In this document: positions 1-64,000 of the stretch, one piece after another
Numbering within the stretch: position 1 is the first letter of the stretch
Layout of the letters: each line of letters opens with the position of its first letter
Source: Nitrososphaerota archaeon
GTDB taxonomy: Archaea; Thermoproteota; Nitrososphaeria; Nitrososphaerales; Nitrosopumilaceae
Direction: 5' to 3'
DNA length: 64,000 nucleotides
Assembly (NCBI GenBank): GCA_028867595.1
Contig: JAGWGB010000004.1
Span: forward strand, 1-64,000
Translations under genes and position numbers: made by a program
Notes under the pieces: model-generated
The model's database searches: none
Told to the model about the DNA's origin: nothing
The model's input: only the letters and a program-made list of their open reading frames with translations

Positions 1-65
1 CATGTGAAAATCTAAACTGAAAAACTCTCATATCTTAAAACTATTTTCTGTGGGGGTGTCGACAT

Positions 66-281
66 CTATGTATTTTTTATCTCACTTGTTTCTTTTTTAA
101 GAATGGCAATCTGAACGAGTTCTCTGAACATCATGTCTGCTGTAACAAGGCTAGTGTACATCTCACGCACTTGATTGTAATCCATACTTGCCTTGTCTGG
201 CATCTTTCCAAGTGGCAAAAGTATCTCTTCTATGAACTTCCACATCTCTTCAAATGGTGGTCTTGCCTCTTCCTGTATCAT
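66..281 (-). CDS. conserved-looking small hypothetical protein (71 aa)
   Basis: ORF with helical, non-repetitive composition; no recognised family. Confidence 0.5.
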   Translation of the reverse strand: MIQEEARPPFEEMWKFIEEILLPLGKMPDKASMDYNQVREMYTSLVTADMMFRELVQIAILKKETSEIKNT

Positions 282-721
282 TATCTTTTACCCCTCTGGT
301 GTTGAGTCACAAGCAAATTCAGGAACGAACTATTGTCAAGAGACTTGTCTCTCTTCTTTGCTTCTTTGACTACTTTTTTGAAATATTCATAACATTCATT
401 TTTTACAGTAATGCTTTTGTACTCTTTTCGAGGCACAAGTATATTTGTCCGGTACGTTGATAAACCATTTGTAGACGTTTTTTGGAAACATATTAAAAAA
501 TTCTCCTATTTATGGAAATGAAAAACAATCAAGGTGCAAAATCAAATTCGCTAAATCTCGAGCAACCCTATCTACTCATTTTATCTGCACTCATGCTATG
601 ATTGGGTTTTGAATTCTGTGCTATGATGTAATACTCATGAATCTTAGAACTATTTCAACCCACTTTAACCAATTTGGTTCATAGTCTGCAAATGTGAGGC
701 TTTGCATTTTACATCTTGTAT

Positions 722-738
722 AAAACTGTCACAGTTTT
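722..738. repeat. 17-bp inverted repeat AAAACTGT-C-ACAGTTTT in the 5' intergenic region
   Basis: read directly; perfect 8+1+8 symmetry. Confidence 0.6.
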
Positions 739-857
739 TCTAGTGTGGGTTTGGATTGTTACAAATTATGATCACTGAAACGGATGTCGTAAGATCACAT
801 TCCAAACATTCGGTTAAACTTAGATAGTTGTACTTCTGTAGAATTTGCTGCATACCA

Positions 858-2117
858 TTGAAATTCTATCTTGTACTTTTTCTATTGCCATTGTTTTTAT
901 CCTCATCTGCTTTTGCAATGCCATCAGTCAAAGATTCTGATCTAGTTGTACAAAAATATGTTTCAGATATATGTTGTAGTCCCACTACAATGGCATTTGT
1001 AGGAAATGATATTCTAGTTCTTGAAAAATCATCAGGAGAAGTACACATAATCCGAGATGGTGTCTTTCAAGGTACGCCAGTGTTAAAAGAGAATGTTACA
1101 AGCTATGACGATCAAGGAATGCTTGGAATTGATGTGGTAGGCAAGAAAGTTTATCTATATTTTACAGAGTCATCTCATCCTGAGGGGCCGGTAATCTGTA
1201 ACTGCGTTTACAGTTATGACTGGGACGGTCAAAATCTGGTGAATAAGACATTGGTAAAAGCAATGCCTCACTTTGAATATTTTCACATAGGAGGTATAAT
1301 GACCACAGACCTTAACGGTTCCACTTACTTGGTAGTAGGAGATAACGGGAGATTTGAAGACAACAAGGGAGGTGTTCTTGCAAACAATGTAACAGGTGTG
1401 CCAGATGATACTGGCGTTATAGTACGTCTTGTCCCTCCTGGGCCGTATTATGCAATTGGAATACGAAATAGTTTTGGTCTTACTGTGGATCCAGTTACGG
1501 GTAAGCTATGGGAAACAGAGAATGGCCCAGATTACGGTGATGAGGTAAACTTGGTAAATCCCAACTTTAACAGTGGTTGGGGAATTGTAGCGGGTCAGGC
1601 AAACGCCACTCAGTTGGCAGAGATTCCGCGTTACCAAAATTATGTTTATCATGACCCACAATTTACATGGCAAAAGCCTGTTGCACCAACGGCGATATCC
1701 TTCGTTGCTTCAGAAAAGTTTCCAAGCTACAAAGATAGTGTACTTGTAGGAGATTGTAACAATGGAAATTTGTATAAATTTGAATTAAATCAAAACAGAG
1801 ATGGATTTGTGTTCAATTCTCCACAACTACAAGGTAATATTGTTCGTACAGGTGATTCTATGGACGAAATAATGTTTGGCAATGGATTTGGGTGCGTCAC
1901 AGACATAAAAGTAGGTCCAGACGGACTGGTCTATATCGTATCTCTTTCTGATGGTGTTATCTACAGACTAGTGCCTACCAAATATGTTGATCCTCTGCAA
2001 ACTATTGGTAATTTCCAATATTTGATATACATTATACCGTTTGTTGGTGGCGCCTTGGCTATTTTCTATTTTAAGAGATCAAAGAAAAAATTTACAACGC
2101 AAAACAAAACTACATAG
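858..2117 (+). CDS. secreted glucose/sorbosone dehydrogenase-like (PQQ-dependent sugar dehydrogenase family) beta-propeller with C-terminal TM
   Basis: YAIGIRNSFGLTVDPVTGKLWETENGPDYGDEVNLV..GWG signature; TTG start at 858 gives a clean signal peptide MKFYLVLFLLPLFLSSSAFA (ORF track opens at 828). Confidence 0.8.
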   Translation: MKFYLVLFLLPLFLSSSAFAMPSVKDSDLVVQKYVSDICCSPTTMAFVGNDILVLEKSSGEVHIIRDGVFQGTPVLKENVTSYDDQGMLGIDVVGKKVYLYFTESSHPEGPVICNCVYSYDWDGQNLVNKTLVKAMPHFEYFHIGGIMTTDLNGSTYLVVGDNGRFEDNKGGVLANNVTGVPDDTGVIVRLVPPGPYYAIGIRNSFGLTVDPVTGKLWETENGPDYGDEVNLVNPNFNSGWGIVAGQANATQLAEIPRYQNYVYHDPQFTWQKPVAPTAISFVASEKFPSYKDSVLVGDCNNGNLYKFELNQNRDGFVFNSPQLQGNIVRTGDSMDEIMFGNGFGCVTDIKVGPDGLVYIVSLSDGVIYRLVPTKYVDPLQTIGNFQYLIYIIPFVGGALAIFYFKRSKKKFTTQNKTT

Positions 2118-2194
2118 CGCATATCTACAATTAAATCGATAAGCTCCTGGCCTAAATGAAAAGTAATTTTAATGATGCGACTTGATTCAAAGGA

Positions 2195-3661
2195 ATGACT
2201 TGGCAAATTACTTCAGTCAGACCAAGTTATCTTCTTCTCTTCTTGTTGATACTGTCAGGATTTACACATATATGGAATGCAGTAGGATTTCCTGACATTT
2301 TTTTTGATGAAGGCGTATACATGAGACGTGCAATGCATGTAATGGCAGGGCTTGGTCCGCAAGAATCTTACTTTCATGATCATCCGTTCTTTGGGCAGAT
2401 CTTTCTTGCCGCTACACTTGCCTTGACCGGTTTTCCCAACTCGCTTCACCCATCATCCAGTCCAGATTCTATTTCTACACTATATGTTGTGCCACGAATA
2501 ATCATGGGTATTCTTGCTGTCTTTGATACTTTTTTGATTTACAAGATTACAGAAAACAGATATGGTACAAAGGTAGCGTTAATCGCTTCTATGCTTTTTG
2601 CTGTCATGCCCATAACTTGGCTTGTGCGTAGAATCCTTCTCGATTCAATTCTATTGCCATTTCTTCTTATTTCTATCCTGCTTGCTTTGAATTTAAAAAA
2701 TTCCCATCACAAAAACTTGCTAGTTCTATTTTCAGGCATATGTATGGGTCTTGCAATATTCACCAAGATCCCAGTTTTTACAATGATACCGCTTGTTGCA
2801 GGATTGATTTACTTTAATCAAAGAAATACCAAACTTGTAATGCTATGGTTAATTCCAGTGATCGTAATCCCTCTCCTCTGGCCGCTCCAAAGTCTAGATG
2901 TTGGACAACTTAATCTTTGGATTGGCGACGTTCTTGGTCAAGTGCAAAGGCACAGCTATGGTCTACCGTACATATCTGAAGTGTTCTTACAACTTGATCC
3001 TGTTTTATTCATTTTAGGAATAACGGGAATTGCATTTTGTATTCACAAAAAAGATTATTTTATTCTGATGTGGTTCATTCCATTTGTAATCTTTCTTCTT
3101 GCTATAGGGTTTAACCAGTATTTTTATTGGATTCCAGTCCTGCCAGTTTTCTGCATATCGTCATCTATTATAATCGTAAAAGTCTTGGAATTAATCAAGA
3201 AAAAAGACAAAAACAAGGTCTTGCCATATGTATTAGTTTTGGGAATAGGAGTGTTTGGTCTTACAAGTACTATGTTGATAATCACCACAAACATGACGTC
3301 AAGCGAGTTTCAGGCAGCATCGTTTGTCTTGCAACATGTAAAGGATAATGACAACAAAACTACAATCCTTGCAAGTCCCACATATTCGTGGATGTTAAGT
3401 TATGTATTTCACAAACAAAATGTGTTTGCTGATTATTCCTTTATTCAATGGCAACCAGTTACTACTCCAAAAATCATCTTGATTTTCGATCCTCATTATG
3501 ATCTGAATAATGGAGAACAATTTGTGCGATTGTATAATGATTCAAAATCCATTGCTACATTTGATGGTGACGCATTGAAATATGATATACGATATTATCC
3601 TTATACAAGTATTAAACAAAACTACGAGGGAAGCCACATAGAAATTAGGGAAAAGGGATAG
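2195..3661 (+). CDS. ArnT/PMT-like membrane glycosyltransferase (GT39-type)
   Basis: N-terminal DIFFDEGVYMRRAMHVMAG acidic motif, many TM helices, YFHDHPFFGQ. Confidence 0.8.
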   Translation: MTWQITSVRPSYLLLFLLILSGFTHIWNAVGFPDIFFDEGVYMRRAMHVMAGLGPQESYFHDHPFFGQIFLAATLALTGFPNSLHPSSSPDSISTLYVVPRIIMGILAVFDTFLIYKITENRYGTKVALIASMLFAVMPITWLVRRILLDSILLPFLLISILLALNLKNSHHKNLLVLFSGICMGLAIFTKIPVFTMIPLVAGLIYFNQRNTKLVMLWLIPVIVIPLLWPLQSLDVGQLNLWIGDVLGQVQRHSYGLPYISEVFLQLDPVLFILGITGIAFCIHKKDYFILMWFIPFVIFLLAIGFNQYFYWIPVLPVFCISSSIIIVKVLELIKKKDKNKVLPYVLVLGIGVFGLTSTMLIITTNMTSSEFQAASFVLQHVKDNDNKTTILASPTYSWMLSYVFHKQNVFADYSFIQWQPVTTPKIILIFDPHYDLNNGEQFVRLYNDSKSIATFDGDALKYDIRYYPYTSIKQNYEGSHIEIREKG

Positions 3662-3679
3662 TCAAAAATCTGGAAGAAA

Positions 3680-4849
3680 CTAACTCCAGACTTTTTCTTT
3701 GAATGTCCATTTTTTGTTGAGTATGAAATTGCCTATGGATGCTATTGCCACTGATACAAACAGAGAAAGTGCATAACTCATGTGCTCTGTACCTACCAGT
3801 AGGTAGACCATGCCAAGTTGAAATATTGCTCCAATGCTGCTAAATGCTAAAAACGTGATATATTGAACAAGCGTCCTTTTGGCAGTGGTATTCCTATCTT
3901 CAAACGTCCACAACTTGTTTAGGACAAAGTTGGATGTCATTGAAAATACGATTCCAATCATTGTGGCATAAATGTACCATAGATTAGAAAATACTGCGCC
4001 AAAGAGGAATGAGACAAGATAATTCACAAGCAGTCCAGACGCCCCAACCGTATAGAATCGTCCAGCTTTTGACAAAAAGCGTACTGAAGTTCTTCTCTCT
4101 TTTTCAGGTTTTCCATATCTGTATAGCTTCCATACTGATTTGACATAATCTGAGATTACTGTCCTGTCAAGTTTGCTTTTGCCAGATTTTCTGTCAGTAA
4201 AATTATAAGGTATTTCTCTAACCTTTGCACCTCTTGCCTTGACAAGTATCTCTAATAGTATCTTGTATCCTATTGCATCAAAACTGATATTTCGTATTAT
4301 GTGTCGCCTAAATGCAAAAAAGCCCGACATGGGATCTTTGATCTTAATTCCAAGGCTTCGCTGGGCTATTTTTGTTGCTCCTCTGCTAATCAACTTGCGT
4401 TTGAAAGGCCATCCTGTTATAGAACCACCTTCAACATATCTTGATGCTACAACAATATCACAATCTGATCTCTTCATCTCTTCTATCATTTTTGCAATGG
4501 TCTCTGGAGGATGAGAAAAGTCGCTATCCATAACCACAACTGATTCTCCAGTTGATGCTCTAATGCCAGTTAGTATGGCTGAGCTTAGACCTTTCTCGTC
4601 TTTGCGATTTATTATCCTAATCTCACAAGTTCCTGTGGTTCTTGCTCTTCTTGCATATTCTTCTGCTATTTTTCCTGTACCGTCTGGAGAGTTGTCATCA
4701 ACTACAATTATCTCTGCGTTTGCTGCCAGAGGCAGGCAAGATGAAACAATATCTAGTATCTTTGTAATGTTTTGAGATTCATTAAATGTTGGAATTATTA
4801 CTGAAAGAGATCGTGTACGAGTAGAGATCTCAGTTTTTGTTAGAGACAT
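3680..4849 (-). CDS. family 2 glycosyltransferase (dolichyl-phosphate mannosyltransferase-like) fused to GtrA-like membrane domain
   Basis: LSVIIPTFNESQNI, VVDDNSPDGT, VMDSDFSHPPE, DPMSGFFAFRR; two C-terminal GtrA-like repeats ('FxLNKxWTF'). Start set at Met31 of the 3680..4939 ORF, which otherwise leaves 2 bp to the divergent gene. Confidence 0.85.
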   Translation of the reverse strand: MSLTKTEISTRTRSLSVIIPTFNESQNITKILDIVSSCLPLAANAEIIVVDDNSPDGTGKIAEEYARRARTTGTCEIRIINRKDEKGLSSAILTGIRASTGESVVVMDSDFSHPPETIAKMIEEMKRSDCDIVVASRYVEGGSITGWPFKRKLISRGATKIAQRSLGIKIKDPMSGFFAFRRHIIRNISFDAIGYKILLEILVKARGAKVREIPYNFTDRKSGKSKLDRTVISDYVKSVWKLYRYGKPEKERRTSVRFLSKAGRFYTVGASGLLVNYLVSFLFGAVFSNLWYIYATMIGIVFSMTSNFVLNKLWTFEDRNTTAKRTLVQYITFLAFSSIGAIFQLGMVYLLVGTEHMSYALSLFVSVAIASIGNFILNKKWTFKEKVWS

Positions 4850-4941
4850 GGCTTCTGCCCTTTTTCGAGCCGCATGCCTATTAAAATTTTGAGTTTGATT
4901 GCCTACACCAATATATCTATCTAACAACACTTTATTCATCT

Positions 4942-5349
4942 ATGACAGGACTGTTTAGCAAAAAGAAAACACCATGTGCCATCTGTAAAAAGGAAGTCTC
5001 TCATACTCATAAACCCAAAAACAGCTGGAATGTCAATGGCTTACTGTGTGGCAATTGCTATGTGGATCTCATGGAAAAATACTTTGAAAATGATAATGAT
5101 GACAAATGTACACTTTGTGGCGATACTCCAGGATCATTCAACCTGTGGAAACCAAAAAAGGAATGGGAAGTAACGGGATGGCTCTGCAAGCCATGTTTTG
5201 ATCAGAAAGAAAAACAAGATAACGATCTGAAAAATTTTTGTTGTTTATGTGGAGCAAAGATTGGCTTTGTCAGCTATAGTCCAAAAAAAGAATGGAATAT
5301 GAAAGGTAGCTTGTGTAAAAATTGTTGGACTATGAAAACAAAAACATAA
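4942..5349 (+). CDS. triple zinc-ribbon (CxxC) protein
   Basis: three repeats of CxxC...W..KxxLCxxC (CAICKKE..NVNGLLCGNC; CTLCGD..VTGWLCKPC; CCLCGA..MKGSLCKNC). Confidence 0.7.
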   Translation: MTGLFSKKKTPCAICKKEVSHTHKPKNSWNVNGLLCGNCYVDLMEKYFENDNDDKCTLCGDTPGSFNLWKPKKEWEVTGWLCKPCFDQKEKQDNDLKNFCCLCGAKIGFVSYSPKKEWNMKGSLCKNCWTMKTKT

Positions 5350-5449
5350 CATATCATGAATCTGAGCTTTTCTACTTGTAATGTATTATAGAACAATTTG
5401 TGCATATGAAGATAGACAATACGAAACAATGGTCAATGCAGTGTAAGTA

Positions 5450-6418
5450 TTGTCAAATACAGGGCAAGAAACCCATCTAGGTAAGAGTTTACCTACGATA
5501 TACGGTGTCCTGATCTTGATAATGGTTTTTTGTATTCCAGAAAACAACGCATTCGCTGCTTGTCAGTCGTCTGAAAAATGCAATATAGATACACGTGATA
5601 ACTCTACTTTATTATTCAATCAATTCTCAAATTCCACTTTATTATTCAATCAATTCTCAAATTCCACTTTATTATTCAATCAATTCTCAAATTCTACATA
5701 TTTGGAAAAAACCAATTCATCTGTTGCATTGGAACATCTAGGACTCGTAGATGCAATAGCTGAAAATAGTACCAACCAGACACTTGTACCAGCACCTGTC
5801 AAATCATTTCATTTTACTAACAAAATAGACTCTACAGGAAACAGCAAAAAAAATAATGATGACGTATTGAATCTTCAAGGAGATAAATATCTTAATGAAA
5901 ATTCGTCTACTACAAACCTGGATGCCCTAACTGTATCTGCATGGATAAAACCCGATTATAGTCAAGGCTCTTCTGTTTTTACTGTGATAAGTGATGAAAA
6001 TGCGTTTATGCTTGATATCAATAATAACGTCCCACCACCAAAAATGGCCGTTTTTTCTATATTTGATGGCATCAAGTGGACAACAACTCAATCAACTCAT
6101 CCGATACCGGAACAATGGACATTTCTGACTGCTACATTTAATGGAACTGAGATGAGACTCTATGTAAATGGAACCTTAGAGGGTATGTCCACAGTTACCA
6201 AAGTTCCAATTCTTGTAAATGGCAAGCTCACAACTAGCCTAATACAAAATATCACATCTGATGCAAACGTTACAATTGGTGCATATTATGAAAAAGCCCG
6301 GATGTACACAAGGGATCACTTTTCAGGTGAAATTTCTGATGTAAATCTGTATGATGTATCTTTGACACCGAAACAGATTGAGCAAATATACTTCAACACA
6401 AAAACTGGATTTGGTTAG
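5450..6418 (+). CDS. secreted LamG/concanavalin-A-like domain protein with N-terminal decapeptide repeats
   Basis: signal peptide; 'LTVSAWIKPDYSQ..WTFLTATFNGTEMRLYVNG..GEISDVNLYDVSLTPKQIEQIY' LamG signature. Confidence 0.8.
   Translation: MSNTGQETHLGKSLPTIYGVLILIMVFCIPENNAFAACQSSEKCNIDTRDNSTLLFNQFSNSTLLFNQFSNSTLLFNQFSNSTYLEKTNSSVALEHLGLVDAIAENSTNQTLVPAPVKSFHFTNKIDSTGNSKKNNDDVLNLQGDKYLNENSSTTNLDALTVSAWIKPDYSQGSSVFTVISDENAFMLDINNNVPPPKMAVFSIFDGIKWTTTQSTHPIPEQWTFLTATFNGTEMRLYVNGTLEGMSTVTKVPILVNGKLTTSLIQNITSDANVTIGAYYEKARMYTRDHFSGEISDVNLYDVSLTPKQIEQIYFNTKTGFG
5601..5690 (+). repeat. three tandem 30-bp units encoding (NSTLLFNQFS)x3
   Basis: near-identical DNA units (a)tt/ctc-c/tactttattattcaatcaattctcaa x3. 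Confidence 0.95.
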
Positions 6419-6508
6419 TACGTTCAAATTAATTTTAATCATTCAGATTTTTTAAAACATATGAAAATCTGAGTTACCTTATAATCTACTACGTTGTAAA
6501 TCTATGTC

Positions 6509-6925
6509 ATGGCAGATGCAACATTTAGGACTCACATGCTACACGATCTTAGCCATTTTGGGCTAAGGCTAGTCGTAGGAGTTTTCTTTATTGTTCACAG
6601 CCAACTAAAGTTTGGTAGCGGATTTGGACAATTTCTTTCCAGTCTTGGATTGCCTCCAGAGATGGCTGTTTTAGTCGGATTGTTAGAGCTTGTTGGAGGA
6701 GCCCTTCTCATAGTTGGAGTGTTATCAAGGATAGCAAGCAGTATAATCGCAATTGACATGCTTGGCGCTATAATCTATGTAAAAAAACTAAAGGCATTTT
6801 CAGGAAATCAAGGCGTAGAACTTGAACTTTTGGCGCTAATCATATTGCTCACTATACTGGTTCTTGGACCTGGTAGAATATCTGTGTCCCATATTGTAAA
6901 AAAGATTCCGAGATTTTTACAATAA
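6509..6925 (+). CDS. DoxX family membrane protein
   Basis: LRLVVGVFFIVHSQLKF..LLELVGGALLIVGVLSRIAS, four TM helices. Confidence 0.8.
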   Translation: MADATFRTHMLHDLSHFGLRLVVGVFFIVHSQLKFGSGFGQFLSSLGLPPEMAVLVGLLELVGGALLIVGVLSRIASSIIAIDMLGAIIYVKKLKAFSGNQGVELELLALIILLTILVLGPGRISVSHIVKKIPRFLQ

Positions 6926-6984
6926 TTCTTACGACAAACACATAAAATAAAAATTGAAATTGGCATTATCTACACAATCATACT

Positions 6985-8328
6985 GTGAAAAGTTCAATAG
7001 ACGATGCTTTTAACCCTCTTGAATTCTGTGATCTATGCTTTCAAAGGGGCATGCCAAATCTCTGTGAAACCTACAAAAACACCTTCACAAAAATAAGCCC
7101 AATACATTTTTCCCAACAAGCCAAATTGGATAGGTTGCTCAATACTCTTCAAGTGATACCAAGAATGGTAAATAGACGGTGGACTTGCACAATGGATACC
7201 ACACGGAAGGAATTTCTTGATTCGTTATGGGGAATTGGAGTGTCTGTTCACACCCTAGATGACCATCTCAAAGTCTTGACCAGGTTATACAAACCCGAAA
7301 TAAGAAGACTGGCAGAGCCTGAGATTGTAGATCTTCCAAATCAAGATTCGTGGGAAGAGTTTGATCCAAAAACCAGGGCTTGGAGTCAAGTCAATGTAAT
7401 CAATAAAAACAAAAAATTTACTGCAAAAGTCAGACTAGGTAATATCTTAAAATGCTCCGGCATGGAAGGAACAAGTTACTATCGTACTAACAAAAATGAT
7501 GATTCTATTACTCTTATTCCTATGGAAAAACGCGCTGCACGTAATATCATGTGTGCTATCGCAGAGCCAACCATTGTACATTGGAGACCTGATAAGATGG
7601 AAAAATTTGCTTTCATTGATGTGACAGAACTAGACAATATACCTGATGAAATTTTCAGCTTTTTGCAAAGACTAGGTAAAAAAGACAAAAGAGTTGCTAA
7701 TTCACTTGTGTTTGAAAGTGAAGATCTGGATTTGGTAAGAGACACATTGAGTTGTATCAAAATAAATTTGGAAAAATCATCTGAAACTGTAAATATTGAG
7801 TCATTTGCCAAATCTGGCACATCTATAACAATCAACAATATTGCAAGCGAAAGATTGCAGGTCATGCTTGATATTGTAAAAGAAATGGGAGGAATGATTT
7901 CATCGCAAGAAGATCATCTCATAATTTCAGGAAAACGCGGATCTGTTAAAATTATCTTTGTGGATGATGATAAGAGTATGCAAGATGGAAACATGATGCA
8001 AATTTCAATTTCTGCATTAGAAGATTCTCCCAGACTTTCTGAAGTTTTGTCAATGATACGAAAGAAACTAGGACTTTTAGATGTCTCTCTTGACGCGTTG
8101 CTTGCTCAGCGTTGGCCAATATTGAATGACACAGATTTGCAATATGTAGTACAAACTGCGATCTCTTGGTATTCGTCAAATCCAATCTTGGCCGGAAAAA
8201 TAATAAGCGAAAATAACAAGTTAGATAAGATAAAAGCCTGGTACACAAAAATAAAGGAAGGAAAAATTAGGTCCTCTCTTGATACCATAACACTTGGAAA
8301 AATAATTAAAAGATTGGAATCAAATTAA
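6985..8328 (+). CDS. hypothetical protein, 447 aa, N-terminal CDLC
   Basis: long clean ORF; no recognised family. Confidence 0.65.
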   Translation: MKSSIDDAFNPLEFCDLCFQRGMPNLCETYKNTFTKISPIHFSQQAKLDRLLNTLQVIPRMVNRRWTCTMDTTRKEFLDSLWGIGVSVHTLDDHLKVLTRLYKPEIRRLAEPEIVDLPNQDSWEEFDPKTRAWSQVNVINKNKKFTAKVRLGNILKCSGMEGTSYYRTNKNDDSITLIPMEKRAARNIMCAIAEPTIVHWRPDKMEKFAFIDVTELDNIPDEIFSFLQRLGKKDKRVANSLVFESEDLDLVRDTLSCIKINLEKSSETVNIESFAKSGTSITINNIASERLQVMLDIVKEMGGMISSQEDHLIISGKRGSVKIIFVDDDKSMQDGNMMQISISALEDSPRLSEVLSMIRKKLGLLDVSLDALLAQRWPILNDTDLQYVVQTAISWYSSNPILAGKIISENNKLDKIKAWYTKIKEGKIRSSLDTITLGKIIKRLESN

Positions 8329-8397
8329 TCATATGGGAAAAATCATACTGACAAGTCCTACGCATCTCTTATGTATTAAAAACAACAAATACGTACT

Positions 8398-9348
8398 ATG
8401 AAAGGTAATGGACTTGTTATCATTCCTGTAATTTTCGTAGCAATATGTGTCATAACATTTCAGTATGCATATGCGGATGACCAAATTACGATACCGCTAG
8501 GGGCGTCACACCAGAGCACTGGAGTTTTTTATTCTCCATCTCTCATAGACATTAAAGTAGGAAGTACCATAACTTGGAAAAACGATGACACTGTAGCACA
8601 TACTGTATCAACTGGGACTCCAAATCTTGGGACAGATGGAAGAATAGATAGTGGTATAATTAACTCGGGCAAAACTTTCTCTTATACGTTTGATAATGCT
8701 GGAGTATATGGTTACTATTGTCTTATTCATCCTTGGATGACTGGAACAGTTAATGTCGAAACAGACTCGCCACCACAGACGCCGGTCACACTTTCAATCT
8801 ATACTGATAAAACTGATTATCATGTAGGAGATAATATCACAGTATCAGGACAAGCGTCTAGGTTTGTTCCAAATGAGATAGTCACAGTATGGGTAACTGA
8901 CGTTTCTGGAAATGGTGTTGCATCAAATCACGTATCAACTGAAACATCGGATCAGTTCTCTACAACAATAATGCCAACTAACTTGTGGATTCCAGGAAAA
9001 GAGTATGTAGTTAATGCTCAATATGGGGCAAGAGGAACAATTGCCACTACTAACATACAGTACGAATCTGGGAGCTTGGCAATGCCAAGTTGGATCAAAG
9101 ATAGTGCAAGCCAATGGTCAACTGGTCAATTATCAGACAAATCATTTTCTACAGGGATACAATATATGATAAAGCAGGGTATTGTTCAATCTCCGAAACT
9201 CTATTTTGTAACAGATTCCAACTTTCATATCCCTACATGGGTAAAAAACACTGCAACATGGTGGGTTCAAGGAACTGTATCTGATGCTGACTTTGTAAGT
9301 GAAATTCAATATCTTCTCACGTCGGGAATTATCAGGGTTAGTCCATGA
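8398..9348 (+). CDS. secreted cupredoxin (plastocyanin-like) with Ig-like segment and two C-terminal 'WW..G.(i/v)SD..F...IQY(L/M)' modules
   Basis: TITWKNDDTVAHTVSTG...YGYYCLIHPWMTG copper site; IPTWVKNTATWWVQGTVSDADFVSEIQYLLTSGII. Confidence 0.85.
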   Translation: MKGNGLVIIPVIFVAICVITFQYAYADDQITIPLGASHQSTGVFYSPSLIDIKVGSTITWKNDDTVAHTVSTGTPNLGTDGRIDSGIINSGKTFSYTFDNAGVYGYYCLIHPWMTGTVNVETDSPPQTPVTLSIYTDKTDYHVGDNITVSGQASRFVPNEIVTVWVTDVSGNGVASNHVSTETSDQFSTTIMPTNLWIPGKEYVVNAQYGARGTIATTNIQYESGSLAMPSWIKDSASQWSTGQLSDKSFSTGIQYMIKQGIVQSPKLYFVTDSNFHIPTWVKNTATWWVQGTVSDADFVSEIQYLLTSGIIRVSP

Positions 9349-9360
9349 TCTAATATGAAA

Positions 9361-9507
9361 TTAATTTTCCCAATACCATTTTTGTCTGAAACCCTCGTGT
9401 TTTGCAGGATGAGCTGCCTTGAAATGTCGCTCTAACCTTATGGGATCGTCAAATTTCATTCCGCATTCCTTACACTTGAATTCTTTATGTTCGTCTTTCG
9501 TATTGGG
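9361..9507 (-). pseudogene. C2H2 zinc-finger small protein, apparently lacking an in-frame start
   Basis: frame reads (stop)PNTKDEHKEFKCKECGMKFDDPIRLERHFKAAHPAKHEGFRQKWYWEN*; no ATG/GTG/TTG between the upstream TGA and the zinc finger. Confidence 0.5.
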
Positions 9508-9749
9508 TCATACTATACTACGTAATCTAGATTTAATGTATTGTGTAACTGTGTTACTCTAACTCTTTTTCAAAATTTGATTAGAAGAGAAAAAACAATT
9601 TACTTCTGTATAGTGTAAACATTCAGGAGAATCATTTTGTATGAAATTTTAATTTTCTAATATTATTCTACATTATTAGAATTAAGATTTGTTTTAAAAA
9701 ATTATCTTTAATCAACAAATTAAATATATATTAAAATTAGTCTGGCCTA

Positions 9750-10565
9750 ATGAAACGATTCACAATTTTACTGCTTGTTGTACTGACCATGTTGTTCTCA
9801 TCAAACTCAGTAAATTATGTTAGTGCTGATACAAATCAGCATATACCTCAATGGTTCAGAACTAATGTAAGCATCTGGCTTTCGGGAGATATGGATGATC
9901 AGCAATTCATGCAGTCAATTCATAAACTTGTTACTGATATGTCATTATCTCAAAACAACACAAAAACAACCACAACATACTTCAGTACATTGCAGCATAC
10001 GAAGAACTGTAACAATCAGAACTTTCCAAAGGTGGATTGGTCTGGCTGTGATTATTCAAACGCATATCTGAGCCATGCTGACCTTAACAATGCAAATCTA
10101 CAAGGAACTAACCTCTCACGTGCAAATCTTGAAAAAGCTGATTTGGTCCAAGCAAATCTACGTGGCGCCAATCTTGACTATGCTGAAATGACAAACATTG
10201 ATTTGCCATATGCAGATATGGCTGGTGCTAGTCTTGTAAGCACTGATGCTTCGTTTGTAGACTTTCACTTTGCAATCTTAAATGATGCGAATCTTACAAA
10301 TGGAAATTTTCATGACAGTTCCTTTTCTTGGTGTCTTCTCGAAGGTGCTGTCTTGAAGCATGCTAATCTTGATCATGCTGAATTGATACAAACAGATCTT
10401 TCTGGTGCTGATCTGAGTAACGCTGATCTTTCTGACGCAAGACTTGATGGTGCAAATCTGACAAACGCAAATCTGTCTGGTGCAAACTTGCATAGTACAG
10501 ACCTCGGAGGTGCAATTCTAACCGGTGCAGACTTGAGATGCGAGAATAATTCTATTTGCAACTAG
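9750..10565 (+). CDS. secreted pentapeptide-repeat protein
   Basis: signal peptide; tandem A(N/D)LxxA repeats (ADLNNANLQGTNLSRANLEKADL...); N-terminal IPQWFRTNVSIWLSGDMDDQQFMQSIHKL module. Confidence 0.9.
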   Translation: MKRFTILLLVVLTMLFSSNSVNYVSADTNQHIPQWFRTNVSIWLSGDMDDQQFMQSIHKLVTDMSLSQNNTKTTTTYFSTLQHTKNCNNQNFPKVDWSGCDYSNAYLSHADLNNANLQGTNLSRANLEKADLVQANLRGANLDYAEMTNIDLPYADMAGASLVSTDASFVDFHFAILNDANLTNGNFHDSSFSWCLLEGAVLKHANLDHAELIQTDLSGADLSNADLSDARLDGANLTNANLSGANLHSTDLGGAILTGADLRCENNSICN

Positions 10566-10824
10566 GATGCTCAATAAAACGAATTTAATTTAATTTCTGA
10601 CATTTGACAAATTGAACTTAGTGTGATTTATAGAAAGTTAATATATTCATAGTACGGATATGTACGGTACTTCTCCAGTGAATTATAAAAATAATAATAT
10701 GTAACCAAAAATAATTACTCTAAAATCACAAGTATGTGAATTGATTCAACTCGTATTTTGTTATGCGGTTTCAAACAGCATCTTTTTTATTATCTAAAAG
10801 TTAATGATTATGATCTAGAGACAA

Positions 10825-12825
10825 ATGATTCCGCCTGGCATAGTTGAACGCATGTATAGGACATTTTATGAGATATCGCCTGATCTAGTTTGCACATTGG
10901 ATGATGATGGAATAGTATTGGATGTAAACCAAAGAATGCTTGATCATTTTGGCTACTCTAAAGACTATGTGCTCGGTAGATCATGTTTTGACTTTATTGC
11001 AGATGGATACAAAAAAACCGCATTAGATGGATTCAGGGAGATGAAGGAGAAAGGAATTGGACCTATGATAGAACTGTCATTGATCAAAAATGGCGGTACC
11101 ACATTTTTTGGATTGTGTAGAGGTGCAAGAGTATCCGATGACGAGAAACAGAACGGATATCTCATAACAATACAAGACATTTCACCTATTCGTGAAGCAC
11201 TAGAAAAAGCAAAACATGCAGAAGAGCAGGCAAAAGCAAGATACGACGAACTAAAAAAGACTCATGAATCCCTGCTGGTACTAGAAAAAAAATACCAAAA
11301 TCTCTATGAGAATGCTCCTGATCTATTGCGTACAATTGATCTCTATGGCATAATAGTGGACTGCAACGAATCCTATGCAAAAAACCTTGGATATTCAAAA
11401 GAGGAAATTATTGGCAAATCGCTTATTGAACATACGTCTAAAAAAAGCTATGATGAAATGATGAAAGGAATTGATGAATGGAAGTCTAGCGGAACTATAT
11501 CAAATAAAGAAATTTGGATGAAAAGAAAAGATGGATCTGAGTTTCCCACCCTGCTCTCTGGAGTTAGCATTTATGACGAAAACGGACAAGTTGTTGGTAG
11601 AACGGTCTCACTTAGGAACATTACTGACATCTACCAGGCAAAAATGATAATAGAACAAGATCAATCAAAAATAAACGAGCAGTATGAAGAACTAAAAAAG
11701 ACAAATCTCTTGCTTGGGATGACTGAACAAAAATACCGAAGTCTGTACAACACTTCTCCTGATCTACTACGTACAATTGATTCTGATGGTACAATCACTG
11801 ATTGCAACTATGCATATGCAAAAAACCTTGGCTATTCAAAAGACGAAATTGTAGGAATGCAAATCTATGATCACACTGCAGAAAAAAGCCTTGATAATAT
11901 GAAAGAGATTTTTAACTTGTGGAAAAGTGGTACTAGTGTAGTCAATAAAGAAATTTGGATGAAAAGAAAAGATGGTACAACTTTTCCTGCCTTGTTGAGT
12001 GCAACCATATTTTATCAAGGCAGCAAGATGGGAAGTAATACGGTAATTAAAGACATTACTGATCTATATGATGCAAAAAAGAAGATAGAGGAAAATGAGA
12101 TGCGTCTACGAGAGCAATACGAAGAGCTACGAGACGTCGAAAAATCAAAAGAAGAATTTCTCACCATGATAACACACGAGCTGAAAACTCCTCTTGTGCC
12201 AATACAAGGCTATGTTGACATATTGCTTGCAGAAAAGTTTGGCACGTTAACCAATGAACAAAAACATAGGCTTGAGATAATAAAATCCAACGTAAGATAT
12301 CTCATGAAACTAATGTCTGACCTGTTAGATGTGCAAAAAATTGAACTTCGTCAATTAAAGCTAAATAAAGAAAACAATAACCTTGCTGATATAATGCGTG
12401 AAGTAATAGAGAATGTTAAACCAGATGTAGAAAAACACAACATCAAAATTTCGGCAAATCTCCAACCTGGTCTTTTTTGTATATGTGATAAGTTAAGAAT
12501 GGCCCAAGTCATAAATAATTTGATTAATAATGCATTAGATTTTTGTCCTAAGATAAACGGCCAGATATTTATAAAATTACATGCTGATGGAACAAACTAC
12601 AAGATCATAATAAAAGACAACGGAATTGGAATATCAAAAAGTAAACTTGATAAAATTTTTGTTAAATTCTATCAAGTTGATACATCTACCACTAGGGAAC
12701 ATGGAGGTTCAGGTATAGGGTTGGCAGTGTGCCGTGGAATCGTAGAAGCACACGATGGTAAAATATGGGCCGAATCAGAAGGTGAGGGAAAAGGCACTGA
12801 AATCCATATCTTGCTGCCTCAATAA
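10825..12825 (+). CDS. sensor histidine kinase with three PAS domains, cytoplasmic
   Basis: three PAS units (YEISPDLVCTLDDDG; YENAPDLLRTIDLYG; YNTSPDLLRTIDSDG), HisKA ITHELKTPLVPIQGY, HATPase NALDF..DNGIGIS..GGSGIGLAVCRGIVEAHDGKIW. Confidence 0.93.
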   Translation: MIPPGIVERMYRTFYEISPDLVCTLDDDGIVLDVNQRMLDHFGYSKDYVLGRSCFDFIADGYKKTALDGFREMKEKGIGPMIELSLIKNGGTTFFGLCRGARVSDDEKQNGYLITIQDISPIREALEKAKHAEEQAKARYDELKKTHESLLVLEKKYQNLYENAPDLLRTIDLYGIIVDCNESYAKNLGYSKEEIIGKSLIEHTSKKSYDEMMKGIDEWKSSGTISNKEIWMKRKDGSEFPTLLSGVSIYDENGQVVGRTVSLRNITDIYQAKMIIEQDQSKINEQYEELKKTNLLLGMTEQKYRSLYNTSPDLLRTIDSDGTITDCNYAYAKNLGYSKDEIVGMQIYDHTAEKSLDNMKEIFNLWKSGTSVVNKEIWMKRKDGTTFPALLSATIFYQGSKMGSNTVIKDITDLYDAKKKIEENEMRLREQYEELRDVEKSKEEFLTMITHELKTPLVPIQGYVDILLAEKFGTLTNEQKHRLEIIKSNVRYLMKLMSDLLDVQKIELRQLKLNKENNNLADIMREVIENVKPDVEKHNIKISANLQPGLFCICDKLRMAQVINNLINNALDFCPKINGQIFIKLHADGTNYKIIIKDNGIGISKSKLDKIFVKFYQVDTSTTREHGGSGIGLAVCRGIVEAHDGKIWAESEGEGKGTEIHILLPQ

Positions 12826-12883
12826 CTCAAAGAGAAACTTATCCACTTGAATAAAAACGCCTGTAATTGTAATACTATTTCAT

Positions 12884-12925
12884 TAACAATGTTCCTTAAC
12901 AAAGTGTCACAATTTTTTATAAATT
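12884..12925 (+). promoter_or_regulatory. conserved promoter element copy A plus TATA box
   Basis: TTAACAATGTTCCTTAACAAAGTGTCACAATTTTTTATAAATT; TGTT-CCTT-AACA inverted repeat. Confidence 0.6.
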
Positions 12926-12943
12926 ATCTGTGTATTGGAAATT

Positions 12944-13087
12944 ATGAGGATAACAAACAATGTTGTAGTTGCATCAATCCTGATGTTGGCTATGCCTTTC
13001 TATGGGGATATTTTTTCAGCAATTGCTCAAGTATCAGCAAAATCACTGATGCCAATGCTGTTATCCTCGTTAGGTATTGCTTCCTAA
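12944..13087 (+). CDS. small exported/membrane peptide, 47 aa (not in ORF track)
   Basis: ATG..TAA translates to MRITNNVVVASILMLAMPFYGDIFSAIAQVSAKSLMPMLLSSLGIAS; lies ~20 nt behind a TATA box and element copy A. Confidence 0.45.
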   Translation: MRITNNVVVASILMLAMPFYGDIFSAIAQVSAKSLMPMLLSSLGIAS

Positions 13088-13298
13088 TTGTAACCTATCA
13101 GTGTGTTGATGAAATGTTTGTTAAAATCAAACATTCTTTCATATATCTTGATCTAGCGAATAATCATGAGCTGCATTTCTTGTAAATGATCTGATTTGGA
13201 ATTAATATTAGACAACAATGAAAAGAAACGGGTTTCGGAATGTATCTCAATGTAAAACAATTAAAAATCGAGAAATTTTTGCCAATTGCAATTCATTC

Positions 13299-13316
13299 AA
13301 AAATTAATTAATTTTT
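13299..13316. promoter_or_regulatory. 18-bp perfect palindrome AAAAATTAATTAATTTTT just upstream of a TATA box
   Basis: read directly; followed by TTGCTTATATAC. Confidence 0.45.
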
Positions 13317-13354
13317 AGTAATTGCTTATATACAAGCAAACAGACTCGTCTTTA

Positions 13355-14323
13355 GTGAGAATCAGCCTTAAAGGATTATTGTTATTCGGTGTTTTGATTA
13401 GCGCTGCCGGCATATCTCCAGCATTTGCTGCCTCTGGCGGTTTTATGGCTCAGCCAAATTCAATGGATGCCAACTCTTCTATGGGTATGACTAATAATAC
13501 AACTCCTGCTAATTTACCTCCTCCAGCTTACTTGGTGACAAATGCTTCTGGCAATTCCGGTACTGTCGTAAGCATGAATACTGCTACCCCTGGAATCTCT
13601 GTTGCAACAGACAAGGCGTCATACAATGATGGAGACAAGATAATGATTACAGGTAAAACTCGAGATTATCTGGGAGACACACCACTTACACTAATTATAA
13701 GAAATCCTGTTGGAAATGTAGTTTCAATAAACCAGATTCCAGTAGGAGCAGACAAAACCTTTTCATCAAGCCTCACTGCTGGTGGTGCCTTGTGGCAGGC
13801 TGCCGGTACATATTCTGTTTATGTGCAGTTTGGAGGGCAAGAAAGGTCTGCTACAACAACGTTCCAATTCTCCGGCTCACATGTTGGGGCTGGAAATACA
13901 ATTCAAGTGGACGGTACCAATTCTTCAGTGACTTATACTATAACAAATGGTAAAGTGCTAGATATCAAAGCAGATACCAACTCAAAGTCGCTTATTGTAT
14001 CAATTCAAACAACCGGTGATGGTGCTTTGACCATTTCTATGCCTAGAACATTGATTGATGCAAAGAAGACCGATGGCTCAGATGATCAATACTTTGTACT
14101 AAATGATGGTCAGGAAAATGACCAATTCCAAGAGACGACCACAACAAACACTGACAGGACTCTCCAAATTCCATTCTCTGACGGAACATCCCAGATAGAA
14201 ATAATCGGAACATTTGTAGTTCCAGAGTTTGGTACAATAGCAGCAATGATACTTGCAATTGCGGTAATATCCATAATCGCAATATCTGCCAAGACTGGAT
14301 TGAGATTTACACCTAAGGTGTAA
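13355..14323 (+). CDS. PEFG-CTERM secreted protein (paralogue of 27243..28175)
   Basis: signal peptide; VPEFGTIAAMILAIAVISIIAISAKTGLRF. GTG at 13355 preferred because TTG at 13322 lies in the TATA box. Confidence 0.8.
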   Translation: MRISLKGLLLFGVLISAAGISPAFAASGGFMAQPNSMDANSSMGMTNNTTPANLPPPAYLVTNASGNSGTVVSMNTATPGISVATDKASYNDGDKIMITGKTRDYLGDTPLTLIIRNPVGNVVSINQIPVGADKTFSSSLTAGGALWQAAGTYSVYVQFGGQERSATTTFQFSGSHVGAGNTIQVDGTNSSVTYTITNGKVLDIKADTNSKSLIVSIQTTGDGALTISMPRTLIDAKKTDGSDDQYFVLNDGQENDQFQETTTTNTDRTLQIPFSDGTSQIEIIGTFVVPEFGTIAAMILAIAVISIIAISAKTGLRFTPKV

Positions 14324-14439
14324 ACCTCACCATAAAATTTTCAACAACATACTACGGCTATTAATGTCAAAATTAGACACAAACACAAGTGTCTTCTGTT
14401 ATATTACACGTATGATCTAGTCATGATATCAGTTGGACC

Positions 14440-15459
14440 ATGGTTCTTGATCTCGATAATGCGAAAACATCTGACATAACTGCTATTAAAGCAGACAATC
14501 TGCAAAAAATATATCGTGATAATATTAGGGCAGTAGATGGAATAAGCTTCTCAGTTAGACAAGGTGAAATATTTGGGCTACTCGGTCCAAATGGAGCAGG
14601 AAAAACTACCACAATTAAGATGATGATAACTCTCACGAAAGCAACATCTGGACAATTACATGTATTTGGAATCGATGTTTCAAAATCTCCAGAAGAAGTA
14701 AGAGAAATGCTGGGATATGTTCCACAAAGCATTTCTGTTGACGGTGATCTTACCGCCTATGAGAATTTACTCATATTTGCTAAACTTTCATACGTTGACA
14801 AAAAGGAGCGTAATGAAAGAATCCAAAATGCACTGGAATACATGGATCTTTCAGAGAGGGCAAATGATCTTGTCAAACGTTATAGCGGGGGAATGATGCG
14901 CAGATTAGAAATAGCGCAGGCTCTTGTAAATCGTCCAAGATTATTACTCTTGGATGAGCCAAGTATTGGTCTTGACCCTTCTTCAAAAAAACAAGTGTGG
15001 AAAAGCATCAAGCAACTAAATCAAGAATTCGGTACTACAATTTTAATCACTACGCATGATATGAATGAGGCAGATGAACTCTGTGACAGAATTGCCATAA
15101 TGTCTGAAGGTAAGATAGCAATCATGGGTACTCCTGCAGATCTGAAAAAAGGCGTAGGTGGAGACATTATCACGGTTAATCTTGGATCTGCATGTCCATC
15201 CATATCATTTCCAAAAGAGATAGGTACAATTATCCTTGATAATGAAAAATCCATTCAAATTTTGACCACAAATGGTGAGGAAGCAATTCCACTCATTGCC
15301 GATTTTTTTAAAAGTCATGAAATTAAAATGGATTCCATCTCAATTAACAAAGCAAACTTGGATGACGTCTTCATGAAGTACGCTAAACGTAGACTGAGCA
15401 ATGACGTATACAAGACTGTACGCAGTACGCGTAGGGATTTTACGAGGCACTCGAGATGA
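14440..15459 (+). CDS. ABC transporter ATP-binding protein (DrrA-like)
   Basis: Walker A GPNGAGKTTT, signature YSGGMMRRLEIA, Walker B LLLLDEPSIGLDP, H-loop THD. Confidence 0.93.
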   Translation: MVLDLDNAKTSDITAIKADNLQKIYRDNIRAVDGISFSVRQGEIFGLLGPNGAGKTTTIKMMITLTKATSGQLHVFGIDVSKSPEEVREMLGYVPQSISVDGDLTAYENLLIFAKLSYVDKKERNERIQNALEYMDLSERANDLVKRYSGGMMRRLEIAQALVNRPRLLLLDEPSIGLDPSSKKQVWKSIKQLNQEFGTTILITTHDMNEADELCDRIAIMSEGKIAIMGTPADLKKGVGGDIITVNLGSACPSISFPKEIGTIILDNEKSIQILTTNGEEAIPLIADFFKSHEIKMDSISINKANLDDVFMKYAKRRLSNDVYKTVRSTRRDFTRHSR

Positions 15460-16226
15460 ATATTGTAAGATTTGTCAAAAGCTCTGTCACAGTAGCTGAA
15501 ATGGAAGCAAGGAAGATCCGCCATGATTCAACTGAGCTTTGGACTAGAATAATACAACCAGCGCTGTGGCTCTTGATCTTTGGAGAGACCTTTAACGCCA
15601 TAAGGGCAATGCCATCAGGCAACTTTTCGTACTTGCAGTTCATTACTCCTGGAATTTTAGCACAATCTGTCTTGTTCATATCTATCTTCTATGGGATAAC
15701 TGTAGTATGGGAAAGAGATGTTGGGATAATCACGAAACTACTATCGACGCCCTCTCCTCGCTCATCCATAGTGTTAGGAAAATCACTTGCGGCAAGCCTT
15801 AGGGGAGTTTTTCAGGCCATAATGATATTTGGTCTTGCATTGTTGTTAGGAGTCAAGATAAGGCTTGACTTGCCTGACATTTTAGGAATTTTTGCAGTAG
15901 TTATACTGTTTGCCATGTGCTTTTCTAGCCTTTCAATGCTGCTTGCCTCTTTTATGAAGACGAGGGACAGGATGATGGGAATAGGTCAGGCACTTACCAT
16001 GCCACTTTTCTTTGCAAGCAATGCCATATACCCAATTTCTATAATGCCAGTTTGGCTCCAATACATATCGATAGCAAATCCGCTCAGCTATGTAGTTGAT
16101 GCAATTCGATCTATGTTACTTTCTGGAACTTATGCAAATTTACCTGTAGATATACTGGCATTGCTTATTTCCACGACTATTTTTGTAGTGTTGGCTTCTA
16201 AAACAATAAAACAATTGCTTGAATAG
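15456..16226 (+). CDS. ABC-2 type permease (DrrB-like)
   Basis: overlaps the preceding ATPase; six-TM ABC2 profile with LSTPSPRSSIVLGKSLAASLRG..NPLSYVVDAIR. Confidence 0.88.
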   Translation: MNIVRFVKSSVTVAEMEARKIRHDSTELWTRIIQPALWLLIFGETFNAIRAMPSGNFSYLQFITPGILAQSVLFISIFYGITVVWERDVGIITKLLSTPSPRSSIVLGKSLAASLRGVFQAIMIFGLALLLGVKIRLDLPDILGIFAVVILFAMCFSSLSMLLASFMKTRDRMMGIGQALTMPLFFASNAIYPISIMPVWLQYISIANPLSYVVDAIRSMLLSGTYANLPVDILALLISTTIFVVLASKTIKQLLE

Positions 16227-16320
16227 CATCACAAGTAAAAAATACCTTGCAATTCAAAAATGTGTGATGGTATAGTATCGGAACAATTTGAAATAAAAAT
16301 AGAAAAAGTGGTCCTGAAGT

Positions 16321-16845
16321 TTATTCTTGGAATCCACTTGGAGTTGTTGTGCTAGGAGCTGTACCACTAGGTGTTTGTGGTTTTGACCAACTTCCTGACA
16401 TGCCCATATGTTTGTGCATCATAATTCCGTAACCACCTCTCATACCGCCAATCAAAGAGCCTAAGCTCAATGGATGTCCTTGTGATGTCTTGAGTACTTG
16501 GCCATTTCCTGCATCTACTATTACAGAGTAGACGCTCTTGCCGTCAGTTACCTTGAAGGCATAAACGACATAGCCTTGTTGTACGACAAGACCTCCGGAC
16601 AACACTTGTCCACCAGTTACTTGTCCTGCAGCTGTGTTTGCAGCAGTAGTAAAGCTGGTCTTCACACTAGACAAAATATTCTGTGGAAGATTGATTGAAC
16701 CTTGTATTGGTGTTGGTCCCTGACCGGAACCAGATGGTGATGTGGTCTGTGCATATGCCAGTGAGCTTCCAACTGTAGCAATGATTGCTACACTGAGAAT
16801 CACGGCAAGCATTTTTTGATGCGCCTTTAGATTTTGTAGGTTCAT
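16321..16845 (-). CDS. secreted PepSY-like domain small protein
   Basis: signal peptide; YVVYAFKVTDGKSVYSVIVDAGNGQVL PepSY-like segment; MHKHMGM tail. Confidence 0.65.
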   Translation of the reverse strand: MNLQNLKAHQKMLAVILSVAIIATVGSSLAYAQTTSPSGSGQGPTPIQGSINLPQNILSSVKTSFTTAANTAAGQVTGGQVLSGGLVVQQGYVVYAFKVTDGKSVYSVIVDAGNGQVLKTSQGHPLSLGSLIGGMRGGYGIMMHKHMGMSGSWSKPQTPSGTAPSTTTPSGFQE

Positions 16846-16865
16846 TCTGACATGGTATATCTATT

Positions 16866-16910
16866 CAGTTTATAATGGATTGCGACACCATGTTAAGGAA
16901 CAAGGTTAGT
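16866..16910 (-). promoter_or_regulatory. conserved promoter element copy C plus TATA box
   Basis: minus strand CTAACCTTGTTCCTTAACATGGTGTCGCAATCCATTATAAACT. Confidence 0.6.
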
Positions 16911-17095
16911 GATTATATAACAATCTCACATTTCATCATTCTTATGCATGGATGTGCTCTCGTGCATTTCTGATTTGTAATAAAATAATACGTGAAATTC
17001 TAATTGTAAAAATAATTTTTAATATTAATTTTGATGCACGTGATTTTTACTTTATATTAATTTGGATTTTTATTGTAAATAAAAAACAAAAAGTT

Positions 17096-17629
17096 CTAAT
17101 CTTTACCTAGCTCGTCATCTATCTTGTCTTGTGTAGATTTGTATTTTTTATATCGTGTATTCCATTTTGCAAAGAAACTGTATTCCTTGAGTGCTACAAA
17201 AAGCAGCACCGCAGAAAATATTATGCAGATGAAAATGAATATTTGTATTCCTATGAATATGGGTGCGTCTTGATGCATGAATCTGGGAGGGTGGAAAGGA
17301 ATCTCATTGATGACATTACTTCCATTCTTTTCAACTATGTAAAATTGTGCTCCATTAGGCATCATGTTGCCTGCCGTCATATTGCCAAATTCTTCGTTAT
17401 TTCTTTCAAGATGAGTAATGCTATATCTAGGATGACCAAGCAATATGCCTCCCATCACTAGAGCAACAGGAGCAAAAATTAGGGCAGAAGCAATAAAGAT
17501 TAGAAATATACGCCTTGAGCTATTTGTGTGACTAAGAAGATCATCTATCATCTTAAACAGATTTTCTGGAGCCTCTTTATTGGCATCTTTGTTAGGTTCT
17601 TTATCGTTATTTTGAGGAGGCTGTGACAT
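17096..17629 (-). CDS. two-TM membrane protein, hypothetical
   Basis: hydrophobic segments RIFLIFIASALIFAPVALVMGGILL and IFIGIQIFIFICIIFSAVLLFVAL. Confidence 0.65.
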   Translation of the reverse strand: MSQPPQNNDKEPNKDANKEAPENLFKMIDDLLSHTNSSRRIFLIFIASALIFAPVALVMGGILLGHPRYSITHLERNNEEFGNMTAGNMMPNGAQFYIVEKNGSNVINEIPFHPPRFMHQDAPIFIGIQIFIFICIIFSAVLLFVALKEYSFFAKWNTRYKKYKSTQDKIDDELGKD

Positions 17630-17669
17630 TTAGATGAACAACTCCCTTATGTACAAATAAAACATTTCG

Positions 17670-17975
17670 CTAACTTTGTTCCTTGTCACTTTTTTCACTC
17701 CTTGGAAAAATTTCTTCGTAAGGCTCTAAAACCATCTTGCAAAACTGTCGCCCTTTCTCTGTTACTGAATATTTTATCACTTTTTTGTTTCCCCATGGTA
17801 TTTCTGTTCTTTTTATGAAGCCTTTACGTTCTAGACTCTCTAGTATATCTTTATGCTTCATCAAATTCAAACCACAATAACTCAACAAATTTGTCTGATT
17901 GAGTTCCCCAAACTCTGTTAACTTTAGGATGATATCCTTTCTTATATAGACTCGATCACGATATTCGTGTGACAA
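17670..17975 (-). CDS. winged-helix transcriptional regulator (101 aa)
   Basis: GELNQTNLLSYCGLNLMKHKDILESLERKGFIKRTE..IKYSVTEKGRQFCKMV wHTH pattern. Confidence 0.75.
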   Translation of the reverse strand: MSHEYRDRVYIRKDIILKLTEFGELNQTNLLSYCGLNLMKHKDILESLERKGFIKRTEIPWGNKKVIKYSVTEKGRQFCKMVLEPYEEIFPRSEKSDKEQS

Positions 17976-18056
17976 GGATATCGCATTTGTTGGATGTAAA
18001 ATTCTGTATTAAGCTTTTACTCTACTTGAGAGGTTGTTCTTGATTACAGATATGCA

Positions 18057-18095
18057 TTAACAATGTTCCTGAACAAGGTTTGACAATTATTTAAT
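18057..18095 (+). promoter_or_regulatory. conserved promoter element copy B
   Basis: TTAACAATGTTCCTGAACAAGGTTTGACAATTATTTAATT; TGTTC-CT-GAACA inverted repeat, between the divergent regulator and the ABC operon. Confidence 0.6.
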
Positions 18096-18362
18096 TCCAC
18101 TAATTAAATGAAAGATACGTGGGCATGATTTTGAGTTCTACCGTGGAGAAAACTAGAGTTTTTCGCAACCCCATAGATCTTAGCGCATGCTCTTCTGGTG
18201 GATATGCCCACAAAAATCGTCTTCATATTACAAAACATCATAGGTTTGTAACACAGTATGGTTTCTTCCAATTTTCTATGAAAGACTATTTTTACAATCT
18301 TGGTAATATTTTTGTAAACTCATCCAATTATACTGGAAAAATAAACCGGAATGTAGAGCGAA

Positions 18363-19127
18363 TTGATTAGAGATAAATCAGGTACTAAATCCAGCTCAAC
18401 CGCAATGGTAAATGAACCAAAACCAGATGAAGTAAATTCAAATTCAACAGCATTAACAGTGAAAAACCTATCAAAAATTTACGACTCGGCAGCAGGCAAA
18501 GTAGTTGCATTAGACAATATCAATTTCGCTGTAAAGAAAGGAGAGTTTGTTTCCATAGTGGGCCCGTCAGGAAGTGGCAAGTCTACCCTCCTTAACATGA
18601 TAGGGGCGCTGGACAGACCAACATCTGGGAACGTCTACATAAATGATGTGGATATTTTTTCTCTAAATGATTCTGATATTGCCACAATGAGAAATAATCT
18701 GATTGGATTTATTTTCCAATCCTTTAATCTAATCAACAGGACAACCGTATTAAAAAATGTAAAACTACCGGGAACCATATCTGGAATGTCTGCATCCGAG
18801 GCCAATGAGCGTGCAATGAGAATTTTGGAGGCTCTGGGTATTGCTGACAAGGCAACACAAAAACCGGTTAATCTGAGCGGAGGTCAGCAGCAAAGAGTTG
18901 CGATAGCAAGATCGCTGGTAAATAATCCTGCAATAGTGTTAGCAGACGAGCCTACGGGAAATCTCGACACTAAAACTGGAGAGGATGTTTTTGATATGCT
19001 CAAGACACTATCGCACAAGTTTAAACGTACAATAATAATGGTTACACATAATCCAGAACTTGCAGAATCCACTGATAGATCTATATTGATAAGAGATGGG
19101 AGAATCGACAAAGATGTCATCAACTAG
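18363..19127 (+). CDS. ABC transporter ATP-binding protein (LolD/MacB-type)
   Basis: GPSGSGKSTLLNMIGALDRPTSG, LSGGQQQRVAIARSLVNNPAIVLADEPTGNLDTKTG; ATG at 18405 is an alternative start. Confidence 0.93.
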   Translation: MIRDKSGTKSSSTAMVNEPKPDEVNSNSTALTVKNLSKIYDSAAGKVVALDNINFAVKKGEFVSIVGPSGSGKSTLLNMIGALDRPTSGNVYINDVDIFSLNDSDIATMRNNLIGFIFQSFNLINRTTVLKNVKLPGTISGMSASEANERAMRILEALGIADKATQKPVNLSGGQQQRVAIARSLVNNPAIVLADEPTGNLDTKTGEDVFDMLKTLSHKFKRTIIMVTHNPELAESTDRSILIRDGRIDKDVIN

Positions 19128-21192
19128 TTTTAGAAAAAATCTGACTCTGAAGATTGTAGTCGTAGCCTTAGTTGCATTATTATTTGTACCAATGTTTAAC
19201 GCACCTTCAAATGCACAAGTGCAAAATAATTGCGCGGCTCCACTGACAACCACTATAGAGGAATTCTATAATGGACCAATAGCAGTAGACGCGTATTGGG
19301 TTAACCAAGGAACATCGTCAGCTAACAACTCAACTTCAAATAACCCAGTAAAAAAAGAAGTTGGACCAGGTGAAGGTATAGAGGAATTTGCTGTTGTATT
19401 AGTTAACAGAGGAAACTTTCCAATCAATTCAATTACAGGCTTTTTGAATCTCCCCGCTGGATTTGCCCCAACTGGAGAAAGCAAGCTGCCACAACTTCTT
19501 CAACAATACAATCCTGCCTCAAAGGTAGCAAGCCACTATGCGCTTTCCACTTTTTACGGTACTGTGCAGCCTGGAGGTACATTCACCTTGTACTTTAATG
19601 TCAATGTGCTGGATACAGCACAGGTACAAACATACAATACACAACTCGTAGCTAACTATTACATACTGCAAAGTAACCAGGCCGGTACCTATATTGAAGA
19701 TTGCACCTCGGCTATACTTCAAATTCCGTTGGTTCTTCCAGGTAAGGTTGTCCTAGATGTGACATCCCCTGACAGTAATATCACGCCATCACAAAGTGAT
19801 CCAATTACAATAACAATTCAGAACAAGGGTTCAGCTCCTGCAACCGGAGTCATAGCTACTATAACAAATCTTGGTCAAAAAGGAAATTCTGGCTCAGGAA
19901 GCAGTGGTACATTAACACTATCATCAACAACTACTAACATTGTAAATCTAGGAGCAAATCAATTTAACTTGGGTACTATACCAGCTGGCGGTTCTGCAAA
20001 TATTACCACTACAGTTTTTCCTTCTAGTTCTGCAGCAGGTCAAACGCAAGATGTCTCAATAGGGCTTTCATATGAAAATGCATGGGGAGCATCAGAAAGC
20101 ACCGCTCTGAATACCGGACTGGTAGTTAGCCCTATTCCGCCGGAATCATTAAGCCTCAATTATATAGGAAATACCACTTCGCCAGTAATTACCTCTGGAA
20201 ATCTAGCTAACCTCAATTTTGCAGTGTCAAATAACAGTACTGCTGAAGCATCAAATGTAGTAATATCTCTAGTTCCACAATCAACATCTGTATCAGTTGT
20301 GGGTCAGTCCACATGGACAATACCAAAACTGGAACCTGGACAACAGCAGTATCTGTCTACCCAAGTGTTTGCAGCAAACTCTTTGATTGATACTCCGACT
20401 TCCTTTACCCTTACGGCAAATTACGTGGCAAATGGACAGACTGAGACTAACTCCTTAACGTTAGGTGCGTTTGTAGTTGGCGATATCAAATTGCAGATAT
20501 ATGGTTTGGCAATAAGCACCGTGGGTAATTCACCGCAAATTGCAGGCAGTCTGCTAAACCAGGGAAGCACGACTGGGCTTTATGGCACAATACAGCTAGC
20601 TCCATCTCCACTGCTTGATGCTATAAGGCAAGCTAGAATGGCTAACGGCAATGGTTCCAATTATACTTCGTCATTGCCACAAGCTGACGCTCAATCATCA
20701 TTTGGTCAAGGAGGACAAGGTGGTGGATTTGGTGGAGGACAAGGTGGACGTGGATCCGGTGGCGGAGCTGGTGGGCGTGGAATGGCATCGACTCAACAGT
20801 TCTTGGGTGACCTTACCGCAGACTCTCCTATACCATTTAGTATACCAATTTACGGTTTGAATCTACTTCCACCTGGGAGCTATCCCGTATCATTCAAAGT
20901 TGTGTATGCTGATGATCTCAAGAACATTCATACAGTTACTCTGACTCAAAATGTGATGGTTGCCAGAAGTACATCTACACATGTGAAAACGCAAACCTCA
21001 ATTATTGATGAAATTCTAGGTAATACTACACTTCAACTTGCTATTGGTGTTTCTATCGCAGGTGCTATAGCTGCAGTTATAATAATTCGAAAGCGAAAAT
21101 CTCGTAAGAAACTAAAAATGCTTACTGGAAACGATACTGATATTGTGACTGTCCTAAAGGACACTGATAAGAAACAAAATGAATCCAAGTGA
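19114..21192 (+). CDS. secreted S-layer/CARDB-like repeat protein with Gly-rich linker and C-terminal TM
   Basis: signal peptide, repeated NKGSAPATGV/SNNSTAEASNV Ig-like units, GQGGQGGGFGGGQGGRGSGGGAGGRG, C-terminal TM; ORF track opens at 19096. Confidence 0.8.
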   Translation: MSSTSFRKNLTLKIVVVALVALLFVPMFNAPSNAQVQNNCAAPLTTTIEEFYNGPIAVDAYWVNQGTSSANNSTSNNPVKKEVGPGEGIEEFAVVLVNRGNFPINSITGFLNLPAGFAPTGESKLPQLLQQYNPASKVASHYALSTFYGTVQPGGTFTLYFNVNVLDTAQVQTYNTQLVANYYILQSNQAGTYIEDCTSAILQIPLVLPGKVVLDVTSPDSNITPSQSDPITITIQNKGSAPATGVIATITNLGQKGNSGSGSSGTLTLSSTTTNIVNLGANQFNLGTIPAGGSANITTTVFPSSSAAGQTQDVSIGLSYENAWGASESTALNTGLVVSPIPPESLSLNYIGNTTSPVITSGNLANLNFAVSNNSTAEASNVVISLVPQSTSVSVVGQSTWTIPKLEPGQQQYLSTQVFAANSLIDTPTSFTLTANYVANGQTETNSLTLGAFVVGDIKLQIYGLAISTVGNSPQIAGSLLNQGSTTGLYGTIQLAPSPLLDAIRQARMANGNGSNYTSSLPQADAQSSFGQGGQGGGFGGGQGGRGSGGGAGGRGMASTQQFLGDLTADSPIPFSIPIYGLNLLPPGSYPVSFKVVYADDLKNIHTVTLTQNVMVARSTSTHVKTQTSIIDEILGNTTLQLAIGVSIAGAIAAVIIIRKRKSRKKLKMLTGNDTDIVTVLKDTDKKQNESK

Positions 21193-22441
21193 TATCTTTT
21201 CTCTTGCATATGATGCACTTGTAGATAGAAAAGTTAGAACAATACTTACCGTATTGATGGTAGTACTAGGGGCAAGCCTTGTAGTAGTGATAAATGGTCT
21301 AAGTGCTGGACAGTCTGCATTCTTGCAAAAACAGCTAAGCTCTCTTGCCTCTAATGTTATCTATGCCTCATCTGGACAGCGTTCGTATTACGGCGGCGAA
21401 TCATCACAGGCGTCTTTGATCGTCAATGATGTGATAGCAAATAAAATCAGGACACTACCATACGTTACAGATGTTGTTCCGCAATATTCTGGTTCAGTAA
21501 CAATTGATTCGTATGGCAATGTTCAGCATGTTTCTGTAGTTGGGATGGATCCTACCAAGTTGACAGTCATGTTACCGAATCTAGTATTTGTTGATGGTTC
21601 TACACTTGCACCAAATGATAGGTCAGCAGCTGTCGTAGGAGATACAATAGCCAACCCTCCTGGGTCAACTACACCATTTGTGATAGTGGGTCAGACTCTT
21701 AAAATAACTTATAGTTACTCTGATTCTACAGGTAAACAGCAACAGGAGGTTAGGAATTTTCTTGTAACTGCAATAATGAAACCTTCTGGAAACACAAGAA
21801 TTGATAACGCCCTTGTGATAAACTCCGATGCCGCAAATCAACTCTTACGTAAATCTGGAAGATATGATTCCTTGGTTATACAAACTACTGATGACACTTA
21901 TGTGAATACAGTTCAGCAAGAGATCACTGGTATCTATGGAAAAAATATCGGCATAACCATTCCTCAGGCATTTTTACAGGTAAGGCAACAAACAGCCCAA
22001 GGAAATGCAATGTTTGTAGAAATGATTGGGTTCATTGCTTTGGTTGTTGGAGCCGTAGGAATCGTAACTACACTTTACAATTCAGTGACAGAGAGAATTC
22101 GTGAGATTGGCACCATGAAGGCAATTGGTGCCCAAAATTCATCAATATTGGCACTCTTCTTGGTTGAAGCCGCTTTAATTGGAGTAATGGGTGCTACTCT
22201 AGGTCTAGCTATTGGAGTTGTTGGAGGTTACGCAATGACAAGCTTTCCCTCACATACTGCTGGAGGTCCAGGTGGGTTTGGTCCCGGTGGTGGTAGTATC
22301 AGTTCTTTTCCGCCAATCTTTCTTCCAGAAGATCTAATCAAAGTCTGGCTTTTATCAGTGTCGTTGGCAGTTGGTGCAGGAATTTTTCCTGCATGGAAAG
22401 CATCAAAATTATCTCCTATGGTAGCACTGAGACGAGAATAA
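21179..22441 (+). CDS. MacB/FtsX-type ABC permease
   Basis: N-terminal VRTILTVLMVVLGASLVVVINGL, C-terminal VTERIREIGTMKAIGAQNSSILALFLVEAALIG. Confidence 0.9.
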   Translation: MNPSDIFSLAYDALVDRKVRTILTVLMVVLGASLVVVINGLSAGQSAFLQKQLSSLASNVIYASSGQRSYYGGESSQASLIVNDVIANKIRTLPYVTDVVPQYSGSVTIDSYGNVQHVSVVGMDPTKLTVMLPNLVFVDGSTLAPNDRSAAVVGDTIANPPGSTTPFVIVGQTLKITYSYSDSTGKQQQEVRNFLVTAIMKPSGNTRIDNALVINSDAANQLLRKSGRYDSLVIQTTDDTYVNTVQQEITGIYGKNIGITIPQAFLQVRQQTAQGNAMFVEMIGFIALVVGAVGIVTTLYNSVTERIREIGTMKAIGAQNSSILALFLVEAALIGVMGATLGLAIGVVGGYAMTSFPSHTAGGPGGFGPGGGSISSFPPIFLPEDLIKVWLLSVSLAVGAGIFPAWKASKLSPMVALRRE

Positions 22442-22496
22442 TTCTCTAACTTAACGTAAAGAAAAAAATCTGGGGCTAACCTGACTAGTTATTGTA

Positions 22497-22835
22497 TCAT
22501 GAACTAAGAATTGTAATTCCTGTAATTTTTTTGATCTCTTCTCGGCTTAATCCGCTTGCAGCTAAAAATACGGCTAGTTTGATTGCATCTTGTCCTTTCT
22601 CTGATATTTTCAAGAGATTGATATTGCCAAGATCGATTAAGCGTTTTGAAGCATCTTGAGTATCATTTTTCTTCTCTAATTTTTCTATTTCTGATACCGC
22701 ATCAACTTTTTTGCCATTGAGCAGAGTATCTATTCTACCAAAATCTATTTTTTCTAACTGTTCTTCAAAATCCTTCATATCTGAAAATTCTATAGTAATC
22801 TCGCCTCCGGATAGGTTGATCTTTATCTTGGCCAT
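22497..22835 (-). CDS. hypothetical protein
   Basis: ORF only. Confidence 0.55.
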   Translation of the reverse strand: MAKIKINLSGGEITIEFSDMKDFEEQLEKIDFGRIDTLLNGKKVDAVSEIEKLEKKNDTQDASKRLIDLGNINLLKISEKGQDAIKLAVFLAASGLSREEIKKITGITILSS

Positions 22836-22882
22836 GATTTACTAGTAATTACATACTGCGTCGGAAATTAATCTATTCACTA

Positions 22883-23278
22883 TCAACCACCATACCCGGA
22901 GTTTCCAATGAAAGGTGCACTTGCAGGCTCTCTATATGGCTGTGTTACATTGACTCCCTGATCAGCTGTAACTCTGACCATGCTAAGATCACTACCTTGT
23001 GGTGGGGAAAGTGAAATTTTGTCACCTGGGTTGAGTAGTGGAATCATATCTGGTTTTGCAGTTCCGCCGTAATCTATTTTCACATTCGTGAGCGGATTAA
23101 TTCCTGTATTTTTGATCATCACATGTGTCTCTATTCCCATCTCATCTTTTACAATAATGGGGTTGACAGAAATATCATATTTTTGAGTGGGCGCAGATAA
23201 AAGAAAAGTGAATACGAGAAAGATTCCTATTGCGGCAAGGCCACCGCCTATTGTTATTGAAAGTAATGGCTTTTTCAA
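22883..23278 (-). CDS. single-TM hypothetical protein
   Basis: N-terminal TM, beta-rich exterior. Confidence 0.55.
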   Translation of the reverse strand: MKKPLLSITIGGGLAAIGIFLVFTFLLSAPTQKYDISVNPIIVKDEMGIETHVMIKNTGINPLTNVKIDYGGTAKPDMIPLLNPGDKISLSPPQGSDLSMVRVTADQGVNVTQPYREPASAPFIGNSGYGG

Positions 23279-23425
23279 CTACTAGTGAATTTACTGCTAA
23301 ATATTTCAATGTGCTGTATCTGGTTTTCGTAAGACTCATTCTGTCTTTGTGATCGAATTTGTTTTCCAATTAAGACAAAAAAATGATATTAAAGTTTTTT
23401 AAAATAGTTCAGTATGTTATAATCA

Positions 23426-23920
23426 TTGAATAATTACAGATGTTATCAAATGCTTGGTTTGCATGAAGGTGCAACTATGCAAGAAATAAAGGAAGCATAT
23501 AGAAAACTGGCATTACGATATCACCCTGACAAAAACGTTTCAAAACAAGATGGCGAAAAGTTCAAGATTATAACAGAGGCTTATCAGATGCTTCGTACCA
23601 ATTATGATGATGGCCTAAAAAAATCGGTTTATTCAAGTTATGGCACGAGTAGACCTAATTCAAAAATATCGCATTGGCGTAAGATTGTGGTTGATGATAA
23701 AGCTCTCATTGAATGGTTTCAATATGCAAAATATGCAGACCGTGCATACAAAGAAATTTGTAAATGTGAACAAATGTTCTTGAAATATTGTGAAAAAATA
23801 ACAAACCCATTAAATTCGAATCTCCTTTCTTCTTTTTCCACACCCTGTAACCGGGATAATCTCTTTCTTACTTTGAACACTTGTAAACAATTCCTGAAAA
23901 AAAAGATCAAAGAATTTTAA
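23426..23920 (+). CDS. J-domain protein (DnaJ-like)
   Basis: YQMLGLHEGATMQEIKEAYRKLALRYHPDKN. Confidence 0.85.
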   Translation: MNNYRCYQMLGLHEGATMQEIKEAYRKLALRYHPDKNVSKQDGEKFKIITEAYQMLRTNYDDGLKKSVYSSYGTSRPNSKISHWRKIVVDDKALIEWFQYAKYADRAYKEICKCEQMFLKYCEKITNPLNSNLLSSFSTPCNRDNLFLTLNTCKQFLKKKIKEF

Positions 23921-24026
23921 ATCCACCTTCAATCTTTAACTTTTCAATATGTTGTTAGCATAAAATCACATTATGATTTTCTAAATGAAAAAAATTAAAA
24001 AAGAAAATGATGATGTTTGGCTCTGA

Positions 24027-24827
24027 CTATCTTCGTCGTACTGATGACCATACTCCAATACCGGTCATTATTGCTACTACTGCCATTCCAGCTCCCCATC
24101 CGGTCATTTGAAGAGGACCAGTAGGATTATCTGCATCTGAATAGCCAACTGAAGCACTTGGAGAAGTTGTAGTTGTTGTAGTTGGTGCATATGTTGCTGG
24201 TGTTGCTGGTGCGCTGTTTACAGGCACTGCAGGAGCAGATGTAGAAGTTGTACTAGTGTTATTTGTCGTATTCATGCTTGAAGGCATGCTACTAGTCGTA
24301 CTTGGAGTGGATGGCATACTTGGAGTAGACGGTGTACTTGAAGTTGTACTAGTGTTATTTGTCGTATTCATGCTTGAAGGCATGCTACTAGTCGTACTTG
24401 GAGTAGACGGTGTACTTGGAATTGTAGCTGCAGATGCGCTTACAATTACCTGACCTGTCATCCATGGATGAACTTGACAAAAGTAATTGTATGTTCCAGG
24501 ATTGTTGAAAGTGAATGTAAAGTCTTTTCCAGCTGCAATCAAGCTGCTATCGAAGATAGTACCAGTCTGATTGTCTGATGGACTGCCACTTGTTACGGTG
24601 TGGCTGACTTTGTCGTTATTTTGCCATTCTACAGTCGTTCCTGGGGCCACAGTTACAGTGTCGGGACTAAAACAATTGTTCGATTGTGAACAGTTTGGGC
24701 CCGAACCGGCTCCCGCCGAGATGTTTACTGTTGTTTGTGATTCGTCTGCAAATGCTGATGGAGCAATTGCGAGAATCGCAACTAGAGTCAAAACGCCAAA
24801 TAATGCGCTTATAGGTTTCGACATCAT
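24027..24827 (-). CDS. secreted cupredoxin with Thr/Ser/Pro repeat linker and C-terminal TM
   Basis: TVEWQNNDKVSHTVTSGSP...YNYFCQVHPWMTGQ; S/T/P-rich stalk. Confidence 0.88.
   Translation of the reverse strand: MMSKPISALFGVLTLVAILAIAPSAFADESQTTVNISAGAGSGPNCSQSNNCFSPDTVTVAPGTTVEWQNNDKVSHTVTSGSPSDNQTGTIFDSSLIAAGKDFTFTFNNPGTYNYFCQVHPWMTGQVIVSASAATIPSTPSTPSTTSSMPSSMNTTNNTSTTSSTPSTPSMPSTPSTTSSMPSSMNTTNNTSTTSTSAPAVPVNSAPATPATYAPTTTTTTSPSASVGYSDADNPTGPLQMTGWGAGMAVVAIMTGIGVWSSVRRR
24244..24404 (-). repeat. 96-bp-period near-perfect duplication inside the cupredoxin stalk
   Basis: gaagttgtactagtgttatttgtcgtattcatgcttgaaggcatgctactagtcgtacttggagt at 24244 and again at 24340. Confidence 0.95.
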
Positions 24828-25010
24828 ACGTCCATTACCGCCCTAATCAGTTAATAAATTCTATGAATATTCCAAGATCCGTGGCCATGGTTTACCACCA
24901 TGTCAAGTCAAAAATCGTCTTTTTATCAAAATAAAAGTGCAAAATATTGCAAACACTGTAAGAGCCCGATTAGCAATGTACAATAAATACTGCCGTAATC
25001 TAGATTCTAT

Positions 25011-25154
25011 ATGACAAGTACGAAATGCGTTGTATGTGGAATAGGTTTCTTTTCTGCCACAGGCTCTGACAAATGTTCACGATGTGAAGGAAAGGGAAAA
25101 CCCGAGACCACTGAAAGCCATGATTCTTGTGGTTGTGGACATCACCACCACTAG
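25011..25154 (+). CDS. 47-aa zinc-ribbon peptide with CGCGHHHH tail (not in ORF track)
   Basis: MTSTKCVVCGIGFFSATGSDKCSRCEGKGKPETTESHDSCGCGHHHH*. Confidence 0.6.
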   Translation: MTSTKCVVCGIGFFSATGSDKCSRCEGKGKPETTESHDSCGCGHHHH

Positions 25155-25282
25155 ACTCGTTTTTTATTCTTCTAAAAGCCCTACAAAAATTACTATCTTT
25201 GTATTCGTGGGGCCATATTGAAAAAATTCTAGTATGTGAAGATCGTTCTATTAATATTGCCAAAGAGAAAGTTAGATGAACT

Positions 25283-26353
25283 ATGAAAGCTTTAGTGTAT
25301 GAAGAATATGCGCCAAATGATGATTATGCAAGAATTTTAAAAATTAAAGAAATACCTGATCCTAAACCAAAACCAAACGAAGTGGTTTTCAAAGTAAAGT
25401 TTGCGGGTTTAAATCACGATGACATATGGGGCATGCGAGGAAAACCAATTCAGATTCCAATGCCACATGTATCAGGAACTGACGCCGCAGGAGAAGTTAT
25501 TGCAGTAGGGGATGATGTCTCTACGGTTAAGGTTGGCGATAGAGTGGTTTCTCATGGTAATCTATCATGTCGTATCTGCATGGCATGCACAGATGGCCGT
25601 GAATATGATTGCAGATCTAGGAAGATTTGGGGGTTTCAAACGGGTCCGCTCTGGGGAGGATATTGTGAATATGCTCATCTGCCCGAAGTCAACGTAGTGA
25701 AAATTCCAGAAAATGTAAGTTATGAAGAAGCCGCCGCAGCTTCTATGGTGATGGTAACTTCGTGGCATATGCTAGTTGGAAGAGCCAAGATCAAACCAGG
25801 ACAGACAGTACTCATAATGGGCGGAGCTTCTGGAATGGGAATATTTGGAATTCAAATTGCAAAGTTGTATGGGTGCGATGTAATTGCTACCGCAAGTCCA
25901 AATAAGCTTGAAAGCTGCCTAAAACTTGGGGCGGATTTTGTAGTAGATCACCGAAAGGAAGATTGGGACAAACAAGTTTTTGCAATTACAAAAGATATAG
26001 CAAAAAAGAAGAACACCAAACCTGGAATAGACATAGTTTATGAACACATTGGTGGCTCTCATTGGAATAAAGAGCTAGCTCTCCTAAAGTATGGTGCGAC
26101 CATTGTAACAACTGGAGCCACCACAGGGTATGAGGTACAGACAGACTTGAGACACATATTTTTCAAAGGCATAAACGTCTTGGGCTCTACTCAGGGCACT
26201 CGTTCAGAACTTATTGATGGACTATATTGGTTGTCGCAAGGAAAACTCAAATCAATAGTTGACTCCATTTACACTTTTGAAACTGCGGTTGAGGCCCACA
26301 CCAAGATGCTAAAGGGTGACTTTGTAGGGAAAATACTAATGAAGCCAAATTAA
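25283..26353 (+). CDS. zinc-type alcohol dehydrogenase/quinone oxidoreductase (MDR family)
   Basis: HVSGTDAAGEVIAVGDDV, GxxxCRICMACTDGREYDCRSR structural Zn site, VLIMGGASGMGIFGIQIAKLYG. Confidence 0.9.
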   Translation: MKALVYEEYAPNDDYARILKIKEIPDPKPKPNEVVFKVKFAGLNHDDIWGMRGKPIQIPMPHVSGTDAAGEVIAVGDDVSTVKVGDRVVSHGNLSCRICMACTDGREYDCRSRKIWGFQTGPLWGGYCEYAHLPEVNVVKIPENVSYEEAAAASMVMVTSWHMLVGRAKIKPGQTVLIMGGASGMGIFGIQIAKLYGCDVIATASPNKLESCLKLGADFVVDHRKEDWDKQVFAITKDIAKKKNTKPGIDIVYEHIGGSHWNKELALLKYGATIVTTGATTGYEVQTDLRHIFFKGINVLGSTQGTRSELIDGLYWLSQGKLKSIVDSIYTFETAVEAHTKMLKGDFVGKILMKPN

Positions 26354-26500
26354 AGGGCAATCGGAAAACAACTGTAAATCATGATCTGAAAAACACACTG
26401 TAAAAAATGAACCATGCCTGTGACATCTGATCAATTTTACAAGCTCGTTAACTGATACTCATAGAAAACATGAAAATACTGATTTGGTCTCTATGACCTG

Positions 26501-26830
26501 TTGGATCTTATCCTGTTAGATATCTGGGGGTGCATGCCAGAATTTTCAAAAGCATGTGTTGACATGAGTAACGCTTCCTCTGCATATCTTGGAATCGTTG
26601 CAGGTGCAATAATTGGTGGTATAGTAAGCTGGTGGGTATACAATAGACAGAAGAAGACCTCCAACTCGCAAGACTACATTTTGCATAGGATAGAAGAGTT
26701 AGAGGAAAGCCATGATGTAATATTGAAAAAACTTGCTAATTTTGATGATGTTCATGAAGCGTCCATTAATGCGATAAGTGAATTGAACCGAAAACTTGAT
26801 TCGCTCTTGGACAAAAACGACAAGTCGTAG
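26501..26830 (+). CDS. single-TM coiled-coil hypothetical protein
   Basis: SSAYLGIVAGAIIGGIVSWWVYNRQ TM then coiled coil. Confidence 0.55.
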   Translation: MDLILLDIWGCMPEFSKACVDMSNASSAYLGIVAGAIIGGIVSWWVYNRQKKTSNSQDYILHRIEELEESHDVILKKLANFDDVHEASINAISELNRKLDSLLDKNDKS

Positions 26831-26966
26831 AGGCTGTAACAAGTAAATGTCTGATGCATGAGCAATATCCCAAAGCACTGTTCGTATCATTTGATTTTAT
26901 TTTAGTGATACTAATTATCGAAAATGAAAATCCGTAACTTTTTCTTAAATAGATGAAACGAGATTA

Positions 26967-27050
26967 AGACATTGAAGAAAACCCGAAATTCCAGACACAC
27001 ACAAGTGCCAAAGAATTCCCTTTGGCACTTTTGGGTTTTCTTCCTTGTCT
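26967..27050 (+). ncRNA. candidate structured ncRNA, or complex terminator, with nested 11-bp stems
   Basis: outer stem 26974-26984/27033-27043 (GAAGAAAACCC/GGGTTTTCTTC) and inner stem 27003-27013/27020-27030 (AAGTGCCAAAG/CTTTGGCACTT), both perfect; TTCTTAAATAG box ~25 bp upstream. Confidence 0.45.
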
Positions 27051-27242
27051 CAGTTGTTATGATTTTTAAAATTTGTTATTTCGACAGTTTCTACGCTGAT
27101 CACAAAGTTACATGAAAGAGACTCCAATTGAAGTTCATGGCACCATAATTTCATTAGCCAAAATTTTTGACAAATACAACTGATCGAGAAATTAAAACTT
27201 TTTTTACAATTACTTATATAGCGGTTAGATTGACTTGCATCG

Positions 27243-28175
27243 TTGGATAAAAAGTTTAAAGGATTATCACTACTTGTAATCATGTTGGGTTCTATAGCCG
27301 TTATTCCTGTATTTGCTGATTCTAATAATTCAAGTGCGACGAATTCGACGAATTCAACGATGGGTGGCATATATCCTCCTGCTCATCTGCTTAATTCTAA
27401 TCAGAGTTTGCCTATTGGAGCTCCTTCTTCTGGAATTCTTGCAGTAACAGTTGTCACTGACAAGTCATCCTACAACGATGGTGATAAGGTACTGGTATCT
27501 GGCACAACACGAGATTATATGGGAGACACTCCTCTTACATTAATTCTGAGAAACCCCGTGGGAAATGTGATCAAAGTAGATCAAATTACAGTGGGAACTG
27601 ACAAAACTTTCTCTACTTCGGTAATTGCTACTGGCGCATTGTGGATGCAAGCCGGCACTTATTCAATATCTGTCCAATATGGTAGCCCAGACAGATCTGC
27701 AAAAACAACATTCCAATTCTCAGGCTCTTCAGTATCGTCAGGACCTAGTACAATTCCAGTAGATGGCACTAACTCTTCAATTACTTATACTATAACTAAT
27801 GGTAAAGTGCTTGACATCAAGGCAAACACCCAGTCCAAATCATTGATTGTAACAATTCAGACTACGGGTGATGGCTTGCTAACAATTACGATGCCAAGAA
27901 CAGTAATTGACGCCAAAAAGTCTGACGGCACAGATGACCAATTTATCGTATTAAACGACGGTCAGCAAAATGGTCAAGCCAATGAAACTATGACAACAGT
28001 TACCGATAGAACTTTGGCGATTCCATTCAAGAATGGCACACAGCAAATTGAGATCGTTGGTACATTTGTAATACCAGAGTTTGGTCCAATTGCAGCTCTA
28101 GTGCTCACAATTGCAATTGTATCTATAGTTGCAATATCCAAAAAGACAGGGCTCAGATTCCCAACACAATTTTAA
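27243..28175 (+). CDS. PEFG-CTERM secreted protein (paralogue of 13355..14323)
   Basis: shares SYNDGDK..GTTRDYMGDTPLTLILRNPVGNV and C-terminal IPEFGPIAALVLTIAIVSIVAISKKTGLRF. Confidence 0.85.
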   Translation: MDKKFKGLSLLVIMLGSIAVIPVFADSNNSSATNSTNSTMGGIYPPAHLLNSNQSLPIGAPSSGILAVTVVTDKSSYNDGDKVLVSGTTRDYMGDTPLTLILRNPVGNVIKVDQITVGTDKTFSTSVIATGALWMQAGTYSISVQYGSPDRSAKTTFQFSGSSVSSGPSTIPVDGTNSSITYTITNGKVLDIKANTQSKSLIVTIQTTGDGLLTITMPRTVIDAKKSDGTDDQFIVLNDGQQNGQANETMTTVTDRTLAIPFKNGTQQIEIVGTFVIPEFGPIAALVLTIAIVSIVAISKKTGLRFPTQF

Positions 28176-28212
28176 GTAGACTGTATACTGTCTGAAATAC
28201 CTAATTTACCAA

Positions 28213-28377
28213 ATGGTATTTAGCATGTATGCTGTTCTAGATTGTGTGGAAAACCTATTAACTACTGAAGAGATTGACTGGCTTTGCAAATTCCTAGAAG
28301 GAAAAGGCAGCAACGACGATATGATGATGAAAATAGTCAATATCACAAGAAAACTCCAAAAAATGAAGCGAAGATAA
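28213..28377 (+). CDS. 54-aa hypothetical protein (not in ORF track)
   Basis: MVFSMYAVLDCVENLLTTEEIDWLCKFLEGKGSNDDMMMKIVNITRKLQKMKRR*. Confidence 0.45.
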   Translation: MVFSMYAVLDCVENLLTTEEIDWLCKFLEGKGSNDDMMMKIVNITRKLQKMKRR

Positions 28378-28448
28378 CCTCATGCGTGTAACTGCATGAA
28401 CTTCTAGTTTAGGATATAAATCAGGCCCTAAAGAAAATCTAGTAAGAA

Positions 28449-28955
28449 ATGGAAAATACAAACATTTTGTATCGTGAAGCAAATCTTTTTTCACATTCTG
28501 CCATATGGCTTGTTGTTATCTGTATCACCTTTTGCAGTGTTTACTTTGCTTTGCCACAACTATTTGCTATTGAAAGTGATAATGCGCCTACTGCCGGAGT
28601 GGTGATTGCCTCCTCTGTTTTCTTGGCAATTGGATTTATCTTGCCAATTCTATTGCTTGTAATCAAACTTAGGATCCAAGTACGAAATGATGGCCTATAC
28701 ATACAGATCACTCCATTTCATTTTTCATTTAAGAAAATCTCGTTGGCCGAACTGAAAAATTGTGAGTCATACATGCCACAGGGAAAAGAAAAAAACAAAC
28801 TGAGCCTAAGTCATGCAATTTCAAAAAAGGCATATTCACTTGGGGGTAAGCGAGGTATACAGCTAGAATTCAAAGACGGGCATATAATATTGCTAGAATC
28901 AAAACGTCCAGAAAAAATTATTCAGGCTATTAAAATTGCAAATAACCTGAATTGA
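28449..28955 (+). CDS. two-TM hypothetical protein, PH-like exterior possible
   Basis: two TM helices then beta-rich domain. Confidence 0.6.
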   Translation: MENTNILYREANLFSHSAIWLVVICITFCSVYFALPQLFAIESDNAPTAGVVIASSVFLAIGFILPILLLVIKLRIQVRNDGLYIQITPFHFSFKKISLAELKNCESYMPQGKEKNKLSLSHAISKKAYSLGGKRGIQLEFKDGHIILLESKRPEKIIQAIKIANNLN

Positions 28956-29042
28956 AGATCTAAAGCATTTTAGAATCAGAGACACATTATATCATGTGAA
29001 CTCAACCTCATACTTTAATACATCTGATTCAATTCTTATGAT

Positions 29043-29273
29043 GTGAATGAAGCATATGTACTACTAAATGTAGATTATAAAAAACAGAAAAATGTCGTTG
29101 AACAGGCAAAAAAACTACCCACCGTAAAATCAGTTAAAACTACATATGGAATTTATGATATTTTAATTGTACTTGAATCAAACAACATGCAAGAGATCAA
29201 ACAAACCATAGATGTAGGCTTGCATGGAATCGATGGCATAAACAACCTCACATCGCTTATCTCAATCATATAA
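29043..29273 (+). CDS. stand-alone Lrp/AsnC ligand-binding (RAM) domain protein
   Basis: AYVLLNVDYKKQKNVVEQAKKLPTVKSVKTTYGIYDILIVLESNN, no HTH. Confidence 0.8.
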   Translation: MNEAYVLLNVDYKKQKNVVEQAKKLPTVKSVKTTYGIYDILIVLESNNMQEIKQTIDVGLHGIDGINNLTSLISII

Positions 29274-29274
29274 C

Positions 29275-30249
29275 TTGGTTCAGGAATACGAAGTAATTGT
29301 AATAGGGGGAGGACCTGCTGGACTGAGTGCGGGAATTTTTGTTGCAAGGCAAAAAACATCTTGCCTTCTAATATCAAAGGACTTGGGAGGACAAATGAAT
29401 CTAATTCCAAAGCTTGAGAATTATCCTGGCACAATGATGTCAAGCGGGCCGCTACTTGCAAAAACATTGGAAAGCCAGTTCCTCTCATTTAGTGGAGAGA
29501 TGGTATATGATACAGTAGTATCAATAGAAGAGACCGAGTCTGGAATGAAGGTAAAAACAAGTCGTTCTGAATATATTGGAAAATCCATCGTTCTTGCCCC
29601 CGGCAAAGTGCCCAACAATCTTGGGGTGGAAAATGAATCTGTGTTGTCGAACAAGGGTGTGCATTACTGCACAAAATGTGATGCGCCATTCTATCAAGGT
29701 AGAGTTACAGCCACTGTAGGAGTTGGGGGCTATTTGTTAGAATCTGGAATTTTGCTTTCCCGTATGGCATCAAAAGTGTATCTTATCTATAAAGGAGGTA
29801 CACTTGGCGGAGATAAGGACATGATTGCCTCTATTGAAAAGAAGGAAAACGTGCAACTAGTACCGCAATCGTCAATCAAATCTATATCTGGTACAAACAA
29901 TCTGCAGTCAATTACAGTTGTAGATAATTCCGGTAAGGAGACAACACTACAAGTGGACGGTCTTTTCATTGAGATGGGTTCTAAGATAAACTTGGATTTT
30001 GTAAAACATCTTGTGAAAATTAATTCAAAAGGCGAAATTGAGATAACCGAAGGTGGAAAGACAGCGCATCCAGCAATATTTGCTGCAGGTGATGCAACTA
30101 ACATTCCGTACAAACAAATTGTAGCAGCTTGTGCAGGCGGTGCAAATGCTGGTCTTTCAGCATTCAATTATGTGGAGCGACTAAAGGGAAGACCCGGAAT
30201 CCGAGCAGACTGGAAAAAGACAATTGGAGACACCGTATTTCACTACTAG
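29275..30249 (+). CDS. thioredoxin reductase-like FAD/NAD(P) oxidoreductase
   Basis: GGGPAGLSAGIF, CTKCDAPFY redox CxxC, AAGDATNIPYKQIVAACAGGANAG. Confidence 0.85.
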   Translation: MVQEYEVIVIGGGPAGLSAGIFVARQKTSCLLISKDLGGQMNLIPKLENYPGTMMSSGPLLAKTLESQFLSFSGEMVYDTVVSIEETESGMKVKTSRSEYIGKSIVLAPGKVPNNLGVENESVLSNKGVHYCTKCDAPFYQGRVTATVGVGGYLLESGILLSRMASKVYLIYKGGTLGGDKDMIASIEKKENVQLVPQSSIKSISGTNNLQSITVVDNSGKETTLQVDGLFIEMGSKINLDFVKHLVKINSKGEIEITEGGKTAHPAIFAAGDATNIPYKQIVAACAGGANAGLSAFNYVERLKGRPGIRADWKKTIGDTVFHY

Positions 30250-30338
30250 TCTCTTTACTTCCAGTTTTCTAAACAAGGTAAATTTGATCATTTTATTATA
30301 CAATACTCCATTCCCACCGAAGCCGTTATCTATCAGTT

Positions 30339-30725
30339 ATGATGGGTATGATTGTAGATTTGAAAACCCATAGCACTGAAGACTATGATTCTGTGTGTGA
30401 CAATATATTGAAACTTGATTCTGCAATAAGGTTTGTAGGCGTAATCAATGGAAGGGGCAAACTTCTTGCAGGAGGACTGCGTGAGGGACTCAAATCACTC
30501 GAGGATCCAAAAGATGATGAAATGCTATTCACTGAAGTTGCGCTACGGGCAAGGATGAGAAAGGAATTTGATTCTCAGTTAGGGAAAGTTAGATTTGCAA
30601 TGTCAGTTCGTGACAAGGTCATAATCATGAGCTTTCCAATTAATGATGACGAGATACTGTATGTTTCTGCAAATACTGGACTAGACTATAACAAAATACC
30701 TGAAAAGATATTGGGAATGCTATAG
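30339..30725 (+). CDS. thaumarchaeal conserved family protein (DUF6659-like)
   Basis: similar to 30731..31108 and 56018..56419 (FVGVINxxGKLxA..LxPKxxxxxF..x..R..F..QLGxVxF..xxRxKVxxxSFP). Confidence 0.55.
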   Translation: MMGMIVDLKTHSTEDYDSVCDNILKLDSAIRFVGVINGRGKLLAGGLREGLKSLEDPKDDEMLFTEVALRARMRKEFDSQLGKVRFAMSVRDKVIIMSFPINDDEILYVSANTGLDYNKIPEKILGML

Positions 30726-30730
30726 TTATA

Positions 30731-31108
30731 CTAATAGTGTTTTACTATTGGAAGACAACTATCTATTATTCGAAGTACTTCGGAACGGATCACATTTTTA
30801 TCAATTGAAATCCAGACTGTATTTTTGCCTAATGCAAACGAGATTGTCTGAACTTTTTCCCGTTCTTCCCAAAGAAATTTTACGCTTCCAAGTTGCCTGT
30901 TAAACTGTACTGCCATGCCGCTTTGTGTTGCAAGGTGTGAGAACTTGTTTTTTGTATTTTTTGGATTGAGCAGGGGCTTTAAATCTGACCTTCTTACGTA
31001 GGCTATCAGTCCACCATTACTATTAATGATACCAGCAAATCTAACATAACGACTAATCTCACTTATTCTTTCTGCAATTTCCTGTGCCTCTACTTTGTTC
31101 ACTATCAC
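30731..31108 (-). CDS. paralogue of 30339..30725 (DUF6659-like)
   Basis: RFAGIINSNGGLIAYVRRSDLKPLLNPKNTKNKFSHLATQ..QLGSVKFLWEEREKVQTISF. Confidence 0.55.
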   Translation of the reverse strand: MIVNKVEAQEIAERISEISRYVRFAGIINSNGGLIAYVRRSDLKPLLNPKNTKNKFSHLATQSGMAVQFNRQLGSVKFLWEEREKVQTISFALGKNTVWISIDKNVIRSEVLRIIDSCLPIVKHY

Positions 31109-31225
31109 AATTCTAAATGTTTGATATTTAACTATTGAGTGACAAAATCAATTCAAACATTTCTGAGCCAATGGAGAAAAAAGTTAGATTTCGCTAATTA
31201 ACAATGAATACAAAAAGTATCCAGC

Positions 31226-31975
31226 GTGAAAATAAACCATTTGGCATTAATTCCGATAGTGGCAATACTGTTTGTAATCGCTTTTTCAAGCGTTCAGGTG
31301 TCCCACTCTGTACTTACTTACAAGATGCTTGTCTCAGTCAAACCTCAAAAAGATCCTATAATGCAAGGTGATTATCCTGTAATAGTTGGAAATGTGACCG
31401 ATGAAGCATACAAACCTGTTACAAATGCTAATGTCTTCATTATTTTTGGATCTGAGGCAGTAACAACAACCACTGACAATCAGGGCCAGTTTAAATATCA
31501 ATCAGCCATTCCTGCAACACCTGGAACTTATGAAATAGATGTTACCATCACAAAACCCGGGTATGTGAAACAACTTGCAAGCTCGGCATATACTGTTAAT
31601 CCCTATCCAACCACAAAAACAACTGTGGCGAATGTAACTACTCCTATAACAAATCTGATCTCCGGGCTGCCGGTGTTTGCAGGGAACTATACTGTATACT
31701 TGGGCAAGGTTGCCCAGTGGAATCTTGAAACCACCTGTTTTGTAGATTTTTCTGACAAGTACGTGAGATTTTTGAAAACATGTGATTTGTATAATTTAGA
31801 TCCTCAGGATTTCAAGATAGACCAGCAAGTAATACCGATGGTTTCAGTAATACAGTATAACAATACGTACAGACTATTTCCAGACAATGTCTACAATGAA
31901 GCATACTATCTAGGAAATGATACTGCAGAAGGCTTTATTGAAGAAACATGGAAGAGCTATACTGCTCCAAACTAG
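31226..31975 (+). CDS. secreted protein with carboxypeptidase-regulatory-like (Ig-type) domain
   Basis: VGNVTDEAYKPVTNANVFIIFGSEAVTTTTDNQGQFKY. Confidence 0.65.
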   Translation: MKINHLALIPIVAILFVIAFSSVQVSHSVLTYKMLVSVKPQKDPIMQGDYPVIVGNVTDEAYKPVTNANVFIIFGSEAVTTTTDNQGQFKYQSAIPATPGTYEIDVTITKPGYVKQLASSAYTVNPYPTTKTTVANVTTPITNLISGLPVFAGNYTVYLGKVAQWNLETTCFVDFSDKYVRFLKTCDLYNLDPQDFKIDQQVIPMVSVIQYNNTYRLFPDNVYNEAYYLGNDTAEGFIEETWKSYTAPN

Positions 31976-32002
31976 TTCTAAAAGAATTTTTGAAAAACCC
32001 GT

Positions 32003-32608
32003 CTAAACAAAAAGATCTCTATCTCTCATCTTAATTGCGTCTTTTTTCCATTCTAACGCAAAAAAGTTATTTGGTTCGTCTTCAAGTACTCTATCAAAAT
32101 ATGCAACGGCTTCATCATACTTGCCTAGATGCAGTAATGATAAACCCTTGTTCATAGTTATATTGAGATCACTTGGATGTTTTTCCAAAACAATATCAAA
32201 ACACGCTATGGCCTCTCTGTATCTTCCTAACCTGTCAAGGGTATAACCATTCAGAGATAACACACCTGGATCGTTTGGATCTATTCTACGAGCCTCTTCA
32301 AAACATAGGAGAGCTTCTTCTTGTCTGTTTATGTCTGGGTTTGAAAGGCAAAGTCCTTTGTTGACAAGGGCTGCAAAGTTATTCGGTTCTATTGATAATA
32401 CTTTATCGTAAAAACCTATTGCATCATTGAACTGAAGAACAATCTGCAGAGATATTGCCTTATCATACAAAAATTCAGCATTGTCTGGTTCTAATTCTAT
32501 TGCCATGTCAAAATACGTTATTGCCTTTTCGTGTTTTCCTTGCTGCTGTAGATCAAGGCCACTTTCATGAAGTATTTTGCTATCTTTCATATGTTTTGAT
32601 TTGTGCAC
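32003..32608 (-). CDS. TPR-repeat protein
   Basis: repeated GKHEKAITYFDMAIELEPDN / GRYREAIACFDIVLEKHPSD. Confidence 0.85.
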   Translation of the reverse strand: MHKSKHMKDSKILHESGLDLQQQGKHEKAITYFDMAIELEPDNAEFLYDKAISLQIVLQFNDAIGFYDKVLSIEPNNFAALVNKGLCLSNPDINRQEEALLCFEEARRIDPNDPGVLSLNGYTLDRLGRYREAIACFDIVLEKHPSDLNITMNKGLSLLHLGKYDEAVAYFDRVLEDEPNNFFALEWKKDAIKMRDRDLFV

Positions 32609-32724
32609 TGATGTTTTTACATAGTAAATGGATAAAGATGTACCTCTATCAGATTAAATGAATTGTTGAGAATGTTGAGACGTTTATAGCAAATATCAAA
32701 TACTATCTCAGTACAACAGAACGT

Positions 32725-33228
32725 ATGAAAGAAGAAGTCGTAAAACTATCTAACGTCGATGTTGGGAAACTAATTTCTGATATTAAGAAACATTTTGTAG
32801 AACTTGGGCTGCAGATTATACATGAAGATAACCATGATGGGTATTGGAGCATCAAAGCCCACAAAGGAGGAAATCTGTCTGCTATCACAGGAAGTATAAG
32901 AGATGTTGAAATATTGATGACTGGCTCAAACAACAATTATGATCTGACTCTTAGAACTGGAGCTTGGGGGCGAGATATTGCAATTCCAGCCCTTCTTGCA
33001 AGTGCAATTTCCTTTGGAGCGGGAGCCGCAATAGCAGGAGCAGAAGCCTACAGGGCATACAAATTTGAAAAGAATTTTTGGGAATGGTTAAACCAACAAA
33101 TAAGATCTCTTAACGCCACAATAAGTACTCCTTCCTCGGTATCATCTGGTGATAGAACGTGCAACAAATGTCATCTGCCGCTTCAGGCTGAGGCAAAGTT
33201 TTGCATGCATTGTGGGTCACCGCAATGA
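32725..33228 (+). CDS. hypothetical protein with C-terminal zinc ribbon
   Basis: C-terminal CNKCHLPLQAEAKFCMHCGSPQ. Confidence 0.7.
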   Translation: MKEEVVKLSNVDVGKLISDIKKHFVELGLQIIHEDNHDGYWSIKAHKGGNLSAITGSIRDVEILMTGSNNNYDLTLRTGAWGRDIAIPALLASAISFGAGAAIAGAEAYRAYKFEKNFWEWLNQQIRSLNATISTPSSVSSGDRTCNKCHLPLQAEAKFCMHCGSPQ

Positions 33229-33252
33229 GTTCTCTCACAGGATATCATGCTT

Positions 33253-33750
33253 TCATGATCTGAAAGTAAGCTTGTTTTTGGCAAGAAATATCGCTGTAAA
33301 AATCGACAGTATGAAGATAAACGCAACTGCGGGGCCAAACTCTGGAGTCGTAACACTATTTGAATTTGTAGCGTTTTCTACAATTATCTCACCTGTCATC
33401 CAAGGATGAATTGAACAAAAATAGTTGTACGTACCTGGGCTTATGAACATGAAAGAATACGTGGCACTGGGATTTATTGTACTGCTGTCAAAGACTTGAC
33501 CTGTGTAATTTTCTGTAGGTTTTCCACTGGTCACTGTGTGTGCCGTACCATCAATGTTTGTCCACGTGATCATCGTTTTGGGTGATATGGTTACAGTGTC
33601 TGGTTCATAACAGTTTTTGGCAGTAACGCAACCCTGACCTGCCTCACTGCCCCCTGTGATGCTTATTGCTACATTAGAGCTGTCCGCAAATACCGGAAAA
33701 ACAGACAATATTCCAATTGCCACTAATAAGAGAATTATTGATAATTTCAT
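33253..33750 (-). CDS. secreted cupredoxin with PEFG-CTERM-like tail
   Basis: MITWTNIDGTAHTVTSGKP...YNYFCSIHPWMTGE; TPEFGPAVAFIFILSIFTAIFLAKNK. Confidence 0.88.
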   Translation of the reverse strand: MKLSIILLLVAIGILSVFPVFADSSNVAISITGGSEAGQGCVTAKNCYEPDTVTISPKTMITWTNIDGTAHTVTSGKPTENYTGQVFDSSTINPSATYSFMFISPGTYNYFCSIHPWMTGEIIVENATNSNSVTTPEFGPAVAFIFILSIFTAIFLAKNKLTFRS

Positions 33751-33864
33751 TTCCTAGTTGATATTGTGCTTAACCCAGAATCAAACGTATCGGTAATTTT
33801 CTTGTGTCTCGTAGGCATCCAAACCAACCTAACGTATTAAAATAGGAAAAAGATGAGGTGACGC

Positions 33865-34221
33865 GTGAAAGGTTCAAGTGCCCTAGATGCATATGACCAT
33901 AAAAAAGCAGACAAGGCTCTCAAAATGCTGTATGCTGATAAGAGTAATGAGTTCCACGAACTTGCGCAGGCAACAGGTTATCCTGTGGGTAACAAAGACT
34001 GGGAAAAAATTATCCTGAATTTCTGCCTTGATTTTGATGATTGTTTCAAAGCCTGGTCAGACGAAGCCACTCCATCTGACCACAATAAAGTACACAAATG
34101 CATGACAATGATGAGGCAGTTGGCACGTGGAAAAACAAACATGACAGAGGTAACGAAACTTCAAACAATAGCGTATAGGATAGCTGAAGACTTCAAATCA
34201 ATCTATAAAAGAATAGAGTGA
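33865..34221 (+). CDS. hypothetical protein
   Basis: ORF only. Confidence 0.5.
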   Translation: MKGSSALDAYDHKKADKALKMLYADKSNEFHELAQATGYPVGNKDWEKIILNFCLDFDDCFKAWSDEATPSDHNKVHKCMTMMRQLARGKTNMTEVTKLQTIAYRIAEDFKSIYKRIE

Positions 34222-34318
34222 GTTCTAGTCGTCTCATGAACTTTGATCATACAAGCTGAGCAGGTGCTATGAAAACTCTCACACCTTGTTATATTATTAA
34301 TTTGTGAAATTCACCTAT

Positions 34319-34468
34319 ATGTCAAGTTCAAACTTAACTGTAGACGAGATGTGGAAAAAACTAGAAGGTTGTGGCATAAAGCGGGAAATGCTTGAGAAAC
34401 TGCATCCCTCAGCTGAGACACTGCTGCATATCTATTCTTCAATAAAAAACCAAAAGACAGGTCAATAA
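34319..34468 (+). CDS. 49-aa hypothetical protein (not in ORF track)
   Basis: MSSSNLTVDEMWKKLEGCGIKREMLEKLHPSAETLLHIYSSIKNQKTGQ* with AT-rich TATATTATTAA box ~30 nt upstream. Confidence 0.45.
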   Translation: MSSSNLTVDEMWKKLEGCGIKREMLEKLHPSAETLLHIYSSIKNQKTGQ

Positions 34469-34495
34469 TTCACACAATTTTAAAAAATGAAATGT

Positions 34496-35488
34496 TTACT
34501 TGACAACTTCTCTGAACCGCGGATTTGATCTAAGGCCGTCAAGATCTCTGTCCTGTTTTGCAGCCTCTTTCCACGAAGAGTCAAGCCTAATTGCTTTTTC
34601 AAGAGATGTAATTGCCCCATATTCATCGCCTTTCATAGCGCAAAGACATGCTTTGTTGTACAACGCTTCTGCATTGTTGTTATCTAATCTTATTACCTTG
34701 TTGTACCATTCAAGCGCGTCTTTTTTTTGTCCTAATCTGTACAGGGCATGTCCTTTGAATGTGAGCGCACTGATGTAACCTGCATCAAGTTTTAATGCGG
34801 AGTCAAAACACTCAAGCGCTTGTTCATATTTTTCACTTTTGTATAAAGTAATTCCTTTGTTTGACAGAACATGTATGTTCTCTGGTACTTTGTTTAATGC
34901 GTAATCATAATGCTGTAAGGCAGCATCATACTGACCCTCTGAATCCAATACCACTCCTTTGTTATTTAGGACTGCCATCTTAGTAGGGTTTTTCTTGAGT
35001 ATGTAATCATACATTTCTATTGCCTTTTGAGAATCCCCTATTGCATGATAAAAATTAGCACTCCTCAATAGATATTCTTCATCTTCATCTGCGACTCCTT
35101 CGTTTTTTACAAGTGCTTCTTTTAATTTGCTATTTTCTTCTAAAAGTGTTAATACTTCTCGTTTTGTCTCTTCTTGCAAGGAAATGTTCTGTTCAGCCCT
35201 GAGAACTAGCGGTAAGCCTGCCATAGTCAAAGTCTTTACGATGTATTTTCTATTGTCTTCAAATCTGATACTGTCGTCTTGATTAGTCAAAATGATGTCT
35301 GCTGGTTTGTCCACCTGTGGTTGTTCTTCTTGTGGAATAGATACTGGCTCTTCTTTTTTGTCTACGCTCTCTTCCTCAGACGTCTTGACTTTGCTTAGCG
35401 AAGGAAATTTCAATTCTATACTACTGGTACAAATCCGATTAATAATGCAATCTTTTGTAGTCGTTTTTTCACAATCTTGTTCGGTCAC
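34496..35488 (-). CDS. TPR-repeat protein
   Basis: five TPR-like units (SQKAIEMYDYILKKNPTKMAVLNNKGVVLDSEGQYDAALQHYDYALNKVPEN...). Confidence 0.85.
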   Translation of the reverse strand: MTEQDCEKTTTKDCIINRICTSSIELKFPSLSKVKTSEEESVDKKEEPVSIPQEEQPQVDKPADIILTNQDDSIRFEDNRKYIVKTLTMAGLPLVLRAEQNISLQEETKREVLTLLEENSKLKEALVKNEGVADEDEEYLLRSANFYHAIGDSQKAIEMYDYILKKNPTKMAVLNNKGVVLDSEGQYDAALQHYDYALNKVPENIHVLSNKGITLYKSEKYEQALECFDSALKLDAGYISALTFKGHALYRLGQKKDALEWYNKVIRLDNNNAEALYNKACLCAMKGDEYGAITSLEKAIRLDSSWKEAAKQDRDLDGLRSNPRFREVVK

Positions 35489-35514
35489 GGAACTCTAGAA
35501 GATCACATTTTTCA

Positions 35515-36225
35515 ATGACTATGCAGTATATTGGGGTGATGATCGAGTCTGTAAAGAAGAAGGATTTCTTGGCTTTTGTAGAAACGGAAGCAAAAATTCA
35601 CGTTGACAGTTACATTGAAAGCGCCATTCATCTGGCAGAAGAGGTTCATTATGGCGTTAAAAGAGAAGATGGCACCTCATCATTTCTTGAGACTCATATC
35701 TTCCCTGTTGCCATGAATGTAATTCGGCATTATAGATGGGCCAATAAACCTATGACTACTATTCAGATAGTGTCTGCAATATTGCATGATGTTATGGAAG
35801 ACAATGACCGAATTTTGGATCTGCATGCTTCTAAATCATATGGATTTGATGCATACTTTAGCCACAAGTTTGGTGACTATGTTTACAAGGTTTCATCTAT
35901 TCTAAAAACAAAATCACTAGAGTTCTACTCTGGTCTTACAGACAAAGAAAAAGAATTAGAAAGATTTCGTGAATATTGCAATGTTCTAACAAAGTCGGAC
36001 TATGACATCAAGACGATAAAGCTTGCAGACCGAATCAACAATATGAGATTCATATCAAAAATTGCCGGTCACGAAAAAATAGCACGGTATGTGAGAGAAG
36101 CTGAAGACTTTTACATTGCGTATACCGTAATTGAACCTAGGATGGATGATTTTTATTTAGAAATAAGAGAAGCGTACGAAGATCTACGAAAACTTGCACA
36201 AGAAAACCCAAAGATAACTATCTGA
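35515..36225 (+). CDS. RelA/SpoT-type HD-domain protein (candidate small alarmone hydrolase)
   Basis: VSAILHDVMEDND (HDxxED) and IKTIKLADRINNMR, both hallmarks of (p)ppGpp hydrolase HD domains; no synthetase domain. Confidence 0.75.
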   Translation: MTMQYIGVMIESVKKKDFLAFVETEAKIHVDSYIESAIHLAEEVHYGVKREDGTSSFLETHIFPVAMNVIRHYRWANKPMTTIQIVSAILHDVMEDNDRILDLHASKSYGFDAYFSHKFGDYVYKVSSILKTKSLEFYSGLTDKEKELERFREYCNVLTKSDYDIKTIKLADRINNMRFISKIAGHEKIARYVREAEDFYIAYTVIEPRMDDFYLEIREAYEDLRKLAQENPKITI

Positions 36226-36231
36226 TCTAAA

Positions 36232-38100
36232 CTATCCGTATTGGTAATTGATTCCTTTCTCTCCTCTAGGATGTTTCCAGTCTGTTTCTTCTGAACATGT
36301 GCCGCATTCAACACATCCTTCATGTTGTATCATGACCCCGTCTTTTTCCATAAAGTAGCACCCAGTGGGGCATAATGTTATCATTTTTTTCATGAATTCG
36401 CTTGTGGGCTTGAGTACTTTGATGTGCGATATGTTATCATCATTGTATTTTAGCTTGGCAACTCTTTGTGCAATTGGTGGAATGCTTGGAGTGTATGATG
36501 ATTGTATGCTCTTGCCAAGTCTTTCTGCAATCTCTGTTGGCACCTTGACATACGTTTCAGTAGTTTCAATCACTGGCAATAGTTTCTCATATCCTAAAAT
36601 ATTTGCAACCCCCACAGCAAAATTTCGCAGTGTTTTGCTTGACATCATTTTCACAACCATGCCATATTTCGCACTGATGATGTCTTTTGGAACATCTTTT
36701 GCAGCATCAAGAAATATCTTCAGGTAGTCCTTGTCAATTGATTTCAGATCATGTGTATAGGGACTTTCTTCTACTGATTGTGAGTAATATTGACCAAGAT
36801 AGTCATCACTAAAGTTGTTTTTATCAAGTGATCTTGCAACTGCGTTGGCAGCTCTTGCCGCATCATCGATTCCCACGTTTAGCCCCTCAATTCTTGGGCC
36901 TACAAATACGCCCCTTCCGGCAGCGTCTCCCACAAACAGTATGTTCTTAAAGTAAGGCTTTTCCATCCTGCAACGCTTTCCATCTGGCACAAGTTTTGCG
37001 CTGTACTCTGCTTCTACATAGTCTGTCTCAAACTTGATGCCATATTTGCTTGACATTTGTTCTCTGATTGATGACAATTGTGACCCAATCTCATCTTCTG
37101 AACCGTACTTTCCTTCTTTGACAAGTCTTTCTTTTTGGCTTTTTGAGTAATATGCATCTCTAAGTTCTGTCCACGTTTTGATCATCTTTGTTACTGCAAA
37201 ACGAATTCTCATCTGTTCTTCCTTTGCCATATTCTTGTCAATTTCACCCCTGACAGGAACTTCATCTTTGATAAACTCGCTTATCATAGGATTTTTCAAT
37301 AATGTATTTACGAGATCGTAAGGTTCAACCGGAGCATCCAAAAGTGAGTCAAGGTGATACACTGCTCCAACAGATAAGGTATCGCGATTGGTGTAAAGAA
37401 ATCCTCCGCCTATGTGGTTTAGTGTTACATCGCCTGCAAAAAGATGTGCGGCGCCATCGTCCTGGCCTATTGAAAACCGCTCATTCATAATTTCTTCTGG
37501 AAGTTTTATTACCACTTTGACTCCTTGGTAGAGCTGACTTGGAGAAAATTTTTGCCTAGCTCCAGTCATGTAAGCAACTTCTGAATTTACCCCATCTGCT
37601 GCAATTATTGCTTTAACCTCGACCTCTTCCAACTCGTCGGTCTGTACGATAGTGCGCTCGCCTTCCCATCTGATGTCTCTGACGTGCACTCCTGGTACTA
37701 TTCCTCCGCCATGTTTTTGTGCGGTCTCTGTTACCTGTTGCAAAAACCACTGGTTTAGCTTATTCATAAGTACTGAGCAACCGAAATTTGCTTCATAGTT
37801 GTGAGCCTCTGTTAGGTCAATCGAGAAGACCTTGTCTTTTGATGTTGCATGCAGGATGTATTTTGTTATCTTTCTCTCAAAGGGCGCATCAGTTAGAAAG
37901 TTTTCATATATGTCTTCAACATTGTATGTTTTTCCTTTTTTTGGTTTTTTGGAATATAATATGCCTCCTGAAATATTTTTAGAACCAACTTTACTTCCAG
38001 CTTCGAAAAGAATTGCCTGTTTTCCTAAATTTGAGAGCTGCTTGAGTGCTGCAAGCCCTGCAGAGCCTCCTCCAATTATTGCTACATCATATTTTTCCAA
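36232..38100 (-). CDS. fixC: FixC-FixX fusion (ETF:quinone oxidoreductase-like flavoprotein with C-terminal ferredoxin)
   Basis: N-terminal DVAIIGGGSAGLAALKQL; C-terminal LCPTGCYFMEKDGVMIQHEGCVECGTCSEETDWKHPRGEKGINYQYG. Confidence 0.88.
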   Translation of the reverse strand: MEKYDVAIIGGGSAGLAALKQLSNLGKQAILFEAGSKVGSKNISGGILYSKKPKKGKTYNVEDIYENFLTDAPFERKITKYILHATSKDKVFSIDLTEAHNYEANFGCSVLMNKLNQWFLQQVTETAQKHGGGIVPGVHVRDIRWEGERTIVQTDELEEVEVKAIIAADGVNSEVAYMTGARQKFSPSQLYQGVKVVIKLPEEIMNERFSIGQDDGAAHLFAGDVTLNHIGGGFLYTNRDTLSVGAVYHLDSLLDAPVEPYDLVNTLLKNPMISEFIKDEVPVRGEIDKNMAKEEQMRIRFAVTKMIKTWTELRDAYYSKSQKERLVKEGKYGSEDEIGSQLSSIREQMSSKYGIKFETDYVEAEYSAKLVPDGKRCRMEKPYFKNILFVGDAAGRGVFVGPRIEGLNVGIDDAARAANAVARSLDKNNFSDDYLGQYYSQSVEESPYTHDLKSIDKDYLKIFLDAAKDVPKDIISAKYGMVVKMMSSKTLRNFAVGVANILGYEKLLPVIETTETYVKVPTEIAERLGKSIQSSYTPSIPPIAQRVAKLKYNDDNISHIKVLKPTSEFMKKMITLCPTGCYFMEKDGVMIQHEGCVECGTCSEETDWKHPRGEKGINYQYG

Positions 38101-38113
38101 ATTGCAATCTCCC

Positions 38114-39298
38114 TTATGCCTGCACTACCTGTTTTTGTTTTCTTATTTCCTCAATAAGAATGGGAATCACATCTTCCATTCTGCCTTTTATGAATACGTC
38201 GCATTCGTCCTTTATCGATGCGTTCTCATCTGGATTTATTGCAATGATAAACTCCGAGTCCTTCATGCCAGAAATGTGTTGCATGGCACCGCTGATTCCT
38301 ACTGCAATGTACACCTTGGGACTGACCTTTCTTCCGCTGATGCCAATAACCCTGTCAGGTATGAGGTATGTCGAGTCTACCACCTGACTTACAGAAAATG
38401 GTTTTTTTGACAAGGGTAACGTAATGCCAATTTGAGCGTCAAGCTCTGATGCAAGCTCTTCTATCATCTTGATGTTTTTCTCAGGTGCGTCCTTGACTCC
38501 ACGGCCAAAGCTTACTATGGCCTTGTGACTGTCAAAATCGATCTCATTTTTAATTATTTTACGGTCTATAATCTTGACTTTTAGATCTTGCTCGTCAAAT
38601 TTTGGTGCATACTCTATTATCGTTCCTTCTCTGCTGACGTTTGGTTGTAAAGGCTCAAAAACTCCAGGTATTATGCTGCATGCCTGGGGATGATAGTCTT
38701 TTTGCATTGCAGGATTTTTGTTATCAAGGCATAGTATTGTGGTCCACAAAAATCCAGAAAAGTCTGGCCTGTACATCTCAAGTGTCTTTTCATACGTAAG
38801 CGGTTTACCACCCGTCTTGTTTTGGTGTGTTATCTGCAAGTCTCCTACAACAAGCTTGTTTATGTCTGATGCAAGACCTGATTCTAATTGAGCCAAAACT
38901 GTGGCAGAAAGATGTCTCCCTATGCTGTCTGCTGCAAAGAACATATATCTCGGTCTTTTGAATTGTGCAGAATATTCTGGCTCTACTTTTGCCGCAATTT
39001 CTCTGTCTAGTGCTATATGAGAAATTGTTTTGGTATAAATCGTATTTCTTACATATCTTAATTCTGGATTGTCAGCATAAATTACTGCATCTGCACCATG
39101 TTGAATCAAAACTTTTGGAATCTCTTTGACATTATATCCAAGTAAAACGGCGACTACTTTTTCCTTTGACAAATATTTTTTATTAAAGTCATCAAGCATT
39201 CTTCTTGCTTCTCCAAGCATCTCCAAGCTTACTTGCAGTATCTTTCCATCTTCATGCTCTATTATGACATAGACATGCCTATAGTCGCCTTCTGTCAT
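38114..39298 (-). CDS. fixB: electron transfer flavoprotein alpha subunit
   Basis: adjacent to ETF-beta; VSFGRGVKDAPEK, YIAVGISGAMQHISGMKDSEFIIAINPDENA. Confidence 0.9.
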   Translation of the reverse strand: MTEGDYRHVYVIIEHEDGKILQVSLEMLGEARRMLDDFNKKYLSKEKVVAVLLGYNVKEIPKVLIQHGADAVIYADNPELRYVRNTIYTKTISHIALDREIAAKVEPEYSAQFKRPRYMFFAADSIGRHLSATVLAQLESGLASDINKLVVGDLQITHQNKTGGKPLTYEKTLEMYRPDFSGFLWTTILCLDNKNPAMQKDYHPQACSIIPGVFEPLQPNVSREGTIIEYAPKFDEQDLKVKIIDRKIIKNEIDFDSHKAIVSFGRGVKDAPEKNIKMIEELASELDAQIGITLPLSKKPFSVSQVVDSTYLIPDRVIGISGRKVSPKVYIAVGISGAMQHISGMKDSEFIIAINPDENASIKDECDVFIKGRMEDVIPILIEEIRKQKQVVQA

Positions 39299-40176
39299 TT
39301 TATCACCATTGTTGATAATGACTGTCGCATCTTTGCAACCACTTTACGAATCTGTTCCTGGTCAGTGCCATCTATTATCTCAGCTTGTCTTGTTGCTTTT
39401 CCTTTTGGAATGCGTTCTACTTTGTAGACAATGGTTGGTGAACCTGAAATCCCAATAAGCTTTGGGTCAGCCTCTATCTGTGCTGCATTGAATGTCTTTA
39501 GATACTGTTTAAAGTTCTGAGCACGCTGTGTTGCTTCTCTTTGATATTTTTCATAAGCAAGTCTTTGTGATACTGTATTGAATTTGGGGACATATGACGG
39601 GTCTATTGCGATAAAGACTGGAAGGGGTGCCTCTATCTCTTCCACTACATCGTAAATTCCTTGTAATCTGACAAGTCTTTTTGCTCTAACTGTTCTTGTC
39701 TCCATGTTTATTTCATAATCTATCGCGTTTCCAAGAAATGTCATTCCAAGCTTCCATGCTGTCTGGGGGCCTGTCTGACCTGTTTCTCCATCTGATGCTC
39801 TGTGACCTGAAAACACGATATCCATCTTTCCTTGCATTTTAAGTACTCCAGACTTGAGTACTTCAGCTGTAGCCAGTGTATCTGCTCCTGCAAAAATTCT
39901 ATCGCTGTAAAGATAAAGATCATCTGCGTCTGATATCAACTGAGCATGTTGCAGCATAGATTCTGCTGTAGGTGGTCCCATTGTGCCAATTGAGATGTTT
40001 GCACCATACTTGACTTTTGCATAAAATGCAGCATTGACAGCTATCTCGCTATGTGGACCAAGTATGTTTTTAGTTTCTGCCCGATTAAGCGTACCGTCGG
40101 GATTGTAGCTCACATTTCCCTCTGAAAAATCAGGCTCTAGCTTGACAATCACTGCCACATTTATGGAATTCATCAT
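39295..40176 (-). CDS. fixA: electron transfer flavoprotein beta subunit
   Basis: NIGTMGPP-like SIGTMGPPTAESML, LADTLATAEVLKSG-like AGADTLATAEVLKSGVL, GHRASDGETGQTGPQTAWKLG. Confidence 0.9.
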   Translation of the reverse strand: MMNSINVAVIVKLEPDFSEGNVSYNPDGTLNRAETKNILGPHSEIAVNAAFYAKVKYGANISIGTMGPPTAESMLQHAQLISDADDLYLYSDRIFAGADTLATAEVLKSGVLKMQGKMDIVFSGHRASDGETGQTGPQTAWKLGMTFLGNAIDYEINMETRTVRAKRLVRLQGIYDVVEEIEAPLPVFIAIDPSYVPKFNTVSQRLAYEKYQREATQRAQNFKQYLKTFNAAQIEADPKLIGISGSPTIVYKVERIPKGKATRQAEIIDGTDQEQIRKVVAKMRQSLSTMVIK

Positions 40177-40405
40177 TTTCTAAGTATCATGCTTTGATTT
40201 TATCTATTATGGTTATTCCCAGCCGCAAAAATAAAATGCCTTTTCACGATTATCATTAATGTTGAAAATTACATTATTGTTACAGGCATGTTGCATTTAG
40301 ATAGTTCAAGTTAAATAACAGGATGTAAATTGTGATTGATACCGTGATGTATATTGGATTTTTCAATAGCATGAAAAACATCTTGTATCAAATATGTCGT
40401 AAATA

Positions 40406-40711
40406 GTGGATGGCATGATAAGACAAAACAAAAATTTTGTTAATCTAAAAATGGTGGTTTTCATTGCAATATATGCATCTCTTATTGCATTTTCTCTTGC
40501 ATGGTATCATACACTAACAAATATCAACTGTGATCTGACACAACCAATATCATCAAATTCTGTAAAGGCTGATTCTTCTGAAGGTGCGGCACAGAATTGT
40601 AGCGAGCAATTGCACTTTCACTGGATAAAGTTCTACGGAATAAACGGCCTCATATACGGAGCATCATTATTTGCGTTTGTTACAAGCATAAGGAAGAGCA
40701 ACAAAAGCTAG
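40406..40711 (+). CDS. small membrane protein, hypothetical
   Basis: two TM segments. Confidence 0.5.
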   Translation: MDGMIRQNKNFVNLKMVVFIAIYASLIAFSLAWYHTLTNINCDLTQPISSNSVKADSSEGAAQNCSEQLHFHWIKFYGINGLIYGASLFAFVTSIRKSNKS

Positions 40712-40801
40712 ACAAAAATACGCCATAACACAAAATTATTGAGAATCTGAATAAAATTTATAATTGAGAAAAAGTGATCCTAGCTAAACTGCGGTCTGCA
40801 T

Positions 40802-41827
40802 ATGAAAAAATTCATGATCATTGCAATATCTATAATCCTGTTTACGGCAGTGTTCTCTCTAGCGTATTCGGTCAAAGTATCAGCACAAGAAACTTCGATA
40901 CCGAACTGGATAAAAAAAACTGCACAATGGTGGTCGCAGAATCAAACAAGCGATTCGGAATTCTTGGCAGCGATTCAATACCTGATTGATAATAACATAC
41001 TGCATGGCACATCTGTCAAACTGACAAATCAGAACATGTCTGACACATCAAACCAAAATGCTCAACTAATGCAAAAGGTAAATGATCTACAGAGTAGATA
41101 TAATACTCTGCAGTCAAAATACAATTTGCTATTAGAACAGGTCAAGAGTATATCTCCTCCATCTTTGTCTACAAACGAAAATAATGATTCTATATTTGCC
41201 GTAGCAGTAAAGCCTGTTATAGAAAGTGATGGATTTTTTGAAACAACAACATATCAAGGATCGATACTCAAAATCAATGTGGAAATTCGAGATGGGTCTG
41301 GTCTTGTCTTGATCAACACTGCACTTCCTGCCGGGGTTGATTTCCAATCATCTGCACGCACTGCTGTAGCAGTAGCGCAAAACGTAACTGGGATGAACCT
41401 GTCAAAAAAAGATGTGATATTTTCAATTAATTCTATAAGCGATCAAGACTTGCAAGCTGTTGATGGCCCTAGTGCAGGAGGTGCCATGACAGTTCTACTG
41501 ATTTCAGATATGCTTGGCAAACCCATTAACAGTCACATATTGATGACAGGTACTATCCAGGCCGATGGCACTATAGGACCCATAGGGGCAGCTTCTGACA
41601 AGGCTGATGCAGCAGGCCTATATGGCGCAAAAATATTTCTTGTACCAAAAGGACAGGCAGTTGTGTCTGTACAGAATTGCACTGAAAGAAATGAAGGACC
41701 TATAACCTACCAAACATGCACTATGGAACAAAAACCACTCTCCCCTATAACACAGAGCAAATACGGTATGCAAGTAATTGAGGTTGCCACCATTCAGGAC
41801 GCACTCAAGTACTTTAATTCTCCATGA
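40802..41827 (+). CDS. secreted Lon-like (peptidase S16 domain) protein with N-terminal WW module and coiled coil
   Basis: signal peptide; IPNWIKKTAQWWSQNQTSDSEFLAAIQYLIDNNIL; DGPSAGGAMTVLL (Ser) and IGAASDKADAAGLYGAKIFLVPKGQ (Lys). Confidence 0.82.
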   Translation: MKKFMIIAISIILFTAVFSLAYSVKVSAQETSIPNWIKKTAQWWSQNQTSDSEFLAAIQYLIDNNILHGTSVKLTNQNMSDTSNQNAQLMQKVNDLQSRYNTLQSKYNLLLEQVKSISPPSLSTNENNDSIFAVAVKPVIESDGFFETTTYQGSILKINVEIRDGSGLVLINTALPAGVDFQSSARTAVAVAQNVTGMNLSKKDVIFSINSISDQDLQAVDGPSAGGAMTVLLISDMLGKPINSHILMTGTIQADGTIGPIGAASDKADAAGLYGAKIFLVPKGQAVVSVQNCTERNEGPITYQTCTMEQKPLSPITQSKYGMQVIEVATIQDALKYFNSP

Positions 41828-41946
41828 TCTTAGTGCAATCAGTTGCAATCACCGAAATCAAGTTTATCTTTAGGATTGTACTAATTTGATATGACACGAT
41901 TACAAATCAAAATAAGCAAAGTGATGGCATAGTACCTGAACCATTA

Positions 41947-42219
41947 TTGAAAATATTATCTGAAAAAAACGTCATACGTATTTTGCAATCTGCTACCCTA
42001 CCAAAAAACGCTTCTGAACTAAGCAAAGAATGTAACGTATCGCTGACAACAGTATACAGACAGGTTAAGAGACTAAATGACAAAAAGTTGCTTATAGTAT
42101 CAGGTTCTATAGATGATGGCGGGAAAAAACATTTTACCTTCAAGAGTAAGAACAGTGTATACTGCAAGTGTGCATGTTCTACTGTAGATCTAACGTCATT
42201 TCTACAATCAAAAGAATAA
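41947..42219 (+). CDS. winged-helix (ArsR/MarR-like) regulator
   Basis: NVIRILQSATLPKNASELSKECNVSLTTVYRQVKRLNDKKLLIV; C-terminal CKCAC. Confidence 0.75.
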   Translation: MKILSEKNVIRILQSATLPKNASELSKECNVSLTTVYRQVKRLNDKKLLIVSGSIDDGGKKHFTFKSKNSVYCKCACSTVDLTSFLQSKE

Positions 42220-42293
42220 CTGAAAGACCAGATTTTTACTGCCTGATTTTTCAGAATAGTTTCTTATTAGGTGGTAATTTTTGTAAATGCAAC

Positions 42294-42866
42294 TTGGTGC
42301 GATTGCGTACTCTTCGAGGTCTTATAACTGCCTCTGTTGGCGTGGCTTTGCTCATCGTCGGTGCAAGCATATTTGACAGTGCATATGATGTGGTTGAATC
42401 TGTGATGGACAAAAAACAATACCTCTTTGAAGACAAACTGATACCACAAGGACAAACCGTAAATTCATCAATTACTTGGGACCAACTTGATACTCATAGT
42501 ATTCTGATAGTCAATGTTACTCCAATATACAATCAGGTAAAATTGCAAGTAACTGAGCCAAACAGCGGCACATTTGAAAAAGAAAGCAACAATGGTTTTG
42601 TATATCACATAATAGGTAAAAGTACACAAAACCAAGGAAATTATTATTTTGATGTGTTTAATTTAGGAACTGAACCAGTTCACGTCAACGTAGTTTTAGG
42701 GGAAGACCCGTATCTTAGTGGAAAGTGCAACACTGACAACCAAACTGCTTGCTATGCAATTCCTGCTACTATTGGTATCGTTATAGCAGGCATGCTTGCT
42801 TTGATAATAGGCTCCGCAGTTGCCGTAAATGATTTGAGAAAGAAGAAAAAACAACAGCCTACATGA
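42294..42866 (+). CDS. two-TM membrane protein with beta-rich exterior, hypothetical
   Basis: TM helix near N-terminus (TASVGVALLIVGASIF) and at C-terminus; TTG/GTG start near 42294 preferred over 42168, which overlaps the upstream gene. Confidence 0.6.
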   Translation: MVRLRTLRGLITASVGVALLIVGASIFDSAYDVVESVMDKKQYLFEDKLIPQGQTVNSSITWDQLDTHSILIVNVTPIYNQVKLQVTEPNSGTFEKESNNGFVYHIIGKSTQNQGNYYFDVFNLGTEPVHVNVVLGEDPYLSGKCNTDNQTACYAIPATIGIVIAGMLALIIGSAVAVNDLRKKKKQQPT

Positions 42867-42884
42867 TCTTCAAAAGTAAAAATG

Positions 42885-43763
42885 TCACACCTTGATGATG
42901 CCATTGCTGATGAGATACTGTATCCCTTTCACAAAGTCATCGTCTGATATTACACCATTTGCCCACCATCCGGCCGAATTTTTTATCCATGCCGGAATTT
43001 GCTGTGATTGGCCAGTGCCGCTGGTGTGTGGAACCACAATGATTCCCTTTTCTATTAGATACTTGATACCATTTACAAAATTCTGGTCATCGATTGTACC
43101 TTCTGACCACCATTTGGCGTTATTTTTCACCCATGGAGGTATGTGCACATCGGTAGGCATGGCACCCACGTAAAATGTATAGGCTGATCCTTCAAACTCT
43201 ACGGCATTTTGTTCAAGACCATTACGGGATGAAACCATGACAAGAAAATACTGCCTACCATCATTTAGCCAAAAAGAAAATTCTTCTATGACCGGGCTGG
43301 TCTGTGAAGTGTCATTTCTTGAAACCAAGGCCTGAATCACAAATCCATCTGAAAACCTCTGGATATTTTTTTGGTATATGGTAAATTTTGAACTGTCAAA
43401 CAACTTTGAAATAGACAGATCTAGAATTTGAGAGTCTGGCATCAAAAATACCATGTCTGATATGGGTTTGCCTTGATAATAATAAATTGCAAAGGTTGCA
43501 GGTCTGTCTGGATTCTCATTTGCAAACTCGACTAGTGAACTATCAGAACTGTTGCCCTGACTTGTGGGAATCCATCCTTGCGGAGGCGTAATGGAAAAGT
43601 TGTATGCTTGATTGCTGTACGTGTTTGTCTTTGTGTTTGCAGGATTGAACATTGGTACCTGAGAGCCACTAGTTTGTATTGTCATGTTATCATCGGCCCA
43701 TGCATACCCAGTTAAGAAAGTAAGAGTCAAACCAAGCAGAACAGAATAAAAAACTAATTTCAA
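42885..43763 (-). CDS. secreted PsbP-like protein with two C-terminal WW modules
   Basis: YNFSITPPQGWIPTSQGN..FANENPDRPATFAIYYY; IPPWVKNNAKWWSEGTIDDQNFVNGIKYLIEKGIIVV and IPAWIKNSAGWWANGVISDDDFVKGIQYLISNGIIKV. Confidence 0.8.
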   Translation of the reverse strand: MKLVFYSVLLGLTLTFLTGYAWADDNMTIQTSGSQVPMFNPANTKTNTYSNQAYNFSITPPQGWIPTSQGNSSDSSLVEFANENPDRPATFAIYYYQGKPISDMVFLMPDSQILDLSISKLFDSSKFTIYQKNIQRFSDGFVIQALVSRNDTSQTSPVIEEFSFWLNDGRQYFLVMVSSRNGLEQNAVEFEGSAYTFYVGAMPTDVHIPPWVKNNAKWWSEGTIDDQNFVNGIKYLIEKGIIVVPHTSGTGQSQQIPAWIKNSAGWWANGVISDDDFVKGIQYLISNGIIKV

Positions 43764-43913
43764 TTAAAATTCCTCTCAAAATCTGATATAAGAATCATGC
43801 ATTGGCTTGCCCAGTTGAAACAAAATAATGATCTTCCTGTATTACTCTGTCCCAATTACCTTTCATTAAAAGATTTGAACATATTTTTATTCTATCTTGT
43901 CTGAATATGCCTT

Positions 43914-45125
43914 GTGATAAAGTACGCATTGTTGTTTTTGCTTTTTATTCCAATGCAAGCTCTTGCATTTACAACTGGGCAGAACGCTACGCTGGTTATA
44001 GGACACAGCGATTTTGATACGGGAGGAACAATACATGATACGCCATCTGCAAGCACTCTCTATCTTCCTGAAGGAATTGCTTTTGACAAGGCAGGAAATC
44101 TATGGGTTGTAGATACTGGCTTTAATCGTATATTGATGTTTTCTTCTCCATTCACAAATGACAAAAATGCGGAACTTGTAATTGGACAAGACAACTTTAC
44201 ATCAACTGGTGCTGCTCTGTCTCCAACTGGGCTTGACCAGCCATATGGTATGGCATTTGATAACGACGGAAACATGTGGGTTGCCGATACTAATAACAAC
44301 CGCATAGTAGAATACAAGGAACCTTTTGTGACAGGCGAAGCGGCATCAATTGTTATAGGCTCTCCAAGTTTTGATAAAGGAATGTATCCAACAACTGCAA
44401 GTTCGCTTGCAGCTCCATATGGCCTTGCCTTTGACAAGGCAGGAAACCTCTGGGCTGTGGATTATTATGATAACAGGATATTGGAATACATGCCACCGTT
44501 CAAAAACGAAATGAATGCATCGCTTGTAATAGGTCAGCCTGATTTTACAAGTAATTCTGATGGTTCCACAAAAGATAGGACAAATCTGCCAAGCTCTATT
44601 GCATTTGACGGCAGTGGAAACTTGTGGGTGACTGATAGCTTGAACAATAGAGCACTAGAGTTTGCCCAACCGCTTTCTACTGATGAGCAAGCATCGATGG
44701 TAATAGGACAAAAAGACTTTACATCAAACAATGCTGGAATTGCGAACGATTCTTTGAATACTCCATATGGGATAATATTTGATAAATCTGGGAATCTCTG
44801 GATAACTGACGGAAACAACGCTCGTGTCTTGGAATATGATATGCCATTTAGTAACGGGATGAGTGCGTCTACTGTTCTAGGTCAGACAGACTTTGAAGGT
44901 ATGCACGAGGGAACATCCTCAAACATGTTGGCAGAACCTTACGACGTAAAAATAGATGACAAGGGAAACCTCTGGGTTGCCGATACTGACAATAATCGTG
45001 TACTAGAGTTTTCTTCCGCTAGCACAGTTCCAGAGTTTGGTCCTCTTGCGTTGGCAATGCTTGCGGTGTCTGTTACAATCTTGGTTATGTTGACTAGATC
45101 AAAACTGACTTTATTAAGACTGTAG
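43914..45125 (+). CDS. secreted NHL-repeat beta-propeller with PEFG-CTERM-like tail
   Basis: six repeats of LxxPxGIAFDxxGNLWVxDxxNNRxLEF; VPEFGPLALAMLAVSVTILVMLTRSK. Confidence 0.9.
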   Translation: MIKYALLFLLFIPMQALAFTTGQNATLVIGHSDFDTGGTIHDTPSASTLYLPEGIAFDKAGNLWVVDTGFNRILMFSSPFTNDKNAELVIGQDNFTSTGAALSPTGLDQPYGMAFDNDGNMWVADTNNNRIVEYKEPFVTGEAASIVIGSPSFDKGMYPTTASSLAAPYGLAFDKAGNLWAVDYYDNRILEYMPPFKNEMNASLVIGQPDFTSNSDGSTKDRTNLPSSIAFDGSGNLWVTDSLNNRALEFAQPLSTDEQASMVIGQKDFTSNNAGIANDSLNTPYGIIFDKSGNLWITDGNNARVLEYDMPFSNGMSASTVLGQTDFEGMHEGTSSNMLAEPYDVKIDDKGNLWVADTDNNRVLEFSSASTVPEFGPLALAMLAVSVTILVMLTRSKLTLLRL

Positions 45126-45134
45126 CAGAATGTG

Positions 45135-45152
45135 ATTGCAATTAATTGCAAT
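45135..45152. repeat. 18-bp perfect palindrome ATTGCAATTAATTGCAAT
   Basis: read directly, 10 bp behind the NHL gene stop. Confidence 0.7.
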
Positions 45153-45196
45153 TTAATGCTGTCGTTTTAATAACAAACGACTATCATCTGCACGTA

Positions 45197-45259
45197 GAAG
45201 CTGTAGGGTCAAGCCTGGAGACATAACAACCCCATCCCTTCAGGCCATCCTGCAGTTTC
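45197..45259 (+). ncRNA. candidate structured ncRNA hairpin between convergent genes
   Basis: 11-bp outer helix GAAGCTGTAGG/CCTGCAGTTTC (two G-U) and 8-bp inner helix GCCTGGAG/CTTCAGGC; TTTTAATAAC box ~25 bp upstream. Confidence 0.4.
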
Positions 45260-45294
45260 ATTTCTTGTTAACTAAAAACTTATTTTGAATGGAA

Positions 45295-45825
45295 CTAAGC
45301 CTTGCGTGATCTTATGAACTTGGCAAGATGTGCAATGCCAATAAATGGCCAAGCTAGTACCATGAAAACAAAGATCCATCCTACGACCATACTCACACCA
45401 AAAATGTTTGCAATTGTATTGAGTGGAAACAAGTATTGGCTTGTATCCTGAGGAAGATGCGGTCCAAGTATCAACATGAGAGAATTTTGAAATGCATGCC
45501 ACCCAAAAAATGCAGTTACAAAGAAAAATACTGCCTTTTTTCCTATGTATTTTTCAAATCCTCTCTTTTCTAGTCTTCCAAGCCGTTCGTCTAATGTCTT
45601 TATCTCACCTTGTAAAGAGTTGATTGCTTGCTCTGCATGCCTTTGTATTGATTCTGTGTCCTGAGGACCAAGATATAGTGGAATAATGCTCTCAAGATAT
45701 TTTTGGTCTGAAAGAGGTAGGGCTTTGCCGCTTGTTAGCATCCCAAGTATGTATTCTAGCCTTCCCCTGTCTCCTTTGCCTGACAAAATAATCTGTTGAA
45801 TGGAACTTATCACGTTCTCTGACAA
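45295..45825 (-). CDS. coiled-coil membrane protein, hypothetical
   Basis: coiled coil then two TM helices. Confidence 0.6.
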   Translation of the reverse strand: MSENVISSIQQIILSGKGDRGRLEYILGMLTSGKALPLSDQKYLESIIPLYLGPQDTESIQRHAEQAINSLQGEIKTLDERLGRLEKRGFEKYIGKKAVFFFVTAFFGWHAFQNSLMLILGPHLPQDTSQYLFPLNTIANIFGVSMVVGWIFVFMVLAWPFIGIAHLAKFIRSRKA

Positions 45826-45866
45826 TAGTTGATTGCCATCTTAACCCAGATAAAAGCGATGAGATG

Positions 45867-46061
45867 TTATTGCAAAGACCTGAACTTTTTGATTGCCTCT
45901 CTTGCCATTTCCTCTTGGGCATCCTTTGATATCTTGGTAGGATCGTCTGAGGCCAAAGCCTTGTTGTACTCATCTTCTGTGTTTGATTTCATCTTCTTTT
46001 TTTCTTCTGACATTGGCAATAATTGGAATCTTGTATTGATATTTCTTACTAAACCAATCAT
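45867..46061 (-). CDS. small hypothetical protein
   Basis: ORF only, charged helical. Confidence 0.45.
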   Translation of the reverse strand: MIGLVRNINTRFQLLPMSEEKKKMKSNTEDEYNKALASDDPTKISKDAQEEMAREAIKKFRSLQ

Positions 46062-46074
46062 ACGTGATTTGAAA

Positions 46075-46623
46075 CTACAAAATTATTGGCCTTTGGCCAT
46101 ATGACGAACTTGTCTCATTTATGCTGTCTATGATATTTTGAATTCCGGGGTATTGTAGTTTGGCCTTGGATATATCTTGCTTCATTATGCTAAGGTAATA
46201 CATCTCTTTTTTTACTTGCTTTGTTCTCTTGGTCTTTGACAGCATGGCGTTCTTCAAATCTTTGAGAGATGTAGACATGTCACAGAGTTTGATGAGTTTG
46301 GCCTCTAGTGGGGACTCCTTTAACTGTTTGACGTATTGCCTGTCTATCTGATCTTTTGCAATGCTGGTATCTCTTGATAACGCAAGGACAATAACTGATA
46401 TTCTGCTGCCAAACCTCTTGTCAATCTCGTTAAAGGTCGAAATGGAATCGTCAATCATTGCATACAGCCAAGCTGCTGCAAGAACCTCACTGTCTGCAAT
46501 TCCAAGACTTTTGAGCCTTGTCACAACTCCTCTCAAATGGTCCAAGTGCAAAATACCGTCTTTTCTTTTTGTACTTGCATATTTTTCTTTAGCAAATAAC
46601 TCTGCAGATTCTGCTATTTGCAT
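46075..46623 (-). CDS. RelA/SpoT-type HD-like protein with degraded metal site
   Basis: LHLDHLRGVVTRLKSLGIADSEVLAAAWLYAMIDDSISTFNEIDKRFGSRISVIVLALS aligns by eye to the SpoT HD core; HD dyad replaced. Confidence 0.6.
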   Translation of the reverse strand: MQIAESAELFAKEKYASTKRKDGILHLDHLRGVVTRLKSLGIADSEVLAAAWLYAMIDDSISTFNEIDKRFGSRISVIVLALSRDTSIAKDQIDRQYVKQLKESPLEAKLIKLCDMSTSLKDLKNAMLSKTKRTKQVKKEMYYLSIMKQDISKAKLQYPGIQNIIDSINETSSSYGQRPIIL

Positions 46624-46880
46624 TATTCTTCTGCCTTTTCAAGTTCTTGACAAAGTTTTTTGTAATCATCTAATAAAACTCTGAAAGAGGATAATGCTGT
46701 ATTGACAGTTTTTTGAGCAAGCTCAAAACGCATGGTTTTTTCTACCAGATAAGATGGATCTTTTGGATCTAGGCCTGTTTCTTCCCAAATTGTTTGTACT
46801 TCGTCTATTAGTTTTTGAAGGCGCGCCTCATCTTTGTCTATCTTTTCCTTTAATTGCTTTACTGCCATGGTCTCTGCCAA
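46623..46880 (-). CDS. coiled-coil hypothetical protein, start/stop-coupled with 46075..46623
   Basis: ORF and tight coupling. Confidence 0.6.
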   Translation of the reverse strand: MAETMAVKQLKEKIDKDEARLQKLIDEVQTIWEETGLDPKDPSYLVEKTMRFELAQKTVNTALSSFRVLLDDYKKLCQELEKAEE

Positions 46881-47045
46881 GCCTTTCAGTATGAATTTGG
46901 AAGAGCGATATAATAACCTCGACTAGATAATTTTTTAAAACTTGAGAATACCTGCTCCGAAATTTACTGAATCTGGAACCGGGGCATTCTTTTTCTCTAG
47001 TCGGTTACCAGCAAAGGAAAAATACAAGTCAATGTCACACCTGTT

Positions 47046-47549
47046 GTGCACTTGCGACCGTATGCAATCTTGGCTGTACTAGTTCTTTCCCTTGCAAGCG
47101 TGCCGTCATTTGCCCAACTAACCAATAGTTATACTGTGAAAAATCCTCAAGGAGGACAATCTTATACAATCAATTATACGCTAACAGGTGCAACAATTAG
47201 TGATGTCCAAGTCAATACCCATGACACCTCGCTTGTAATACTGATAAATTCCACAAGTGATGGAAATTTGGTCGTTGATATGCCACGAAGCCTAATTGAT
47301 GCCAAGGCAGGCGCAAACGACGATAATTTCATAGTGCTTGTGGATGATACCTATACTAGCTTTCATGAGACAAAGACTGGTACTGACAGAACACTTTCCA
47401 TTGCATTTAATGGCGGAACAGAAAGAATTGAGATAATAGGCACGCAGGTACTTCCAGAATTTGGTTCAGTATCTGTTGCCATTTTAGCCATGTCTGTTGT
47501 ATCGATTGTTGTAATCTCTGCCAGATCTAGATTCAAGTTTGGTTTCTAG
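47046..47549 (+). CDS. small PEFG-CTERM secreted protein
   Basis: signal peptide; LPEFGSVSVAILAMSVVSIVVISARSRFKF. Confidence 0.8.
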   Translation: MHLRPYAILAVLVLSLASVPSFAQLTNSYTVKNPQGGQSYTINYTLTGATISDVQVNTHDTSLVILINSTSDGNLVVDMPRSLIDAKAGANDDNFIVLVDDTYTSFHETKTGTDRTLSIAFNGGTERIEIIGTQVLPEFGSVSVAILAMSVVSIVVISARSRFKFGF

Positions 47550-47563
47550 TTGAACTGTAACAT

Positions 47564-47812
47564 CTAGCTAAACCCTGCTCCAAACTCGTCACCGTGTTGA
47601 AGTGGATCTATCGAATCAGCGTTTTTTAGTTTTAGATACAAAAATGCTTCATTGATTAGCTGTGCTGCAGGCTCGCCTGTTAGGTTAAAATGCGTTTTTG
47701 CAAAATTATAGTATTTTTGCAATTTTGCACTATCTTGCTCGTCAAGTGATATCCTGTCTTCTGCAATCAATGTAGCAATTTTTTCAATTTGAGAATTGTA
47801 TTCTTCACTCAA
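47564..47812 (-). CDS. hypothetical protein
   Basis: ORF only. Confidence 0.5.
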   Translation of the reverse strand: MSEEYNSQIEKIATLIAEDRISLDEQDSAKLQKYYNFAKTHFNLTGEPAAQLINEAFLYLKLKNADSIDPLQHGDEFGAGFS

Positions 47813-48085
47813 TATTTTATGACATTCAAACTGGCTTTTAAGTGATTGTAAAAATATTTTGCAAATATAACTTGGACACTCTGCATTAGTTGTACATCAG
47901 TCCTTATCTTTTGGATTGTCTTCATCATATTCCTCATCCAAGTACTCTACTTGTTCCTCTTCGTCTTCTGTTGTTTCATCCAGAAACTCTCCTTCCTTTG
48001 TTCTTACCTGTTTGTCAGTCAATGTATGGAATTACTAAAAACATGGACAAATGAATACCTTGCTGTATTCCTGGCTTGCAACAAG

Positions 48086-48430
48086 TTATTTTTTCATATA
48101 TTCTTGCAAAAATACGGCATTGTTATGTTCTGTATCCTTTGCGGCATAAAGAAGTGTTATCTTTTTCTTTTCTTTTTCTATGGCTCGTAACTTTGATATG
48201 GCATCTTTTTTCCCGTTCAATTCTTTTTGATACCTACTCTTGAAATCCTGCCATTTTTTTGGATCATGGGAAAACCACTTTCTTAGAGCATCGCTTGGAG
48301 CTATCTCTTTTAGCCACATGTCTATCCTGGCTGATTCCTTTGACAATCCACGCGGCCACAACCTATCAATCAGTATTCTAAAGCCATCTTGGTCAGAAAA
48401 AGACTCGTAGGCTCGCTTTATCTTGATCAA
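48086..48430 (-). CDS. DUF488 family protein
   Basis: [57 protein letters not shown]. Confidence 0.88.
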
Positions 48431-48449
48431 GGGTTAATTGTAATTGTTC

Positions 48450-49238
48450 TTACTTGGATAAAAAGTCAAGCACAAGTTTAGAAAATTCAAAAGGCCTTTC
48501 TTCATACGGTATGTGACCGCATCCATCCATTATAACCAGTTCACAGTTTGGAATTGATGAGGCAAAATCTTTTGAATATTCTACTGGGATCATCTTGTCA
48601 TTGCTTCCCCATATGAGCAGTGTTGGGATCTTGATATGGCCAAGTTTTTCTGATATGGCAGGTGAATTTTTCATCCCTAAAAGCGTGGAGAGAAAAACCA
48701 TCTTTGCATTGTGTCTTTCCATGCTTGAGATAAAGTTCTCAACAGATTTGGAGTTTATCTCTGTGTTTTTTCCTGACATCATTTGATAAGCCAACTTGAC
48801 AGATTCAGGAGTGGGATGCAGCGCAGCCATGATATATGCATCAAGAACTGGGGTGGATTTTTTCATGATTCCTGCAGGAGAAGACAAGACAATTTTTTTA
48901 ATCCGGGGGTTTTGTGCGGCTGCACACTCTGCCACAACCTCGCCTCCAAGCGAAGTGCCTATCATGAATACATTTTGCAGTGACAACACTTTTAGAAACT
49001 CAAGCATGGTTTCCCTGAAAAGATCTGCTGTGTAATCTATCTGCGGCTTGTCGCTTTGGCCATATCCTATCAAGTCTGGTGCGATTACGCGATATTTTTT
49101 ACTCAATAATGGAATTAAAGGAAGCCATCTTTCTGCCATTCCGCCAAGACCGTGGAGCAAAACAACAGTACCATCCGAATGTCCTTCTTCAAGATATCTT
49201 ATCTTGTTTCCATTTATTGTGGCATAATTTTCTTGCAT
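48450..49238 (-). CDS. alpha/beta hydrolase (possible PHA/oligomer depolymerase or esterase)
   Basis: VVLLHGLGGMAERW, GTSLGGEV nucleophile elbow, LIWGSNDKMIPVE, CGHIPYEERP. Confidence 0.85.
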   Translation of the reverse strand: MQENYATINGNKIRYLEEGHSDGTVVLLHGLGGMAERWLPLIPLLSKKYRVIAPDLIGYGQSDKPQIDYTADLFRETMLEFLKVLSLQNVFMIGTSLGGEVVAECAAAQNPRIKKIVLSSPAGIMKKSTPVLDAYIMAALHPTPESVKLAYQMMSGKNTEINSKSVENFISSMERHNAKMVFLSTLLGMKNSPAISEKLGHIKIPTLLIWGSNDKMIPVEYSKDFASSIPNCELVIMDGCGHIPYEERPFEFSKLVLDFLSK

Positions 49239-49330
49239 GCCTGAGTTGGGTGTGATGCATTGTGAGATAAGCTTTTGTTGTTATTACATTTGGCAATTAT
49301 TCAATCAAGTCTTGACAAATGAAAATGAAT

Positions 49331-49771
49331 CTAAGATCCAGATTTTTTGATAAAATCAAGTGAGCCTGAAAGCATTTTCGAATAATAGCCAAGCATCAGA
49401 TGTATGTACATGTCAAGCGTCTTGACTGCCGACACTTGAATCTGCATGTATGTCTGCTGTATGTTGTTTGCCATTTCTATTTGGGTTATTGTCGACTTGG
49501 TGGCCATCTTGGAATATGTCTCAAATGCCTGCAGTACTTTTTGGTCTATTCCCATCTTGGACAAGATCTCATTTTCTGCAATATTGCAAGCTCCGAAAAG
49601 GTCCTGAAGTGAGTGAAGGCATTCGGTATAAAAGTCCGAGTATATCTCCATGTTTGCAGGCAAGAGAGATTCCATCTTGTCAATTACACTGTTGGCATTT
49701 GCGTGCATGATGTCGCATACTGATATGTCCTGTACATTGTCTGTCTTCTCTAGAGTTTTCTTTTGTGCCAT
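49331..49771 (-). CDS. phasin-like helical protein
   Basis: all-helical amphipathic 146 aa, divergent from phaE-phaC. Confidence 0.5.
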   Translation of the reverse strand: MAQKKTLEKTDNVQDISVCDIMHANANSVIDKMESLLPANMEIYSDFYTECLHSLQDLFGACNIAENEILSKMGIDQKVLQAFETYSKMATKSTITQIEMANNIQQTYMQIQVSAVKTLDMYIHLMLGYYSKMLSGSLDFIKKSGS

Positions 49772-49847
49772 CGTATGATATCATAGGTGCAAGGTTTCTT
49801 TTAATGATTTGTGAGTTTAAGATAAAACTTGAAATGTTAACATGAGT

Positions 49848-49915
49848 GTCTCATTGTTCATTTATTGATGAGACGTTTTTAGCTTGCGACAAAACCATGT
49901 CGCAATCTCTATAAG
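49848..49915 (+). promoter_or_regulatory. PHA divergent promoter region with two inverted repeats and TATA box
   Basis: GTCTCAT(49848-54)/ATGAGAC(49868-74); TTGCGACA(49884-91)-N6-TGTCGCAA(49898-905); TATAA at 49910. Confidence 0.6.
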
Positions 49916-49942
49916 CTGTAGGTACTATCATAACATACTAAA

Positions 49943-50521
49943 ATGAGTTCTACGGAAAATTTCAAAAAATCACAAGAATACTACAAGCACGTATCTCTAT
50001 TTTGGACTGATTTGCTTTCTCTCATGTCAAGCAGGCCACAGTCACTCATGTCTACAGGGCCTTTTCGAAAACTTGGCGTTAATGCCAAAAAAGTGAATAC
50101 GGAAATGATAGAGATAAACCAAGAATTGACAGAGTTTAACGCTAGGCTTGCAGAATATTACAAGCAACTAATCGATACATGGAACGAGGCACAAAAGCAG
50201 TTTTCCAAAAAAGTGCCAGAAATTCCAACGGATACCGAACATCTCGATTCCACAAAACGCATTTGGATAGATATCTTTGAAAACTATTTTACACGCCTTT
50301 TTGATTCTTCTGAATTTGCAGAAAATTTTGGGAAAATGGTATCAAGCGAACTTGAGCTTGCAAAGCGCTGGAATAACATAACATCGCTCATGCTAGAGTC
50401 TGCCAGCATGCCTACAAAGAACGAGGTTGATGAACTGTACAAAGAATTACACTTGTTGCGAAAAAGAGTTGCCAAACTTGAAAAAATAGCTAATCATGGA
50501 GGAAGCAGAAATGACAAGTGA
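49943..50521 (+). CDS. phaE: PHA synthase subunit PhaE-like (class III)
   Basis: helical protein immediately upstream of and overlapping phaC; C-terminal MPTKNEVDELYKELHLLRKRVAKLE resembles the conserved PhaE tail. Confidence 0.75.
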   Translation: MSSTENFKKSQEYYKHVSLFWTDLLSLMSSRPQSLMSTGPFRKLGVNAKKVNTEMIEINQELTEFNARLAEYYKQLIDTWNEAQKQFSKKVPEIPTDTEHLDSTKRIWIDIFENYFTRLFDSSEFAENFGKMVSSELELAKRWNNITSLMLESASMPTKNEVDELYKELHLLRKRVAKLEKIANHGGSRNDK

Positions 50522-51581
50522 GCTTAAGATAGATCCAAAGTTGTTGGAAGAATTTCTTCAGATGAACAAAAACATCCTGGAAGCGCCAAAGCTTGTTGCT
50601 GCACCTGACGAGATAAGCATGGAGATGACTCCATATGATGTAGTATATACTGAGGGAAAGATGAGACTGCTTCACTTTAACTCTGATGTGAAAAAACAAG
50701 TCAAGACGCCGCTGTTGATAGCATATGCGTTGATCAACCGATATCACATACTGGACATACATCCACAGAAAAGCTGGGTTAGAAACATGTTGGAGCAAGG
50801 TCTTGATGTATACTTGATAGATTGGGGCACGCCGACCAAGATGGATAGGTATCTTGGATTTGATGATTATGTGAACTATTACATGGACAACTGCATCGAT
50901 TTTATTTTGAACGAATCATCAATTGAAAATGTCTCGCTGCAAGGATATTGTACAGGTGGTACACTTGCTACAGTTTACACCGCGCTTCATCCTAAAAAGA
51001 TACGAAACCTTGTTCTTACTGCTCCAGTAATAGATGGGAGCAAGGACAGCACTGTTGTGGCAAATCTTGCAAAGCACATCGATGTTGATATGATGGCAAA
51101 TGTTGTTGGAAACGTTCCGCCTGAATTCATGTATTATGTTTTTTCTATCCTCAAGCCATTTGAGCAAGGTCTTGAAAAATATAACCAGTTTTTCAAGAAC
51201 ATACACAATAAGGAATACGTTGAAAACTTTATTCGTGTGGAAAAATGGCTCAGTGACACGCCTCCAATCCCAGGTGAACTATACAGAGAATGGGTAAAAA
51301 ATGTCTACCAAGACAACCTCTTGATAAGAAACCAGATGAATGTGGCAGGAAGGCAAGTTGACCTCAAAAACATATCCATGCCTGTATTTACGCAGGTTGC
51401 AGTAGGAGACCACCTTGTCTCACCAGAATGCAGCATGCCTATCCATTATGCTGTATCCACAGATGACAAGACATTGAGAATCTACGCTACCGGTCACGTT
51501 GGAATGATAGCAAGTTCGTTTTCTCAGAAAAAGGTATTGCCAGAACTTGGTCTCTGGATAAAAGAAAGGTCGGAAAAATAA
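50496..51581 (+). CDS. phaC: class III poly(3-hydroxyalkanoate) synthase PhaC
   Basis: lipase-box-like GYCTGG with catalytic Cys, VGDHLVSPE (Asp), ATGHVGMI (His), DVYLIDWGTPTKMDR; start may be ATG at 50511. Confidence 0.92.
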   Translation: MEEAEMTSELKIDPKLLEEFLQMNKNILEAPKLVAAPDEISMEMTPYDVVYTEGKMRLLHFNSDVKKQVKTPLLIAYALINRYHILDIHPQKSWVRNMLEQGLDVYLIDWGTPTKMDRYLGFDDYVNYYMDNCIDFILNESSIENVSLQGYCTGGTLATVYTALHPKKIRNLVLTAPVIDGSKDSTVVANLAKHIDVDMMANVVGNVPPEFMYYVFSILKPFEQGLEKYNQFFKNIHNKEYVENFIRVEKWLSDTPPIPGELYREWVKNVYQDNLLIRNQMNVAGRQVDLKNISMPVFTQVAVGDHLVSPECSMPIHYAVSTDDKTLRIYATGHVGMIASSFSQKKVLPELGLWIKERSEK

Positions 51582-51601
51582 AAAAGGAATTCAGATACCA
51601 A

Positions 51602-52018
51602 CTAGTTTCTTGTTGGTGTCCATGCTGAGAACCATGATTGCAGTATGTTTGCGTTCATATCTGAAAATGCTCGTGTGTTGTCATTGAATGTTTTTACATT
51701 CTGTCTTACTGCATCTATTGTTGCAAGTACTGCTTTGCTTTGAACTGAACTTGTCTTTACTATCTCCTCTGTTGCATCATTTACCGCTTTGAGGTATGCT
51801 GATGGTACGTTCGTAGATAGACCAGTTCTTGATGCGTATTCTTGGTGCATTGAAATTGCATTCTCGATTGTGTTCTTGCATGCTGTTGCATATTCCTGCT
51901 GCAGGTTGGTTACTGCTTGCAAGTACTGTGCTACATTTTTCTCTGCTTCGTCAAAGTATCTATTGACGTTCTGCTTGCATACTGAAAAGATCTCTTTTGT
52001 CTCTGTTGTCTTACTCAC
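51602..52018 (-). CDS. phasin-like helical protein
   Basis: amphipathic helices, NVAQYLQAVTNLQQEYATACKNTIENAISMHQEYASR; convergent with phaC. Confidence 0.6.
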   Translation of the reverse strand: MSKTTETKEIFSVCKQNVNRYFDEAEKNVAQYLQAVTNLQQEYATACKNTIENAISMHQEYASRTGLSTNVPSAYLKAVNDATEEIVKTSSVQSKAVLATIDAVRQNVKTFNDNTRAFSDMNANILQSWFSAWTPTRN

Positions 52019-52431
52019 TCTTTCACCCCCTCTTTTCGTTTCTTTCTTTCGACCGGAATCACTATCACCTGGACTAGGTCTTCCTCGTTTACACCAAGAG
52101 CCTCACGTTCGGCCTCTGGTATTGAGATACGACCATTGCTTCCAACTGTTGTCTTGAAAGTGCCCCACGATAACAGCGATGGTAGAAATTGTGATGGATT
52201 GAACAAGTTGTATGCCCCACCTTGCATGTTTGACATGTTTTGTACAAACTCAGATTGGGCCTTGACAGTTTTGTCAGACATCTCTTTTAACATGTTAAGA
52301 GGATTTTGTTGGTGGCTTTTGGCCATCATATCGCCAAACGTCTTCATGAAATCCATCTGTGCCTTTCCGCTTCTCTGTATCCACTCGCGGAACATTTCAG
52401 CAGGATCATATTGGTTGTCATTACCAGTCAT
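52015..52431 (-). CDS. phasin-like helical protein fused to C-terminal AbrB/SpoVT-type domain
   Basis: start set at MTGNDNQYDPAEMFREW (TTTAAATA box upstream); C-terminus TTVGSNGRISIPEAEREALGVNEEDLVQVIVIPVERKK. Confidence 0.7.
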   Translation of the reverse strand: MTGNDNQYDPAEMFREWIQRSGKAQMDFMKTFGDMMAKSHQQNPLNMLKEMSDKTVKAQSEFVQNMSNMQGGAYNLFNPSQFLPSLLSWGTFKTTVGSNGRISIPEAEREALGVNEEDLVQVIVIPVERKKRKEGVKE

Positions 52432-52469
52432 TGGTAAATATAACCAATAAATGGTATTTAAATCTGCTG

Positions 52470-53267
52470 CTATTTGACCATGACTAGCCTTGAGCCTAGA
52501 AACTCTAATACTGAATCTGAGAATACGTCTGGAACCTCTACATGCGGCAAGTGGCCACACTCGTCCAGCTCCAAAAACGTGCAGTCCTTGATAGATGATA
52601 CAAATTGGTCTGCATGTTGGATTGGTATTACTTTGTCATGTTTTCCCCACATGACAAGGGTTGGAACCATTATTTTCTTGAGACTTTCTTCTATGTTGGA
52701 ATTTTTGATTCCAAGCACAGACGAGATGAATGCAAGTTTGGCATTTGGCATGGACATTCTTTTTACAAAATCTGAGACAGTAAAGTCGTCTACCGTTCCT
52801 GATCTTGACATCATCTCAAATGCCTCTCTAGCGCTTGTGTGATTGGGATATAGGGCAGCCATCATGTATGCGTCAATTGCGGGAGTGGGAGACTTCATGG
52901 CTCCAGAAGGCGCTACCAACACTATCTTTTCTACGGAATCGTTTATGCTTGCGCAGTGAGCGGCAATCTGTCCTCCAAGCGATGTGCCCACAAGAATTGT
53001 TGACTTGAGGCCAGTACTGTTGATAAAGCCAGAAAGAAACTTGGCGAAAAAATCTATTGTGTAATCCTCTGATGGCTTGTCGCTGTAGCCAAAACCTATC
53101 ATGTCTGGTGCAATAACTCTGTATTTGGAACTAAGACGAGGGATGACTTTGAGCCATCTTTCTGCAGATCCGCCCAATCCGTGGATCAAGATGATCGATT
53201 TATCTGACCTGCCCTCCTCAAGATATCTTATCTTGTGCCCCCAGACCTCTGCAAACTTGGTTTGCAA
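52470..53267 (-). CDS. alpha/beta hydrolase, paralogue of 48450..49238
   Basis: HKIRYLEEGRSDKSIILIHGLGGSAERW, GTSLGGQI, MWGKHDKVIP, CGHLPHVE. Confidence 0.85.
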   Translation of the reverse strand: MQTKFAEVWGHKIRYLEEGRSDKSIILIHGLGGSAERWLKVIPRLSSKYRVIAPDMIGFGYSDKPSEDYTIDFFAKFLSGFINSTGLKSTILVGTSLGGQIAAHCASINDSVEKIVLVAPSGAMKSPTPAIDAYMMAALYPNHTSAREAFEMMSRSGTVDDFTVSDFVKRMSMPNAKLAFISSVLGIKNSNIEESLKKIMVPTLVMWGKHDKVIPIQHADQFVSSIKDCTFLELDECGHLPHVEVPDVFSDSVLEFLGSRLVMVK

Positions 53268-53343
53268 CTATATCTACGGATAAAACATCGATGATAAGTC
53301 TTTTTCGTTATAATCCTTTGACACAGTGTAAATTGTCTTTGGT

Positions 53344-54435
53344 CTATCCGCTTCTAGCAAGTGCCTCTTTTGCGTCCCTTTCGCCCCTATCTATCAATTC
53401 TTTGATTGTGGCAAGCGAAAAGTCGGCATCTTCGAAGAGAAAATGGATATGTTCACGGCGCTGTATCCTAATTATTTGATCTATTATTCCGCCACGGTCA
53501 GAGGCAAGTTTTTGGTATTCTTTCTCAAGTTGTCCAAGCCTTGACTTTGCCTTTTCGTCAAGTGATGATGTGGTAAGTATGTCATGCATCTCGCGTATTA
53601 TCTTGAGGTAGCGCGTCACTATCTTTGACATGTGTACGTTATGCTCTGTCTTGTCAGCGTACATAATGTCCCTTGCTCTGTGCCACACCTCGAACATGTT
53701 GTTTGGAATCTCGTGCTGGTCTCTTGGAAATAGGTCTACGACGTATACTTTTTTATCATACTTTGGAGACGCGTTGATTACTTCACGCAGAGGAGTGTTG
53801 CTCAAAAGCGTCCCATCCCAAAGGTACTTTCCGCTCTTCTGTGTCCATGCTATGCCATAGAATGGATATCCTGCACTTGCAAGTACATGCTCTGCCTCGA
53901 TTTTGTCATACTTGCTGTCAAAGACAGAAGGCTTTGCATTCTGAATGTCAGTTGATGAAACTATCAATCTTGGCTTTTTTGGATCCTGAATTTTTTGAAA
54001 ATCGACATATTGGTTTAGTGTGTTTTTGAGTGGCGTTATATCATACAAGTACTGCCAAAAATATGGTGTAAAATAGTCTGGGCTTGGCAAGAACCATCTT
54101 GGAAAAAACGCCTTGGGGTTTCCAAAAATAGCGGAATAGGCTGATGCAAAGTATGGTCTAATCTCATCAGGCAGTCCGGGAGGCGTGACACCCTCTGACA
54201 AGTCAAGCCAAAACTCTTCTAGCGCTCTTGCGGGTTCGTCACTCTTACTTCCAGTGATGATTGATGCATTGATTGCACCAATTGAGGTTCCGGCAACAAT
54301 ATCAAACTTGATTCCATGTCTATCCAATGCCTTGTAAACTCCACATTCGTAGGCACCAAGAGACCCGCCTCCTTGCAAAATAAGAACTGTCTCAAAATGT
54401 AACGACTGTTTTTCTTTGGAAGAAAGAGACTGCAT
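53344..54435 (-). CDS. patatin-like phospholipase/hydrolase
   Basis: LILQGGGSLGAYECGVYKAL oxyanion loop, AGTSIGAINAS (GxSxG), LWDGTLLSNTPLREV (DG dyad). Confidence 0.9.
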   Translation of the reverse strand: MQSLSSKEKQSLHFETVLILQGGGSLGAYECGVYKALDRHGIKFDIVAGTSIGAINASIITGSKSDEPARALEEFWLDLSEGVTPPGLPDEIRPYFASAYSAIFGNPKAFFPRWFLPSPDYFTPYFWQYLYDITPLKNTLNQYVDFQKIQDPKKPRLIVSSTDIQNAKPSVFDSKYDKIEAEHVLASAGYPFYGIAWTQKSGKYLWDGTLLSNTPLREVINASPKYDKKVYVVDLFPRDQHEIPNNMFEVWHRARDIMYADKTEHNVHMSKIVTRYLKIIREMHDILTTSSLDEKAKSRLGQLEKEYQKLASDRGGIIDQIIRIQRREHIHFLFEDADFSLATIKELIDRGERDAKEALARSG

Positions 54436-54528
54436 CTGGCATTCAATTCTTTATCAAAATATTAAAAGCTTTGAAAGATTGCAAATTATTCATTTGCACG
54501 GTGCACTTGGAAGATTATATACCTGACT

Positions 54529-55929
54529 TTGTCTTATCTCTGTATGGCAATCACAACAATCAACCCTGCAACAGAACAAGTACTTGCACATTATGATGTG
54601 ATAAAAAAAGAAGAACTTGACAAAAAAATAGAAAACGCAAAAAAGACGTTTTCTAGCTGGAAAGCAGATATCAAAAAAAGATCAGATTTTCTTAACATAT
54701 TTGCAGACACTCTTCGAAAGAACAAGCAACACCTTGCACTTACTGCAACAAAAGAGATGGGAAAAGCAATCAAAGAATCTCTCTCTGAAGTTGAAAAGTG
54801 TGCATGGGTGATGGAGTTTTATGCAGACAACGGTGCGACGTTTCTTCATGACGAATCGATAAACACGGATGCTCGAAAGAGCTTTATCGCATTTGAGCCA
54901 GTAGGTGTAATAGGAAGTATAATGCCGTGGAACTTTCCATACTGGCAGGCCTTGAGATTTGCTGCACCATCTCTGATGGCAGGAAATACTGTGGTGCTAA
55001 AACCTGCAAGTGCAACAATGCAATGCGGTATCGAAATTGAGAACATGTTTCAGAAAGCGGGATTGCCACAAGGCGTTTTTCAGACAGCAATTGCAGATTC
55101 TGTCATGGCAGAACAACTCATAGACTCTGTCAATGCAGTAACATTTACGGGAAGTAATGTGGCAGGCGCCAAAGTTGGACAACGGGCAACATCACAGGTG
55201 AAAAAATGTGTCTTGGAGCTTGGGGGCAGCGATCCCTTCATTGTATGTCATGACGCTGACGTGGAAAAGGCATCTGCTGGAGCAGTAAAAGGGAGATTTA
55301 TCAACTGTGGGCAAAGCTGTATTGCATCAAAGAGGTTTTTTGTAACAAAAAATCTTGCCAAAGAATTTATCGAAAAGTTTGTGCAAAAAACAGAAAAACT
55401 TCGTGTCGGGGATCCAATGTCTGAAGATACTGACATGGGACCAATGGTAAATTCTGCAGGACTAGAAAAGATTGAAGCACTTGTCAAGGACGCCGTAGAC
55501 AAGGGAGCTGAGATACTCACTGGCGGGAAGAGGCTTGGTACAAAGGGATATTTTTTCAGCCCCACCATACTTGGAAACGTCACACCAAAGATGCGCATAG
55601 CACAAGAAGAAGCGTTTGGGCCTGTTGCGCCAGTTACAGTTGTGGAGGACGAGATGCACGCGATAAAGTTTGCAAACGAGTCGCAGTATGGGCTTGGTGC
55701 AAGCATATGGACACAGGATCTTGCCAATGCAGACAAACTATCAAGAATGGTCGAGTCTGGAATCATAACTGTAAACAACGTAGTCATATCTGATCCTAGA
55801 ATACCGTTTGGCGGAGTAAAACAGAGCGGCTTTGGGCGAGAACTATCAAGATACGGGATGCTGGAGTTTGTCAACATCAAGTCTGTTCGATTCTATGACA
55901 ACTTGACGGTACAACACCATGTAGAATGA
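54529..55929 (+). CDS. NAD(P)-dependent aldehyde dehydrogenase (succinate-semialdehyde dehydrogenase-like)
   Basis: PWNFPYWQALRFAAPSLMAGN, ELGGSDPFIV, NCGQSCIASKRF catalytic Cys, EEAFGPVAPV. Confidence 0.92.
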   Translation: MSYLCMAITTINPATEQVLAHYDVIKKEELDKKIENAKKTFSSWKADIKKRSDFLNIFADTLRKNKQHLALTATKEMGKAIKESLSEVEKCAWVMEFYADNGATFLHDESINTDARKSFIAFEPVGVIGSIMPWNFPYWQALRFAAPSLMAGNTVVLKPASATMQCGIEIENMFQKAGLPQGVFQTAIADSVMAEQLIDSVNAVTFTGSNVAGAKVGQRATSQVKKCVLELGGSDPFIVCHDADVEKASAGAVKGRFINCGQSCIASKRFFVTKNLAKEFIEKFVQKTEKLRVGDPMSEDTDMGPMVNSAGLEKIEALVKDAVDKGAEILTGGKRLGTKGYFFSPTILGNVTPKMRIAQEEAFGPVAPVTVVEDEMHAIKFANESQYGLGASIWTQDLANADKLSRMVESGIITVNNVVISDPRIPFGGVKQSGFGRELSRYGMLEFVNIKSVRFYDNLTVQHHVE

Positions 55930-56017
55930 TCTTTTCGCAAACCTCTTAGATTTATCATTGCAAGCTAGTGCACCAAATTGCATGCATCTTTTAGTACAAT
56001 AATGACCATATTAGTTC

Positions 56018-56419
56018 ATGGAAGAAAAAGATCTGGAACACCACATTAGTTCATTGCTAAAATATGATTTGAAGTATGTCGGAGTGATAAACTCTCAAGG
56101 GCGAATGATTGAACATGCGTCAAAAGATCTTATCATAAGTCCTGAAAAACTTGAGATGCTTTGCATGGGGATAAGGTTGCAACACTCGATGCAATCAGAC
56201 TTTGATGATGACCTTGGGGCAGTAAGCTATGTTGTAACTGAGAGGCGAAATCTCAAGTTTGTATCAATGCCAGTATCAAGAGATGTCTTGTTTGCCATTG
56301 CTCAAAAGGGAACAGACCACAGTAAGTTGGTTCGCAAAGTATACTCAAAGCAATTCTTTGATGTGTTGAAAAATCACCTAGACAAATACAACATGGTTGC
56401 AGTTGGAATGAGAATCTGA
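56018..56419 (+). CDS. thaumarchaeal conserved family protein (DUF6659-like)
   Basis: KYVGVINSQGRMIEHASKDLIISPEKLEMLCMGIRLQHSMQSDFDDDLGAVSYVVTERRNLKFVSMPV; similar to 30339 and 30731. Confidence 0.55.
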   Translation: MEEKDLEHHISSLLKYDLKYVGVINSQGRMIEHASKDLIISPEKLEMLCMGIRLQHSMQSDFDDDLGAVSYVVTERRNLKFVSMPVSRDVLFAIAQKGTDHSKLVRKVYSKQFFDVLKNHLDKYNMVAVGMRI

Positions 56420-56514
56420 TTGCCTGAAAACTCCTCGATATCACTAGAGACGCTATAAAAATACGCAAGAACCCAGTTACGCAATCTTAATCAGTACGAA
56501 TCAAGCCAAACTGC

Positions 56515-57072
56515 ATGATGGACAATGAATCTACAATTGAGAAGAATAGAACAGTCACATTTAGAATCGACAAGAATGTCCTTGACAAGATAAAATCTCA
56601 CGCAACATTTGAGAGGATAACCCTCAATGCACTAGTAAACCAGCTGCTGGCACATGCGGTGGACTGGGATCTTGTTGCAACCAAGTCTGGATGGATTCCT
56701 GTGCCAAAAGCACTGCTCATGTCGTGGTTTGACAAACTTGATGAAAAGGAGATTCAAAGCATTGCAGAAGAAAAGGGAAAACTTGTCTCAAGAGACATGC
56801 TGTATACTATGAAAGGAAAATACGGTATATGGGAATGGATATCTATACTACGTGGACGGGCAAAAGCCGCAGGGTTTAGCTTTACGCAAATCGATGACAA
56901 AAACGATGTCAAGTTCATCATGAGGCATGACATGGGCATCAAGTGGTCTAAACACTTCAAATCATTTTACGAATCTGCATTCAAGGAACTTGGGTGTGCA
57001 GTAAAGTTTGATCTAACAGAAAACACAATCGTCTACAAGCTTGACAAAAAATATGTACAACACGATGATTGA
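56515..57072 (+). CDS. ribbon-helix-helix-like N-terminus plus C-terminal domain, hypothetical regulator
   Basis: RTVTFRIDKNVLDKIKSHATFERITLNALVNQLLAHAVDW. Confidence 0.65.
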   Translation: MMDNESTIEKNRTVTFRIDKNVLDKIKSHATFERITLNALVNQLLAHAVDWDLVATKSGWIPVPKALLMSWFDKLDEKEIQSIAEEKGKLVSRDMLYTMKGKYGIWEWISILRGRAKAAGFSFTQIDDKNDVKFIMRHDMGIKWSKHFKSFYESAFKELGCAVKFDLTENTIVYKLDKKYVQHDD

Positions 57073-57092
57073 AGGAATCCAAATGTGTTAGT

Positions 57093-58259
57093 ATGACATA
57101 CGACAAAAACTCAAAAAAAGCAATCAAACTGCATGAAAAATTACGTGGAAAAATCGTCGTTACCGGAAAAATAAGGAACCTAAAGTCTGGTGAGATAAAG
57201 CTAATCTATACTCCTGGAGTTGCAGCAGTCTGCGAGGAGATATATCGGCACCCGGAAAAAAAATACGACCTTACATCAAAGGGAAACAACGTGGCAATTG
57301 TAACCGATGGAACTAGAATACTTGGGCTTGGAAACATCGGGCCGTATGCATCACTTCCAGTAATGGAAGGCAAGGCAGTGCTATACCAGGAGTTTGGTCA
57401 AGTGAGTGCCTTTCCAATTTGTCTTAACACTACAAAAAAAGATGAGATTGTTGCCACAATAAAGGCAATAGAGCCTGCATTTGGGGCAATAAACCTAGAA
57501 GACATTGAATCGCCAAAGGTGCTTGAAATATCTGACGAACTTGATAGACTGCTTTCCATACCAGTATTTCATGACGACAGGCATGGCACGTCAGTTGTGG
57601 TCTTGTCTGCACTGATAAACTCGCTAAAACTTGTCAAAAAACAACTTGCTACAATTAGAATCGTTGTTGCGGGGGCTGGCTCTGCAGGATATGGAATCTG
57701 CAAACTACTTGTAGCCGCAGGATGCAAAAACATCCTTGTCACAGACTCTAATGGGATAATCTACAAGGGGCGACCTGGGGATATGAACAAGTACAAAAAT
57801 GAACTTGCAAGCATTACCAACCCAAAAAAGGAAAAGGGATTGCTGCGCGATGCAATGCAGGGCGCCGACGTTTTCATAGGTGTCTCTGGAAAAAATAACT
57901 TGGTGACTCCGGCAATGGTAAAAGAGATGAACGACAAGTCGATAATTTTTGCATTGACAAATCCAGACCCTGAGATAAAGCCTGAGCTTGCTAAAAAAGC
58001 AGGTGCAAGGATTGTGGCAACTGGAAGTTACCTGTATCCAAACAAGGTCAATAATGCCCTTGTCTTTCCGCATATAATGCGGGCAATACTTGACAAGAAA
58101 ATAAAAAAGATAACAATGGAGCTATTGCTTGCCACTGCAAGAGCGATATCTGATACGGTTCCAGACAAAAAGCTGCACTATGAGAACATAATACCTGACA
58201 TGTATGACAAAAGAATACAGAAAAACATTGCAAAGGCACTATCAAGGCTGAAAAAATAA
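57093..58259 (+). CDS. malic enzyme (oxaloacetate-decarboxylating malate dehydrogenase)
   Basis: YTPGVAAVCEEIYRHPEK, VTDGTRILGLGNIGPYASLPVMEGKAVLYQEFG, FHDDRHGTSVV, VAGAGSAGYGI, ALTNPDPEIKPE. Confidence 0.95.
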   Translation: MTYDKNSKKAIKLHEKLRGKIVVTGKIRNLKSGEIKLIYTPGVAAVCEEIYRHPEKKYDLTSKGNNVAIVTDGTRILGLGNIGPYASLPVMEGKAVLYQEFGQVSAFPICLNTTKKDEIVATIKAIEPAFGAINLEDIESPKVLEISDELDRLLSIPVFHDDRHGTSVVVLSALINSLKLVKKQLATIRIVVAGAGSAGYGICKLLVAAGCKNILVTDSNGIIYKGRPGDMNKYKNELASITNPKKEKGLLRDAMQGADVFIGVSGKNNLVTPAMVKEMNDKSIIFALTNPDPEIKPELAKKAGARIVATGSYLYPNKVNNALVFPHIMRAILDKKIKKITMELLLATARAISDTVPDKKLHYENIIPDMYDKRIQKNIAKALSRLKK

Positions 58260-58287
58260 CAAATCCGTATTTTTCGTGCAAAAATAC

Positions 58288-59097
58288 TTACTGTCTGTTT
58301 TCAACTACTAGCAAAGTATTCTGGTCTTTCCACGTTATTTTGTCCAGATCATTGTAATGATTCAGTATGTTTTGCACAAACTTGTGCAATGCATCTTTGA
58401 ACTCATGCCTTTTGTATAGCCTAAAAGTAGAATAATGGTGATTTTTTGCTTGTTCCACAAGTCTTTCAAGAGGATACACTCTGTTGTGTTCAAACAGCTT
58501 TACTGAATTGATGTTGAGATTAGGGTCTTTTTCAAAGGCCGACTTTAATTCTTCCAACTCATACAACCTACTTTCCTTTTTGGTAAACGAAGGAAAATGC
58601 ATTCCCCAAATAGTTTTTGCGTTCTGGTCACGCAACCTAGTATAAACAAATAACTTGCCATTATTTTTCAATATTCTTGAAGATTCTCTTAGAAAGTCTG
58701 GGAGGGGAAAATGATGTATTGCATTAAAAGACATGACGCAGTCAAGTGAATCTGTCTGTAGTGGTATTCTATGTGAGTCGCTGTGGATGGGAGTGAAATT
58801 TGTTATGTTGTGTTTTGCAAAGTCTTCTTTTAGATGGTGAAGCATCTCCTCGTTGTTATCAACGCAGAATAAATGGCATTTTTCTCCAAGCTGTTCTACA
58901 AATTTGAGGCTATATCTGCCTGTCCCGCATCCAATGTCAGCAGCTTGTATATTTTGAAGATTTTTTATCTTGTTTGTAATATGTAACAAGGGGCCAAGAT
59001 CTGTAGTCCTCAATTCCTTGTATCTTGGGGCAATGTGTAAAAAATGATCATGCATTTTATCTAACATTGAATTCTTTTTACCCCTTGAAATTTTCAT
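58288..59097 (-). CDS. SAM-dependent class I methyltransferase
   Basis: AADIGCGTGRYSLKFVEQLG..FCVDNNEEML..DSLDCVMSFNAIHHF. Confidence 0.9.
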   Translation of the reverse strand: MKISRGKKNSMLDKMHDHFLHIAPRYKELRTTDLGPLLHITNKIKNLQNIQAADIGCGTGRYSLKFVEQLGEKCHLFCVDNNEEMLHHLKEDFAKHNITNFTPIHSDSHRIPLQTDSLDCVMSFNAIHHFPLPDFLRESSRILKNNGKLFVYTRLRDQNAKTIWGMHFPSFTKKESRLYELEELKSAFEKDPNLNINSVKLFEHNRVYPLERLVEQAKNHHYSTFRLYKRHEFKDALHKFVQNILNHYNDLDKITWKDQNTLLVVENRQ

Positions 59098-59234
59098 TAG
59101 GTTTGTAACAATTTTATAATTTTAAAATTTTGCCCAAAACAGATAAAAATCATGAATGCCAAAAAGTGAGAAACATAACATCTGTGATAATGTGAAATAC
59201 CTTAAAATAGAATTTTTACTCATTTCTGTTATCT

Positions 59235-59390
59235 ATGGCGGGTTTTGAGAAGAACTGTCCAATATGCGATAAAAAATTCACCAGTCTTCTAGAATACACG
59301 ACACATCTTGGAAATGACCACAAAGACATTCCAGTTGAGAGGATACTGAAGATGGACAAGGAAGACAAGTGGAGTATGGCAGAAAAATAG
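59235..59390 (+). CDS. 51-aa C2H2 zinc-finger protein (not in ORF track)
   Basis: MAGFEKNCPICDKKFTSLLEYTTHLGNDHKDIPVERILKMDKEDKWSMAEK*. Confidence 0.65.
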   Translation: MAGFEKNCPICDKKFTSLLEYTTHLGNDHKDIPVERILKMDKEDKWSMAEK

Positions 59391-59401
59391 ATTTTTTGGG
59401 T

Positions 59402-59689
59402 CTATTTGCTCATCTTTGCTATGAATTCTTCTATAGTTGGTTCTTGCCTGAACTCAATTAGGCGTTTTTCTATGGAATTTATGATCTCGGTGTATGATTT
59501 GCCAAACACTTCTTCGAGGATTTTGCGGAGGTATTGTGGGTTGTCACATGAATCCGCTAGGGTGCATTGGTATCTCTCTTGAAGCAAGGTTTCGACTTTA
59601 TCAAAAGTTGGTTTGCCTATGTGCAGCAGGGTCTGCTCTATAACTAGACCTACCAATGTCTTTTCAAGCCGTTCATAACTCATGCTCAT
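59402..59689 (-). CDS. small helical protein, possibly a thaumarchaeal NitrOD5-type domain
   Basis: LEKTLVGLVIEQTLLHIGKPTFDKVETLLQERYQCTLADSCDNPQYLRKILEEVFG. Confidence 0.5.
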   Translation of the reverse strand: MSMSYERLEKTLVGLVIEQTLLHIGKPTFDKVETLLQERYQCTLADSCDNPQYLRKILEEVFGKSYTEIINSIEKRLIEFRQEPTIEEFIAKMSK

Positions 59690-59888
59690 ACTTTATTTTT
59701 CTTTTTTGTATACTAAAGAAGGGTGGAAGATGGACATCATATGAGATTCCAAATTGGCATTCTGTCTTCTACTGGCGGGTGTTACAGAGATCTGGTGCGA
59801 TCTGCTGAAAATTATAAAAACTATCATCATTTATCAGCACGGCATATCACCAAGGCATTTTAAAGGGAATGGTAGTAGATAAGAAAAG

Positions 59889-60590
59889 TTGGCTGAAAAT
59901 GACAAAGACCAAGACCTATCGGTAAAACCCGAGGAATACATTGAGGTAATAAGTACTGAGGATGAACGAATCAAGATAATAGGAGAAGAGCTGGCAAATG
60001 ACACGGGCCGCGCTATTTTTGGAAAGATATCACAAGGCATTGCAAGCTCAAACGAGCTTGCAAAGACACTTGAGATATCGCTACCTCTTGTCAATTGGCA
60101 CGTAAACAGACTTTTGGGCGTGGGCCTCATCAAGGTTGAAAAAGTGGAGATGAGCCAAAAAAACAAGCAGATGAAATACTATGCGCCTGTCAAGACCGCA
60201 CTTGTAATAATACCACCGGAAAATCTGTCTGCCAAGGGATCGAAAAAGGAAACAGTATTGATGAAGTTGCGTCACTATATGGCAGGTATCGTATCATTTG
60301 TTGTTGGTGCATCTGGGATATACATTGCAGAAAAAAGTCAATTGCAACAAGAGACATCATATGTTCCGGAAAACACTGCAGCTCCACAAGCAGGCATGCA
60401 TGCTGCAATGAAGACCGCAGCCCCTTTGGCATCTCAAACTCCTACACCTGAGCCGTCCGCATTTTCTGGAGACTTGGTGATGATTCTAATTGCGCTGTTA
60501 GCAGGAGGGGCATTCTTTTGTGCTGTATTTTTTGGGACAAAACTTGCAAAAATGGTAAAAAGCAGAAAATCAAAACGGGCCATAGGTTAG
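59889..60590 (+). CDS. membrane-anchored winged-helix transcriptional regulator
   Basis: GRAIFGKISQGIASSNELAKTLEISLPLVNWHVNRLLGVGLIKVEK wHTH; two TM helices C-terminal. Confidence 0.8.
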   Translation: MAENDKDQDLSVKPEEYIEVISTEDERIKIIGEELANDTGRAIFGKISQGIASSNELAKTLEISLPLVNWHVNRLLGVGLIKVEKVEMSQKNKQMKYYAPVKTALVIIPPENLSAKGSKKETVLMKLRHYMAGIVSFVVGASGIYIAEKSQLQQETSYVPENTAAPQAGMHAAMKTAAPLASQTPTPEPSAFSGDLVMILIALLAGGAFFCAVFFGTKLAKMVKSRKSKRAIG

Positions 60591-60720
60591 ATTTTTGCAT
60601 AACACGCATAAAAATAAAAATTTTCAACTACATGACGCTTTAACATAATTTTTTTGCATAAATTTATGTTAAAATGAAATTTAATCAAAGCCTATAAGCT
60701 CTAAAATTTAATACTGTATA

Positions 60721-61509
60721 ATGACAAATAAACTCACGACAGTTCTGGCAATTGCTGCAATTGCAATTGTATCAATGACAGTCTTTGGTGGAATGCAGAG
60801 TTCAAGCGATAATGCGTATGCACAACAAGTTCCATACTATTATCAGCCTCCGCAAAATACAATATCTGTGACTGGTACTGCTACGGCAACAGTCTCACCT
60901 GATCTTGTAACCATACATCTAGGTGTTGATACGCAAGCAAAGACCGCGCAGGATGCATTGAGCCAAAATGCTCAAGCAATGAACGCAACTGCATCTGCAA
61001 TCCAAAGCCTTGGAATAACAAATGCTGAAATTAGCACCACTAATTTCACAATTGAGCCAGTCTACAATAACACTGGACCATATCCTCCATACAATGAGTA
61101 CAAGAGTGAATTTGTTGGATACAAAGTATCTAACACACTGCTCATCAAGACCACAAAACTTGGACTAGCAGGGAACATACTTGACACTGCAGTCGGAGCA
61201 GGAGCAAATAGGGTAGACAGCGTGTCTTTCTCACTCTCACCTGCAAAGCAGCAAAGTATTCAAAATAGCTTGCTTGCCAATTCTATCCAAGATGCCAAGT
61301 CAAGGGCGCAACAAGCATTGACTCCTCTTGGTCAGAAAATAATAGGTGTGAAATCAGTGGATCTCTCTGGATTTATGCCACAACCAATCTATACGTATAA
61401 CAAAATGAGCATGGCGGCTCCCGCAGCAGCAGTACAGACACCAATATTTGCATCAAACCAGGACATAACAACAAGCGTCGATGTCATTTTCCTGATTGGG
61501 GCACAATAG
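60721..61509 (+). CDS. secreted SIMPL-domain (DUF541) protein
   Basis: ISVTGTATATVSPDLVTIHLGVDTQAKTAQDALSQNAQAMNATASAIQSLGI. Confidence 0.9.
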   Translation: MTNKLTTVLAIAAIAIVSMTVFGGMQSSSDNAYAQQVPYYYQPPQNTISVTGTATATVSPDLVTIHLGVDTQAKTAQDALSQNAQAMNATASAIQSLGITNAEISTTNFTIEPVYNNTGPYPPYNEYKSEFVGYKVSNTLLIKTTKLGLAGNILDTAVGAGANRVDSVSFSLSPAKQQSIQNSLLANSIQDAKSRAQQALTPLGQKIIGVKSVDLSGFMPQPIYTYNKMSMAAPAAAVQTPIFASNQDITTSVDVIFLIGAQ

Positions 61510-61592
61510 CTCCTTACTTTTTTTTATTTTTTACGGTACATGACTCCATTTTCGTAAAAATTTTCATATACTATGTTCACGTATTATTATGG

Positions 61593-61823
61593 TTGGAAAC
61601 AGCTTATGTAATGATAAACTGTGAGATGGGGTCGGAAAGTTCAATCATAGAAAAAATAAAGCCAATCGAAGGCGTAAAGGAAGTCCTAGGAGTGTTTGGG
61701 AACTACGACGTGCTAGTAAAGATTCAATCCTCAAAAATTGATGAGATTAGAAGAACCATCGTTGCAAACATTCGCAGTATAGATAAGATTCGATGTACTA
61801 CTACACTAATGTGTGCTAACTGA
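61593..61823 (+). CDS. stand-alone Lrp/AsnC ligand-binding (RAM) domain protein
   Basis: AYVMINCEMGSESSIIEKIKPIEGVKEVLGVFGNYDVLVKIQSSKIDEIRRTI. Confidence 0.8.
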   Translation: METAYVMINCEMGSESSIIEKIKPIEGVKEVLGVFGNYDVLVKIQSSKIDEIRRTIVANIRSIDKIRCTTTLMCAN

Positions 61824-61909
61824 GACTGTGTGGAAACTTGGGAATAATCCCTATCGGTAGATGTAGTCTCGGCATCTTTTTTAAGGCACGCACTCTACAC
61901 AGGAATATC

Positions 61910-62857
61910 ATGGAAATAATGGGTAGAGGGGTTGGCCAAATAATTCGTGAGACTCCATCCTATGTGCACATACTTACCAAGTTTGCTGGATACAGGCTGT
62001 TTCATAAACGCAGTCCGATATATGGCTCTGCAGATATAATCAACGTATGCAACTTACACTGTACTCACTGTTACTGGTGGTTAAACAGGAAAGAAAATGA
62101 GGAGCTTACCGTAGAGCAGTGGAAAAAAGTAATCGACGAAAAATTCAAAAAAAATCATGTATTCATAATTACACTGGTTGGGGGCGAGCCAACTATGAGG
62201 CCTGATGTCATAGAACTTTTCATAAAAGAATTTCCAAAAAGAATCTGTATAGTATCAAATGGGACGCTACCATTGAAGCGCTATCAAGACCTCTACTTTT
62301 ACTGGATATCAATAGACGGGACAAAGGAGATTCATGACAAGATTAGAGGCAACGGTGCATGGGACAAGACAAGAAAAAATGTCATTGACTATGTGGAAAA
62401 AAATGGCAAACTTGCATACAAGGACATTTGGATTACCATGACAATAAACGCACTAAACTACAAGACTGTAAAAAATGTCATAGAAGATTGGTCTGACTAT
62501 TCAAACAAGATTGGGTTTCAATTTCATACCCCCTTTATGAAAAATGATCCTCTCTGGTTTCCGTTTGGTGAAGAACGAACTCGGGTGGTAGATGAGATAA
62601 TTGCAATGAGAAAGAAATATCCGGATTACATCATAAACCCAACTAGCCAGCTTGAATTGATGAAAAAGAACTGGGGCGGCAGGGGCACAACACCAGTTGA
62701 CTGTCCTACATGGGCAATAATATCAGTAGATCACATGGGAAGAGAAAAGATGCCTTGCTGTATTGGCAGTGCAGAAAGCAAATCCATGAAACCAATTTGT
62801 GAGGACTGTGGTCTTGGATGTTATTCCGTTCTGGTTGGCTATGGCATGAAGGGATAA
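61910..62857 (+). CDS. radical SAM protein with C-terminal Cys-rich (SPASM-like) region
   Basis: NVCNLHCTHCYWW (CxxxCxxC), TLVGGEPTMRPD; C-terminal PCCIGSAES..ICEDCGLGCYS. Confidence 0.85.
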   Translation: MEIMGRGVGQIIRETPSYVHILTKFAGYRLFHKRSPIYGSADIINVCNLHCTHCYWWLNRKENEELTVEQWKKVIDEKFKKNHVFIITLVGGEPTMRPDVIELFIKEFPKRICIVSNGTLPLKRYQDLYFYWISIDGTKEIHDKIRGNGAWDKTRKNVIDYVEKNGKLAYKDIWITMTINALNYKTVKNVIEDWSDYSNKIGFQFHTPFMKNDPLWFPFGEERTRVVDEIIAMRKKYPDYIINPTSQLELMKKNWGGRGTTPVDCPTWAIISVDHMGREKMPCCIGSAESKSMKPICEDCGLGCYSVLVGYGMKG

Positions 62858-62860
62858 ATC

Positions 62861-63997
62861 CTATCTTAGCCTGAGCACGCTTGTCTTTGTAACATATATC
62901 ATTAGCACAAACATGCTTGCAAGCACTACAAATGCTGCAAGCGGAAACTCTGGCACTGTAGACTGGTTGGTAGATGATAATGTCGCAGCAGTCTGTAAGC
63001 TAACTGTTGCAGGAAACTCTGTTGATGCAAAACTGCTATCATTTAGGTTCTCAAATGCTATTGTAACTGATCCTGTGTAATTGGATGGGAATGGCACACT
63101 GATGTTGTCTCCCATATCAGAACCGCTAGTCCTCCCCACCTGGTGATATATGGCGCCGTTCTCTCCCTCGATTACAGAAAAGTCGTAAGGTATTGAGCTG
63201 ATAGTTTTATTTGCAGTATACGGATCCATGACCTTAAAGTTAAACTGCATTGTGGTACCTGGTGTGATCTTTGGAGGATCCCAGCTCAAAGCTATCTTGT
63301 ACTGTGCATTTCTTGTGAACTGTATTATGGGAAACGCATTGTCAGCGCTTGGCCTTAATGCAAAGTTCATCACTTGTGGTGGGTTGTTTTGTTCTGACTG
63401 GAGGTCTTGCACATTTGATTTGTATAAAATGAGATGGACTATTCTATACGCATCCATGGAATAGTCATCTATTGAGATAAGCTTGTTAGGTATCTTGATG
63501 TTATTCACATATGCGTCATACTTTGTTGTAACAAAATCTCCAAGCGCCCTTGGAATTCTTATTTCTTGGTGTACTACAGTAAGTTGACCTATGGTCTGGT
63601 TTGACCAGTCAAACGGCATCGTAAAGTTGACAAATTTTTTGGCCTCGTCATACTTGACATCGTGGAGTTGGTCATAGTATGCTATTATCTGAATTTGATG
63701 TGTTCCATATCCTGGGTCGTTAATTGTAAGATTGTCATATTCTGGGATGGATATTCCTGCACTGTATGATTTGCTGACTTGGTTGTCATATGCACCCATT
63801 GTGATAACCTCTATCTTGAAGCGATACAACCCTCCGGAATTGAAGACAGGACCCTTTACGTCATAATTTCCGCTGTCTTGACCAAACATTCCTGAGAGAA
63901 TTCCTCCTTTTTCGTCAAATGTTGTGTTGCCTGATTGTTGTGGATAAAAATTCAAAATGAAATTTCCGCTGTCACTTTTGAAGATGTGGCCAAACAC
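62861..63997 (-). CDS. secreted PEFG/PEF-type protein, truncated at the window edge
   Basis: C-terminal VPEFPLAAFVVLASMFVLMIYVTKTSVLRLR; the N-terminus lies beyond the window. Confidence 0.7.
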   Translation of the reverse strand: MFGHIFKSDSGNFILNFYPQQSGNTTFDEKGGILSGMFGQDSGNYDVKGPVFNSGGLYRFKIEVITMGAYDNQVSKSYSAGISIPEYDNLTINDPGYGTHQIQIIAYYDQLHDVKYDEAKKFVNFTMPFDWSNQTIGQLTVVHQEIRIPRALGDFVTTKYDAYVNNIKIPNKLISIDDYSMDAYRIVHLILYKSNVQDLQSEQNNPPQVMNFALRPSADNAFPIIQFTRNAQYKIALSWDPPKITPGTTMQFNFKVMDPYTANKTISSIPYDFSVIEGENGAIYHQVGRTSGSDMGDNISVPFPSNYTGSVTIAFENLNDSSFASTEFPATVSLQTAATLSSTNQSTVPEFPLAAFVVLASMFVLMIYVTKTSVLRLR

Positions 63998-64000
63998 TGC

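What the first reader, a model, noticed from the sequence alone, without database searches (positions are those of the whole stretch)
12884..18095. A ~35-bp promoter element repeated three times around the transport island
Read directly: copy A (12884, +) TTAACAATGTTCCTTAACAAAGTGTCACAATTTTTTATAAATT; copy B (18057, +) TTAACAATGTTCCTGAACAAGGTTTGACAATTATTTAATT; copy C (~16866-16910, -) CTAACCTTGTTCCTTAACATGGTGTCGCAATCCATTATAAACT. Consensus roughly YTAACMWTGTTCCTKAACAWRGTKTSRCAAT followed closely by a TATA-like box. The core TGTTC(C)T(K)AACA is an inverted repeat, as expected of a dimeric wHTH operator. Copies precede a 47-aa exported peptide, a PepSY protein, and the divergent region between a winged-helix regulator (17670..17975) and the ATPase/S-layer-like/FtsX operon. 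Inference: a local regulon controlled by that regulator.
Basis: partly seen in the sequence, partly recalled or inferred. Interest (0 to 1): 0.66.

Follow-up and report, generated by a model that had tools for sequence, protein, structure and literature searches.

The report
Nitrosotalea winged-helix regulon promoter element
A short palindromic DNA switch sits at a fixed distance before the start codons of a family of cell-surface genes in acid-soil ammonia-oxidising archaea, and it travels with one small winged-helix gene that probably binds it, giving a directly testable regulon in organisms whose gene regulation is almost unknown.

Summary
The three copies are real (12883+, 16891-, 18057+) and far beyond chance. 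A fourth, single-unit copy (17658-17680, -) overlaps the winged-helix gene's stop codon and faces its neighbour, a two-helix membrane protein. The genome belongs to Nitrosotalea. The module occurs in 36 of 37 genus members, usually several per genome, before PepSY proteins, large Ig-like surface proteins, tiny exported peptides, a second winged-helix protein, a 76-aa protein and the MacB-like operon. Outside the genus, 7 of the 11 genomes with the best matches carry one within 0.6 kb of the 17670..17975 orthologue; distant-paralogue loci have none. Position just upstream of BRE/TATA suggests activation. Binding, sign and signal are untested. New regulon of a known kind.

The parts
12880..12924 (+). 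Element A: palindrome 12885-12906, TATA about 12915-12923; ATG at +64 (12944)
   Evidence: R1 E=1.1e-12
12944..13087 (+). 47-aa exported peptide, target of A; orthologues (41-52 aa) carry the element in other Nitrosotalea
16869..16912 (-). Element C: palindrome 16907-16886, TATA about 16877-16869; ATG at +67 (16845)
   Evidence: R1 E=6.4e-12
16321..16845 (-). Secreted PepSY-type protein, target of C; 19 homologous rows among the dispersed sites
   Evidence: Pfam PF03413 at 23.9 bits vs cut-off 24 here, 26.5 bits in a homologue
17096..17629 (-). MP177: predicted two-helix membrane protein with conserved N- and C-terminal tails; downstream partner of the wHTH gene
   Evidence: no Pfam or NCBIfam match; alignment A3
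17658..17680 (-). Element D: single unit AACAAAGTT, then AGCGAAAT, then TATA GTTTTA; overlaps the wHTH stop codon; MP177 ATG at +69
   Evidence: exact match to the single-unit pattern; same spacing in all 38 orthologous loci where found, +62 to +70
17670..17975 (-). Winged-helix protein (101 aa, TTG start), proposed binder of the element
   Evidence: HTH_45 E=3.6e-7; Sso10a-like fold; co-localisation
18054..18097 (+). Element B: palindrome 18059-18080, TATA about 18089-18097; GTG at +65 (18119)
   Evidence: best site in genome, R1 E=3.4e-14
18119..18370 (+). Leader ORF of the MacB-like operon (83 codons, GTG start); frame kept in 12 related loci, start codon GTG or ATG
18363..19127 (+). LolD/MacB-type ABC ATPase, first large gene under B (true start uncertain)
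19120..21192 (+). Exported S-layer-like (COG1361-type, by eye) protein of the B operon
   Evidence: no confident family match
21179..22441 (+). FtsX/MacB-type permease of the B operon
   Evidence: PF02687 and PF12704

Best explanation
The copies are operators of one transcription factor, the small winged-helix protein encoded at 17670..17975, placed directly upstream of the BRE/TATA of leaderless genes. Each AACNWNGTT unit would be bound by a dimer, and full targets have two units in a fixed arrangement, so two dimers or a tetramer would sit beside TFB/TBP and most likely recruit them (activation). Targets are mainly secreted or surface proteins: PepSY proteins, Ig-like surface proteins, exported peptides and the MacB-like exporter operon. 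The regulator's neighbour, the two-helix membrane protein MP177, has a single-unit promoter and probably couples a cell-envelope signal to the regulator. Shown: the element, its fixed geometry, its genus-wide targets, and co-localisation with this regulator in other families. Inferred: binding, stoichiometry, activation, and MP177 as signal partner.
For: Four strong sites in 1.68 Mb, then a gap to E=1.3e-4. 36 of 37 Nitrosotalea genomes have matches. Extra-genus best matches lie 53-568 bp from the wHTH orthologue in G053, G079, G096, G139, G140, G294 and G300. Family-level outgroup loci L144, L147, L148 and L151 score 23.9-38.2 at the locus against simulated maxima of 3.3 or less, while loci of the more distant 53-59% identity homologues (L297, L298, L299) score below their simulated maxima. 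Start codon: 51 of 66 distinct sites have an ATG-ORF of at least 35 aa at +62 to +69; B-type sites have GTG or ATG leader ORFs there and MP177 starts at +62 to +70 after element D. Element D is kept in L144-L146, where it lies outside the wHTH coding sequence, so it is conserved as DNA. The invariant QT.LLSYCGLNL..H stretch fits a conserved recognition surface. Archaeal activators typically bind just upstream of the BRE (PMC5512572).
Against: No binding or expression data. Some orthologue loci have no full element nearby (L135, L136, L145, L146, L149, L213 and others). G002 has elements but no detectable orthologue, and G029 and G272 only weak or fragmentary matches; G002 and G029 are incomplete, but G272 is rated 95% complete. 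The best extra-genus matches in G085, G230 and G271 are partial and far from the orthologue. The variable positions of the two half-sites show no covariation after thinning. Spacing fixed to the TATA box does not exclude repression.
Confidence: 0.76

Rival explanations
1. The same protein binds the same element, but as a repressor that blocks TFB/TBP.
For: The operator ends about 9 bp before the TATA box, close enough to overlap TFB; PadR- and MarR-like winged-helix folds are often repressors.
Against: No site lies over the TATA box or start site. The palindrome-to-TATA spacing is the same in nearly all sites, which fits contact with the basal factors; two units upstream of the BRE resemble the ArnR and EarA activator arrangements.
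Confidence: 0.22
2. A different regulator binds the element, such as the 68%-identical paralogue at C115:98601, the 95-aa HTH_45 protein that carries an element itself, or an unlinked factor.
For: Several related winged-helix proteins exist per genome. The 95-aa protein is preceded by the element in at least 7 genomes. G002 has elements without a detected orthologue.
Against: Outside the genus the element tracks this orthologue, not the distant homologue. In G139, which has two homologues, the element is beside the closer one.
Confidence: 0.12
3. The element is an unregulated strong core-promoter variant recognised by a particular TFB.
For: It is fused to BRE/TATA at constant distance and precedes leaderless genes.
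Against: A 22-bp palindrome upstream of the BRE is not a BRE. It occurs only 4 times at strong score in this genome and is restricted to a narrow set of gene families.
Confidence: 0.05
4. The copies are products of recent DNA duplication or a small mobile repeat.
For: Three similar copies lie within 5.2 kb.
Against: Similarity stops at the module edges, each copy has its own conserved orthologues at the same positions in other species, and orientation always faces a gene.
Confidence: 0.01

Closest known systems
ArnR/ArnR1 and the ArnR boxes of Sulfolobus acidocaldarius (PMC6396743)
   Same: HTH regulators of cell-surface structures; two inverted-repeat boxes upstream of BRE/TATA, both needed for binding; two transmembrane helices in the system.
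   Different: ArnR has HTH and transmembrane parts in one protein and box TCGAC-N5-GTCGA. Here the winged-helix protein is a separate soluble protein next to a two-helix membrane protein, and the unit is AACNWNGTT. No homology between them was tested.
EarA of Methanococcus and Pyrococcus (PMC5512572)
   Same: Archaeal activator with several short boxes directly upstream of the BRE.
   Different: Four 6-bp boxes at one operon (fla). Here a fixed two-unit palindrome recurs at many dispersed targets.
Sso10a / HTH_45 winged-helix proteins (PF14947, NF053610; PDB 4hw0)
   Same: Fold: Foldseek probability 1.00 to 4hw0, rmsd 1.8 over 82 columns; HTH_45 above its gathering score.
   Different: Sso10a proteins are named as chromatin proteins; the NCBIfam Sso10a score is 30 against a cut-off of 60, and this one is tied to a specific operator.

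Membership tests
HTH_45 winged-helix family (PF14947) | Profile match above the gathering score over the whole domain | tested here: met
   30.5 bits vs 25.5, residues 6-81
HTH_45 winged-helix family (PF14947) | Dimer through the C-terminal helix | not testable with these tools
   The monomer model shows a C-terminal helix 73-89; no dimer was modelled
Sso10a chromatin protein family (NF053610) | Score above the NCBIfam cut-off | tested here: not met
   30 bits vs 60
ArnR-type membrane-bound one-component regulators | HTH and two transmembrane helices in one polypeptide | tested here: not met
   The 101-aa protein is a single winged-helix domain; the two helices are in the separate neighbour MP177
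Archaeal BRE-upstream activator/operator systems (working likeness: ArnR, EarA) | Operator directly upstream of BRE/TATA at constant spacing | tested here: met
   Palindrome columns 6-27, TATA about columns 36-44, start codon mostly at +63 to +69
Archaeal BRE-upstream activator/operator systems (working likeness: ArnR, EarA) | Activation shown by regulator deletion or box mutation | not testable with these tools
   No expression data at hand
Transcription-factor regulon (comparative-genomics criteria) | Motif conserved upstream of orthologous genes and co-localised with the regulator across taxa | tested here: met

The most novel reading that the evidence does not exclude
The winged-helix protein and MP177 form a two-gene envelope-sensing system, in effect a split version of membrane-bound ArnR. 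MP177 holds or releases the regulator in response to stress on the cell surface, and the regulon remodels the surface of acid-soil ammonia oxidisers. The pair (identified here across several families) would be a new kind of archaeal membrane-coupled signalling module.
Probability: 0.3. Interest if true: 0.76.

Novelty: new member of a known kind. Interest (0 to 1): 0.57.

Why it matters
Transcription regulation in ammonia-oxidising archaea is nearly uncharted; text searches of the held open-access library found no described element of this sort in Nitrosotalea. This gives a concrete regulator, operator, core-promoter geometry and target list, which one EMSA or one reporter could confirm. The targets suggest an envelope or surface response in a genus known for growth in acid soil, and the fixed start-codon distance gives a tool for finding leaderless genes, including very small ones that annotation misses.

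Tried and rejected
(1) Element D as a protein-coding coincidence (wHTH C-terminus EQS-stop): rejected, because the DNA persists in L144-L146 where it is downstream of the stop codon, at the same distance to MP177. (2) Covariation of the variable half-site positions as proof of symmetric binding: inconclusive; weak in the full set (p 0.016-0.035), gone after thinning. (3) C170:28324 and C82:191001 as further sites in this genome: rejected, E 0.02-0.15, no second unit plus TATA. C79:8069 (E=1.3e-4, ATG at +65) is left open. (4) A structured RNA in the leader after B: it contains GTGGGCAT...ATGCCCAC, but the reading frame is kept in 12 loci, so a leader ORF is preferred; the RNA was not tested further. 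(5) PDB sequence search for the regulator: only marginal hits, uninformative. (7) Literature searches for a described regulon in Nitrosotalea or Thaumarchaeota: none found.

Full report
Check of the observation. The three copies are at 12883-12901 (+), 16891-16909 (-) and 18057-18075 (+). With up to three mismatches the core is found three times in the window and 0.21 times in shuffles. A matrix trained only on other genomes' sites, with anything over 80% like the local ones removed, still ranks exactly these three at the top (48.2, 44.5, 42.7), against a maximum of 24.6 in 30 simulated windows; the fourth-ranked place is element D, described below.

Anatomy. Alignment of 37 sites from the genus is gap-free over 46 columns. 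Across 143 distinct sites the near-fixed letters are TAAC (columns 5-8), TGTT (11-14), AACA (19-22), GT (25-26), AA (32-33) and TT (38-39). A BRE-like CAAT stretch and a TATA box follow at constant distance. Because sites were selected with a matrix, the degree of invariance is somewhat inflated; the symmetry and spacing are not produced by that selection. A covariation test between the half-sites was inconclusive.

Start codons. Among 66 distinct sites (the dispersed set plus this window), 51 have an ATG-initiated ORF of at least 35 codons at +62 to +69 from column 1, with peaks at +64 and +67. This places the start codon about 25 nt after the TATA box, the geometry of leaderless transcripts (inference from established archaeal promoter knowledge). 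Element A: ATG 12944 at +64, 47-aa exported peptide. Element C: ATG 16845 at +67, PepSY-type protein. Element B has GTG 18119 at +65: an 83-codon ORF whose frame is kept in 12 related loci (start GTG, or ATG in L119 and L120) and which overlaps the start of the ABC ATPase frame; in the N. devanaterra branch the same position begins a micro-ORF of about 19-25 codons.

A fourth element. The sequence AACAAAGTTAGCGAAATGTTTTA at 17658-17680 (-) is one unit plus spacer plus TATA, facing MP177 (17096..17629), whose ATG lies at +69. It overlaps the stop codon of the winged-helix gene, which might suggest protein-level conservation, but in L144-L146 the regulator ends earlier and the same DNA is still there, intergenic, at the same distance from MP177. 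In this genome the single-unit pattern (one mismatch allowed) finds only D and B, and it finds D beside the regulator in nearly every Nitrosotalea genome.

Genome-wide scan. Model R1 (sequence only, from the 37 sites) finds four strong sites in the 1.68-Mb genome: B 3.4e-14, A 1.1e-12, C104:96791 1.4e-12 and C 6.4e-12. The next is 1.3e-4. The C104 site precedes an 853-aa secreted surface protein. E-values are rough, and R1 was trained on these sites too, hence the leave-out test above. All but one of 37 genomes in the genus match; the exception is 61% complete. The genus is Nitrosotalea, judged from the titles of records holding orthologous loci, such as N. devanaterra LN890280 and N. bavarica.

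Targets. Proteins downstream of the dispersed sites fall into few families: large Ig-like surface proteins (20 rows), PepSY-type secreted proteins (19 rows, several paralogues per genome), a 95-aa HTH_45 protein (10), a 76-aa protein without family match (9), the 41-52-aa exported peptides (5) and DUF6659-like proteins (2). Rows include a few duplicate fetches of one site. The MacB/LolD-type operon has its element at the regulator locus in most genomes.

Regulator. The protein at 17670..17975 is a winged-helix HTH_45 protein. Its AlphaFold2 model (mean pLDDT 86) resembles the centromere-binding protein AspA, Sso10a-2, and MarR/PadR-type regulators. Across 20 orthologues from several families the QT.LLSYCGLNL..H stretch is invariant. 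Of 11 genomes outside the genus whose best R1 match has E of 1e-4 or better, seven have that match within 0.6 kb of the orthologue: 53, 113, 182, 439, 440, 558 and 568 bp. If position were random, a distance of this order would be expected about once per thousand genomes of this size (simple estimate). Of the other four, three are partial matches far from the orthologue and one (G272) has only a 30-residue orthologue fragment. Loci of the more distant homologues (53-59% identity) have no element. In outgroups the conserved core is regulator, MP177, element, secreted protein.

Mechanism. Most likely the regulator binds the two units cooperatively as dimers next to the BRE and recruits TFB/TBP. 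Archaeal activators typically bind upstream of the BRE (PMC5512572), and the ArnR pair of boxes, both needed for binding, is the closest described arrangement (PMC6396743). Binding, activation and oligomeric state are inferred. MP177, with two predicted membrane helices, conserved tails and a variable loop that is missing in outgroups, is a candidate signal partner; this is inference from neighbourhood only.

Limits. Several orthologue loci lack a full element. G002 has elements without a detected orthologue and is incomplete. The ABC-2 transporter and the PEFG-CTERM protein between A and C have no element of their own, so membership of the whole island in the regulon is not shown.

Novelty. 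An undescribed regulon of a known kind; no description was found in the held open-access papers, which is not a complete literature search.

Noticed in passing
window 18119-18370 and B-type loci L111-L121, L122-L143: The MacB-like operon begins with a leader ORF at +63 to +69 after the element: about 68-85 codons in this branch, about 19-25 codons in the N. devanaterra branch, with a recurrent C-terminus I/LDE/GF. It may be a small protein or a translational attenuator.
   Followed up: partly
window 18119-18205: Inverted repeat GTGGGCAT...ATGCCCAC near the predicted start of the B transcript; L112 has GTGGGCAC...GTGCCCAC, a change on both sides, but other loci break it.
   Followed up: no
window 17670-17975: The regulator has an invariant cysteine (C34) just before the predicted recognition helix and a nearly invariant one (C79); a thiol-based sensor is conceivable.
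   Followed up: no
G006:C1:1348939, G015:C3:195189, G016:C15:7476, G031:C33:23837, G007:C33:18445, G003:C36:5700: AACATAGTTAGAAAAGTATTGTA recurs identically in several Nitrosotalea genomes: a possible further single-unit site with unknown target.
   Followed up: no
L139:1478 (+): In N. bavarica an element variant precedes a 239-aa protein with a 90-residue match to the cupredoxin protein at 8398..9348 of the window.
   Followed up: no
L114 and L150 (Nitrosotalea sp. TS): The regulator locus is present twice in one genome, the second regulator copy being interrupted (G017:C3:26812 has TGA and TAA).
   Followed up: no
window 10825-12825: A triple-PAS histidine kinase without an adjacent response regulator in the ORF list lies directly upstream of element A.
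   Followed up: no
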